Virus record (IMG/VR): IMGVR_UViG_3300045825_000098
Span: 1 to 35,565 of that record
Strand: one strand, 5' to 3'
Source: a virus
Length of the DNA: 35,565 nt
Made by a program: the position numbers and the translations under genes. A model generated the notes under the pieces. That model was not told the DNA's origin. It searched no databases and worked only from the letters and a program-made list of their open reading frames with translations. Positions 1 to 35,565 of this stretch are shown here, in pieces; within the stretch, counting starts at the first letter, position 1; the number at the start of each line of letters is the position of its first letter.

Positions 1-55
1 GATTGAGCCCCCGGTCAAGCGGCCCCAAATCGGACATAGGGGTCATCCCCCACCG

Positions 56-304
56 TCACCAGGTGCGTGTGGTTGTGACCGTGGTCAGTGCAGGGATCGG
101 GCGGGTTCCTCGACGCCTGTTGCATGTCAGGTGGCAGGCACGCAGGTTCCAGCGCGCCATCTCCAGGTCAGGGCGTACCGAGGCAGGGATCAGATGGTCG
201 GCGCTGTTGGCACCAGGTCGTAGGCACAAGTGACAGATGCCTGCCTCCTCGGCGATGACCTGTGCTTTGAGCACACGCCACGAGTGGCCCATGTTGCGCT
301 TCAT
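56..304 (-). CDS. HNH endonuclease, terminase-associated type
   Basis: An 82-residue protein beginning MKRNMGHSW. It has a CHLC zinc pair, an ADHLIP segment carrying the HNH histidine, and a later CHLTCNRRRG segment with a second cysteine pair and the HNH asparagine. Together these form a compact HNH nuclease core. Small HNH proteins of this type are commonly encoded next to cos and the terminase genes and assist packaging-site cleavage. Here the gene is the last one before the left edge of a leftward operon, where terminase would follow. The ATG at 304 overlaps the stop of the upstream gene (ATGA), which fixes the start. The terminase link is inferred from position, because no terminase is in the window. 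Confidence 0.8.
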   Translation of the reverse strand: MKRNMGHSWRVLKAQVIAEEAGICHLCLRPGANSADHLIPASVRPDLEMARWNLRACHLTCNRRRGTRPIPALTTVTTTRTW

Positions 305-915
305 CCGATGCTCACCGCCTCGCCTTGCCACTGGCTGGGTATGCCTACCCGCCACGCCTTGCGCGGCGATCGTGGGTGGTGGTCGAGCAGGGTCGGCCCA
401 TCTGCATGGTCGACCAGTGAGGGCCACGTGTAGCGGACGGGGATGCCGAGGTGCTGCCAGTACGCCCCGATGCGCCTGTCGTAGGCCAGGTCGCTGTCCT
501 TCGCCCATGCCAGGAACGGGTCGATGTGTGCGGTGGGCATCGCTACTGCGACTCCCCACAGCAGGGTGACGCATTGGAGCCAGGGTGCCCCGATGCTGTC
601 GGCTGTCGCGATCGCAGCCTTGACCAATGGCTGTCGTGGCCTGCCTGTGCCGACGTAGAACGACACGGCTGTGGGTGGTGCGTGTTCTAGTGCTGCCCGT
701 GCGTGGTCGAGGAACCCGTCGATGGGCAGCGCGTCCTCTTGCAAAGTGAGCGCCCAGTCACTGTCACGGTCGTGACCGGACCAGGCACGGTCGCCGTTGG
801 CTGTCTCGCCTAGGTTCCCGTTGTCCATCGAGATGCCGGCCTCGAGGCTGGCTGCTAGGTGCTCAGCCTGCATGTGCCGGGTGGCGTGCGCCATGACCAT
901 GATGCTGACGATCAT
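301..915 (-). CDS. Putative glycosyltransferase-like protein
   Basis: A 204-residue protein. Around residues 50-60 it has a DWALTLQEDALP segment resembling the acidic nucleotide-sugar site of GT-A-type glycosyltransferases (compare LEDD/QEDA in GT25-like proteins), followed by a FYVGTGRP stretch. The start at 915 overlaps the stop of the larger glycosyltransferase gene by ATGA, so the two are translationally coupled and probably work on the same substrate. The substrate is unknown: phage DNA, a virion protein, or a host surface glycan are all possible. No signal peptide or membrane segment is seen. The family call rests on short motif resemblance and context. Confidence 0.5.
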   Translation of the reverse strand: MIVSIMVMAHATRHMQAEHLAASLEAGISMDNGNLGETANGDRAWSGHDRDSDWALTLQEDALPIDGFLDHARAALEHAPPTAVSFYVGTGRPRQPLVKAAIATADSIGAPWLQCVTLLWGVAVAMPTAHIDPFLAWAKDSDLAYDRRIGAYWQHLGIPVRYTWPSLVDHADGPTLLDHHPRSPRKAWRVGIPSQWQGEAVSIG

Positions 916-2318
916 TTGTGACGCCAGAAACTCCAGGTGTTCGCGGCATCTGGGGTCTTGAACACGGTCGCTACCTCGGGGCCTGTGATGATCCTGTCAG
1001 CGTGCCGGGTGTAGGCAACCAGGTTCAGCAGCCCCATGTCGGTCCCGATGTCGCGGGTCTCGGTGCGCTCGTGGATGGCGACCATGTGGGCCTGGATCGC
1101 GTGGATCATGTCGTGGCACAGTGCCATGACGGTTGCCCTGTCACCCCCGACAATGCCGCAGTTCAGCAGCATGGAGCGGGAATGCTCAGCCAGGAACGCC
1201 CTCATGGTGGCGCTCTGGTGGTGCTCGGTCATCCACGGGTCGGCAACCAGTTTCGGCTCCCAGCCGAGGTACAGCCGACCGGGTTGCATGTGCTCCCAGG
1301 GCGGGTTCTGCATGGTGACGTCACCCGCGTCCACGAGGAACACCCACCCCGTATCTGGATGGTCGCGCAGCCACTGCCATTCGGCTACCCAGCGGGCGAG
1401 GTAGAACTCCAGACCCGTGTCCGGGATCGGGTTCTCGGCGCCTGGGTCGCTGGACAGGACGACGAGGTCGGCTCCGGTGATGGATGCGGCCAGTCTCGCG
1501 GTCACCTCGGTCAGCGGGGTCGCGTTGACGCGGCCTCGGCGCTGCCTGTCGGGCTGGCGTATCCAGCAGGTCAGGACGACGTTGCGGCGTGTCCGGTAGT
1601 CGATGTGCGCCGTGGAGTCGACCCTCTGGGCGTACAGGTCGAGGTTGCGGGCGAGCTGGGCGCGGCGTTCAGCAGCATCAACGCTGCGGGTGATGCCTTC
1701 CTGGTCGGCGCAGTGCAGCAGCCGGTCGGAGCCGGTGACGTCCATGTAGCGCCAGGTGGTCAGGTGCGCGTTGTGGATGCGTGTGGACCAGTCGAGGTGC
1801 TCATGGCCCCACGTGCCGTAGCAGGGGTCCATTCCGCCGACGGTGCTAAGCACGCTGCGGTCGCAGTAGAGCAGGTTCCCGCGGGGGTCGGTGTAGGCGG
1901 TGTGGACGGAGTCGGTGGCAATGGTTGCGGGGCCGGATGAGTCGGGCCAGATGTGCATGAGGTGCGGTTCAGGACTGTCGACGTAGGGACGCCACCAGTC
2001 GCAGGTCAGGGGGATCGTGTCGTCATCGGACAGGAAGAAGTGGTCGACGCCGGCGTCATCCAGCAGCTCCAGGCACTTGTTCTTGGCTCGGGCGATCCCG
2101 GCGCGCTGCTCGAACCTGTAGGTGGCACCGGGGGCGGGAATGTCAGACGCATCGTCAACAATGACGAGGGTTGCGCCGTCGGGCAGGTGCCTGCGCCATG
2201 CCGCCAGGGTCGCGGTGTACAGGTCGCGCCGGTTGCGGGTGGTGATGGCGACCCCGATGCGGGGACTGCTGCTGGTGGCGGGAACGTAGTCGATGCCGTC
2301 GATGGTGACTGTTGTCAC
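912..2318 (-). CDS. Tandem-domain glycosyltransferase (GT2-like N-terminal half)
   Basis: A 468-residue cytoplasmic protein with two apparent GT-A modules. Residues about 12-200 look like a GT2 domain: an AITTRNR entry strand, a VIVDDASD motif, and LSDDDTIPL as the DXD-type metal and nucleotide-sugar site, followed by a GTWGHEHLDW segment. The second half, about 265-468, has LVDAGDV as another acidic site and an LLNCGIVGG segment typical of sugar-binding loops. I chose GTG at 2318 because it overlaps the preceding stop (GTGA); longer upstream reading is antisense to nothing and has no ribosome site. It is coupled to a second transferase-like gene downstream. The two-domain build suggests successive sugar additions, but the acceptor is not evident. 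Confidence 0.75.
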   Translation of the reverse strand: MTTVTIDGIDYVPATSSSPRIGVAITTRNRRDLYTATLAAWRRHLPDGATLVIVDDASDIPAPGATYRFEQRAGIARAKNKCLELLDDAGVDHFFLSDDDTIPLTCDWWRPYVDSPEPHLMHIWPDSSGPATIATDSVHTAYTDPRGNLLYCDRSVLSTVGGMDPCYGTWGHEHLDWSTRIHNAHLTTWRYMDVTGSDRLLHCADQEGITRSVDAAERRAQLARNLDLYAQRVDSTAHIDYRTRRNVVLTCWIRQPDRQRRGRVNATPLTEVTARLAASITGADLVVLSSDPGAENPIPDTGLEFYLARWVAEWQWLRDHPDTGWVFLVDAGDVTMQNPPWEHMQPGRLYLGWEPKLVADPWMTEHHQSATMRAFLAEHSRSMLLNCGIVGGDRATVMALCHDMIHAIQAHMVAIHERTETRDIGTDMGLLNLVAYTRHADRIITGPEVATVFKTPDAANTWSFWRHK

Positions 2319-2437
2319 CGTGCGGCCCGCTGATCCAGCAGCCCGTCGACTACTGCGTGCCAGGCGTCGGTGCGCTTGCTGGTGGGCACGCCCATCGCGC
2401 GCTCGAGGGCTTCGTCGATCTCCTCGATGGTCAGCAT
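2315..2437 (-). CDS. Small acidic protein of unknown function
   Basis: A 40-residue ORF beginning MLTIEEIDEAL, probably mostly helical. A good ribosome-binding site (GGAGG) sits 6 bases before the ATG, and its stop overlaps the glycosyltransferase start by GTGA, so it looks like a real leader gene of the glycosyltransferase operon. No family is recognised. Confidence 0.55.
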   Translation of the reverse strand: MLTIEEIDEALERAMGVPTSKRTDAWHAVVDGLLDQRAAR

Positions 2438-2478
2438 GGCGGGCCTCCGACATGAGGAAGGGCCAGAGTGCTCACGCA

Positions 2479-2504
2479 CTACTGGACCACTTAGCACACA
2501 GTAG
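2479..2504. other. Imperfect intergenic hairpin
   Basis: The inverted repeat CTACTG/CAGTAG with a 14-base loop lies in the 79-base gap between the Zn/HTH gene and the small acidic gene. This is the largest gap in this part of the operon. It could be a weak terminator, processing site or operator; there is no U-tract. Confidence 0.3.
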
Positions 2505-2516
2505 CGGAAGTAACCC

Positions 2517-3350
2517 TCAACCTGAGGGTGAGACACGCCCGGAGCGTAGGGCGATCCGATACTTGCCCGCCACACGCTCAACCTTCTCCTCCGCGACCAT
2601 CTGCCGCACCCGCCGCTCGCTGACCCCGTAGTGCTGCGCTGCTGTGGTCACGTCGGCCCAAATGTCCTGACAGTCGGGGTCGCTCAGCACGACGGCGACG
2701 AGGCGCGGTACGTCGCGTGTCTCGTGGCATCTGGGGCAGGTGATGGCCTCATCAGCCGAGTGATACCTGAGCTTGGCCCCGCAACCGTCACTCGGGCAGA
2801 AGGCGACGTACCCCATCGGCTCCCGGTCGGGGTCGAACCTGACCAGCGCCCGCCGGCACGCCCGGATCTCGTCGCTGAAGTCGTCGATCGGCTGGTCGGG
2901 GCTGTCTGCCCACCACGGCAGCGATGCCCGTAGGAAGCCGCACACGCCCGTCAATGTGGCAGTGGTCTGCGTGGACGATCCGCGTGGGATCGTCGCCCTA
3001 CGGTAGGCGCTCGCCACGCCGTAGGGCACTAGGTGGCGTTCCTGCCGTATGAGGATCTCCCATTGCTCCAGGATCACGAGAACAGGGCGCTGGACCCCAT
3101 CAGCGATGGTCGCCATCGTCAGGGCGGGGTCTATCCCGTCCACGTTCAGCGGGGGCCGGGATGCGGGCACGCTCCTGCCGCCACCGCTGCCCGTCCTCGG
3201 TTCGATGCTGGCGAGGGACGCCAGGCGCACGATGTCGTCCAGCGTGTCGCCTAGGCGGACGAGGCAACTGGGGCAGATGTGGCCTTGGTCGAGGCGGGTC
3301 TGCCTGCCACGGCGCGCACACAGGACGCAGGTTGCGGCCCAGTCGCTCAC
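2517..3350 (-). CDS. Zinc-finger and helix-turn-helix DNA-binding protein
   Basis: A 277-residue protein. The N-terminus has two CxxC pairs (CVLC near residue 8 and CPSC near 26) forming a zinc ribbon. A second ribbon near residues 190-217 pairs a CPSDGC segment with CPRC. The C-terminal 60 residues ([23 protein letters not shown]) form a helix-turn-helix of the excisionase/MerR-like type. The GTG at 3350 overlaps the upstream HNH stop (GTGA). Proteins with this domain order are frequent in actinophages near the early/late boundary and are of unknown role. By domain content it is a transcription regulator or DNA-site recognition factor. The C-terminal HTH could recognise the packaging or late-promoter region, but that is a guess. 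Confidence 0.65.
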
Positions 3351-3820
3351 GGGGTCAGCCTCTGGCGGTTGGCTTCGCGATAGGCGGTCATGTACTTGCG
3401 CTTCCTTTCACGCAGGCAGGTGATGCACATTCGCCCGCCAGCGCCAGAGGTGCGGGTGTTGTTCTCGGTGTACTCGTGGCCTTGGGGACAATGTGTCTTT
3501 TGCTGTCCGGCTGCCCTGCCCTTGTCTGCCATATCGCGCATGTTGTCTTGGCGCGTCCCTACGAACAGGTGCGCCGGGTTGACGCAGGGCGGGTTGTCGC
3601 AGGAATGGCACACGAACACGCCTTCGGGGATTGGTCCCACGTTCAGCTCGTAGGAGTAGCGATGGGCCATCACCGTTCCGCTGTCACGCCCTGGATTGGA
3701 GATGACCCCGTACCCGCTCTTGCCCTTCAGGTGAGCGGTCCACAGCCAGCAATCGCCACTCTTGTCGACCTTGCTCCAGAAACGCTCCTCCATCGAGACG
3801 AACTCGCCCTTCCTAGGCAT
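3347..3820 (-). CDS. HNH_3-type homing-like endonuclease (copy 1)
   Basis: A 157-residue HNH nuclease. The N-terminal [15 protein letters not shown] segment is the typical entry of this family. The catalytic core is [18 protein letters not shown], with the HNH histidines and asparagine, followed by [13 protein letters not shown]-terminal CPQGHEY and CxxC zinc-binding tail follows. Two clear paralogues occur at 10999-11475 and 13318-13824. The ATG at 3820 overlaps the WhiB stop by 8 bases. Such genes are usually free-standing homing endonucleases that cut related phage genomes at the insertion point. It is embedded in the operon rather than interrupting a visible gene. Confidence 0.85.
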
Positions 3821-4079
3821 CGCTCTGCCCTCCCTTGCGTCTGATTGCGGTTCTTTCCCTCTGAGTCCGGCCACCCCAAACACCTTCAAGCGAGCGATCT
3901 GCTAGGGCATACGCATCGCAGGCGGCGAGGGACTCGCAGCGCCCGCAGATCCACTTCGCCTGCTTGCTGGTCGGCTCGTGCTTGTCCGGGTGCCAAAGAT
4001 GCGGGTCGGTCTGGGCGCAGAGTGCCCCGACGGCCCACTCCATCCGGGCGCTGCCGTAGGACGTTCCGTCGTCGGTCAC
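3813..4079 (-). CDS. WhiB-family transcriptional regulator
   Basis: An 88-residue protein with the WhiB signature: four cysteines at C21, C45, C48 and C54 (CxxC and CxxxxxC spacing) that bind a [4Fe-4S] cluster, then a GVWGG turn at 66-70 and a basic [12 protein letters not shown] tail that contacts DNA. WhiB proteins occur only in actinobacteria and their phages and partner with the primary sigma factor. Phage copies can repress or compete with host WhiB proteins and alter host physiology or septation. The GTG at 4079 is chosen because it overlaps the upstream stop (GTGA). This gene is strong evidence for an actinobacterial host. Confidence 0.93.
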
Positions 4080-4381
4080 CAGGGCTCCTCTGCTGGCTTG
4101 GCCTTGCGGGGTGCGGGTGGCAGTCGCCAGTTGTCGGGGATGCCGGTGCAGTCGTGGGCTGCCAGGACGGTCAGGTCGTGGCTGGGTGGGTGGCCGGGGA
4201 TCGACCATCTGTCGCGGGGGTCGAGTTGCCCTGTCCGCAGGCGGTAGGTGCGCCGTCCTGCTGTTAGCGACTGGACCTCCCCGAGCGGGTTCAGGGCGTA
4301 GGGGTCGACGGTCGCGGTGAGTGCTGCCCGGTCCCCGTCGAGCCCGATGAGGACGTGCTCCCCGCAGTGATGACGGGTCAT
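4076..4381 (-). CDS. Hypothetical protein next to the repeat cluster
   Basis: A 101-residue protein starting MTRHHCGEHVL with a central basic, proline-rich region (TAGRRTYRLRTGQLDPRDRW). No family is recognised. The ATG at 4381 is preferred because the upstream in-frame reading runs through the GGGGAACG repeat cluster and codes for low-complexity arginine/proline sequence. It is the first gene downstream of that cluster, so its transcription passes through the repeats. Coupled by GTGA to WhiB. Confidence 0.6.
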   Translation of the reverse strand: MTRHHCGEHVLIGLDGDRAALTATVDPYALNPLGEVQSLTAGRRTYRLRTGQLDPRDRWSIPGHPPSHDLTVLAAHDCTGIPDNWRLPPAPRKAKPAEEPW

Positions 4382-4405
4382 GTGGACTGTTCGTCGCACT
4401 GTTCC

Positions 4406-4572
4406 CGTTCCCCGGACCGTTCCCCGTTCCCTCCTACGGAGAGGAACGGGGGGAACGGCCTGTCCAACTGCGGGGGAACGCAGGGGAACGGGGGGGAACG
4501 CCTCTAAGAATGGCGGGGAACGGCGGGGAACGAGGGGAACGCAGATGGCCTCGGGAACGGGTAGCGTTCCCC
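4406..4572. repeat. GGGGAACG iteron cluster (candidate replication origin or regulator-binding array)
   Basis: At least ten exact copies of the 8-mer GGGGAACG occur in 167 bases. Seven are on the plus strand (starting 4450, 4473, 4483, 4493, 4515, 4525 and 4534) and three on the minus strand, read as CGTTCCCC (4406, 4418, 4565). Near copies lie at 4425, 4441 and 4552. Central copies repeat every 9-10 bases, about one helical turn, so a bound protein would face one side. The inverted copies flank the direct ones. The array fills the gap (4382-4580) between the primase/helicase gene and the next gene. Iterons beside replication genes usually bind an initiator. A transcription-regulator array is the alternative. 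Confidence 0.8.
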
Positions 4573-4580
4573 GCGACAAT

Positions 4581-6623
4581 TCAGACATTCCCGTCCTCCT
4601 CTGGGAGGGTTTCCGGCACCCACGAGACGGGCTGGGAGCGGTATCGAAGCCACAGTTCCTCGGTCATCGCGACGTTCTTGAAGGTCAATCCGTAGGTCTT
4701 TCGGATGTACGGCTTCAGCTGCCGAAGGGGCATGTCCAGGTCCTTGGGGACCTGCTTCTCGGTCATCGACGCGAGCAGTTCATCCGCCTTCGCCTTGAAC
4801 CCATCGCCCTCGGCCACATGCCGCAGGACCGGGTCCTCGACCCGTCGCAGGGTCAGGTGCTTCTCCGCGATCGGGAACCGCTGAGCCTCCAGGACCAGGT
4901 CGAACAGATCCTCCCCTGCCTTCGTCAGCCGCCACACCGCGTCGACATCTCCGCTCTTCGCGGACCCGCCACGCTGTCCCTTGCCCTCGTCCTTGCCGGA
5001 ATGGTCGAGTCGGATCATGGAGATGCCGGCCTGCTTCATCTTCAGTCCGGTGTGCTTGTAGAACTCCAGCCAGGTGTCGTTGCTGTTCTCCTCCCCCTCG
5101 ATCGCACGGGAGACGGTGTCTATGACGACGATCTCCGCCCCGTAGTGCTCGACCGCCGCCATGAGCTCCTGCGATCCGCGCTCGGTGTCGAACTTCGCGA
5201 TCGTCGGGAAGGAAAGCAGGATCAGGTTGTCGAGGTCGGCGGGGCCGTAACCCATGTTCGTCAACCGCTCACGAACATCGCCACGGGGATCGTTCTCGAA
5301 GTCGACGTACAGGGTGCGTCGTGGTCGATGCCCGGGGTAGCCGAACATCCCCTTCCCGTTGGCTATCGCCGCCGCCACTTCCAGCATGAGCAGCGACTTG
5401 CCGACCTTCGGCGCGCTGTAGAGGGCCACGAGCCGCCGGGCCGCCAGGAGCGGTTCACAGATCCATTCCTCCTCCAGCTCGTCCGCCCATAGCGCCTGCC
5501 AGTCGACGCGGGGAAGGTGCTCCGCGACCCACGACGACGCAGCCTCCTCGCGCTCCTCGGGAGTGGCGTCTGGGTCGATCTCCGCCTCCCATGCAGGCAG
5601 GTCGATCCGGCTGGGGGCAGTTCCATATCCCTGCTCCATGAGGTCCCGTGCCGCCGCCGACAGGTCTCCGCCGTGATGCAGGTGGGCGTAGATGGCTGCC
5701 TTCGAGTAGCCGACCTTCTCGTCCAGGTCGACGGTGGAGGAGAAGTTGACGAGCGGCCCGTCCTCGATGGTGGACGCAGAATGCCCCTCGGACACCTTCT
5801 TGCCCGGTCTGGTCCAGTAGTCGCGTTCACCATCACGGTGGCTCCACGTCCAACCGGCGGGTTCAAGGATCTCCTTCCAGGTGACGTTCGCCCGGTAGGC
5901 GTCGAACGCGGACTCCCCTGAATAGTCGACTGCCTCGCGGATCGCGCCCACTGGCGCGACGGGGGTCTCGTCCGGCTCGTCAAGGGCGACGTTGAACAGC
6001 AGGTGCAGGAGGTCCCGTTCTTCGCTGGTGATGCTTACCGTCTTGGACGGGTGCCCGCCGTTGATGAACAGGTAGGACGCTCCCGGCTCATGCCCCTTGC
6101 GTCCCGGTGTGGGCGCGACGATGACGAACCCGCCTTCGCCCCGCGTTTCGGAGACGACCTTCCTGTTCGGCTTCTGCCCGGTGTGGGCGAGCTGCGTGTT
6201 CCCGAGCGCGGGGCCGTCGCTGACGCGGACGAACAGGTGCAGGCCGCCACCTGCTGACTGCTCGACGCAGCCGCGGGCGATCGCGCCGAGCAGGTCGGGG
6301 ACGCCGATCTCCTCGTACTGGTGGGCGGCGACCGCCACCTTGCCCAGTCGGACGACCGCGTCCGACATCGGTCCCTCGATCTCGATCAGTTCCGCATTGC
6401 CGGACGCCTCCCCGCACAGGACACCGATCCCTGTGTATCGACCTGTGGACAGCCACGCCTCGACGTCGCTCCACGGCGGGCGCTGGCGCTGGTACTCCTT
6501 CCACCTGCCGAAGGGACGCTTGCCGCCATCCTCATGGGCGGGGATGACGCAGTAGTCGGCGTCGAACCACTCACGGGCCGCAGCGATCAGCGGGTCGGGA
6601 TCAGGGACGGCCTCAGTCATCAC
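4581..6623 (-). CDS. Primase-polymerase / RepA-like helicase fusion
   Basis: A 680-residue replication protein. Residues about 15-200 match the bifunctional DNA primase/polymerase N-terminal domain: a GIGVLCGEASGN turn, an ELIEIEG acidic pair, and SAGGGLHLFVR with catalytic-type H129. A linker follows, then a RecA/AAA_25-type ATPase with Walker A APKVGKS (404-410) and Walker B EIVVID (to D502), and a TVSRA segment. The C-terminus, about 600-680, is a probable winged-helix region. The protein should prime and unwind at the phage origin. The 3' end abuts the iteron cluster. The start is GTG at 6623 or the adjacent ATG at 6620 (GTGATG); the GTG gives a GTGA overlap. Confidence 0.88.
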   Translation of the reverse strand: MMTEAVPDPDPLIAAAREWFDADYCVIPAHEDGGKRPFGRWKEYQRQRPPWSDVEAWLSTGRYTGIGVLCGEASGNAELIEIEGPMSDAVVRLGKVAVAAHQYEEIGVPDLLGAIARGCVEQSAGGGLHLFVRVSDGPALGNTQLAHTGQKPNRKVVSETRGEGGFVIVAPTPGRKGHEPGASYLFINGGHPSKTVSITSEERDLLHLLFNVALDEPDETPVAPVGAIREAVDYSGESAFDAYRANVTWKEILEPAGWTWSHRDGERDYWTRPGKKVSEGHSASTIEDGPLVNFSSTVDLDEKVGYSKAAIYAHLHHGGDLSAAARDLMEQGYGTAPSRIDLPAWEAEIDPDATPEEREEAASSWVAEHLPRVDWQALWADELEEEWICEPLLAARRLVALYSAPKVGKSLLMLEVAAAIANGKGMFGYPGHRPRRTLYVDFENDPRGDVRERLTNMGYGPADLDNLILLSFPTIAKFDTERGSQELMAAVEHYGAEIVVIDTVSRAIEGEENSNDTWLEFYKHTGLKMKQAGISMIRLDHSGKDEGKGQRGGSAKSGDVDAVWRLTKAGEDLFDLVLEAQRFPIAEKHLTLRRVEDPVLRHVAEGDGFKAKADELLASMTEKQVPKDLDMPLRQLKPYIRKTYGLTFKNVAMTEELWLRYRSQPVSWVPETLPEEDGNV

Positions 6624-7258
6624 GCGATCACGAGCTCACGGGCCTGCTCCGCTGCCTCACGAATGCAGGCATCAACATCGTTCATGATCTCTTTGGCTGC
6701 GAACCTAGTGATCCGCCATCCATCCATCTCCAGATCACGCTGCCTTCGCCTGTCGCGCATGAATGCGTCCTGACCGTCGTGGAACCTCAGCCCGTCGATC
6801 TCGATCCCGAACTTGCGACGTTGAATGGCGAAGTCGATTCGATACCTGCCGGTGTCGTGCTGCGGGAGCATCCCCCGCAGTTCCCACGGGCGCATCCGTC
6901 GATATCCCTTCCAGAAGTCCAGTTCCACTTGGGAGTCGAAACGCATGGCGTCAACTGGGATGTGGAACTGGCGGTCGGTTCGCTCGATGTATCCGGCGGA
7001 CGTCAGCGACGACACCGCGGCATGGAACGTCGCTCTTGGGTAGGTGACACCATCTGCGCGTAGGGCGTCCGCTAGCTCATGAACGCCGATTCCGCCTCGT
7101 GTCGAAACTAGGGTCACGATCTTCGTTTCAAGGTCGATCCGCTTGGTCTCGTTAATCACGGTCTTCCATCGAAGATCGTGGAAGCAGTCCCAGCACAGGT
7201 TCTCACCGAAGTCGGAGCCTTCTCCGCACTCATCGCAGTCGGCTATTGGGACTCTCAT
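6620..7258 (-). CDS. DUF559/Vsr-like endonuclease with zinc ribbon and HTH
   Basis: A 212-residue protein in three parts. An N-terminal zinc ribbon has CDEC at 8-11 and CWDC at 22-25. A winged-helix-like middle follows (KIVTLVSTRGGIGVHELADALR, about 46-67). The C-terminal domain, about 105-212, resembles DUF559 and very-short-patch-repair nucleases: RYRIDFAIQRRKFGIEIDG gives the D and ExD-type PD-(D/E)XK residues, followed by DGQDAFMRDRRRQRDLEMDGW. It may nick mismatched or modified DNA, or act in replication. It is coupled by GTGA to the primase-helicase. AAAGG lies upstream of the ATG at 7258. The fold call is confident; the role is not. Confidence 0.7.
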   Translation of the reverse strand: MRVPIADCDECGEGSDFGENLCWDCFHDLRWKTVINETKRIDLETKIVTLVSTRGGIGVHELADALRADGVTYPRATFHAAVSSLTSAGYIERTDRQFHIPVDAMRFDSQVELDFWKGYRRMRPWELRGMLPQHDTGRYRIDFAIQRRKFGIEIDGLRFHDGQDAFMRDRRRQRDLEMDGWRITRFAAKEIMNDVDACIREAAEQARELVIA

Positions 7259-7295
7259 GTTCGCCTTTCCTGAATGGTGTGGTTCGGGGCCCTGG

Positions 7296-7323
7296 GGCGG
7301 GGGCGGGTTCCGGCCCCCCCGCC
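7296..7323 (-). terminator. GC hairpin between early genes
   Basis: An 8-base-pair stem GGCGGGGG/CCCCCGCC in the 74-base gap after the stop at 7333. It has a 12-base loop and no U-tract, so it may act as a pause or partial terminator between the recombination genes and the DUF559 gene. Confidence 0.4.
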
Positions 7324-7332
7324 ACCTCGCTT

Positions 7333-7782
7333 CTACTTCGTCAGCCCTTTGAGGTTCCCGATCGCTGCCGACAGGTCGGTCTGCACGGGTGCGGGTGCCG
7401 TGGCGGTGAGGGTCGCCGCGACCTGACCGGTCAGGTACGCGGTTGCCGCCTCGACTGCCTGCGGGTTGGTCGACAGGTCCGTCAGGACCCACGGCGCTGA
7501 CTGGCCCGCTTTCGCGGTTCCCTTCCCCATCAGGGCGAGCACCTTGTCGCCGATGCGGCCCTTCAGGGAGCCGACGAGGTAGCCGCCGAACCACAGGCAG
7601 TCCTCGGTGGTGGTCTGGTCGGTGATGTCGTGGACGGTGACCCGTACCGCGTCCTTGGGGCCGTGGACGGTGACGACGCTGGTGACGTACTCGACGGGCT
7701 CGACAACGAGGACGTGACCCTCGACGTCTGCCGCGGACAGGCCTTCTCCGCCGGAGGCGGGTGCTGCGAACTGCAGTGACAT
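7333..7782 (-). CDS. Hypothetical protein, possible ssDNA-binding partner of the exonuclease
   Basis: A 149-residue protein. The core (VLVVEPVEYVTSVVTVHG, then VRVTVHD and LWFGGYLVGSLKGRIGDKVLALMGKG) has an alternating beta pattern compatible with an OB-fold, and the C-terminal 45 residues are alanine/threonine-rich and probably disordered. It lies directly after a PD-(D/E)XK exonuclease, where actinophages often encode a single-strand-binding or recombination partner. That role is inferred from position. The ATG at 7782 has an upstream AAAGG ribosome site. Confidence 0.45.
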   Translation of the reverse strand: MSLQFAAPASGGEGLSAADVEGHVLVVEPVEYVTSVVTVHGPKDAVRVTVHDITDQTTTEDCLWFGGYLVGSLKGRIGDKVLALMGKGTAKAGQSAPWVLTDLSTNPQAVEAATAYLTGQVAATLTATAPAPVQTDLSAAIGNLKGLTK

Positions 7783-7820
7783 GGTGATGCCTTTCTGTCT
7801 GTCTATCTGTCGGACCCGCG

Positions 7821-8630
7821 TCAGGACGACGCGGGGGTATAGGGGGTGACGACCTTCGCCTTGAAGGCGGCCCGGACCGCGACGGACACCTGGATCAGGT
7901 TCCAGCCGACGGTGAGGTCCAGCAGGTACAGGTCGCAGGTGCCGGTCCCGGCGGGCATGTGAATGAGGAGCCCGGCGGACTGGTCGACGCCAAGGGTGGG
8001 CAGGTGCCCGGAGCGTCCCTTGACCAGGTCGTACAGGTGACCGCGGGAGTATCCGGCGATCTGCTGCGTGGCACCCTGCGGGTACTTCGGCTCATGCTTG
8101 CCGGTCTTGATGTCTGCCACGACGACGCGACCATCGGGCAGCCGGACCAGGCGGTCGAACGTTCCCGCCGCCTGGATCTCGTCCACGACGACGAACATCT
8201 CCTTCGCGAGGATCTCCACCGTGGACATGGCCGCCTGGTAGGCCGTCAGGTCGGGCTGGAATTGGGCGGGCAGGGTGGTGATGTCCACCCCGTCATCCAC
8301 CTGCTCGGACAGGGCGTGCAGCGCGGTCCCGATGTTGGCGGCCCGCTCCGACTCCGCCATCGTCATCGCGGTCTCGACGATCTCGTCCAGCTTCCGGTCG
8401 TCGTTCTTGACGGCACCGGCGACGGAGACGAGGTCGGGCCGCGATGCGAGGCCGATGACGACCTGGCGCTGCTTCCACTTCGTCAGCGCCGTCTTGTCGT
8501 CCAGCGCCTTCGCCAGCGTGCTCATCCGGGTGTACGCGACGGGCTTGCCACCATCGGCGGGGGTGATGAGCGGGCGTCCCCAGCGGTCCCTCGGGATGTC
8601 CTGCTGGGGGGCGGTGAATGTTGCGGTCAT
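7821..8630 (-). CDS. Cas4/RecB-like PD-(D/E)XK exonuclease
   Basis: A 269-residue protein. Diagnostic residues include a GTALHALSE helix (the GxxxH of RecB-family nucleases), AGTFDRLVRLPDGRVVVADIKTGK with the D...D-x-K catalytic set, and QIAGYSRG, which matches the QxxxY motif of Cas4 and RecB nucleases. It probably resects double-strand ends during phage recombination and replication. It overlaps the upstream resolvase-like gene by ATGA, which sets the ATG at 8630. Cas4-like nucleases without cas genes are common in actinophages; nothing CRISPR-related is nearby. Confidence 0.82.
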   Translation of the reverse strand: MTATFTAPQQDIPRDRWGRPLITPADGGKPVAYTRMSTLAKALDDKTALTKWKQRQVVIGLASRPDLVSVAGAVKNDDRKLDEIVETAMTMAESERAANIGTALHALSEQVDDGVDITTLPAQFQPDLTAYQAAMSTVEILAKEMFVVVDEIQAAGTFDRLVRLPDGRVVVADIKTGKHEPKYPQGATQQIAGYSRGHLYDLVKGRSGHLPTLGVDQSAGLLIHMPAGTGTCDLYLLDLTVGWNLIQVSVAVRAAFKAKVVTPYTPASS

Positions 8631-8992
8631 TGCGGTGCCTCTCCGCTGGTGGGTGTGTCGCCGTAGCCGGCGTCGTTGAGCAACTGGGTGAAGTGGTCGA
8701 GCCGGATGACGACGGGCCATGCGGCGATGGCGACCTCGCCCTGCCCGTCCATCCGCAGCACGGTGAACGGGAGCCGCCCGTCCGCGCGCCTGGCCTGCTG
8801 GTTCATCGCGGCGAGCGGCGAGAACCCGCGGCGGGCCTTCACCTCCACCTCGATGTCGAGCACCTCGACGATGTCGGCGCCGGACTCCCCCGCACCGATG
8901 GCGCGGGCGTGGGGCCAGCCGTGGACGCGCAGCCAGGTGGCGACGATGCGCTGGCTCTTGTAACCACGAAACTTTCTCGACTGGCTAGCCAT
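8627..8992 (-). CDS. PD-(D/E)XK nuclease, Holliday-junction-resolvase-like
   Basis: A 121-residue protein, beginning MASQSRKFRG. An N-terminal helix (QRIVATWLRVHG) is followed by ARAIGAGESGADIVEVLDIEVEVKARRG, with D then ExK spacing of restriction-endonuclease-fold resolvases and VRR-NUC proteins. The ATG at 8992 overlaps the upstream TAG by 8 bases. With the adjacent exonuclease it probably processes branched replication intermediates. It could instead be a structure-specific nuclease of another subgroup. Confidence 0.65.
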   Translation of the reverse strand: MASQSRKFRGYKSQRIVATWLRVHGWPHARAIGAGESGADIVEVLDIEVEVKARRGFSPLAAMNQQARRADGRLPFTVLRMDGQGEVAIAAWPVVIRLDHFTQLLNDAGYGDTPTSGEAPQ

Positions 8993-9146
8993 TGGTGCCG
9001 CCAAGTGCGTCGATAGCGTCAAGGGCGTCGTCAACGTCTCGCGCAGCCTGCAACGTCCGCTTTTCGCAGGCACGCAGCCGGTCACAGATGCAGTCGGCAC
9101 CTAGGTGGTAGTCGACGGACATATAGCACTCGGGTAGGTGGCTCAC
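8985..9146 (-). CDS. Small cysteine-containing protein
   Basis: A 53-residue ORF with cysteines at C7, C19, C21 and C28 that might bind a metal, and a helical C-terminal half. The GTG start overlaps the stop of the methyltransferase C-terminal ORF (GTGA). No family is recognised. Confidence 0.45.
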   Translation of the reverse strand: MSHLPECYMSVDYHLGADCICDRLRACEKRTLQAARDVDDALDAIDALGGTNG

Positions 9147-9442
9147 GGGGTCATCTCCATCAGCCGGTGCCCGATCCACTCCGCCACGTTGACGGTTACG
9201 GCGTTGCCGAGCTGCACATAGCGGGTCCGGTCTGACTGCCCGTCAGTCCAGCCACATGGGAAGCCCTGGAGGATCTCGCACTCCTGTGGCGTCAGGCGGC
9301 GGACGCCGACGCCCGCGTGGATGACTGTCGCGTAGATCTCGCCCGTGTTGTCAAAGGCGTTGAGCGTTGGTGACACGATCCCCTCGATCCATGTCTCGTG
9401 GTCCTCAGTTGACTGGGCTCTCCTGCTCTTCACGAACCACAC
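9143..9442 (-). pseudogene. C5-cytosine DNA methyltransferase, C-terminal fragment (out of frame)
   Basis: The 99-residue ORF carries the missing end of a C5 methyltransferase: motif IX (RRLTPQECEILQGFP) and motif X (QLGNAVTVNVAEWIGHRL). Upstream of these it holds target-recognition-type sequence (RRAQSTEDHETW, SPTLNAFD). It lies in the -1 frame relative to the N-terminal ORF and overlaps it by 13 bases. The only available start is a GTG at 9442 without a clear ribosome site. Reading continuously in this frame upstream gives plausible linker residues, so the break is a frameshift rather than a natural gene end. A two-subunit enzyme made from both pieces remains possible. Confidence 0.7.
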
Positions 9443-10152
9443 CGGACACCACCTCCAGTCGGTCGCGTCTCCTGCTGCACGTCGGGGACTAGCCAGCCTG
9501 CGGCGGCGTGTGCGAAGTCCGGGCCACCGCTTCCAAGGCCTCGCGTAAGGGCGCTGGTAACGACCGTCCTCGCCGCGCGCCCCGGAGCAGAATCCCCGCA
9601 GCTGCCTTCGGACTCAAGAAGTACCGGGCCTCCGCGTGGGTCTGCAGCACCTGCGACAAGGAACACGCGACGGCGACGCTGGGCGACTCCGAAAAACTGC
9701 GAGTCGACAGTTCGCCATTCGATGTAAGGGAAGCCTGCGTCGGCCAGAAAAGTGAGGAGGTATCCGAGATCGCGGCCCTGATTAGAGGTAAGCAGTCCCG
9801 GCACGTTCTCGTAGAGGAGCCACCGCGCTTTGACGTGCGCTGCAAGGGTGACCATGTCGAGGACGAGGACGGATCGACTGCCTTCGCCGTATCCAGCCTG
9901 CTTGCCGGCGACGGAGAGGTCCTGGCAGGGGGCGCCTCCGCAAACAAGGTCAACGTTTCCCACGAGTCCGATGTCACTGGCCCACTCCTTCGCTGTGCGG
10001 ATGTCGTCGTGCTTGGGGACGTCAGGCCAGTGCCGCTGCAGGACGGACATGGCCTTCTTGTCGATCTCGACCTGGCCGGCGCAGGTGTGGCCCGCCCGGT
10101 CGAGGCCGAGGTCGAGGCCGCCGATGCCGCTGAAGGTGCTGAGATATCTCAT
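9430..10152 (-). CDS. C5-cytosine DNA methyltransferase, N-terminal catalytic part
   Basis: A 240-residue piece with motif I FSGIGGLDLGL (7-17), motif IV GGAPCQDLS with catalytic C76, motif VI ENVPGLL at 115-121, and motif VIII QRRRRVF at 158-164. It transfers a methyl group from SAM to cytosine C5, probably to protect phage DNA from host restriction. It stops at 9430 before motifs IX and X, which lie in the next ORF in another frame. Without them SAM-site closure and base flipping would be impaired unless the fragment assembles. The ATG at 10152 follows a GGTGGCGG ribosome site. The gene is divergent from the plus-strand island at 10200. Confidence 0.85.
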   Translation of the reverse strand: MRYLSTFSGIGGLDLGLDRAGHTCAGQVEIDKKAMSVLQRHWPDVPKHDDIRTAKEWASDIGLVGNVDLVCGGAPCQDLSVAGKQAGYGEGSRSVLVLDMVTLAAHVKARWLLYENVPGLLTSNQGRDLGYLLTFLADAGFPYIEWRTVDSQFFGVAQRRRRVFLVAGAADPRGGPVLLESEGSCGDSAPGRAARTVVTSALTRGLGSGGPDFAHAAAGWLVPDVQQETRPTGGGVRCGS

Positions 10153-10163
10153 GCCGCCACCAC

Positions 10164-10191
10164 TTGCAACGTGTATACGGGTGGATATACA
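10164..10191 (+). promoter_or_regulatory. Candidate promoter of the plus-strand island (leaderless start)
   Basis: A -35-like TTGCAA (10164-10169) and a -10-like TATACA (10186-10191) are separated by 16 bases. The -10 ends 8 bases before the ATG at 10200, so transcription would begin at or next to the start codon, giving a leaderless mRNA. This is common in actinobacteria. The left end, ACTTGCAACGTG, resembles the operator half-sites near 16195 and 16265. Confidence 0.6.
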
Positions 10192-10199
10192 GTAGAGGC

Positions 10200-10382
10200 A
10201 TGACAACGAACGAGACCCAGAAGAGCACCGGACTGCTGGACATTCAGGTCGGCATGATCGACAGCCGATACGGCGAGGTTGTGGACTACGTCCGCATCGC
10301 CGACCACGCGACCATCACGTTCGCTGATGGCACCGTCAAGCGCGTCGGCTGGGGCTGGCGCTTCTTCCCGAAGGGAATTTGA
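10200..10382 (+). CDS. Small island protein 1, unknown function
   Basis: A 60-residue protein (MTTNETQKSTG...), with a central beta-rich stretch (VDYVRIADHATITFADGTVKR) and an aromatic C-terminus (GWGWRFF). No family is recognised. It is the first gene of a three-gene plus-strand unit running against the surrounding leftward operon, with its own promoter just upstream. ATG at 10200 is preferred over upstream starts because the -10 box would otherwise lie inside the coding region. Confidence 0.6.
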   Translation: MTTNETQKSTGLLDIQVGMIDSRYGEVVDYVRIADHATITFADGTVKRVGWGWRFFPKGI

Positions 10383-10385
10383 GCC

Positions 10386-10649
10386 ATGCCCGACTACGAG
10401 TACCAGTTCGCCACAGACTCCTACGGAGTCAGCCATGTCACGGCGGTCGGGGACGCGACCCCCTTGTGCGGGATCGACCCTGACGAGAACTTCACCGCGT
10501 GGACTGATCCGATGAGCGCCGACGACGCATTCGGATCGCTCGTTGTCGTCGGCTTCGACGCGGACGTCTGCATCCATTGCCTTGGCCAGTTGCGCGGTAT
10601 GGACCCCGAGGTCGAGGACGTCATGTGCTTCGAGGAGCCCAATGCCTGA
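10386..10649 (+). CDS. Small acidic island protein 2, unknown function
   Basis: An 87-residue, strongly acidic protein. It has one cysteine near residue 28, a CIHC pair near 62-65 and one near 80, so metal binding is possible. The ribosome site AAGGGA precedes the ATG by about 9 bases, and the gene follows island protein 1 by 3 bases. No family is recognised. The acidic, small nature resembles many phage inhibitors of host nucleases, but this is only an analogy. Confidence 0.6.
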   Translation: MPDYEYQFATDSYGVSHVTAVGDATPLCGIDPDENFTAWTDPMSADDAFGSLVVVGFDADVCIHCLGQLRGMDPEVEDVMCFEEPNA

Positions 10650-10776
10650 GACCACCGCCCGCGCCATCCGCGTTCCCGATGACGTCTGGCGCGCGGCGCT
10701 GGACGCCGCCAAGCGCAAGGAGGAGCCGCTGTCGGAGGCCGTGCGGCGGTTCCTCGTCCGGTACGCCAAGACCTGA
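10642..10776 (+). CDS. Ribbon-helix-helix DNA-binding protein
   Basis: A 44-residue protein with the Arc/MetJ-type pattern: a short beta strand (RAIRVPDDVW, residues 7-16), helix A (WRAALDAAKRKE), a turn and helix B (LSEAVRRFLVRYA). Dimers insert the strand into the major groove. It overlaps the previous stop by 8 bases and has a GAGGAG ribosome site. As the last gene of the island it may autoregulate the promoter at 10164. Its size is typical of antitoxin or anti-CRISPR-associated repressors, but no toxin partner is recognisable. Confidence 0.75.
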   Translation: MPETTARAIRVPDDVWRAALDAAKRKEEPLSEAVRRFLVRYAKT

Positions 10777-10780
10777 CCCA

Positions 10781-11002
10781 TCACGATCGCCCGCCTATCG
10801 CACGCCGATGGGCGGGCGCTTCGCTGTCCACCGGCATCGCCGCGAGCAGCGCCCGCGCCTCGTCCTGCACGCCGATCGCCCACTCCTGCGCGGTGATGTC
10901 CTTCACCCGTGTGCGCTGGGCGCGCAGGAGGGTGTTGACGGCGCGGGTGCGGGCATCCCAGGACATGCGCTTGTAGTCCTCGGGGGACGGCAGGACGATC
11001 AC
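10781..11002 (-). CDS. Hypothetical helical protein
   Basis: A 73-residue protein, mostly helical (DYKRMSWDARTRAVNTLLRAQR), with no recognised family. The GTG at 11002 overlaps the stop of the HNH gene (GTGA). It is convergent with the plus-strand island, and its last codons form one arm of the bidirectional terminator at 10788-10818. Confidence 0.5.
   Translation of the reverse strand: MIVLPSPEDYKRMSWDARTRAVNTLLRAQRTRVKDITAQEWAIGVQDEARALLAAMPVDSEAPAHRRAIGGRS
10788..10818. terminator. Bidirectional terminator hairpin
   Basis: A 13-base-pair stem CGCCCGCCTATCG/CGATGGGCGGGCG with one G-T pair and a 5-base loop. It lies 12 bases past the island stop and covers the end of the convergent minus-strand gene. 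It would stop rightward island transcription. There is no U-tract, which is usual in high-GC actinobacteria. Confidence 0.65.
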
Positions 11003-11475
11003 GACTCCTCCGAGCAGGCCGGGACCAACTTGCCCGTCCACTGGTTGCGCGACCGCCCGCGAACTCGCTTGTCGCGTGCGTTGTCGGCGTCAGTGCCTAG
11101 GTACAGGTGAGCGGGGTTGACGCACGCCGGGTTGTCGCAGTGATGGAGCACGAGGAGGCGCAGGTCGAACATGCCGAAGTGCAGCATCGCGCTGAACCGA
11201 TGTGCCCCCATGTGTCCGGGCGTCCGTGGGCTGAACTTGCCGTAGCCCCAGCGGTTCCTGCCCGCCGTCCAGTTCCAGCACTCGTCATCACCGCGACGAT
11301 CGACTTTCTCCCAGAATCGGTCGAGGACGGGCCGGGACTCGGGGAGCTTCACTGCCATTGGGTCGCCGTGCACCCACCAGCGCCCGTAATGGGTGGCGCA
11401 CCACCCACGGCACTTCGCAACACGCTCGCAGCCGTCGATAGAACACGTCCCGAAGTTGACGCGGCGGGCGCTCAC
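10999..11475 (-). CDS. HNH_3-type homing-like endonuclease (copy 2)
   Basis: A 158-residue nuclease. An N-terminal zinc-binding stretch (CSIDGC, then CRGWCATHYGRWW) targets DNA. It is followed by RFWEKVDRRGDDECWNW and the catalytic core HHCDNPACVNPAHLYLGT, then DNARDKRVRGR. It is paralogous to the genes at 3347 and 13318 but differs in having the extra N-terminal finger and lacking the CPQGHEY tail. The GTG at 11475 overlaps the preceding stop. Confidence 0.85.
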   Translation of the reverse strand: MSARRVNFGTCSIDGCERVAKCRGWCATHYGRWWVHGDPMAVKLPESRPVLDRFWEKVDRRGDDECWNWTAGRNRWGYGKFSPRTPGHMGAHRFSAMLHFGMFDLRLLVLHHCDNPACVNPAHLYLGTDADNARDKRVRGRSRNQWTGKLVPACSEES

Positions 11476-11630
11476 GACTCCTCCAGGGAACAGACCATGT
11501 GTGTCCAACCGATCGCTATCAGGCACATGTCCTCGCCGGGCAGGATCTGGAAGTCGCAGACGGCGCACTGGGTCCGGGCGATGCAGGTGATCGCGCCGGT
11601 GAGGTGGCCGGACGGCGGGTCGACGTTCAC
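11472..11630 (-). CDS. Small zinc-ribbon-like protein
   Basis: A 52-residue protein with a CIARTQCAVC cluster near residues 16-25, then C36, H44 and C47. These could form a treble-clef or zinc ribbon. The GTG at 11630 overlaps the PP-loop gene stop (GTGA). No function is evident; small ribbons like this commonly act as adaptors to nucleic acid enzymes. Confidence 0.5.
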   Translation of the reverse strand: MNVDPPSGHLTGAITCIARTQCAVCDFQILPGEDMCLIAIGWTHMVCSLEES

Positions 11631-12409
11631 GACTGCTCCTCGTAGTCCACGAAGCAGCCGCAGCCGCCCCAGTCGTCGGCGTCCAGCAAGGAAGGCTGTG
11701 ACTCGATGCGGCGGCGCAGAGTGATGAGCGGTAGCAGCCGCTTCTCGCCGTTCACCTGCTCGGACAGGATCGCCACGTCCTTGCCGAGGTAGGCGGCCAC
11801 GTCGAGCTCGTTGGCTTCCCACTCGTTGAACACGTCGGGGCGTACCCGCAGCAGGTGCGCGAACTGGGCCTGCCCTGCCCGGACGCAGCCACCAGCGCAG
11901 TTGTTGTGGGCGAAACCCATGCCGTACAGGCGAGGCGGCGTGACGCCCTCACGTTCGGCTTCATCAATCCAGAACCGCTTGGGGTACAACGGTTCCTCGC
12001 ACAGCGGGAAACGCACCCGACGCGGCACGTATGCGCGCACAACGGCGGCGCAGCGATGCTCCTCTGTCCAGTCGATACCGAGGACGATCACGTCGTCCGG
12101 CCCCGCGTTCTCCGCAAGCCACGCGGCGGCTGGCTTCTGCTTCAACTCAGCGGAGCAGTTCGCCTGACGGGAGTTGCCAAGGAAGCGGCGGTCCTTGAAC
12201 ACCTGCCAGATGTTGCGACCATCAGCCACTCGGACGTACTGGCAGCCGAGGTTAGCGATGGCGTCATCAATGAAACGGTAGGTGTCCTCGTCCTCGCCCA
12301 GAACGTCGGTGAACAGGCACACGACGTTCTCAGGTCCCACGTCGTCCACCATGAGACGCGCAGCGGCCCAGGAGCCGATGCCTCCGCTGAACATGACGAT
12401 GTGCTTCAC
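11627..12409 (-). CDS. PAPS-reductase-like PP-loop (adenine nucleotide alpha hydrolase) protein
   Basis: A 260-residue protein. The PP-loop is FSGGIGSWA (7-15), binding ATP phosphates. LFTDVLGEDEDTY follows, then an NCSAELK segment (a PAPS-reductase-like R/NCxxxLK signature) and HNNCAGGCVRAGQ, with the C-terminal cysteines typical of phage versions. True PAPS reductases reduce sulfate, but phage homologues lack sulfur-pathway context and may instead activate thiol or base chemistry, as DndC does in DNA phosphorothioation. No dndDE partners occur here. The GTG start overlaps the upstream stop. The superfamily is confident and the reaction is open. Confidence 0.78.
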   Translation of the reverse strand: MKHIVMFSGGIGSWAAARLMVDDVGPENVVCLFTDVLGEDEDTYRFIDDAIANLGCQYVRVADGRNIWQVFKDRRFLGNSRQANCSAELKQKPAAAWLAENAGPDDVIVLGIDWTEEHRCAAVVRAYVPRRVRFPLCEEPLYPKRFWIDEAEREGVTPPRLYGMGFAHNNCAGGCVRAGQAQFAHLLRVRPDVFNEWEANELDVAAYLGKDVAILSEQVNGEKRLLPLITLRRRIESQPSLLDADDWGGCGCFVDYEEQS

Positions 12410-12555
12410 GGCGTCGCCTGCTCCCGCAGCGCCTCGACCTCGGCAGTCAGCCGCCGGATCGCGGCCTGCGCCTGCAGCAGTTCCAGTTCCATCCGCAGGA
12501 GCTTCGTGGTGTCCGGGTGCGCCGGCGGGATCACGTAGGTCTCGTGGCGGGTCAT
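12406..12555 (-). CDS. Small coiled-coil protein
   Basis: A 49-residue ORF. Its second half (LLRMELELLQAQAAIRRL and on) is a leucine/alanine heptad coiled coil that would dimerise. It overlaps both neighbours by ATGA/GTGA. No family is recognised. Confidence 0.55.
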   Translation of the reverse strand: MTRHETYVIPPAHPDTTKLLRMELELLQAQAAIRRLTAEVEALREQATP

Positions 12556-12863
12556 GACGTCGCCTCGTGCATAGCCCATGCGGCGTCTAATTCCTGTCTG
12601 TAGTACGCCACGTACTCATCACGGTGCGCGGAGGATAGGCGTTTCAATGCACGGGTCTGCGCCATCGCCTCTATGCGGCTCTTCCTGACCCGATCTGGCG
12701 CGCTTCTCCACCGAAAGTCGTATGCCTGCTTGGCGAAGTAGCACGGATCGCATGGCCTTTCTCGGAGAGATTGATGCTTGCTATATCCGGAGTAGGTCCC
12801 GTGCCTTACGTTGCTATCGCGAAATGCGTTGCCCGTGGTGACTCCGGCCTCGACACTCAACAC
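12552..12863 (-). CDS. Hypothetical actinophage protein with CxxC
   Basis: A 103-residue protein. The middle (RHGTYSGYSKHQSLRERPCD) followed by PCYFAKQAYDFRWR resembles a small actinophage family with an HGTxxGYxxHxxxxxPCxxC signature of unknown role; this is a recollection of pattern, not a search. GTG at 12863 is chosen because a GGAGGTG ribosome site lies just upstream; it overlaps the preceding gene by 7 bases. Confidence 0.5.
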   Translation of the reverse strand: MLSVEAGVTTGNAFRDSNVRHGTYSGYSKHQSLRERPCDPCYFAKQAYDFRWRSAPDRVRKSRIEAMAQTRALKRLSSAHRDEYVAYYRQELDAAWAMHEATS

Positions 12864-13321
12864 GCCCACCTCCCGCCGTTCCAGTGATGACGGCCCGAGC
12901 CGATGCCGTTGAAATTCAGGACGGTGTAGAACGCGCGGTCCTGCCAATAGCGCGACCACTGGTTGATCGGCTTGCGCCGCAACGACAATGCCTCGATGAC
13001 GAGGCCGTCATGGGTGCGCCGCGACTCCTTCGCCATCATGTAGGGGATGCCGTTCTGGAAGGCCGAGGAGAACTGGTAGGTGCCGAAGTAGTTGCCGCCT
13101 CCACCGCCGCGCACGTCGTACTGGAACATGCCTTCCCGCTGCCCGATGCAGCGACGCAGCGGCTCTTGGGATGAGTGGTAGTAGCGACCCCGGTACATCG
13201 ACGGGAGCGGTCCGCGCATGTCGTGGCCGCGACTGGAGTGCGCGGCACGGCGCTCGACAGACGGCGGTGACGGATCGGCGGGTAACGCCAGAACCGTTGC
13301 CATTACTAGGGAACTGATCAT
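12857..13321 (-). CDS. Secreted transglycosylase/Rpf-like muralytic protein
   Basis: A 154-residue protein with a hydrophobic N-terminus (ISSLVMATVLALPA) that looks like a weak signal peptide. From residue about 58 it resembles actinobacterial lysozyme-like transglycosylases: CIGQREGMFQY with a candidate catalytic E, a glycine run, then NYFGTYQFSSAFQ, which matches the GxYQF core. It ends in a WNGGRWAC cysteine that can pair with the first. Such enzymes cut glycan strands between MurNAc and GlcNAc. It sits in the early operon, far from the amidase, so superinfection exclusion or wall remodelling is as likely as lysis. The ATG at 13321 overlaps the upstream stop. Confidence 0.6.
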   Translation of the reverse strand: MISSLVMATVLALPADPSPPSVERRAAHSSRGHDMRGPLPSMYRGRYYHSSQEPLRRCIGQREGMFQYDVRGGGGGNYFGTYQFSSAFQNGIPYMMAKESRRTHDGLVIEALSLRRKPINQWSRYWQDRAFYTVLNFNGIGSGRHHWNGGRWAC

Positions 13322-13824
13322 GGGTTCACCCGTTCTACTAGGTCGTATCCGGCGGCTCGCCGTTGTTCTCGATAGGTGAGGCGCTTGGTAATGCGGTACT
13401 TCTCCTTGTTGGCGAGGTAGTGGTTCTTGGCGCACGTCCGGCAGTTGCGCCTGTCTCTGTTCACGTAGGTGTTCTCAGGCGTGTACTCGTGGCCCTGCGG
13501 GCAATGGGTTTTGACGATGCTGGCGTGCCGCCGCTTGGCAGTCATGTCGGCCATGTTCTCGGCGTGGGTGCCGAGCCGAAGATGCGCGGGATTCACGCAC
13601 GGCGGGTTGTCGCAGGTGTGCATCACTTCGAGTCGTCTGTGGAACATCCCGAAGTGGATGAACGCGGAGAATCGATGCGCGTACTGATATTTCTTGGTTC
13701 CGAATGCCTTGTGGTTGAGCATCCCGTAGCCCATTGAGCTGATGTGTCCCTGCCATAGCCAGCATTCGTCGTCACCGCGTTCGTCGACGAGCGACCAGAA
13801 CTTCTCGGTTACGTGGATCGTCAC
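13318..13824 (-). CDS. HNH_3-type homing-like endonuclease (copy 3)
   Basis: A 168-residue nuclease with KFWSLVDERGDDECWLW, catalytic core [18 protein letters not shown], then ENMADMTAKRR, and the C-terminal CPQGHEY plus CRTCAKNHYL zinc tail shared with copy 1. It is closer to copy 1 in the tail and to copy 2 in the N-terminal RFSAFIHFGMF-like segment, so the three probably exchange domains. The GTG at 13824 overlaps the preceding stop. Confidence 0.85.
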   Translation of the reverse strand: MTIHVTEKFWSLVDERGDDECWLWQGHISSMGYGMLNHKAFGTKKYQYAHRFSAFIHFGMFHRRLEVMHTCDNPPCVNPAHLRLGTHAENMADMTAKRRHASIVKTHCPQGHEYTPENTYVNRDRRNCRTCAKNHYLANKEKYRITKRLTYREQRRAAGYDLVERVNP

Positions 13825-13904
13825 AGCCAGTCCTTCCCAATTGCGAGCATCAGCAGCGCGAACACGACCAGCGCGCCGATGGGGATGAAGATGAGTGCGT
13901 TCAC
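13821..13904 (-). CDS. 27-residue single-span membrane microprotein
   Basis: VNALIFIPIGALVVFALLML followed by AIGKDWL: essentially one membrane helix with a short charged tail. GTGA overlaps at both ends (with the methyltransferase stop and the HNH start) show it is translated in the operon. Such microproteins can modulate membrane enzymes or act as holin-like peptides. The function is unknown. It falls below usual ORF cut-offs. Confidence 0.55.
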   Translation of the reverse strand: MNALIFIPIGALVVFALLMLAIGKDWL

Positions 13905-14467
13905 AGCAGGACCCCCTGCGCGATCTCGGCGGCGACGGCGCCGGACCCGGCGAACAGGTCGTCGACGGTGTCTGTCTCGGCGTCGTAGCCGAGAAGGTCG
14001 AGGACCCAGCGGGTCCACGCGGGGGGCTTGGCGCCGGTGAAGCCGTAGTTGACCTTTCGGATGTTGACCGCGTCCTGTGGATGCGGTCCAACAGTTCCGA
14101 TGGACGATCGACGGCCTTCGGGGATTCGGACGACTACCGGCTCGTAGCTGTTCAGGACGCGGGCAGCGCCGGGCATGACGCCCTTGACCCAGATGCCAAC
14201 GCGGAACGGGACGCTGCCGGGGATCATGGGGATGTAGGCGCGCAGGTTGTCGTGCGCCATCGCGATGGCCCAGCCGTCGTAGTCGCTGATCAGCCGGTCG
14301 ACGAGTTCCTGATGCTTGGCCGGGTCATCCCACAGGTGCGCTTCGGGATGGTGATCCGCCGGCGCGTAGCTGATCCCGCGGTTACGGGCGACGGTGGTCG
14401 TGCCACGATCCCCGTACCACTCCGATGCTCGGCCTAGGTACGGCGGGTCTGCGATGCAGAGTTTCAT
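13901..14467 (-). CDS. DNA N4/N6-methyltransferase (DPPY type)
   Basis: A 188-residue protein starting MKLCIADPPYLG; DPPY at 7-10 is the catalytic motif IV of amino-methyltransferases. Near the C-terminus DDLFAGSGAVAAEIA is motif I, which binds SAM. The order IV then I puts it in the beta-type permuted class, but at 188 residues it is short, with a small target-recognition region. It probably methylates adenine N6 or cytosine N4 in phage DNA. The ATG at 14467 overlaps the upstream stop (ATGA). Confidence 0.85.
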   Translation of the reverse strand: MKLCIADPPYLGRASEWYGDRGTTTVARNRGISYAPADHHPEAHLWDDPAKHQELVDRLISDYDGWAIAMAHDNLRAYIPMIPGSVPFRVGIWVKGVMPGAARVLNSYEPVVVRIPEGRRSSIGTVGPHPQDAVNIRKVNYGFTGAKPPAWTRWVLDLLGYDAETDTVDDLFAGSGAVAAEIAQGVLL

Positions 14468-14685
14468 GCGATGTCGTTTCCGTGCTGCACGATGCGAAGG
14501 TTCGGGGAGACCTGGCCGGCGGGGTGCCGCACCATCGACGAGATCAGGTGCTGGCACTGGTGGATGTGCTCGTCCTTGTAGGCGATCTCCGCCCGGAGCC
14601 GCTTCACGAAGTTCTCGTAGGCGACGATCGTGGAGACGGTGACGAGGGTGGCGGCGATGGCGCAGAACACTGCGAGGTTCTCCAC
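14464..14685 (-). CDS. Small membrane-anchored coiled-coil protein
   Basis: A 73-residue protein. Residues 2-23 (ENLAVFCAIAATLVTVSTIVAY) form one membrane helix, then a charged helix (FVKRLRAEIAYKDEHIHQ) and a short tail facing the cytoplasm. GTG at 14685 is chosen because AAGGAACC lies upstream and the longer reading is arginine-rich shadow. No family is recognised. Confidence 0.55.
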   Translation of the reverse strand: MENLAVFCAIAATLVTVSTIVAYENFVKRLRAEIAYKDEHIHQCQHLISSMVRHPAGQVSPNLRIVQHGNDIA

Positions 14686-14725
14686 GGTGGTTCCTTCCCT
14701 AGGTCCAGAGGGGGTGGTGCGGGGT

Positions 14726-14810
14726 GGGAGCAGCGACGGCCTTCCCCTTGCCAGCCGCTGCTCCCCGTTGGCCCGGAGGGGCCGATCCGGCGCACTGTGG
14801 GGACGCCGGA
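14726..14810. other. Three consecutive perfect hairpins in an intergenic gap
   Basis: The 134-base gap 14686-14819 holds three back-to-back inverted repeats: GGGAGCAGCG/CGCTGCTCCC (14726-14765, 20-base loop with further pairing), GGCCC/GGGCC (14770-14783) and TCCGGCG/CGCCGGA (14786-14810). The cluster could be a compound terminator or a small structured RNA. Orientation cannot be decided from symmetry. Confidence 0.6.
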
Positions 14811-14819
14811 CGAGGGGGG

Positions 14820-15299
14820 TCAGGCCGAAGCGGCCAGGAACTCCTCGACGGTCACGCCGAGGAGTTCGCAGGCGTCTGCCGGGCCGAGGGAGTCGGGGAA
14901 CTGATCGCGTAGTGATAGCAACGTGTTTGCCATGTGGACGTTGATGCGCTCGGTGTCGACCTGCGATGACCGCTGCTGCCGCCACTCTTCAAGCTGCGCC
15001 CACGACATGACGTGGATGGCCTCGGTCTGGTAGACGATGGTGCCGTCGTCTTGGCGGCGCCTCGTGCCGAGCATTGCGGCCTTGCTGTGGCCTGTGCCGT
15101 TGTAGTTCACGAGGACCCTGTTCTCGTTCTTCGTGATGCGCTTCAAGTCGTTTCGGATGCCGTTGCGGATGTAGATGCGCTCGACTATGCGCGCCAGATC
15201 GAACTCGGCCAGCGCGCTTTCGGCGCGGTCGATGGCGGCGTCGTTGACGACGCGGGTGCCATTCAGTGACTCGGAGAGAACTTCATCCCAATCGCGCAT
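14820..15299 (-). CDS. Hypothetical protein
   Basis: A 159-residue protein, mainly helical, with a mid basic segment (RNGIRNDLKRITKNENRVLV) and a C-terminal SLGPADACELLGVTVEEFL segment that looks like a small helical-bundle tail. No family is recognised. The ATG at 15299 overlaps the TAA of the upstream HTH gene (TAATG), so both are co-translated. It may partner with that DNA-binding protein. Confidence 0.5.
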   Translation of the reverse strand: MRDWDEVLSESLNGTRVVNDAAIDRAESALAEFDLARIVERIYIRNGIRNDLKRITKNENRVLVNYNGTGHSKAAMLGTRRRQDDGTIVYQTEAIHVMSWAQLEEWRQQRSSQVDTERINVHMANTLLSLRDQFPDSLGPADACELLGVTVEEFLAASA

Positions 15300-16015
15300 T
15301 ACTGACCTCCGTTGATGACACGCAGCCCAGTGCGAGCGCGCATGAATTTGTCGAGCCATTCGTTTACGTCGTTGCGGTTGCGGTCCCATGCGCGAACGTC
15401 CGCGTCGGTGAATGGCAGGACGGATGCGTCGACCGGGTCGATCTCGAATGGGGGCCGGATGCTGAGTGCGCGGTTGACGTCGCGCATGAGGTTGGCCTGC
15501 CGGTATCCGGCGTCTCCTTGGACGACGTTCATCACCGCGTCGGCTGCCGCTCGACCTGCCCGCGTCGGCCCGTCGAGAATCTCGCCTGTATCGGTGTCGA
15601 CGTCCTGCTCGACCTTGGTTGACTCGGTGGTGCGCGACGTCGTGGTGATGTGGGCGGGGTAGGTCTTGCCGTCCTGACCAGTGACAGCCGAGGTGTTCAG
15701 TTCTGAACGGCTGAGGTCGGAATGGATCGTTCCCACGCTGACGCCGACCGCGCTAGCGATGGCCCGCGTCGACAGTCCCTGCTCGCGAAGGTTGCCCACG
15801 ACCTCGCGGCGCTCACCTCGGGGTAGTCCGATGTGAACACCAGAGAACTCCGCGTCGCACAGGTCGTCCCACGACTCGTAACCGAGGGTCAGCCAGGCAC
15901 GCCCGTGGAACAGCGCAGCGATGTCGTCGCGGGCTGACTCGACGTGCAGGCGGACGCGGTTGATGCGAGCGGTTGCCTCGTCGTGGGTGATGACGAAGTC
16001 CAGTTCGTCGCTCAT
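15299..16015 (-). CDS. HTH DNA-binding protein, ParB-like flavour
   Basis: A 238-residue protein. Residues 20-110 include a helical entry (INRVRLHVESARDDIAALF), a WLTLGYESWDDLC turn and a helix-turn-helix LREQGLSTRAIASAVGVSVGTIHSDL near 77-102. This order (helical region, LPRGERREVV, then HTH) resembles ParB/KorB-like plasmid proteins and actinophage early regulators. The C-terminal half has no clear domain. It is the second gene of the leftward early operon and could be a regulator or a replication/partition factor. It is not assigned to the iterons, though it is one candidate to bind them. Confidence 0.6.
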   Translation of the reverse strand: MSDELDFVITHDEATARINRVRLHVESARDDIAALFHGRAWLTLGYESWDDLCDAEFSGVHIGLPRGERREVVGNLREQGLSTRAIASAVGVSVGTIHSDLSRSELNTSAVTGQDGKTYPAHITTTSRTTESTKVEQDVDTDTGEILDGPTRAGRAAADAVMNVVQGDAGYRQANLMRDVNRALSIRPPFEIDPVDASVLPFTDADVRAWDRNRNDVNEWLDKFMRARTGLRVINGGQ

Positions 16016-16185
16016 GCGGCGATCAGCGCCTCAATGTCCTTGCGGTGGAACAGGTATGCGCCTGTCTTGCCGGGGAGTTTGCGGGCTGGCTTGAGTTTGC
16101 CGATGAGTACGAGTCGGTTGACGGTGGCGACGGTCTTGCCGAGGATCTCGGCAGCCTCCGCTGTCGTGATGGTTGTTTCTGGCAT
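16012..16185 (-). CDS. Excisionase-like helix-turn-helix protein
   Basis: A 57-residue protein (from MPETT). The helix-turn-helix ITTAEAAEILGKTVATVNRLVLIGKLKPARKLPGKTGAYLFHRKDIEAL is typical of the MerR/Xis HTH_17 family, about 55-70 residues. It is the first gene of the leftward early operon, divergent from the repressor and close to the integrase, so it may be the recombination directionality factor or a Cro-like regulator. A longer start at 16221 would run through the operator, so ATG 16185 is preferred, although it has no clear ribosome site. Confidence 0.75.
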   Translation of the reverse strand: MPETTITTAEAAEILGKTVATVNRLVLIGKLKPARKLPGKTGAYLFHRKDIEALIAA

Positions 16186-16190
16186 GTCGC

Positions 16191-16227
16191 AGAGACTTGC
16201 ATACGCAAGCATCATAAGCAAGTCTCT
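16191..16227. promoter_or_regulatory. Candidate early operator/promoter of the leftward operon
   Basis: A perfect 10-base inverted repeat AGAGACTTGC (16191-16200) / GCAAGTCTCT (16218-16227) brackets a minus-strand -10-like TATGAT (16216-16211). Inside is a second palindrome, CTTGC-ATAC-GCAAG (16196-16209). The half-site ACTTGC recurs at 16265. The arrangement suggests repressor dimers covering the early promoter. Confidence 0.65.
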
Positions 16228-16242
16228 CGGGCGGCGTGTTGC

Positions 16243-16258
16243 GTTATCCGTGGATAAC
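16243..16258. promoter_or_regulatory. Perfect palindrome in the switch region
   Basis: GTTATCC-GT-GGATAAC is a perfect 7-base inverted repeat between the two ACTTGC-type sites. Its sequence differs from those sites, so it may bind a second regulator (for example the Xis-like protein). Confidence 0.5.
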
Positions 16259-16264
16259 GAGCAA

Positions 16265-16280
16265 ACTTGCTTACGTGAGC
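16265..16280 (+). promoter_or_regulatory. Operator-like site overlapping the repressor start
   Basis: ACTTGCTTACGTGAGC closely resembles ACTTGCATACGCAAGC at 16195. It covers the GTG at 16275, so binding would block the repressor's own transcription start, giving autoregulation. There is no ribosome site before the GTG, which suggests a leaderless mRNA. Confidence 0.5.
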
Positions 16281-16598
16281 GTCCAGCCGATCGGCAGAAT
16301 CCCCGAGATCACGCTTCCTGTGCGCCTGCGAGTGGCACGCGAGAGCGCCGACATGGAGCAGGAGGACATCGCCGTCGCGCTGGAGATCAGTCGTGGGTCG
16401 ATCAGCGCCTACGAGCGTGGTGTGACAGTCCCCAAGGGACTCGTCCTGCGTGCGTGGGCACTGGCCACAGGGGTCGATGAGCAGTGGCTGCGAACCGGAA
16501 TCGACCCCACTACCGGCCCAACCGGCTTACAGCGGGGTAACACGACCGGATCAATCGCCCACGAGGCGAGCATCCACCTCATCCGGACGGCAGCGTAG
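16275..16598 (+). CDS. CI-like immunity repressor (XRE/HTH_3)
   Basis: A 107-residue protein with an XRE-type DNA-binding domain: residues about 12-50 include VRLRVARESADMEQEDIAVALEISRGSISAYERG with the canonical helix-turn-helix, then a short tail lacking an autocleavage or oligomerisation domain. It should repress the leftward early genes and keep lysogeny, in the plus direction next to the integrase. GTG at 16275 is preferred over the GTG at 16236 because the operator sites lie between them. Lacking a peptidase domain, it cannot be induced by RecA-driven self-cleavage. Confidence 0.8.
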   Translation: MSVQPIGRIPEITLPVRLRVARESADMEQEDIAVALEISRGSISAYERGVTVPKGLVLRAWALATGVDEQWLRTGIDPTTGPTGLQRGNTTGSIAHEASIHLIRTAA

Positions 16599-16634
16599 GA
16601 GGTTCACACACGAACCATCACACGGGGGAACTGC

Positions 16635-17411
16635 ATGAACGACCTGCTCATCCATGACTGGCTGGCCTGGCTAGGTGCGGGCAACGCCGCCCACTCGACC
16701 CTGCGGATGCGGGGCTACGCGCTCCGGTCATTCGCCCGCACCTGCGATCTGAGGGACGCTGACGGACCCGACGTGGTCTCCTACCTCGCGTCCCTACCCG
16801 GTGGCGCCTGGTCTCGCGCCTCCCACCTGGCGGCACTTCGCAGCTTTTATCGCTGGGGCACTCTGACGGGTCGAGTCGACCACGATCCGACGCGGCTGGT
16901 CCACGCGATCAAGGTCCCGGACGGGGTGCCGCGCCCGGTTCCCGAGCACGTCGTCCAGGCAGCACTGGCGACCGCAGACGACCGGACGCGGCTGATGATC
17001 CTGTTCGGCGCCTACGCCGGCCTGCGGCGTGCGGAGATCGCAGCCCTGCACTCGGTGAACGTGTCGGACACGGCGCTGACGGTTTGCGGGAAGGGTGGGC
17101 GGACGCGGGTCATCCCGATCCATCCCCGACTGCGTCCGTACCTGGACTTCACCGGGTACGCCTTCCCGTCGCACCGGACTCCCGGCGCCCACGTTCACCC
17201 GGACACCGTGGGCACCCATGTCGCGGCGGCGCTCGGTCGCGGTTACCACTGCCACCAGCTGCGACACCGGTTCGCGACAGTCGTCTACGCGGGCTGCCAC
17301 GACGTGCTGGTGGTGCAGCGGCTACTCGGTCACGCGGACGTGGCGACCACGATGATCTACGTCGGGATCGGGCAGGAGTCCGAGCGGGCAGCGGTGCTGT
17401 CAGTCGCGTAA
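16635..17411 (+). CDS. int: Tyrosine-type integrase
   Basis: A 258-residue tyrosine recombinase. An N-terminal core-binding (SAM-like) domain covers about 5-85. The catalytic domain has R131 (AGLRRAEI), K153 (GKGGRTR), H207 and R210 (HQLRH), H233 (LLGHADV) and nucleophile Y242 (MIYVG). At 258 residues it lacks an arm-binding N-terminal domain and is shorter than lambda-type integrases, resembling XerC-sized actinophage enzymes. It integrates the phage at an attB, probably with the Xis-like protein for excision. It lies 36 bases after the repressor in the same direction. Confidence 0.95.
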   Translation: MNDLLIHDWLAWLGAGNAAHSTLRMRGYALRSFARTCDLRDADGPDVVSYLASLPGGAWSRASHLAALRSFYRWGTLTGRVDHDPTRLVHAIKVPDGVPRPVPEHVVQAALATADDRTRLMILFGAYAGLRRAEIAALHSVNVSDTALTVCGKGGRTRVIPIHPRLRPYLDFTGYAFPSHRTPGAHVHPDTVGTHVAAALGRGYHCHQLRHRFATVVYAGCHDVLVVQRLLGHADVATTMIYVGIGQESERAAVLSVA

Positions 17412-17421
17412 TCTGAGGTCT

Positions 17422-17457
17422 GGGTGGCCTCGTTTCCTGGCGGTTTCGAGGCCACCC
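17422..17457. terminator. Hairpin downstream of the integrase
   Basis: A perfect 11-base inverted repeat GGGTGGCCTCG/CGAGGCCACCC with a 14-base loop, beginning 10 bases past the integrase stop. A terminator for the repressor-integrase unit is most likely. The attP core could also lie in this gap (17412-17537), but no tRNA-like sequence is recognisable. Confidence 0.6.
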
Positions 17458-17537
17458 CCTTCCGTCAGCGCGCATCCGTCAGGCCATCGGGGTACCTTCG
17501 AAGCGAGTACCACCCTAAAACCGCCAGAGGAGCAATC

Positions 17538-17885
17538 ATGAAGCGCACAGCCGTAGTTATCGCCGCGTCCGTCCTGACTCTCGGGCTAGTAGCGCCCGCT
17601 CATGCAGCGCCGTCCAAGATCGACATCGACGAGCTCCTGTTCCTTGCCACGATGCAGACGCACACCGATGCCCTCGCGCTCGCACCGGAGGACGATCTAT
17701 TGAAACTTGGCCGGGTGACCTGCAAGGTGTTCATCGCGGGCAAGAGCATCAACCGTCTCGTCCACGACTACGAGGACACCGGGATTCCCCGGCTGGAGGT
17801 CGGCGTCCTGATTGGCGCAGCGGCGAACAACCTGTGCCCGAGCCAGCGCAAGAAGGTCCAGCGGTACATCCTGAGCCACTACTAG
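17538..17885 (+). CDS. Secreted DUF732-like protein (lysogenic moron)
   Basis: A 115-residue protein. Residues 1-23 are a signal peptide (basic MKR, hydrophobic core, AHA cleavage site). The mature part matches the DUF732 pattern: an N-terminal DELLFLATM helix, a conserved GRVTC with C62, a helical middle, and LIGAAANNLCPSQ with C100, which likely forms a disulfide. DUF732 proteins are abundant in mycobacteria and their relatives. AGAGGAG sits before the ATG, and terminators flank it. Its position beside the integrase, with its own transcription unit, suggests expression in the lysogen and a change of the cell envelope. Confidence 0.8.
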   Translation: MKRTAVVIAASVLTLGLVAPAHAAPSKIDIDELLFLATMQTHTDALALAPEDDLLKLGRVTCKVFIAGKSINRLVHDYEDTGIPRLEVGVLIGAAANNLCPSQRKKVQRYILSHY

Positions 17886-17893
17886 ACAGCAAA

Positions 17894-17928
17894 GAACGCC
17901 CCCCTCCGAGGCATGGAGGGGGGCGTTC
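17894..17928. terminator. Strong bidirectional terminator
   Basis: A perfect 14-base-pair stem GAACGCCCCCCTCC/GGAGGGGGGCGTTC with a 7-base loop, between the convergent DUF732-like gene (stop 17885) and the HNH gene (stop 17945). No long U-tract. Confidence 0.85.
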
Positions 17929-17944
17929 GGCTGTGCGGGCTGGG

Positions 17945-18877
17945 TCAGGCGGCGGGCTTCGAGATGCCAAAGACTTCTCGCGCCCTTGGCAGGCCGCTGT
18001 ACTTCCATTCAATCCAGAGCCGATTGTTCTTGGCGGCATTGCACGGCTTGCACAGGCTCGCCAGGTTGCCGATGCCGTGCGTGCTGAACTCATTGGCGAT
18101 GGGGATCAGATGCTCCATCTGGATGTTCTCGGTCGACCCGCAGGCAAGGCAGGGCGAATGGTAGGTGCGACGGAGATCCTTCGGCGTGATGACGTAGTTG
18201 GGGCGGCTGGCCTTGCGGGCGCGTCGGAGAAGCCAGTAGGCGTGAGCCTTGTCCTTGTTGCTGGCGTACCACTTGCGGTTATAGGCCCGCCTGCGCTCCG
18301 GGTTGGCCTTCGCCCACGCGCCGTTGTACTCGTTCACCTGTGATGGATTCCGCTGGTATCGCTCACGCTTCTTGCGGCGGTACTCCTCTGGGTTCCGGTT
18401 CGCGTATAGGCGTCCAGCCCTATCGCGGTACTGATCGAGGTTGTCCAGGCGGTGCTGCCGACTCCGATCGCGATACTGGTCGGGGTTATCCAAACGGTGT
18501 TGCCGCTTCTTGGCTGCCAGTTCTTCCGCGTGGCGTTCCCGGTAGGTGCGGTCGTAGGCGGGCTTCTTGTCCGTCTGCTTCCAGTATTCCTTCATGTACG
18601 CGGCCTTGGCATCCCGCTGCTCGGGCGTCTGTCGCGCTAGGCTCCGAGCCTTCTGCTCCCGAACCTTGTCTGGGTTGGCCTTACGCCATGCCTTCAGACG
18701 CTCCGCGCCCTTAGCTTTTGCCTCGGGGTCGGCGTTACGACTCTTTGAATACACGCGGCAGCATTCGATACATCGGGAGTCACGGCCAGCCTTGTAGCGA
18801 GGCTTCACATGGAAAGCCTCTAGCGGCTTGGTCTCGCCGCACTTACTGCAGGCCTTCTCTGTAGGTACGCTTTCCAT
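17945..18877 (-). CDS. Repeat-containing HNH endonuclease
   Basis: A 310-residue nuclease. The N-terminus has a CSKCGETKPLEAF zinc knuckle and CIECC. The middle, about 100-215, is a basic array of roughly 15-residue repeats with consensus RxxYxxNPxxxRxx; two adjacent copies (RQHRLDNPDQYRDR and RQHRLDNLDQYRDR) differ by one residue and are near-identical in DNA. The C-terminal HNH core is CLACGSTENIQMEHLIPI followed by SLCKPCNAAK. The repeats probably track along DNA. It is a lone gene between lysis and lysogeny modules, so a mobile homing element is likely. GAGAGG precedes the ATG. Confidence 0.85.
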   Translation of the reverse strand: MESVPTEKACSKCGETKPLEAFHVKPRYKAGRDSRCIECCRVYSKSRNADPEAKAKGAERLKAWRKANPDKVREQKARSLARQTPEQRDAKAAYMKEYWKQTDKKPAYDRTYRERHAEELAAKKRQHRLDNPDQYRDRSRQHRLDNLDQYRDRAGRLYANRNPEEYRRKKRERYQRNPSQVNEYNGAWAKANPERRRAYNRKWYASNKDKAHAYWLLRRARKASRPNYVITPKDLRRTYHSPCLACGSTENIQMEHLIPIANEFSTHGIGNLASLCKPCNAAKNNRLWIEWKYSGLPRAREVFGISKPAA

Positions 18878-18904
18878 ATCGGCCTCTCAACTAGGTCGGT
18901 CACG

Positions 18905-18933
18905 CCCCCGGACGGTTGCTGCCGTCGCGGGGG
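18905..18933 (-). terminator. Terminator-like hairpin downstream of the amidase
   Basis: Stem CCCCCG-GACGG/CCGTC-GCGGGGG with a small bulge and a 6-base loop, in the 71-base gap between the amidase stop (18949) and the HNH start (18877). It would end late transcription before the HNH gene. Confidence 0.55.
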
Positions 18934-18948
18934 TACTTGCTGCCTATT

Positions 18949-19560
18949 CTACGCGCCGTACTTCTTAATCCAGGACTGGACTTCGGCGTTGCTGTTGAGG
19001 ATGTCGATCTTTCTATTGACGGCCCAGTCAGCGTGACGGGGCAGCCGGTAGGTGCCGGTGGTCGTCCAGTCGGAGGCGTCGGCGCAGGCGAAGATCAGCC
19101 GGACGAGGCCTTCCTTCTGCGCGACGGTGAAGTCCTTGGACAGGCCCTTGGACACGATCTCGACGCCGAGCATCCACTGGTTGCCGCGGTCCTTCGGGAC
19201 GCCGAGCTGCTTCCACGGTGCGACCTTGAAGTCGCCGAGGCCGGAGTGCCAGCACGGGTAGGCGGCGGCGATATAGACGCAACCATCCCGGTCGAGGGTG
19301 AAGTTGGACGCGGGTGCGGAGAAGTGGTGGGCGACGTAGTTGATCTGGCCGTCGTTGGCGCCATGCTTGTTGCCGGGGTTGGCGGGGTTGGTGGAGTTGG
19401 TGGCTGCGCCGGCGGTGTGATGCAGGACCAACGCGACGGGCTTCTTCCCCGCCTGACCCTGCCACGGTCCCATCCAGTCGCTGTCCCAGTTCTTCATGAA
19501 GTGGGCCCGGTTGCCGAACTGGTACACGAGCTCAGCGTGGAGTGTCTGCGCGTACGTCAT
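18949..19560 (-). CDS. Endolysin: N-acetylmuramoyl-L-alanine amidase
   Basis: A 203-residue single-domain Amidase_2-type enzyme. LVLHHTAG (44-51) supplies a zinc histidine (H47/H48), H176 (RHADW) and D186 (RKID) are the other probable metal ligands, and E134 (GVEIVS) lies in the core strand. It cleaves the bond between MurNAc and L-alanine of peptidoglycan. There is no signal peptide and no visible separate wall-binding domain. ATG at 19560 overlaps the stop of the preceding membrane gene (ATGA), supporting holin-amidase coupling. Confidence 0.9.
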   Translation of the reverse strand: MTYAQTLHAELVYQFGNRAHFMKNWDSDWMGPWQGQAGKKPVALVLHHTAGAATNSTNPANPGNKHGANDGQINYVAHHFSAPASNFTLDRDGCVYIAAAYPCWHSGLGDFKVAPWKQLGVPKDRGNQWMLGVEIVSKGLSKDFTVAQKEGLVRLIFACADASDWTTTGTYRLPRHADWAVNRKIDILNSNAEVQSWIKKYGA

Positions 19561-19802
19561 GGCGTCTCCTCGTCCACTGCGTCCTTGTCCTTGCCCCAGC
19601 GCGGGTCGGCGGGGTTGATGGCGACGACGAGCGGCTTCAACGTGGCGACGAGGGCGGCGATCACCCACACCTGCCACTCGTCGAAGTCGATGACCTTGTC
19701 GATGGTCCAGTGCGCTATCGCCATCGAGATGACGATGGCGACGAACGCCTGGAACCAGGAGGCGTACGGACTTTGCGCGAGCCATTCCTTGATGGCGACC
19801 AT
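19557..19802 (-). CDS. Putative holin
   Basis: An 81-residue protein with two likely membrane helices (about 15-35, FQAFVAIVISMAIAHWTI, and about 44-62, VWVIAALVATLKPLVVAI) and a charged C-terminal tail (DPRWGKDKDAVDEE). Size, two spans, charged tail and direct ATGA coupling to the amidase are typical of a holin that permits endolysin escape. Several other small membrane proteins upstream could share or compete for this role. Confidence 0.7.
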   Translation of the reverse strand: MVAIKEWLAQSPYASWFQAFVAIVISMAIAHWTIDKVIDFDEWQVWVIAALVATLKPLVVAINPADPRWGKDKDAVDEETP

Positions 19803-19804
19803 GA

Positions 19805-19996
19805 TTAGTCCCCTATCTGCTTGACGATCTCGATGGCCTTCTCGGAGGCGTAGATCGCGCCTGCGACGAACATCAGCCGGGCGTTCTCCAAGCTCAGCGC
19901 CTCGACGCTGATCGCTTCCAGCCGTGCGATGAGGGCGGCCCGCTCCTCAGTTGTCATCGTCGGAGTCGTCACGGTGATGGCGGGGACGGTCGTCAT
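19805..19996 (-). CDS. Small helical protein of the lysis region
   Basis: A 63-residue protein. After an unstructured threonine-rich start, TEERAALIARLEAISVEALSL and LMFVAGAIYASEKAIEIVKQ form two helices with one mildly hydrophobic face. An internal ATG at 19957 would remove the overlap with the microprotein ending at 19947. The function is unknown; a holin accessory or antiholin is possible by position. Confidence 0.45.
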   Translation of the reverse strand: MTTVPAITVTTPTMTTEERAALIARLEAISVEALSLENARLMFVAGAIYASEKAIEIVKQIGD

Positions 19997-20093
19997 CGTG
20001 GCGCCCGCCCCACTGGTGGGAGGCCCACATCATCAGGACGGCGGAGACGGTGGTGATGAACGCGGCGAGCGCCTGCGCTAGGACTGGCTCCAC
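19947..20093 (-). CDS. 48-residue single-span membrane protein with Asp/His-rich tail
   Basis: The N-terminal half (LAQALAAFITTVSAVLMMWA) is one membrane helix, and the tail (RHDDDRPRHHRDDSDDDN) is extremely charged and could bind metal. GTG at 20093 overlaps the previous stop region by 16 bases, and the end overlaps the next ORF. The helix-plus-charged-tail build fits a small holin or spanin-like regulator. Confidence 0.5.
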   Translation of the reverse strand: MEPVLAQALAAFITTVSAVLMMWASHQWGGRHDDDRPRHHRDDSDDDN

Positions 20094-20482
20094 GGCTGCG
20101 CTCCTTTTTGCCGCCGTGATTCATCCTTCTCCAGCAGCCAGGAGCCGAACGCGATCACGATGATGCCGAAGCCGAGGGCGACGCCTTCGGCTTCCGGCTT
20201 GGTCAGGAGCAGGAACGCGGTGCGGCAGATGTAGACGAGGGCGGCGGAGAACAGGCCAACCTCGGCCAGGCGCTGCGACCCGGACCACCAGCCGGCGATC
20301 AGCGTGGACAGGGAGATGGCGGCGGCGATGGAGACGATGTCGCCGAGGAACAGCTCCTTGAAGATGCCGATGTTGAACAGGTTGTAGATGAGCAGGGTCG
20401 CCATGACGATCGCGAGGCCGAGGGCGACGGGCTTGATCCTGCGCCCGAGGAACGTGATGCCGTCCAGTGTCATCCCGGTCAC
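20078..20482 (-). CDS. Integral membrane protein (four predicted spans)
   Basis: A 134-residue protein. Hydrophobic segments lie near residues 17-36 (PVALGLAIVMATLLIYNLF), 42-60, 72-92 (LFSAALVYICRTAFLLL) and 98-115 (VALGFGIIVIAFGSWLL), ending in a basic tail. The start is GTG at 20482 or ATG four codons in. It is co-directional with the lysis genes. No family is recognised; a holin of the multi-span class is possible. Confidence 0.6.
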   Translation of the reverse strand: MTGMTLDGITFLGRRIKPVALGLAIVMATLLIYNLFNIGIFKELFLGDIVSIAAAISLSTLIAGWWSGSQRLAEVGLFSAALVYICRTAFLLLTKPEAEGVALGFGIIVIAFGSWLLEKDESRRQKGAQPWSQS

Positions 20483-20488
20483 GTGGGC

Positions 20489-21007
20489 CTACCTTCCTGT
20501 GATGGCGAAGATGACGCCGGCGACGCCGACGGCGACTCCGATGAAACCCGTGAGGTACATCCAGGCGTCCTTGCCGCCAGCCTTCGCTGCTACGGCGGAG
20601 TCGATGCGGGAGCTGTTCACGGACACCAGCGCGGTCAGTTCCCGCAGGCGAAGGCTCATGGCGTTCATCTGCGTTTCCAGCGACTCGCGGGTCGCGAACG
20701 TCGCCGTCTGATCCGACAGTGTCTGCCGGAACTCGTTGACGGACTCGAACCTCTTGTCGGCGGCGGCTTCGGCTTTGATGACGGCTTTCTCCGCGCTGGA
20801 CAGGGCCGTCTGCACGGCACGCTCGGCGGCTGCGAGGGCGGTCGTCATCGCCAACTGTTGCGCGGAGAATGCGGCGTCTACGGCCTTCGTCTGCGTGGCG
20901 TACCGCTCGTCGAGGAGGGCGACGAGGTCGTCGTGCCGCGAGAGCATGGCGGCCATCGCCGTGTCGATCGTCCAGCCGCTGATCTGGTCGGCGGTCTCGC
21001 CAGGCAT
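20489..21007 (-). CDS. Coiled-coil protein with C-terminal membrane anchor
   Basis: A 172-residue protein. Residues 30-130 are an alanine-rich helical coiled coil (AAERAVQTALSSAEKAVIKAEAAADKRF), and one membrane helix lies at about 149-168 (WMYLTGFIGVAVGVAGVIFA). The topology is a soluble stalk with a tail anchor. This pattern occurs in phage lysis regions beside holins and might be a spanin-like or holin-regulating protein; no outer membrane exists in the probable host unless it is a mycolata. The ATG overlaps the preceding microprotein stop (TGATG). Confidence 0.6.
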   Translation of the reverse strand: MPGETADQISGWTIDTAMAAMLSRHDDLVALLDERYATQTKAVDAAFSAQQLAMTTALAAAERAVQTALSSAEKAVIKAEAAADKRFESVNEFRQTLSDQTATFATRESLETQMNAMSLRLRELTALVSVNSSRIDSAVAAKAGGKDAWMYLTGFIGVAVGVAGVIFAITGR

Positions 21008-21078
21008 CAGGTGCGCCGGAGGAACCAGACGACGATCAGCACCACGACGACGACGAGGATCAGCCCGACGAAGGTCAT
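21007..21078 (-). CDS. 23-residue membrane microprotein
   Basis: MTFVGLILVVVVVLIVVWFL followed by RRT: a single valine/leucine helix with a basic end. Its TGA overlaps the next ATG (TGATG), and it follows the preceding microprotein by 2 bases. Coupling argues for real translation. Confidence 0.5.
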   Translation of the reverse strand: MTFVGLILVVVVVLIVVWFLRRT

Positions 21079-21080
21079 GG

Positions 21081-21155
21081 TCAGCGCCGCACGAGGATGA
21101 CGATCAGGGTGATGGTGACGACGATCGCGGTGTAGACGTTCAGGATGTCGTTCAC
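21081..21155 (-). CDS. 24-residue membrane microprotein
   Basis: VNDILNVYTAIVVTITLIVI followed by LVRR: one membrane helix with two C-terminal arginines. The GTG at 21155 has an AGGAGAACC ribosome site, the best evidence that this row of microproteins is translated. Confidence 0.55.
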   Translation of the reverse strand: MNDILNVYTAIVVTITLIVILVRR

Positions 21156-21162
21156 GGTTCTC

Positions 21163-21255
21163 CTATGGTCGGTTGCGGGTTGCCCAGGCGTAGGCGAGGA
21201 AGAACAGGTCGCCGATGAACGCGACCGCGATAATCCCGATCGACCACCAGGACAT
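21163..21255 (-). CDS. 30-residue membrane microprotein
   Basis: MSWWSIGIIAVAFIGDLFFL followed by AYAWATRNRP: one helix with tryptophans at the interface and a basic tail. It is the first of three consecutive microproteins, 3 bases after the preceding stop. Confidence 0.5.
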   Translation of the reverse strand: MSWWSIGIIAVAFIGDLFFLAYAWATRNRP

Positions 21256-21258
21256 GTG

Positions 21259-21510
21259 CTAGGCGATGCCTGCTGCGTCCGTTGTCGCCTTGTCCTTCGC
21301 CGCCGCGATGGCTACAGCGTTCTTGCGTTGCGCTTCCCGCTCGGCTTCCCGCTGCTCCCACTCAATCAGCACCTGACGCCAGTAGCGGGCCGTCAGTTCC
21401 TTAAACGCGACGACGGGATCGTACTGTGCGGCTTCGGGGAACGTGCCGTTCATGGCGGCGATGAGGCGGGGGACGAGGGCGTTCGGTACGTCGATGGTCA
21501 CGGTTGCCAT
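21259..21510 (-). CDS. Small helical protein downstream of the tail fibres
   Basis: An 83-residue protein starting MATVTIDVPNALVPRLIAAM; its second half is a charged helix (LIEWEQREAEREAQRKNAV). AGGAGC precedes the ATG at 21510. Proteins like this are often found after fibre genes. The role is unknown (fibre assembly or lysis accessory). Confidence 0.5.
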   Translation of the reverse strand: MATVTIDVPNALVPRLIAAMNGTFPEAAQYDPVVAFKELTARYWRQVLIEWEQREAEREAQRKNAVAIAAAKDKATTDAAGIA

Positions 21511-21519
21511 GTGCTGCTC

Positions 21520-22041
21520 CTATGTGTATGGAATGGTGCCACTTGCTGTGCCGGGATTTGTCGCAGGCCAAGCGTCGTTGGTGACGAACGTCAGCACCCC
21601 GAAACCGTTACCGACTGCGGTGTAGGTCCCCCCGGATGCGACAGTCCCGTTCGAAGCAATCGTGTAGAACGGCCATTGCGGAGCCAGCCCGTATTGGGCG
21701 AAGAATGAATGGACCGGATCTGCTGAGCGGAAACCCGTGGGAAGCAGGTAGATGGCGGGTGTCGTAGCCGCCGCTCCACTCATCGCCTTCGCCAGCACGT
21801 GAACCGTATTGCCGAGTCGCCGGATGAGGAACCCCGTTCCCGTCCACCCGCCAATGAGGCTGGCTGTCACGTCCCGCCAGCCCGTGTCCCCGTACACCAA
21901 CTGCCAACGGTTGTTGATCGTGTCCCAGGCGAACTTGCGCCTCCCGACTGTCTCATCCCAGTACGAGAGTCCTTGGGGGGTGGAGAGGAGCCGGTTGCGT
22001 AGCGCCCCACTGTCCAACTGTGCGTCAGTGAGGAGTCCCAT
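21520..22041 (-). CDS. Tail fibre tip-like protein
   Basis: A 173-residue protein rich in glycine, threonine and aromatic residues (RWQLVYGDTGWRDVTASLIGG, GFLIRRLGNTVHVLAKAM), with beta-strand periodicity as in receptor-binding fibre ends. It overlaps the main fibre gene by TGATG and follows it, the usual place for a receptor-binding tip or second fibre. Confidence 0.65.
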   Translation of the reverse strand: MGLLTDAQLDSGALRNRLLSTPQGLSYWDETVGRRKFAWDTINNRWQLVYGDTGWRDVTASLIGGWTGTGFLIRRLGNTVHVLAKAMSGAAATTPAIYLLPTGFRSADPVHSFFAQYGLAPQWPFYTIASNGTVASGGTYTAVGNGFGVLTFVTNDAWPATNPGTASGTIPYT

Positions 22042-24116
22042 CAGTAGGCCCTGCCTTTCATCCAGTCGGACACCTGCGTGATCTCGGCTGCGGTGAGGAC
22101 GCGGCGGAACACGGCGGCGGCAGTGAACTCCATGTCTGTGTACGACGTTCCTGCGGCAGCCAGACGACCAACCCGCATGGCATTCGCGTTAGCGAGGGTC
22201 GCCGTCGTTGTGTCAGCGACCGCAGTACCCGCGACACCGTTGGAGTAGGCGGTGATGAACCCCGCCGAACGGACACCCGCAAGTGTCGTCAACTGCGCAG
22301 CGACGGCAGGCATAGTAGCCACAGGATTGTTCGTTCCGTCATGCACCCACATGCGAGACAACGCGCCGCCGCTTCCAACAGTCAGCATCCAGCCAGCAGT
22401 CGTTCCGTCAGACTTGGCTATCGCTGGCGTGTTCGCGATTGCCGCCCAACGTCGATATGCGGCCACAATCGTGAACGAGTCCGTCGCCCCGAAATCCAGC
22501 AAATCAGAGTCCGGCACTTCCATGTAGTCGTCGGTGCCGAACAGCCACACCGGGGCCACCACCGCCACCGACTTCCTGCCCGCCGTGGAACGGTTGATGG
22601 TGACGGCCTGCCCGGTGAGGGCGTTGAACGTGGTGGCTGCACCGGTGCCGATGACGGACGTGTCGACGTCTAAGACGGTGGGGCCGTCGATGCCGTTCTT
22701 GACGATTGCGCGGTAGAACTTGCCGGTGGGAATGTACACGCTTCCCGTATCAAGTCCGCCGACGTGGATGATGGACGTTGGCGCGAAGATGACCGCGACT
22801 CCCGCAGTAGTGACCGTCGTCCCCAACTGGGTCCACGCCACACCATCATCGGACAGGTAGAACCGAACGTCATTACCAACCGCGCCGTTATCGGCGTCAA
22901 GCGTCGCCCTAACCCACTTAGCCGTCCCGTCGGCGACCCCGGTAGCAACCGTGGATGTGACGGTTACCGTCGTCGCCGTCCCCGTTGGCGACCATTGCAG
23001 GTTGAGTTTCCCGGTCGCATCAAGAAAGAGAATCCACGCCCGCTGATTTCCCGCTGACGTGTATCTGCCGACGATGGTGCTACTAGCGGCGGGCGTCCAG
23101 TCATCGAACGCCCACTTTGCCCGGACGTCTAGGTCGGTGACGGCGAACGCGGACTCGCTCGGCACTGACAGGTAGCTACCGCTCACCCCCGGCAGGTACA
23201 CGTATGGCGTCCCCGTGTAGTCCAGCTTCTTCGGCTGATTCCCCGCCGTCGCCTGCGCCGCATTCAACGCCGACCCACCCCACCCCAGATTCGCTGCACC
23301 CGCACCGGTGGAGCCGGGGGCTGCGGCGTCGATCCACCACACCGCCTGTTTCAACAGCCGCTCAGCGGGGTGCGGGGTGACAGGAGTTGGGACAAGGATG
23401 GAACCCGTCAACACACCCGCTGCTGCGGTGAGTGCCGATGTCGCGGCCTCCAACGCTTTGGTGGTGGCGGTAGCGGCCTGCGCCGTCGCTATCCCTGCCT
23501 GCGCGGTCGCAACCCCGGCCTGCGTGGTGGCGGTGGACTCGGACGCGGCAGCCAGGTCGGCTGATGCGTCGGCGGCGATAGCCGACCCGGCGGCTGCGCC
23601 CTGGCTGGCCAGGGCCGCGTCAGCGGATGAGTCGGCGGCGACAGCGGAACCGGACGCCGCGTCACGGGCAATCTCCGCGAGTCCCTTCGCGGTGGCCGCG
23701 TCCTGCGCGGACCCGCTGGCATCACCGGCGGAACCGGACGCCGCGTCAGCGAACCCGCTGGCATCCGACGCGGACCCGCTGGCGGCGAGCGCGGAACCTG
23801 CCGCCAGTCCCACCTGCGTGGTGGCCGTCTGCGCGGACGCGGCCGCGGCGTCGCGGGCGTTCTCCGCCGCGAGCTCGGCGGCCTGCGCGTCGTGCAGTGC
23901 CTGCGCCGCCTCGGGGGTGATGTCACCCATCGGGATGTCGAACTCGAAGATCGCGTGGTGGAGGTCGCCGACGTTGGTGACGGTGGGTTCCGAGCCGGGG
24001 GGCAGCGCCGTGGTCAAGCCGACGTCGAGGGTCGCGGCCTCACCGGGCAGGCCGACGACCTGCCGGGAGATGACGACGTTCGGTGACGCCAGGCGGGTGA
24101 CCTTCAGGGTGCTCAC
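22041..24116 (-). CDS. Tail fibre with alanine-rich stalk and LamG-like heads
   Basis: A 691-residue protein. Residues 1-65 form a baseplate-attachment-like domain. Residues about 70-235 are a low-complexity alanine/serine stalk made of repeats such as AADSSADAALASQGAAAGSA, probably a trimeric coiled coil. Then two concanavalin/LamG-like beta-sandwich segments follow, about 300-490 and about 545-685 (ATDSFTIVAAYRRW, MRVGRLAAAGTSYTDMEFTAAAVFRRVLTAAEI), which are carbohydrate-binding. GTG at 24116 is chosen because it overlaps the upstream stop (GTGA). It probably recognises a cell wall glycan. Confidence 0.82.
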   Translation of the reverse strand: MSTLKVTRLASPNVVISRQVVGLPGEAATLDVGLTTALPPGSEPTVTNVGDLHHAIFEFDIPMGDITPEAAQALHDAQAAELAAENARDAAAASAQTATTQVGLAAGSALAASGSASDASGFADAASGSAGDASGSAQDAATAKGLAEIARDAASGSAVAADSSADAALASQGAAAGSAIAADASADLAAASESTATTQAGVATAQAGIATAQAATATTKALEAATSALTAAAGVLTGSILVPTPVTPHPAERLLKQAVWWIDAAAPGSTGAGAANLGWGGSALNAAQATAGNQPKKLDYTGTPYVYLPGVSGSYLSVPSESAFAVTDLDVRAKWAFDDWTPAASSTIVGRYTSAGNQRAWILFLDATGKLNLQWSPTGTATTVTVTSTVATGVADGTAKWVRATLDADNGAVGNDVRFYLSDDGVAWTQLGTTVTTAGVAVIFAPTSIIHVGGLDTGSVYIPTGKFYRAIVKNGIDGPTVLDVDTSVIGTGAATTFNALTGQAVTINRSTAGRKSVAVVAPVWLFGTDDYMEVPDSDLLDFGATDSFTIVAAYRRWAAIANTPAIAKSDGTTAGWMLTVGSGGALSRMWVHDGTNNPVATMPAVAAQLTTLAGVRSAGFITAYSNGVAGTAVADTTTATLANANAMRVGRLAAAGTSYTDMEFTAAAVFRRVLTAAEITQVSDWMKGRAY

Positions 24117-24490
24117 GGGGTGACCTCCGGCGCGGTGACGGACGGGCGGACGGTGAATGGGCCGGCGATCGGGTAGTGGGGGTGGGAGTCCGCGTCGAAC
24201 GCCCGCAGGTCGAAGGCGTACACGTCCGGGTCGATCGGGGACAGGAACACCTCCGACAACGTGACGGCGATGACTGTGGAGGTGACGGCGTCGACCGTTT
24301 CGAGTGTGATCGTGATGGAGCCGTCCGCGACGGACAGTTCCCCGATCAGTGTCGAGGACTGGTCGGCCTTCGCCCGGACCTGCATGACGGCGTCCGTCCA
24401 GGGCAGGGGTGCGCCGTCGACGCTGAACGCCCACCGGACGACGTCGTACCCGTCCTGCGGCACGCTGATCTGATCGCGTGCAGTCTCCAC
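24113..24490 (-). CDS. Tail/baseplate accessory protein, beta-rich
   Basis: A 125-residue protein with regular beta strands (YDVVRWAFSVDG, VMQVRAKADQSSTLIGELSV, GSITITLETVDAVTSTVIAVTL), like N-terminal BppU-type or other baseplate-fibre connector domains. The GTG at 24490 follows AGGGGAGA. Its position between two fibre genes supports an adaptor role. Confidence 0.55.
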   Translation of the reverse strand: METARDQISVPQDGYDVVRWAFSVDGAPLPWTDAVMQVRAKADQSSTLIGELSVADGSITITLETVDAVTSTVIAVTLSEVFLSPIDPDVYAFDLRAFDADSHPHYPIAGPFTVRPSVTAPEVTP

Positions 24491-24500
24491 TGTGTCTCCC

Positions 24501-25142
24501 CTACATCGGTATTTCGTAGCGGACGAGGAACGCGCCAGTCATCCCCGAGAAACCCCACAATCCCGGTGCGGAACCACCGCCACCGCCACCGCCGTACTTG
24601 CCTGCGGCGGCGTAGGAGGCGTGCGGGGCGTCCATGCCGTACCCCTGGAAGCCGGTCCCATCAAAGTCGAGGCTCAGGTTCGAGCCACCAGTCCCGTCGA
24701 CGCCCCAACCTCCGGGGGTGCCACCGGCAGCCGACAGGGACAAGGCAGTGGACGTTCCGCCCGCTGTGCCTGTTGGCACGTCACCGCCTGCACCCGGTGC
24801 CCCGATACCTACGGGGTACGCCGCTGCGGCGAGAGCGGTGGAGCCTTGGACGACTATGCCGCCCGCACCCGACGCGCCGCTGCCGGGATCGCTGTAACTG
24901 GCGGAGCCGCCGCCAGCACCGACGAGGACGTATTCGAACGGGCTGATGGCCCTCGCCACAGTGAACGTCGCGCTGGCGGTGAACACGTGCAGTGCGTACC
25001 GCTTCCCACCGATCACAACGGTGGAGTAGGTGCCGCCTGTTGCCTCGTTGAACATCGGGAACACCAGCGCCGAGCCGACGAACGCCTTGGAGACCTGCGT
25101 CGAGCCGAGGTACATCTTGTCGGCGTGGTTGAAGTCGACCAT
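24501..25142 (-). CDS. Glycine-rich minor tail/fibre protein
   Basis: A 213-residue protein. The N-terminus (MYLGSTQVSKAFVGSALVF) is a short attachment segment of the kind seen in many actinophage minor tail proteins. A beta strand FTASATFTVARAISPFEYVLVGAGGG leads into a glycine-rich domain ending in GKYGGGGGGGSAPG, typical of receptor-facing glycine-loop folds. ATG at 25142 is 1 base before the previous stop. Confidence 0.7.
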   Translation of the reverse strand: MVDFNHADKMYLGSTQVSKAFVGSALVFPMFNEATGGTYSTVVIGGKRYALHVFTASATFTVARAISPFEYVLVGAGGGSASYSDPGSGASGAGGIVVQGSTALAAAAYPVGIGAPGAGGDVPTGTAGGTSTALSLSAAGGTPGGWGVDGTGGSNLSLDFDGTGFQGYGMDAPHASYAAAGKYGGGGGGGSAPGLWGFSGMTGAFLVRYEIPM

Positions 25143-25143
25143 G

Positions 25144-25479
25144 TCAGCCGACGATCACGTACAGGACGGTCGACAGTTTCGGGGTCAGGGCGGTGTATGC
25201 GGCCTGCGTCATCACGGTGATCGTGGTGATCGTGGCGCTGGAGACCTGGTTCTCCCAGTCCGCACCGTCGGACCGCTGCAGTGTCCCCGTCGTCTCGTTC
25301 CACACGACTCGGCCCGCACGAAGCTCCGCACCCGCCAGGGCGGCGATCTCTGTTCCCGTCAGCGACGAGATGCCCGGCATCGCGTCGACAGCCTCGGCGA
25401 GGGCCTGCTGCTGCGTGTGCCCCGCCGGGGAGTCGGTGCCCGCGTAGTACGGGTAGCCGAGGTCAGTGGTCGCCATCAT
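25144..25479 (-). CDS. Tail fibre/baseplate-associated protein
   Basis: A protein of about 111 residues, starting MMATTDLGYPYY. The N-terminal DLGYPYYAGTDSPAGHTQQQALAEAVD segment is a common start of phage collar or fibre proteins ("LGxPYPxxxDxPxxxxxxQxLA"). GGAGGA lies right before the first ATG, so the second ATG (25476) is equally likely. It should connect baseplate and fibre. Confidence 0.6.
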   Translation of the reverse strand: MMATTDLGYPYYAGTDSPAGHTQQQALAEAVDAMPGISSLTGTEIAALAGAELRAGRVVWNETTGTLQRSDGADWENQVSSATITTITVMTQAAYTALTPKLSTVLYVIVG

Positions 25480-25484
25480 TCCTC

Positions 25485-26114
25485 CTACGGAATCCAGGTG
25501 GTCAGGTCGTCCCAGGTGTCGAACGCGGCAACGACCGCATCCCAGTCCGCGTATCCGGCGACGACCTCGTTCCAGATCGACCCGGCGACGGTCTGCAGTT
25601 CCAGGTCGATCCCGGCGGGCTTCTCCGCCCACGCCGCCGCGAGTGAGGCTGCCGAGTCGGCGGTCTCCGACGTCAGGGTGACGACGGTGATGAGGTACGG
25701 GTCGACAGTGCTGGCGTTCGGGTAGATGCGGACCATCTTGCTGCCGGTCAGGGTGCGGGCGACGGCGGTGCGGATCGCGTTGACGGACCCGCGGCGCTGC
25801 GTCTCGGTGGACTGGGCGATCGCGGCGCGGACGTCCGCGTCAGGCAGGACGGTGGTGTCGATCCCGACCAGCCAGCCGAGCCACGGCAGGTAGGCGCGTG
25901 GTGCGGCGGCAGGGTTGACGATCTCGCTGGTGCCGGTGACGGACGTGTCCGGGTCGGCGATGGTCAGGAAGTCGGCGGCCTTCTCCAGCCCGCTTGACGC
26001 GCCCGCGAGGAACCGCAGCGTCGTCCAGTCGGTTGCGGGGTCGGCGGCCTGCACGTAGTCGGGCAGCAGCCGGTACACCTGCTCCGCGGCGACGTGGACG
26101 CTGGGGCGGGCCAT
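25485..26114 (-). CDS. Baseplate protein I (gpI/tail protein I family)
   Basis: A 209-residue protein. Signature features are an N-terminal RLLPDYVQAADPATDW helix and a YLPWLGWLVGIDTTVLPDADVRAAI block with conserved PWLGWLVG. It caps the baseplate wedge between gpJ and the fibres in P2-like contractile tails. It follows gpJ with no gap, the usual order. Confidence 0.8.
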   Translation of the reverse strand: MARPSVHVAAEQVYRLLPDYVQAADPATDWTTLRFLAGASSGLEKAADFLTIADPDTSVTGTSEIVNPAAAPRAYLPWLGWLVGIDTTVLPDADVRAAIAQSTETQRRGSVNAIRTAVARTLTGSKMVRIYPNASTVDPYLITVVTLTSETADSAASLAAAWAEKPAGIDLELQTVAGSIWNEVVAGYADWDAVVAAFDTWDDLTTWIP

Positions 26115-27215
26115 CTAGGACACCGTCACGGTGATCGTGCCGACGATGGCGAGCTGCTCCGGTGTCAGGGTGACCGTTGTCGCCGGTGCGGTGACCGTGT
26201 CGACGTAGTCCACGCCGGTCACGTCCGCGGCGATGTCGATGATCTCCGTCACCATGATGTCGCGGCCCCACGTCCACACGTCCGGGGACATCCACGCCGT
26301 CAGCGCAGCGGTCACGTCATCACGCACCGTCGTCGTGGAGTAGCCGGGCAGCGCGACGACGGCGAGGGTGATCGCCTGGGTGACGATGTCGGCGTCCTCC
26401 ACATACACGGTCAGCATCGCGGAGGAGCGTTCCATCATCGCGGCCTTGATCTCCGCCTTAACCGCGGCCGACAGCGCCCCGCCGCGTCCCTGCACGTACA
26501 CGGTCAGGTCCCCGAGGTCGGTACCTGCGGTGCCGCCGGGGTGGAACAGGTCGACGGTGGTGGCCCGCAGGACGCGGGTGTCCTCCAGCGCGTAAGCCGT
26601 GAAGTGGGAGGGCAGGACCAGCGAGCTGGTGACGCGCGCCAGGACGGTGGAGGCGCGGTCAATGAACGAGGCGTCCGACTCGGGGTCGGACCCACCCGTC
26701 AGGGCGGTGGCGATGGCACCGGAGACGACGTAGGGGATCGCGTCGAGCAGGTCGACGCCCATCCCGGCGGTGATCGAGTTACCGGCACCGCTGGCGGCCT
26801 CCGTCGCCACGGGCACCGTGATCGTGGTGGCCCCGGTGACGGTCGTGGCCGCGGTGACGAGCAGCACCAGCCCGGTCGTCGGCTCTGAGAGTCGCTGCCC
26901 TGCGGTGACGGTCAGGTCCCGTGTCCCGTCCAGGGTGAGGGTGACGGTGCCAGCGGCTGACGTCCCCAGCGAGCGGGGCACCCCGTACAGGCCGATGACG
27001 CCCTCGACCGCGAGAGTGATCACGCGATTGAGGGCGTAGATGGTGTCAGCGGACGCGGTGGCGAACGCCTCCAGCAGGATCACCTCGACGGACCCGTTGC
27101 GGGGCCGCGCGGTGGGTGCGAGCGCCTGGAACGTGGACAGTGCGGAGTCGAACACGGCCTGCGGGTCACGGTCGTCGACCGTCAGGTTGATCGCGGCCAG
27201 GTCCAGATCCTTCAC
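26115..27215 (-). CDS. Baseplate J-like protein
   Basis: A 366-residue gpJ-type wedge protein. The N-terminal LTVDDRDPQAVFDSALSTFQALAP and the middle GVGVDLLDAIPYVVSGAIATALTGGSDPESDASFIDRA region correspond to the family, with a C-terminal beta domain. GTG at 27215 is preferred over the TTG at 27227 because it overlaps the gp25 stop (GTGA). It forms the inner baseplate ring with gp25. Confidence 0.85.
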   Translation of the reverse strand: MKDLDLAAINLTVDDRDPQAVFDSALSTFQALAPTARPRNGSVEVILLEAFATASADTIYALNRVITLAVEGVIGLYGVPRSLGTSAAGTVTLTLDGTRDLTVTAGQRLSEPTTGLVLLVTAATTVTGATTITVPVATEAASGAGNSITAGMGVDLLDAIPYVVSGAIATALTGGSDPESDASFIDRASTVLARVTSSLVLPSHFTAYALEDTRVLRATTVDLFHPGGTAGTDLGDLTVYVQGRGGALSAAVKAEIKAAMMERSSAMLTVYVEDADIVTQAITLAVVALPGYSTTTVRDDVTAALTAWMSPDVWTWGRDIMVTEIIDIAADVTGVDYVDTVTAPATTVTLTPEQLAIVGTITVTVS

Positions 27216-27514
27216 GACTGGCTCCAATCAACATCGACATGCACGCGGATACGGTCAGGTCCGACCGTGGTCAAGGTGATCGCGGTGGCGGTGATCTCCG
27301 GCTCGCAGACCGCCAGTGCGCCCGCGACGGCGCTGGGACTGATCCCCACGCCGGAGGCGTCGGTGATGCCGTAGGCGGGTGCAAGCGACCGCTCACCGCG
27401 CAGGCAGGCCAGGACGTGCCCCGCCAGTTCCGCGGCGGCACGGTTGGACTGGTCGTCAATCGTGACGGCGGCACCGGCGGAGTCCAGCCGCATTGGGTGA
27501 CTGATCATCTGCAC
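27212..27514 (-). CDS. gp25/gpW-like baseplate wedge protein
   Basis: A 100-residue protein of the lysozyme-like gp25 family: MQMISHPMRLDSAGAAVTIDDQ at the start, a central SLAPAYGITD helix-turn, and a conserved C-terminal beta hairpin (RIRVHVDVDW). It is a structural wedge subunit beside the sheath. Its order before gpJ is standard. Confidence 0.8.
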   Translation of the reverse strand: MQMISHPMRLDSAGAAVTIDDQSNRAAAELAGHVLACLRGERSLAPAYGITDASGVGISPSAVAGALAVCEPEITATAITLTTVGPDRIRVHVDVDWSQS

Positions 27515-27522
27515 GGTGTCTC

Positions 27523-27732
27523 CTAGCCGACGATGCCGGTGACGATGAAGTCATTCGGGGTGTCCTCGATGACGCGGACCACGTCCCCCGCCTTGTAGGT
27601 GGAGAACTCCTGCGGGGACACCTTCGTGCGGTGGACGATCGCGGGCAGCGGACCGAGCTCGATGCCTGGCAGGATCGCCTGGATCATCACGTAGACCCCG
27701 TCGGTGTCGGTGCGGGTCACCATCCCGATCAC
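27523..27732 (-). CDS. Baseplate spike/assembly protein (gpV-like OB-fold)
   Basis: A 69-residue OB-fold-like protein (GPLPAIVHRTKVSPQEFSTYKAGDVVRVIED). It is much shorter than classical gpV, lacking the beta-helix spike, so a separate tip may exist or it may be the hub cap. ATG overlaps the hub stop (ATGA). Confidence 0.6.
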   Translation of the reverse strand: MIGMVTRTDTDGVYVMIQAILPGIELGPLPAIVHRTKVSPQEFSTYKAGDVVRVIEDTPNDFIVTGIVG

Positions 27733-28577
27733 GTCGTTGACCCCTTCTTCTTCGTCGGCGGGTGCGGCTGCGCCAGCGTCAACGTGACGGGGGAGAACCC
27801 GTCAGCGGTGATGTTCACCCCGTCAACGAGGTAGATCCCGTTGCGCCTGCCGTGGCCCGCGAGGTCGACCCGGTCCCACGGGCGGACCTTCACCCCGTAC
27901 CCGTAGGGCACGGTCAGGGTTCCCGTGGCGTAGTTGTCGGTGACGTCGGAGTCCTGCGTGATCTCCACGCTGATCGCGTCGGAGGTGGGGCTGGCGTGCC
28001 GGGTGACGGGCCACAGCCGCTGCCCCGTGGCGTGTCCCTGCCACGCCCAGTAGCGGGAGCCGAACCACAGCCGCCCACCCCACTCGCACCAGGAGAACTG
28101 CTGATCCCCGGCGAGGTTGCTGATCACGTCCAGTTCGGACTGCCGGTCGCTGCCGGATGACTGGGCGATGGTGCCCTGCTTCGCGGACGGCTGGCAGACC
28201 GCGATCCCGCCTGCGGACTGGACGCGCGAGGCGACCCACGCGGACGGGGACACCTTCTTCTCCGCGGACGCCTTGTAGGTGCGGCGCAGCCTGCGGGCAA
28301 GGGTGGAGCGGCAGTCGAAGGAGTGGATGATCGTGTCGTCAGCGCCCCAGGTGGACGTGATCGCGGCGACCTGCCACCCGTCACCCATCCACGTCACGGG
28401 TGTGCCGGGGACCGCCAGCGTCGACTTCGCGACCGTGCCGTTCAGGTCGGAGGCGGTGATCGTCAACTGCGCGACGGAGTCTGAGGAGCCGTCCAGCGTC
28501 AGCCCGGTCAGCACCTGCTCCAGGTCCGCGCCGAGCTTGGTGGTGCCTAGGCGCAGGGACGCGGTGTCGATCCTCAT
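27729..28577 (-). CDS. Baseplate hub protein (gpD-like)
   Basis: A 282-residue protein. The N-terminal LGADLEQVLTGLTLDGSSDSVAQLTITASD strand pattern, a middle NLAGDQQFSWCEWGGRLWF segment and a C-terminal TLTVPYGYGVKVRPWDRVDL match phage late control gene D/hub architecture. It links tail tube to spike. It is flanked by ATGA overlaps on both sides. Confidence 0.78.
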   Translation of the reverse strand: MRIDTASLRLGTTKLGADLEQVLTGLTLDGSSDSVAQLTITASDLNGTVAKSTLAVPGTPVTWMGDGWQVAAITSTWGADDTIIHSFDCRSTLARRLRRTYKASAEKKVSPSAWVASRVQSAGGIAVCQPSAKQGTIAQSSGSDRQSELDVISNLAGDQQFSWCEWGGRLWFGSRYWAWQGHATGQRLWPVTRHASPTSDAISVEITQDSDVTDNYATGTLTVPYGYGVKVRPWDRVDLAGHGRRNGIYLVDGVNITADGFSPVTLTLAQPHPPTKKKGSTT

Positions 28578-28756
28578 CGGTCGGATGGCTGCCGGGGCAG
28601 CAGGTCAGGCCGGCGGGTGCCGAGCCGTTGCGCGGCACGCACCTGCGGGGACCGGCGTGCCGGGGAAGCGGCCTCCGTATCGGACAGGCCACGGGGGGCG
28701 TCAGGTGCGGGGACACCCTCCGGTGAGATGTCAGCCCAGCCGTCAGGATCGGTCAT
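28574..28756 (-). CDS. Small proline-rich protein between tail genes
   Basis: A 60-residue ORF (MTDPDGWADISPEGVPAPDA...) rich in proline, arginine and aspartate, probably disordered. ATGA overlaps on both sides place it in the translated operon. An assembly chaperone or linker is possible, but no family is recognised. Confidence 0.5.
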   Translation of the reverse strand: MTDPDGWADISPEGVPAPDAPRGLSDTEAASPARRSPQVRAAQRLGTRRPDLLPRQPSDR

Positions 28757-29232
28757 CGCTTCGGCTTCTTCCCGACAGGGCCGACAGCGACGGAGGCGTC
28801 GGACGCGGAACGCAGGGAGATGACGACGTCGACGGCGCACGCCTGCCCGTCCGGTGCCCAGTCCGTCTCGTTGGCGCCGGCCTCAGCGACGCGCCACGTG
28901 CCACGGTCGGACTCCCCGAGCATCAACTGGACGACGGGTTTCGCGGCAGCCAGTGCGCGGATCGCGGCCAGCTGCTTGCCGACGGACTCCAGCACGTCAC
29001 CGGAGTTGAGGGTGAACGCGATACGGACCGACGGCAGCGGGTCGGATGAGCGGGACAGGATCGGCGCACGTCCAGGGCGCTCGGTCTCCGCCCAGTTCGC
29101 AGCCCAGCCGGAGTATTCGATCTCGTCCGGCCACCACGGCAGGACCAGCGGCGGCATTCCGGAGCTCAGGAGGCGGGCCATCTGGCCTTCCCGTGCGGCG
29201 CGCCCACTGAGGACCACGGTTGCCCCGGCCAT
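28753..29232 (-). CDS. XkdP-like baseplate/tail protein
   Basis: A 159-residue protein. WWPDEIEYSGWAANWAETERPGR corresponds to the conserved PDEIxYSGxxxxWxExxRPGR signature of the XkdP/gp53-like tail proteins that follow the tape measure. It may carry a LysM-like end in other phages, but none is visible here. It helps dock the tape measure end to the hub. Confidence 0.72.
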   Translation of the reverse strand: MAGATVVLSGRAAREGQMARLLSSGMPPLVLPWWPDEIEYSGWAANWAETERPGRAPILSRSSDPLPSVRIAFTLNSGDVLESVGKQLAAIRALAAAKPVVQLMLGESDRGTWRVAEAGANETDWAPDGQACAVDVVISLRSASDASVAVGPVGKKPKR

Positions 29233-31343
29233 CAGCGTGTCCCTGCCGTGCGTGCCTTGCGGTCGCGCTCCTGCTGGCGTGCGACACGGGCGAGGGTGAG
29301 GTCGAGGTCCATCTGCGTCTGCGGGTACACGTGCAGCGTCCCGACGAGCGGTCCGTCACGGCCCACGGTGGAGGCAGGCAGCGTGATGCGGGGGGCATTG
29401 ACGATAGACGGCAGGGTCGGGGTCCGGTCGGCGACGTTCAGCCTGCCGAGGGTGTCGTAGCCGAGCGCCCTGGCCGCAGCGGCGCGGATCACGTACTCGC
29501 CATTGCTGACCATCACGGGGATCGAGTCGGAGGTGCCGGTGCCGGGACCGAACACGGGACCGCCTGCGGCACGCTTGTAGACGGGGGTGTCACCCGTGCG
29601 GGCGATCGCCCCGGCGAGTCCGGCAAGTTGCGCCCGGACTAGGGCGATCTTGCTGAGCGCGCGGTCCAGTGGCCGGATCAGCGCCGTCTGCATCGCGTCG
29701 GGGATCTTCGCGCCCGTGATGGCGCGCTTGAGTTGCGGATAGGTCTGGCGTAGCGAGTCCATCTGCTGCTTGGGCTTCTTGAACGTGCGGGCCAGCGCGT
29801 TCGCGGCACCGATCGCGTTCTCCGCGTTCTCACTCGTCGGCGTCTTGTTGAACGTGTCTAGGGCCGTGTTGTAGTCGCGGCGTGCCTTACGGCGGGCCAT
29901 CGCTGCGTCAACGGCGTCCATCGCGGAGGCGACCCGCGTCAGGGCGCGCTCGGACGCGGTGGCCTGCAGCGCGACGTGACCCAGTGACCCGGCGAACTCA
30001 TTCGTCGGGGCGATGGCCTGCTGCGCGGACAGGGCGGCACGACGGTAGGCATCGTCAGACTGCTCAACGGCCTGCGTGGCGTCCTCGGTGCTGTTCGTCA
30101 CCCAGTTGATAGCGGTGCCGACCGCGAAGATCGACGGCACGAGCATCGGTGGGGCGAAGCTCTTGATCGCCGAGAGGAACCCGTCGACGGGGCCGGTGCT
30201 GGTGTTCGCGACGTCACCGACGCCCTTGATGCTCGTGACCACGGCGGCCAGTACCGCCACGACTGGCACCGCAACGCCTGGTCCGATTCCCAGCCCGATC
30301 GTCTTCAGCGAGGTATTGAACGCGATGAGCCGCGGGGTGGCGATCATCGCGGCGACACCGACAGCAGTGACCGCGAAGCCGACCTGCTGCAGCGGCTGCG
30401 GCAGCGCGGTGAGGTACCCGACGATGGGCTTCATCACCGTCACCATCGTCTGCAGCGCCGGCACCAGCGAGGCGCCGATGGTCTCCTTCAAGTTCTCGAA
30501 GTTCTGGTTGGCGATCGCGAGCTGCCCGGCGGTGGTCTGCCCGAACGCCACGCCGACGCCGCCGACCTGCCGCTCCAGGATCGCCATGATCGCGGAGTAG
30601 TCCGCAGCACGATCACCGCTGGCCTTGAAGTTGATACCCATCGACTTCAGGGCCTTCGCGTTGCCCAGCATCGCCTTGCCCATCGTGGACGCGGCGGAAG
30701 GCAGGTCTTGCCCGGTCGCAATCGCGTAGTCGGTGACCAGGGGCATCAGTTCCTGGATCTGCTTGCCCGTCAGGTCGAACCGTGCCAGCAGCGCCTCAGC
30801 GGACGCGAGGGCATCATCGTCGGTGCCTGTCAGGTTCATAATCGACGTGTTCAGGGCGTCGAAGGACTGCCTGGTGACGTCCTGGATCTTCGGGAAGCGG
30901 CCATACGCCTGCGTCAGCATGACCTGCTGCTTCTCAGCCTCCGCGAACGCCTGAATGGACTGCTTGGCGAGCAGCAGCATCGCGGCCCCTGCGACAAGGC
31001 CGGCGTTGCGGATCGCCGTCGAATGCTTCGTGATCGTCTGCCCGAAGCGACCCACCGCGGTGGTGGCCCTGTCGGCCTCCGACCGGGTCTTACGCAGGGC
31101 ATCGTTGGCGATCTTGGACGCCTTCGCGGCCTCCCGCTGCTTCTCGGCGAGACGGTCGAACTCGTCACCGAGCCGCTTGACGTCCCTGGCCGCCTCCGGT
31201 GAACCCGTGGAGTCGAACACCTTCTGCGCCTTCTGGCGTTCCCTATTGAGGTCCGCCAGCGCCTTGTTCGCCTCCCGCAGTTTCGCGGACATCTCGTCTT
31301 TGGCGGTGAGCTTGACGGACAGTTCGTCGGCGAAACCGGCCAC
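29232..31343 (-). CDS. Tail tape measure protein
   Basis: A 703-residue protein. The N-terminal 110 residues are coiled coil (KLREANKALADLNRERQKAQK). The middle has hydrophobic membrane-interacting stretches, including IGPGVAVPVVAVLAAVVTSI. A C-terminal alanine/arginine helix runs to about 600. At roughly 0.15 nm per residue the tail would be about 105 nm. GTG at 31343 starts 2 bases after the chaperone extension stop. Confidence 0.9.
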   Translation of the reverse strand: MAGFADELSVKLTAKDEMSAKLREANKALADLNRERQKAQKVFDSTGSPEAARDVKRLGDEFDRLAEKQREAAKASKIANDALRKTRSEADRATTAVGRFGQTITKHSTAIRNAGLVAGAAMLLLAKQSIQAFAEAEKQQVMLTQAYGRFPKIQDVTRQSFDALNTSIMNLTGTDDDALASAEALLARFDLTGKQIQELMPLVTDYAIATGQDLPSAASTMGKAMLGNAKALKSMGINFKASGDRAADYSAIMAILERQVGGVGVAFGQTTAGQLAIANQNFENLKETIGASLVPALQTMVTVMKPIVGYLTALPQPLQQVGFAVTAVGVAAMIATPRLIAFNTSLKTIGLGIGPGVAVPVVAVLAAVVTSIKGVGDVANTSTGPVDGFLSAIKSFAPPMLVPSIFAVGTAINWVTNSTEDATQAVEQSDDAYRRAALSAQQAIAPTNEFAGSLGHVALQATASERALTRVASAMDAVDAAMARRKARRDYNTALDTFNKTPTSENAENAIGAANALARTFKKPKQQMDSLRQTYPQLKRAITGAKIPDAMQTALIRPLDRALSKIALVRAQLAGLAGAIARTGDTPVYKRAAGGPVFGPGTGTSDSIPVMVSNGEYVIRAAAARALGYDTLGRLNVADRTPTLPSIVNAPRITLPASTVGRDGPLVGTLHVYPQTQMDLDLTLARVARQQERDRKARTAGTR

Positions 31344-31344
31344 G

Positions 31345-31539
31345 TCACTCCCCCTCGCTCATGTCCGCGGCAGCGGACTCGTAGAACAGGCCCATCAGTT
31401 GCAGGTCGGACTCCGGGCGGTCAGCCACGGTCACCGGATCCTGGTGGAACGCACGGGCGTACCGCTGAAGGAACGTAATCAGCGGGTGCTCGTGGTCGGG
31501 GTCATCCCCGCTCAACCAGCGTTCGTAGGGTCCGGGGCA
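31345..31539 (-). CDS. Tail assembly chaperone extension (-1 frame)
   Basis: A 64-residue open frame with no start codon near its beginning, in the -1 frame relative to the chaperone. It starts right after a -1-frame TGA at 31540-31542 and ends 1 base before the tape measure GTG. It encodes PYERWLSGDDPDHEH...LMGLFYESAAADMSEGE. Lack of a start, position and size match the frameshift-made G/GT-type C-terminus needed for tape measure chaperoning. Slippage must occur within TGCCCCGGACCCTAC (31539-31525), probably on CCC or CCT. Confidence 0.65.
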   Translation of the reverse strand, partial: CPGPYERWLSGDDPDHEHPLITFLQRYARAFHQDPVTVADRPESDLQLMGLFYESAAADMSEGE

Positions 31540-32021
31540 TCATCGACCATCACGTCGTCACCCGTGCCGTACCCGGCCTCAGCCATCAGCTTCTCCGCGA
31601 TCGCGGAGGTGATGCCATCTGACCCGTACAGGGCGCGGATCGCCTCGGACGGGCTTGTCGCGTCGAGCAGGGCCATCACGGCCCGGTCGCGGACCGTCAG
31701 CGCGGTCCCCGACTCGTCGGTGACCTCCTCGCCCATGTTGGACAGGCCCACGTTGTACGCGGCGAGCACGGCGGCGTCGAAGTTGTACCGGGCCTTGCGC
31801 TTCGCTGCCTTCTCCGCACGGTCAAAGTACGGTGCCAGTTCGGCGCGGTCCAGCGGCAGGCGGTACGTGACCGTCCACTCCGGGCAGTCCGGATGCGTGA
31901 ACACCAGTACGCGCGCCTTGCGGGCAGCGATCTGTGCCTTGATCCGGTCGGCGAGGGAGCGCGACACGATCGCCGCGCCCTCCTCGTCACCCACCGAGAA
32001 GTCGACGCTGTCGGACATCAC
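31512..32021 (-). CDS. Tail assembly chaperone
   Basis: A 169-residue protein between tail tube and tape measure, the standard chaperone position. Its charged helical C-terminus (FDRAEKAAKRKARYNFDAAVLAAYN) is typical. Starts at GTG 32021 or ATG 32018 (GTGATG). The stop at 31512 overlaps the -1 frame extension. Confidence 0.72.
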   Translation of the reverse strand: MMSDSVDFSVGDEEGAAIVSRSLADRIKAQIAARKARVLVFTHPDCPEWTVTYRLPLDRAELAPYFDRAEKAAKRKARYNFDAAVLAAYNVGLSNMGEEVTDESGTALTVRDRAVMALLDATSPSEAIRALYGSDGITSAIAEKLMAEAGYGTGDDVMVDDAPDPTNAG

Positions 32022-32431
32022 GCGCCGGCAGCGACGGACAGCACGACAGTCAGCACTGACTCGTCGGCGCTGTTCGCGTCCGAGCCGGTGCGTGACATCG
32101 ACTGCACGACGTAGTTGTACGTCTTGGGGACACCCATCGGCACCCCGTCCGTACCGAGTGACGTCAGGGACAGCGTCCCGTTGTTGAAGAAGTCGGGGCG
32201 TGCCTCGAACTGGGTGACCAGTGCCGCGTCGCGCGCCTCATCCCAGATGCGGGTCACGGTGATGTCGTCGAACTCCAGGCGGCCACCGATCACCTCCTGG
32301 GCGAAGTTCGCGGCGCGACGTCGCTTGGACACCGAGCGCGAGGCGTTGGGATCGGAGCACGTCTCCCAGTCGCCGGTCATGTTGGACAGCCCGATGAGGG
32401 TGCGATCCTTGGTCAGAGTCGGTGAAGCCAT
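32018..32431 (-). CDS. Tail tube protein
   Basis: A 137-residue protein directly after the sheath gene, as in contractile tails. DITVTRIWDEARD and TYNYVVQSMSRTGSDANSAD are beta-rich. It forms the inner hollow tube. Confidence 0.72.
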   Translation of the reverse strand: MASPTLTKDRTLIGLSNMTGDWETCSDPNASRSVSKRRRAANFAQEVIGGRLEFDDITVTRIWDEARDAALVTQFEARPDFFNNGTLSLTSLGTDGVPMGVPKTYNYVVQSMSRTGSDANSADESVLTVVLSVAAGA

Positions 32432-32457
32432 GTCTGTATCTCCTCGGGTGTCGTGTG

Positions 32458-33846
32458 CTAGAGGGTGACCGTGGCGTCGCCGACAGCGACGATGAGGTCA
32501 ACGAAGTCGATGGACTCCGTCAGGCGCAGACTCAGCTTCGCCTCGATGCGGTTGTCGGCCGGGGCGGTGCCGGTCGAAACGGAGACGGTGTAGCCGGGGT
32601 CGATCTCGCGGCCATCCGTCCCACTCCGCGGGAACAGGTACGTCCCCTTGTACTGGGCGAGCATCCCCGCGAGCTCTCCGGCGAGTTGCGCCTTGCGGGC
32701 ACCGGACGCCGGGTAGCCGGTCGCCGACTCCAGGATCTCCTCGGCGGCTGACGTGACCGTGTTGACCAGGTCGCGGTACTGGCCGCCGATGAGGTTGTTG
32801 TTGCCACCGGGTGCCTTCACCATCGTGTAGGTGTACAGGCGGGTGTACGCGCCGACGGTGCGGATCACCGAGACGCGGGCCGTGTTCAGGGTGGCCCAGT
32901 CCGTCGAGTTGACCTGGTATTCGGGGGTCACGTCCACGATGGCGCGGGCGTACTCCAGTGGCATCGCCGATTCCCCGGCACCGACGCGCTGGGCTGCTGC
33001 CCGGACGCCTGCGACGAACCCGCACGGGTCGATCGTCTTGATGCCACCGGAACCGTCGGGCACGGTCACCCACGGGCCGACCAGGTCGAGGTACTCGGAG
33101 TTGGTGTACGCCTTGATGGTGGTGGCGGCAGACGTGATGGTCGCCACCGTGGCACCGGAGGCAGCCGTGACCAGGCCGTGCCGCTTCATCGCGGCGCAGT
33201 GGGTGGCGAGGATCTGGCCGACCGTCCCGAAGGGCAGTCCGGGGATCGCGACGACGCCCGCACCGAAGTCTGAGGAGACCAGCGCGAGGCTGGTCGCCCA
33301 GGCGACGTTCGCGAAGTCGTCGGCGCCCGACGCCAGCGGGGTCGCACTGACTGGGCTCGACGGCAGGGTGCCGCTCGAGGTCACCACGATCCTGTTCGAC
33401 TGGGCAGCGTTGAGGATCAACTCCGCCGCGGTCGCCCCGACGTAGGTCTCGGTGGCGCTTCCGGCAACGATGGTCAACGTGGTCGTCGAGGACGCCCAGG
33501 CCGCCGTCCACCCGTTCGCGTGAGCGCCGGGGTCCTTCGCCGTGACCACGATCTTGCCCGTGTCCAGGCTGATCGTGGCCTTGACGGAGGTGGGACCGCT
33601 GGCGCGCTGGACGACGACCTCGGAGGCACCGCATCGCAATGCGAGCTGCGCGGAGTCGTACATCGCCGCCCCGCCGGTACGGGTTCCGTAGGTGGCCTCG
33701 TAGCCCGCCATCGACGTGATGACGGTCGGCTTCGTCGCAGGACCGGCCTGCGTCTGGCCGACGATGATGAACCGTCCACTCTTGGGCCCTGCGGCTGCCG
33801 GAGCGGACGGGGAGGTGCTGATGGTGCTGCTCACGCGGTCGCTCAC
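32458..33846 (-). CDS. Contractile tail sheath protein
   Basis: A 462-residue sheath protein. RFIIVGQTQAGPATKPTVITSMAGYEATYG is the conserved N-terminal region, the C-terminal IGGQYRDLVNTV and KAQLAGELAGMLAQYKGTYLF stretch contacts neighbours, and the family ends in a beta extension (SLRLTESIDFVDLIVAVGDATVTL). GTG at 33846 overlaps the preceding stop. The sheath contracts at infection; its presence shows a myovirus-type tail. Confidence 0.92.
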   Translation of the reverse strand: MSDRVSSTISTSPSAPAAAGPKSGRFIIVGQTQAGPATKPTVITSMAGYEATYGTRTGGAAMYDSAQLALRCGASEVVVQRASGPTSVKATISLDTGKIVVTAKDPGAHANGWTAAWASSTTTLTIVAGSATETYVGATAAELILNAAQSNRIVVTSSGTLPSSPVSATPLASGADDFANVAWATSLALVSSDFGAGVVAIPGLPFGTVGQILATHCAAMKRHGLVTAASGATVATITSAATTIKAYTNSEYLDLVGPWVTVPDGSGGIKTIDPCGFVAGVRAAAQRVGAGESAMPLEYARAIVDVTPEYQVNSTDWATLNTARVSVIRTVGAYTRLYTYTMVKAPGGNNNLIGGQYRDLVNTVTSAAEEILESATGYPASGARKAQLAGELAGMLAQYKGTYLFPRSGTDGREIDPGYTVSVSTGTAPADNRIEAKLSLRLTESIDFVDLIVAVGDATVTL

Positions 33847-33992
33847 GGCGTCTCCTCGGTATCAATGACAGCGTCGGCCTTCGCCGCGCCGGACTTGCTG
33901 GGCTTGCGTGCGGGTGGTGCGGTTTCCTCAGCGTCGTCGGCAGGGACCTCAACGGCCCCGATGACGACCTCGGTGGTGCTCACTCGGGACAT
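33843..33992 (-). CDS. Small protein before the sheath
   Basis: A 49-residue, acidic, alanine/proline-rich and probably disordered ORF (MSRVSTTEVVIGAVEVPADD...). GAGTAGGAGACC precedes its ATG and its stop overlaps the sheath start. The role is unknown. Confidence 0.5.
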   Translation of the reverse strand: MSRVSTTEVVIGAVEVPADDAEETAPPARKPSKSGAAKADAVIDTEETP

Positions 33993-34000
33993 CTGGTCTC

Positions 34001-34591
34001 CTACTCGGGTAGTGCTTCGTCGGAATCAACAACGTCCACGGTCACGTCTGCCCCGATGAGGGCGGCCAGTGCCGTGGTCGGCATGAGGGTTTCAGTGGAA
34101 CGGATGCGGACGTTGATGGTGCCGGCGGCCAGCGGGTTGCCCCGCAGCGTCTGCGCCGCGGCACCCGTGTCCTCCGTCGGCATCGGGGTCTGCAGAATCC
34201 AGGTGTCATCGTCCAGCCGTGCGGGCATGATCACGCACTCGCGCGCGGCGAGCATCAGCCGGTCGCGTTCAGCGGTGACGGTGACATCGTCCGCGAACTC
34301 GCTGTTCTCCACCGCGACCACGATCGTCACGTCGTAGTCCACGTCGAACACGGCGATCTCGCCCGCCGCTGACGCCTGGCGCCGGGTCATCCCCACTGTT
34401 GACGTGGAGGTGACGACCACGCACGGGTACATCGCGGGATCGTTCTGGGGCAGGTTGTCGGCGGCGATGTAGGTGGACGGGTCGAGTGGACCCTCCACCT
34501 CCAGGGCGAGCCGGATCATCTCCAGCCGTATCGGCATCCACGTCTGCAGGTAGTCCAGCAGAGTCGCCTTGATGTTCTCGTGGCCCTTCAT
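34001..34591 (-). CDS. Tail terminator-like protein
   Basis: A 196-residue protein. The start MKGHENIKATLLDYLQTWMPIRL, the strand YPCVVVTSTSTVGM and the long middle beta sheet (FDVDYDVTIVVAVENSEF) fit tail terminators of the gpU-like fold at this position. It caps the tube and joins it to the head. Confidence 0.62.
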   Translation of the reverse strand: MKGHENIKATLLDYLQTWMPIRLEMIRLALEVEGPLDPSTYIAADNLPQNDPAMYPCVVVTSTSTVGMTRRQASAAGEIAVFDVDYDVTIVVAVENSEFADDVTVTAERDRLMLAARECVIMPARLDDDTWILQTPMPTEDTGAAAQTLRGNPLAAGTINVRIRSTETLMPTTALAALIGADVTVDVVDSDEALPE

Positions 34592-35079
34592 GCCCCGATA
34601 CCCATCACATCACTGAACGCACGTAGCAGCGCGGTCCGCTCAGCCGGGGAGAACCGGGGAACAGGGTTGCGCTGCGGCACGCCGTTGCCGTGCAGGTGGT
34701 ATTTCGCGTACTCGATGACAGCGCCACGCTGCGGGCCGAGGATCACGAAGTGGGGACTGGACGATCGCGGGGTGGGGCTGGACACCTCATTACGGAGCAT
34801 CCCGGTGCGCACCAGCGGGGAAGAATCCCGGCCCATGCGGCGCTTGTCCATGATCGTCTCGTACTTCAGCGGGGCCCAGCGACCAAACGACGCGGTCGCG
34901 AACACCTTGCGCTGGCGCTCCGCCCACACCTGTCCGACGCCGTCCCACATCGGGGAGCAGTCCTCGGCCAAGTCGGCAAGCTCATCAAGGCGCGCCTCTA
35001 GGTTGCCGGCGGGGCCGCCCGCTGCCCGTGCTCGTGCGCGGGAACGGACCTTGGAGGCGTAGCGGGAACCTGCGCTCAT
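34588..35079 (-). CDS. Mu gpG-like virion morphogenesis/tail completion protein
   Basis: A 163-residue protein. VWAERQRKVFATASFGRWAPLKYETIMDKRRMG, and YAKYHLHGNGVPQRNPVPRFSPAERTALL near the end, match the phage virion morphogenesis family. It helps complete the tail-head joint. ATGA overlaps the terminator-like gene. Confidence 0.75.
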   Translation of the reverse strand: MSAGSRYASKVRSRARARAAGGPAGNLEARLDELADLAEDCSPMWDGVGQVWAERQRKVFATASFGRWAPLKYETIMDKRRMGRDSSPLVRTGMLRNEVSSPTPRSSSPHFVILGPQRGAVIEYAKYHLHGNGVPQRNPVPRFSPAERTALLRAFSDVMGIGA

Positions 35080-35483
35080 GCCCAGCCATCCACGACTGCC
35101 AGCGCGGCAGCCTCCTGCTCGGCCTCACCGCGACCGACCATCCGAACGGTGCGAAGCCGGAGCCCCGTCAGGGACGCCAGAACATCACGCTCGTCGTCAG
35201 TCAGCAGCCGTACCGCACCGCCCGCGTAGTTCAGGCCCTCCGGCCCGGTGTACGACGTGCGCTGCTGCGGGTTCGTCAGCAGCCGACCGGCGACACGCAA
35301 CGCCACAAGCTTGGCAGCCAGCGGCGCATCGGCGTCGGTCCACACGTCGGCGCCGGGGACGAGGGAGACGACCAGGGCGGACGCCATGTCGCAGCACTGC
35401 TGCGCGGACTGCGTGTGGAAATCGCTGAACGTCGTCGTCTGCTGCAGGTGCAACTGCAGTTCGGCGATGGTGATGATGCTCAT
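35076..35483 (-). CDS. Head-tail connector protein (gp6-like)
   Basis: A 135-residue helical protein (ITIAELQLHLQQTTTFSDFHTQSAQQCCDMASALVV). The residues around AAKLVALRVAGRLLTNPQQRTSYTGPEGLNY match the helical adaptor fold of gp6-like connectors. Its position right before the completion protein is typical. Confidence 0.65.
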   Translation of the reverse strand: MSIITIAELQLHLQQTTTFSDFHTQSAQQCCDMASALVVSLVPGADVWTDADAPLAAKLVALRVAGRLLTNPQQRTSYTGPEGLNYAGGAVRLLTDDERDVLASLTGLRLRTVRMVGRGEAEQEAAALAVVDGWA

Positions 35484-35565
35484 CGACTGCTCCAGACGTA
35501 GGTGGGTTCGGGGTGTGCCGGGGGCGTCTGGCTGCTGACGCCCCCCGCCCGGCGCCGGCGAGGAG
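35480..35565 (-). CDS. Truncated 3' end of an upstream virion gene
   Basis: In the frame whose TGA overlaps the connector ATG, the window edge gives the last 27 or so codons: a proline/arginine-rich tail ending GGVSSQTPPAHPEPTYVWSSR. The 5' part, perhaps a capsid or decoration protein, lies outside the window. Confidence 0.4.
   Translation of the reverse strand, partial: PRRRRAGGVSSQTPPAHPEPTYVWSSR

Follow-up and report, generated by a model that had tools for sequence, protein, structure and literature searches.

The viral record analyzed here, a stretch of 35,565 bp referred to below as the window, contains a dense array of short repeats (4401–4572) that, judged from the sequence, very likely acts as a cis-acting iteron replication origin immediately 3′ of the initiator gene (rep) of the phage. 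The array comprises ten exact copies of GGGGAACG together with degenerate copies. It thus forms a cluster of short direct repeats that adjoins the initiator gene and is unique in the record, which may itself be a fragment. An iteron-type origin had been proposed in a sequence-only reading of this DNA, and the proposal is supported by the position of the array, by its layout, and by the coupling between repeat sequence and initiator C-terminal domain in homologs.

Genomic context and initiator protein

Genes for an integrase, an endolysin and a WhiB protein accompany those for tail, tape-measure and baseplate proteins in the window, a content indicative of a temperate phage with an actinobacterial host; nearly all of its family-matched genes lie on the minus strand. 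Near its left end, a 513-aa phage glycosyltransferase is encoded (912–2453; PHROG 1579, E 1e-159). A C5 cytosine methyltransferase match in the 258-aa ORF at 9430–10206 spans profile positions 1–160 of 324, and this ORF is possibly truncated or split. A 126-nt stretch is present in three diverged copies (65–72%) at 3542–3667, 11080–11205 and 13555–13680, the first two of which sit in HNH endonuclease genes and thus point to repeated HNH genes in the phage. Cumulative GC skew, suggested earlier as a means of mapping the replication start, shows a local peak near 4–5 kb and a drop to about 7 kb, but the signal is weak and, with no clean genome-scale switch, uninformative for the genome as a whole.

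The rep gene (4581–6623, minus strand) encodes a predicted replication initiator that combines a Prim-Pol domain (residues 22–184, PF09250) with an AAA_25/RepA-like helicase domain (residues 373–546, PF13481). An AlphaFold2 model built from 27 homologs (pLDDT 82, pTM 0.44) contains a RecA-type core and a C-terminal three-helix helix-turn-helix (HTH) domain at residues about 600–669 (4617–4826, minus strand), with helices at 608–622, 633–644 and 655–662 and a pLDDT of about 79–88; this is the domain proposed to bind the array. Foldseek identified RSF1010 RepA (1nlf) as the closest replicative helicase in the PDB (TMt 0.75, 19% identity), and a sequence search of the PDB with the window protein returned no match at E 0.01. 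Among near relatives of the window protein, the C-terminal domain is the least conserved: relatives of the window clade that are 55–61% identical overall share 70–77% identity in AAA_25 and 34–49% in the C-terminal domain and have different repeats. The HTH of the window clade is purely helical, unlike the winged helix of a distantly related clade, which was modeled in the relative L163 (AlphaFold2 pLDDT 64 overall, 73–90 in this domain).

Organization of the array

Ten copies of one octamer in 167 bases had been reported, and this count was confirmed: exact GGGGAACG starts at 4450, 4473, 4483, 4493, 4515, 4525 and 4534 on the plus strand and at 4406, 4418 and 4565 on the minus strand, all within 4406–4572, and inclusion of degenerate copies raises the number of GGAACG-type sites to 13. 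The array fills the gap between the primase-helicase gene and the next gene, as had also been stated. This gap (4382–4580) extends from the rep stop (4581) to the probable ATG at 4381 of a minus-strand gene of unknown function (4076–4381, PHROG 16156). A longer ORF, 4076–4588, which continues across the array, is probably unused; its PHROG match begins only at residue 66, which makes ATG 4381 the most probable start. The possibility of a coding repeat was considered and rejected, since the read-through part of the ORF has no family match and the copies in the window are not spaced in multiples of 3.

The density of the octamer is exceptional within the window. The 167-bp span holds ten non-overlapping copies of one 8-mer, whereas no more than 4 were reached in any of 90 Markov-simulated windows and no more than 4 in the rest of the real window. 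Across the 35,565-bp window, in a record that may be a fragment, only one exact copy lies outside the array, at 21436, so that a similar density elsewhere, which would have spoken against the origin reading, was not found; shuffling of the whole window gave a mean of 2.13 copies and, in 100 shuffles, never as many as 11. A second cluster on this scale is not formed by any other 8-mer of the window.

Viewed along the rep gene, the layout consists of the stop codon, direct repeats, a spacer, and a dyad whose inverted repeats flank a short palindrome. On the minus (coding) strand, the stop is followed by one opposite copy, a degenerate copy and seven exact CGTTCCCC, the last of which lies inside the dyad, and then by a degenerate CGTTCC, the palindromic core and the opposite-orientation copies. 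On the side of the rep stop, the direct-repeat block (4473–4541, plus strand) is made up of two triplets (4473, 4483, 4493 and 4515, 4525, 4534), joined by a degenerate site (4553) and an opposite-strand copy (4565). The dyad (4418–4458) reads CGTTCCCC CGTTCCC, core CTCCTACGGAG (4431–4441), GGAACG GGGGAACG, a layout that is conserved in relatives, and the outermost exact copy (4406–4413, minus strand) lies outside it. The core of the window was placed from sequence and fold because the automatic core finder erred in GC-rich loci, the window included. The inverted copies described as lying at the ends are therefore present, but those on the left form half of this dyad around CTCCTACGGAG. Similarly, the description of the array as helically phased holds only approximately: successive exact copies are 12, 32, 23, 10, 10, 22, 10, 9 and 31 bp apart, near-helical spacing is confined to the two central triplets, and the spacing in relatives is mostly 7–11 bp.

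Neither an A+T-rich unwinding region nor DnaA boxes were found: no 20-bp stretch within the array exceeds about 40% A+T, and the consensus patterns tried detected no DnaA box nearby. These elements are typical of plasmid iteron origins, although not of all of them. A slightly less GC-rich patch, CCTCTAAGAATGGC (4501–4514), between the direct-repeat triplets is a weak candidate for a melting site.

As single-stranded DNA, the segment 4400–4460 folds at −21.5 kcal/mol (z = −3.5). The corresponding RNA folds better than shuffles (z = −4.9), as would be expected if the dyad ended the rep transcript as a terminator or 3′-end hairpin and the repeats were mere by-products. A terminator scan and an Rfam search, however, found no terminator-like site and no known RNA, and a hairpin would leave unexplained both the 3–7 direct repeats outside it and the coupling between the repeats and the Rep C-terminus, so that an RNA-level element appears very improbable. 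It is also conceivable that the initiator binds the array for control, through autoregulation, copy-number control or handcuffing, while the true origin lies elsewhere. Iterons commonly serve both roles, as established for iteron plasmids; those of P4 occur at two places, ori and crr; and several relatives carry arrays inside the 3′ end of an ORF. Yet the array lies downstream of rep in a co-directional gene row and not at a promoter, a simple scan detected no sigma-70-type promoter at 4300–4700, and the window lacks a second cluster. A purely regulatory array is accordingly considered unlikely, and the origin reading is retained below.

Conservation of position and layout among homologs

Relatives were identified by protein alone in two protein-profile scans, which yielded 113 loci, 103 of which had enough sequence behind the gene; in one profile scan, 80 of the 272 homologs reported were kept. 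A locus was scored as positive when its strictly densest 7-mer cluster lay within 450 bp of the rep stop. This was the case in 93 of the 103 homologs, against 11.9 expected from zone length, and in 49 of 58 loci after removal of redundancy, compared with 7 of 285 for other long genes of the same loci. At least four of the ten exceptions are explained by displaced arrays or ORF-calling artifacts: in L189 the array lies about 520 bp downstream, and in L279 and L286 the ORF ends are at issue. In L241, a gene (4700–5785) is inserted between rep and the array, which indicates that the array is separable from the rep stop codon; by eye, its product (LKHIVMFSGGIGSWAAAK...) resembles a PAPS-reductase-like ATPase.

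Homologs in this protein-only sample thus keep the gap and its array, whereas the repeat is usually not GGGGAACG: CGGCACG, GATTCCC, GGGACAC, GGGGCAC, CCTGCCC, CCTCGTC, AACCGCG and others were found instead. In the largest clade, the core palindrome (CCCCTCTTTAGAGGGG or CCCCCTATAAGGGGG) stays constant while the flanking repeats change. The conserved trait is position and layout, and the repeat word is not conserved.

An array of this kind is absent from PrimPol phages with another helicase (Bridgette, Shambre1) and from phages with their own DNA polymerase (BirdsNest, NTR1, Tinyman4). PrimPol was considered as the partner of the array and rejected: Bridgette and Shambre1 match the window protein in the PrimPol half only and lack the array, and Streptomyces phage mu1/6 matches in the helicase half only, yet has one.

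Relatives identified by DNA pattern

A DNA-only search with the dyad pattern retrieved 47 viral contigs, most of which matched AAA_25 replication genes by tblastn. In nearly all of the AAA_25-matching contigs, the array lies at the 3′ end of the gene in the same polar order, and the architectures include PrimPol-AAA_25, mu1/6-like and Toprim-AAA_25 proteins. The triple-octamer pattern retrieved 19 viral contigs, in at least 13 of which the array lies inside the 3′ end of a different primase-helicase gene (DUF7146 plus Toprim, or DnaG-like). Because the motif itself was used as the query, these searches cannot tell how frequent the layout is.

Arrays of the same octamer within the 3′ end of a DUF7146/Toprim (or DnaG-like) primase-helicase ORF were observed in L013 (3240–6191), L006–L009, L012–L016, L021–L024, L034, L091, L097 and L123. 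In these ORFs, the octamers occur in both orientations, mostly in the same frame, and encode GER and RSP/FP tail repeats; primases of the L013 type thus carry the octamer in frame (GER/RSP).

Among the genomic matches are elements of Mycobacterium and Microlunatus that nearly duplicate the arrangement in the window. In L038, L043, L045 and L046 (Microlunatus, Mycobacterium and Aeromicrobium elements), a rep gene is followed by a window-like GGGGAACG array, and the helicase types of rep differ. L043 may be a prophage or satellite, as an HTH_17 protein and a phage terminase small subunit are also present. That several initiator types with dissimilar primase and helicase domains have the same octamer beside them points to a recurrent emergence of similar origin words. 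Of the 109 genome matches to the triple pattern, most were pure 9–11 bp tandem repeats and were set aside; among them, L056, L066, L080, L113, L128 and others are GGGGAACG-containing microsatellites of Streptomyces or other chromosomes, unrelated to the array. A microsatellite reading was dropped because the arrays are dispersed and in two orientations, unlike pure tandem repeats.

Coupling between repeat sequence and the C-terminal domain

To relate the repeat word to the protein, pairs at least 90% identical in the AAA_25 helicase were compared within the Bridgette-like clade. Pairs sharing the same word are about 94–96% identical in every segment, whereas pairs with different words are 48% identical in the C-terminal domain and 90–96% in every other segment. 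L163 and L233, for example, share 97% nucleotide identity up to −265 of the stop and again 97% from +176 for 2.1 kb, with no identity across the C-terminal codons and the array, where the repeats are CCGTTCC versus CTGAACC/CCGAACC. Between L171 and L255, nearly every iteron has changed from CCGTTCC to CCGATCC while the core is identical. Residues of the wing also correspond to the repeat: R-K-x-GQK occurs with GGAAC in 8 of 8 cases and R-[QH]-x-GQK with GGTTC in 7 of 7. In the pairs L171/L255, L163/L233 and L230/L220, RK.GQK, RQ.GQK, KQ.GQK and [KR]E.GQK track the iteron bases GGAAC, GGTTC, GGATC and GGCGC. These wing residues are a candidate recognition code for the iteron bases.

The pairs are not independent, linkage could contribute to the coupling, and it is the winged-helix clade, a distant relation, that supplies the strongest data, the clade of the window offering one same-motif close pair only. 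A single recombination across two neighbors would also yield coupling between C-terminus and array. Nevertheless, the flanks are identical on both sides of the exchanged block, which argues for selection on the domain–array pair. Both an exchange delimited on either side and a concerted alteration of nearly all repeats are difficult to account for without binding of the repeats by the domain. Since the change of repeat coincides with replacement of only that domain, the C-terminal HTH is very probably the part with which the initiator reads the array.

Alternatively, the repeats could be operators for another regulator, namely the HTH protein at 15299–16015, WhiB (3813–4208) or an ECF sigma factor. 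The window does contain WhiB and HTH genes as well as GGGAAC and CGTT words, and GGAAC..CGTT resembles ECF promoters. With one other site in the window, however, there is no regulon, and the repeats of close relatives change in step with the Rep C-terminus, which would be unexpected for a host or unlinked regulator; such an operator function is scarcely credible. An array of ECF promoters was rejected specifically, as spacing and orientation do not fit and the repeats differ between relatives. Because repeat change tracks change in the Rep C-terminal domain, the likely binder is the primase-helicase's own C-terminal HTH, and not WhiB or the HTH protein, both of which had been named earlier as candidates.

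Proposed mechanism and implications

Under the origin reading, the C-terminal HTH of the PrimPol-RepA protein would bind the GGGGAACG copies, with several protomers lining up in register along the direct repeats and assembling symmetrically at the dyad. This assembly would load the RepA-like ring, and the DNA would open at or near the core, or at the less GC-rich spacer. The Prim-Pol domain might then prime both strands, with host enzymes carrying out elongation. The weak A+T content and the absence of DnaA boxes suggest that opening depends on the initiator itself.

The codons of the proposed recognition domain adjoin its target, so that domain and target would be exchangeable as one cassette. 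We moderately favor the view that the last 80–100 codons of a self-contained primase-helicase and the iteron array that follows constitute a single exchangeable origin-specificity cassette across a broad range of bacterial viruses. The layout of such a cassette would be constant, comprising a direct-repeat block and a dyad with a short C-run/T-A/G-run palindrome, and each repeat would consist of a G-run and a small number of variable bases that the domain determines, partly through one wing residue (K, Q/H or E). If this is correct, cassette exchange would change the origin recognized and could thereby set replicon compatibility between phages.

For temperate actinophages, in which origins have seldom been mapped, the array provides a concrete candidate, and it suggests a rule for locating origins in many uncultured phages, namely to inspect the sequence that follows the PrimPol/RepA-type helicase gene. 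Naturally occurring swaps of the C-terminal domain together with the array additionally represent ready-made experiments on the coevolution of initiator specificity and origin in iteron replicons.

Comparison with known systems

No description of such an array in actinophages was found in the literature searched, a scope that excluded most subscription journals, and a search for the octamer returned only unrelated papers. In mycobacterial RepA prophages, no repeats were identified (PMC7157519). Among isolated actinophages, the AAA_25 helicase gene of mu1/6 (gp21) carries a GGGCAGGT array with a ctctctaaagagag core; in contrast to the window, the array lies inside the 3′ end of the ORF, the repeat is different, and the alignment covers the helicase part and not PrimPol.

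Phage P4 (alpha/crr) resembles the window in having a multidomain primase-helicase initiator and 8-bp iterons in both orientations directly 3′ of its gene. In the P4 record, crr is annotated at 4291–4590, alpha ends at 4636, and adjacent iterons are about 9–11 bp apart. The P4 type I iteron, GGTGAACA, matches GGGGAACG at 6 of 8 bases; the form GGTGAACAG was checked against the P4 record. The P4 helicase belongs to SF3, whereas that of the window has an AAA_25/RecA-like fold. P4 further differs in its Toprim primase (PMC4234260), a second iteron cluster 4.5 kb away and type 2 repeats, while the window combines PrimPol and a RecA-type RepA helicase with a single cluster and a dyad core. In SaPI Rep/ori and the SCCmec Cch2 origin, the helicase gene is immediately followed by iterons, which the C-terminal domain of the helicase reads (PMC7581432); the window has a predicted C-terminal DNA-binding domain as well, modeled as a helical HTH and, in a relative, as a winged helix, and differs in helicase type, iterons and host range. 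The SCCmec region also has inverted repeats, which Cch2 binding did not need (PMC7581432).

The PrimPol initiator ORF904 of pRN1, for which specific binding was not detected, has a C-terminal winged helix and an essential sequence within 166 bp 3′ of its gene. The plasmid requires a stem-loop in this position, and a similar one was noted 3′ of a PrimPol gene in Bordetella phage BIP-1 (PMC4234260). The window shares a stem-loop 3′ of its PrimPol gene, given the dyad fold (z = −3.5), but pRN1 has a stem-loop without iterons and an SF3 helicase domain, which does not follow PrimPol in the window. RSF1010 oriV (RepA/RepB/RepC) shares the RepA-type hexameric helicase, a likeness of fold only, and the steps in which iterons are recognized, DNA is unwound and synthesis is primed. 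RSF1010 divides the work among three separate proteins (PMC4234260), whereas the window lacks a separate iteron-binding RepC and a separate RepB primase, and all functions appear to reside in one chain with PrimPol and HTH. What sets the window apart from these systems is its RepA-type helicase, its combination of iterons with a dyad, and the cassette exchange seen in its relatives.
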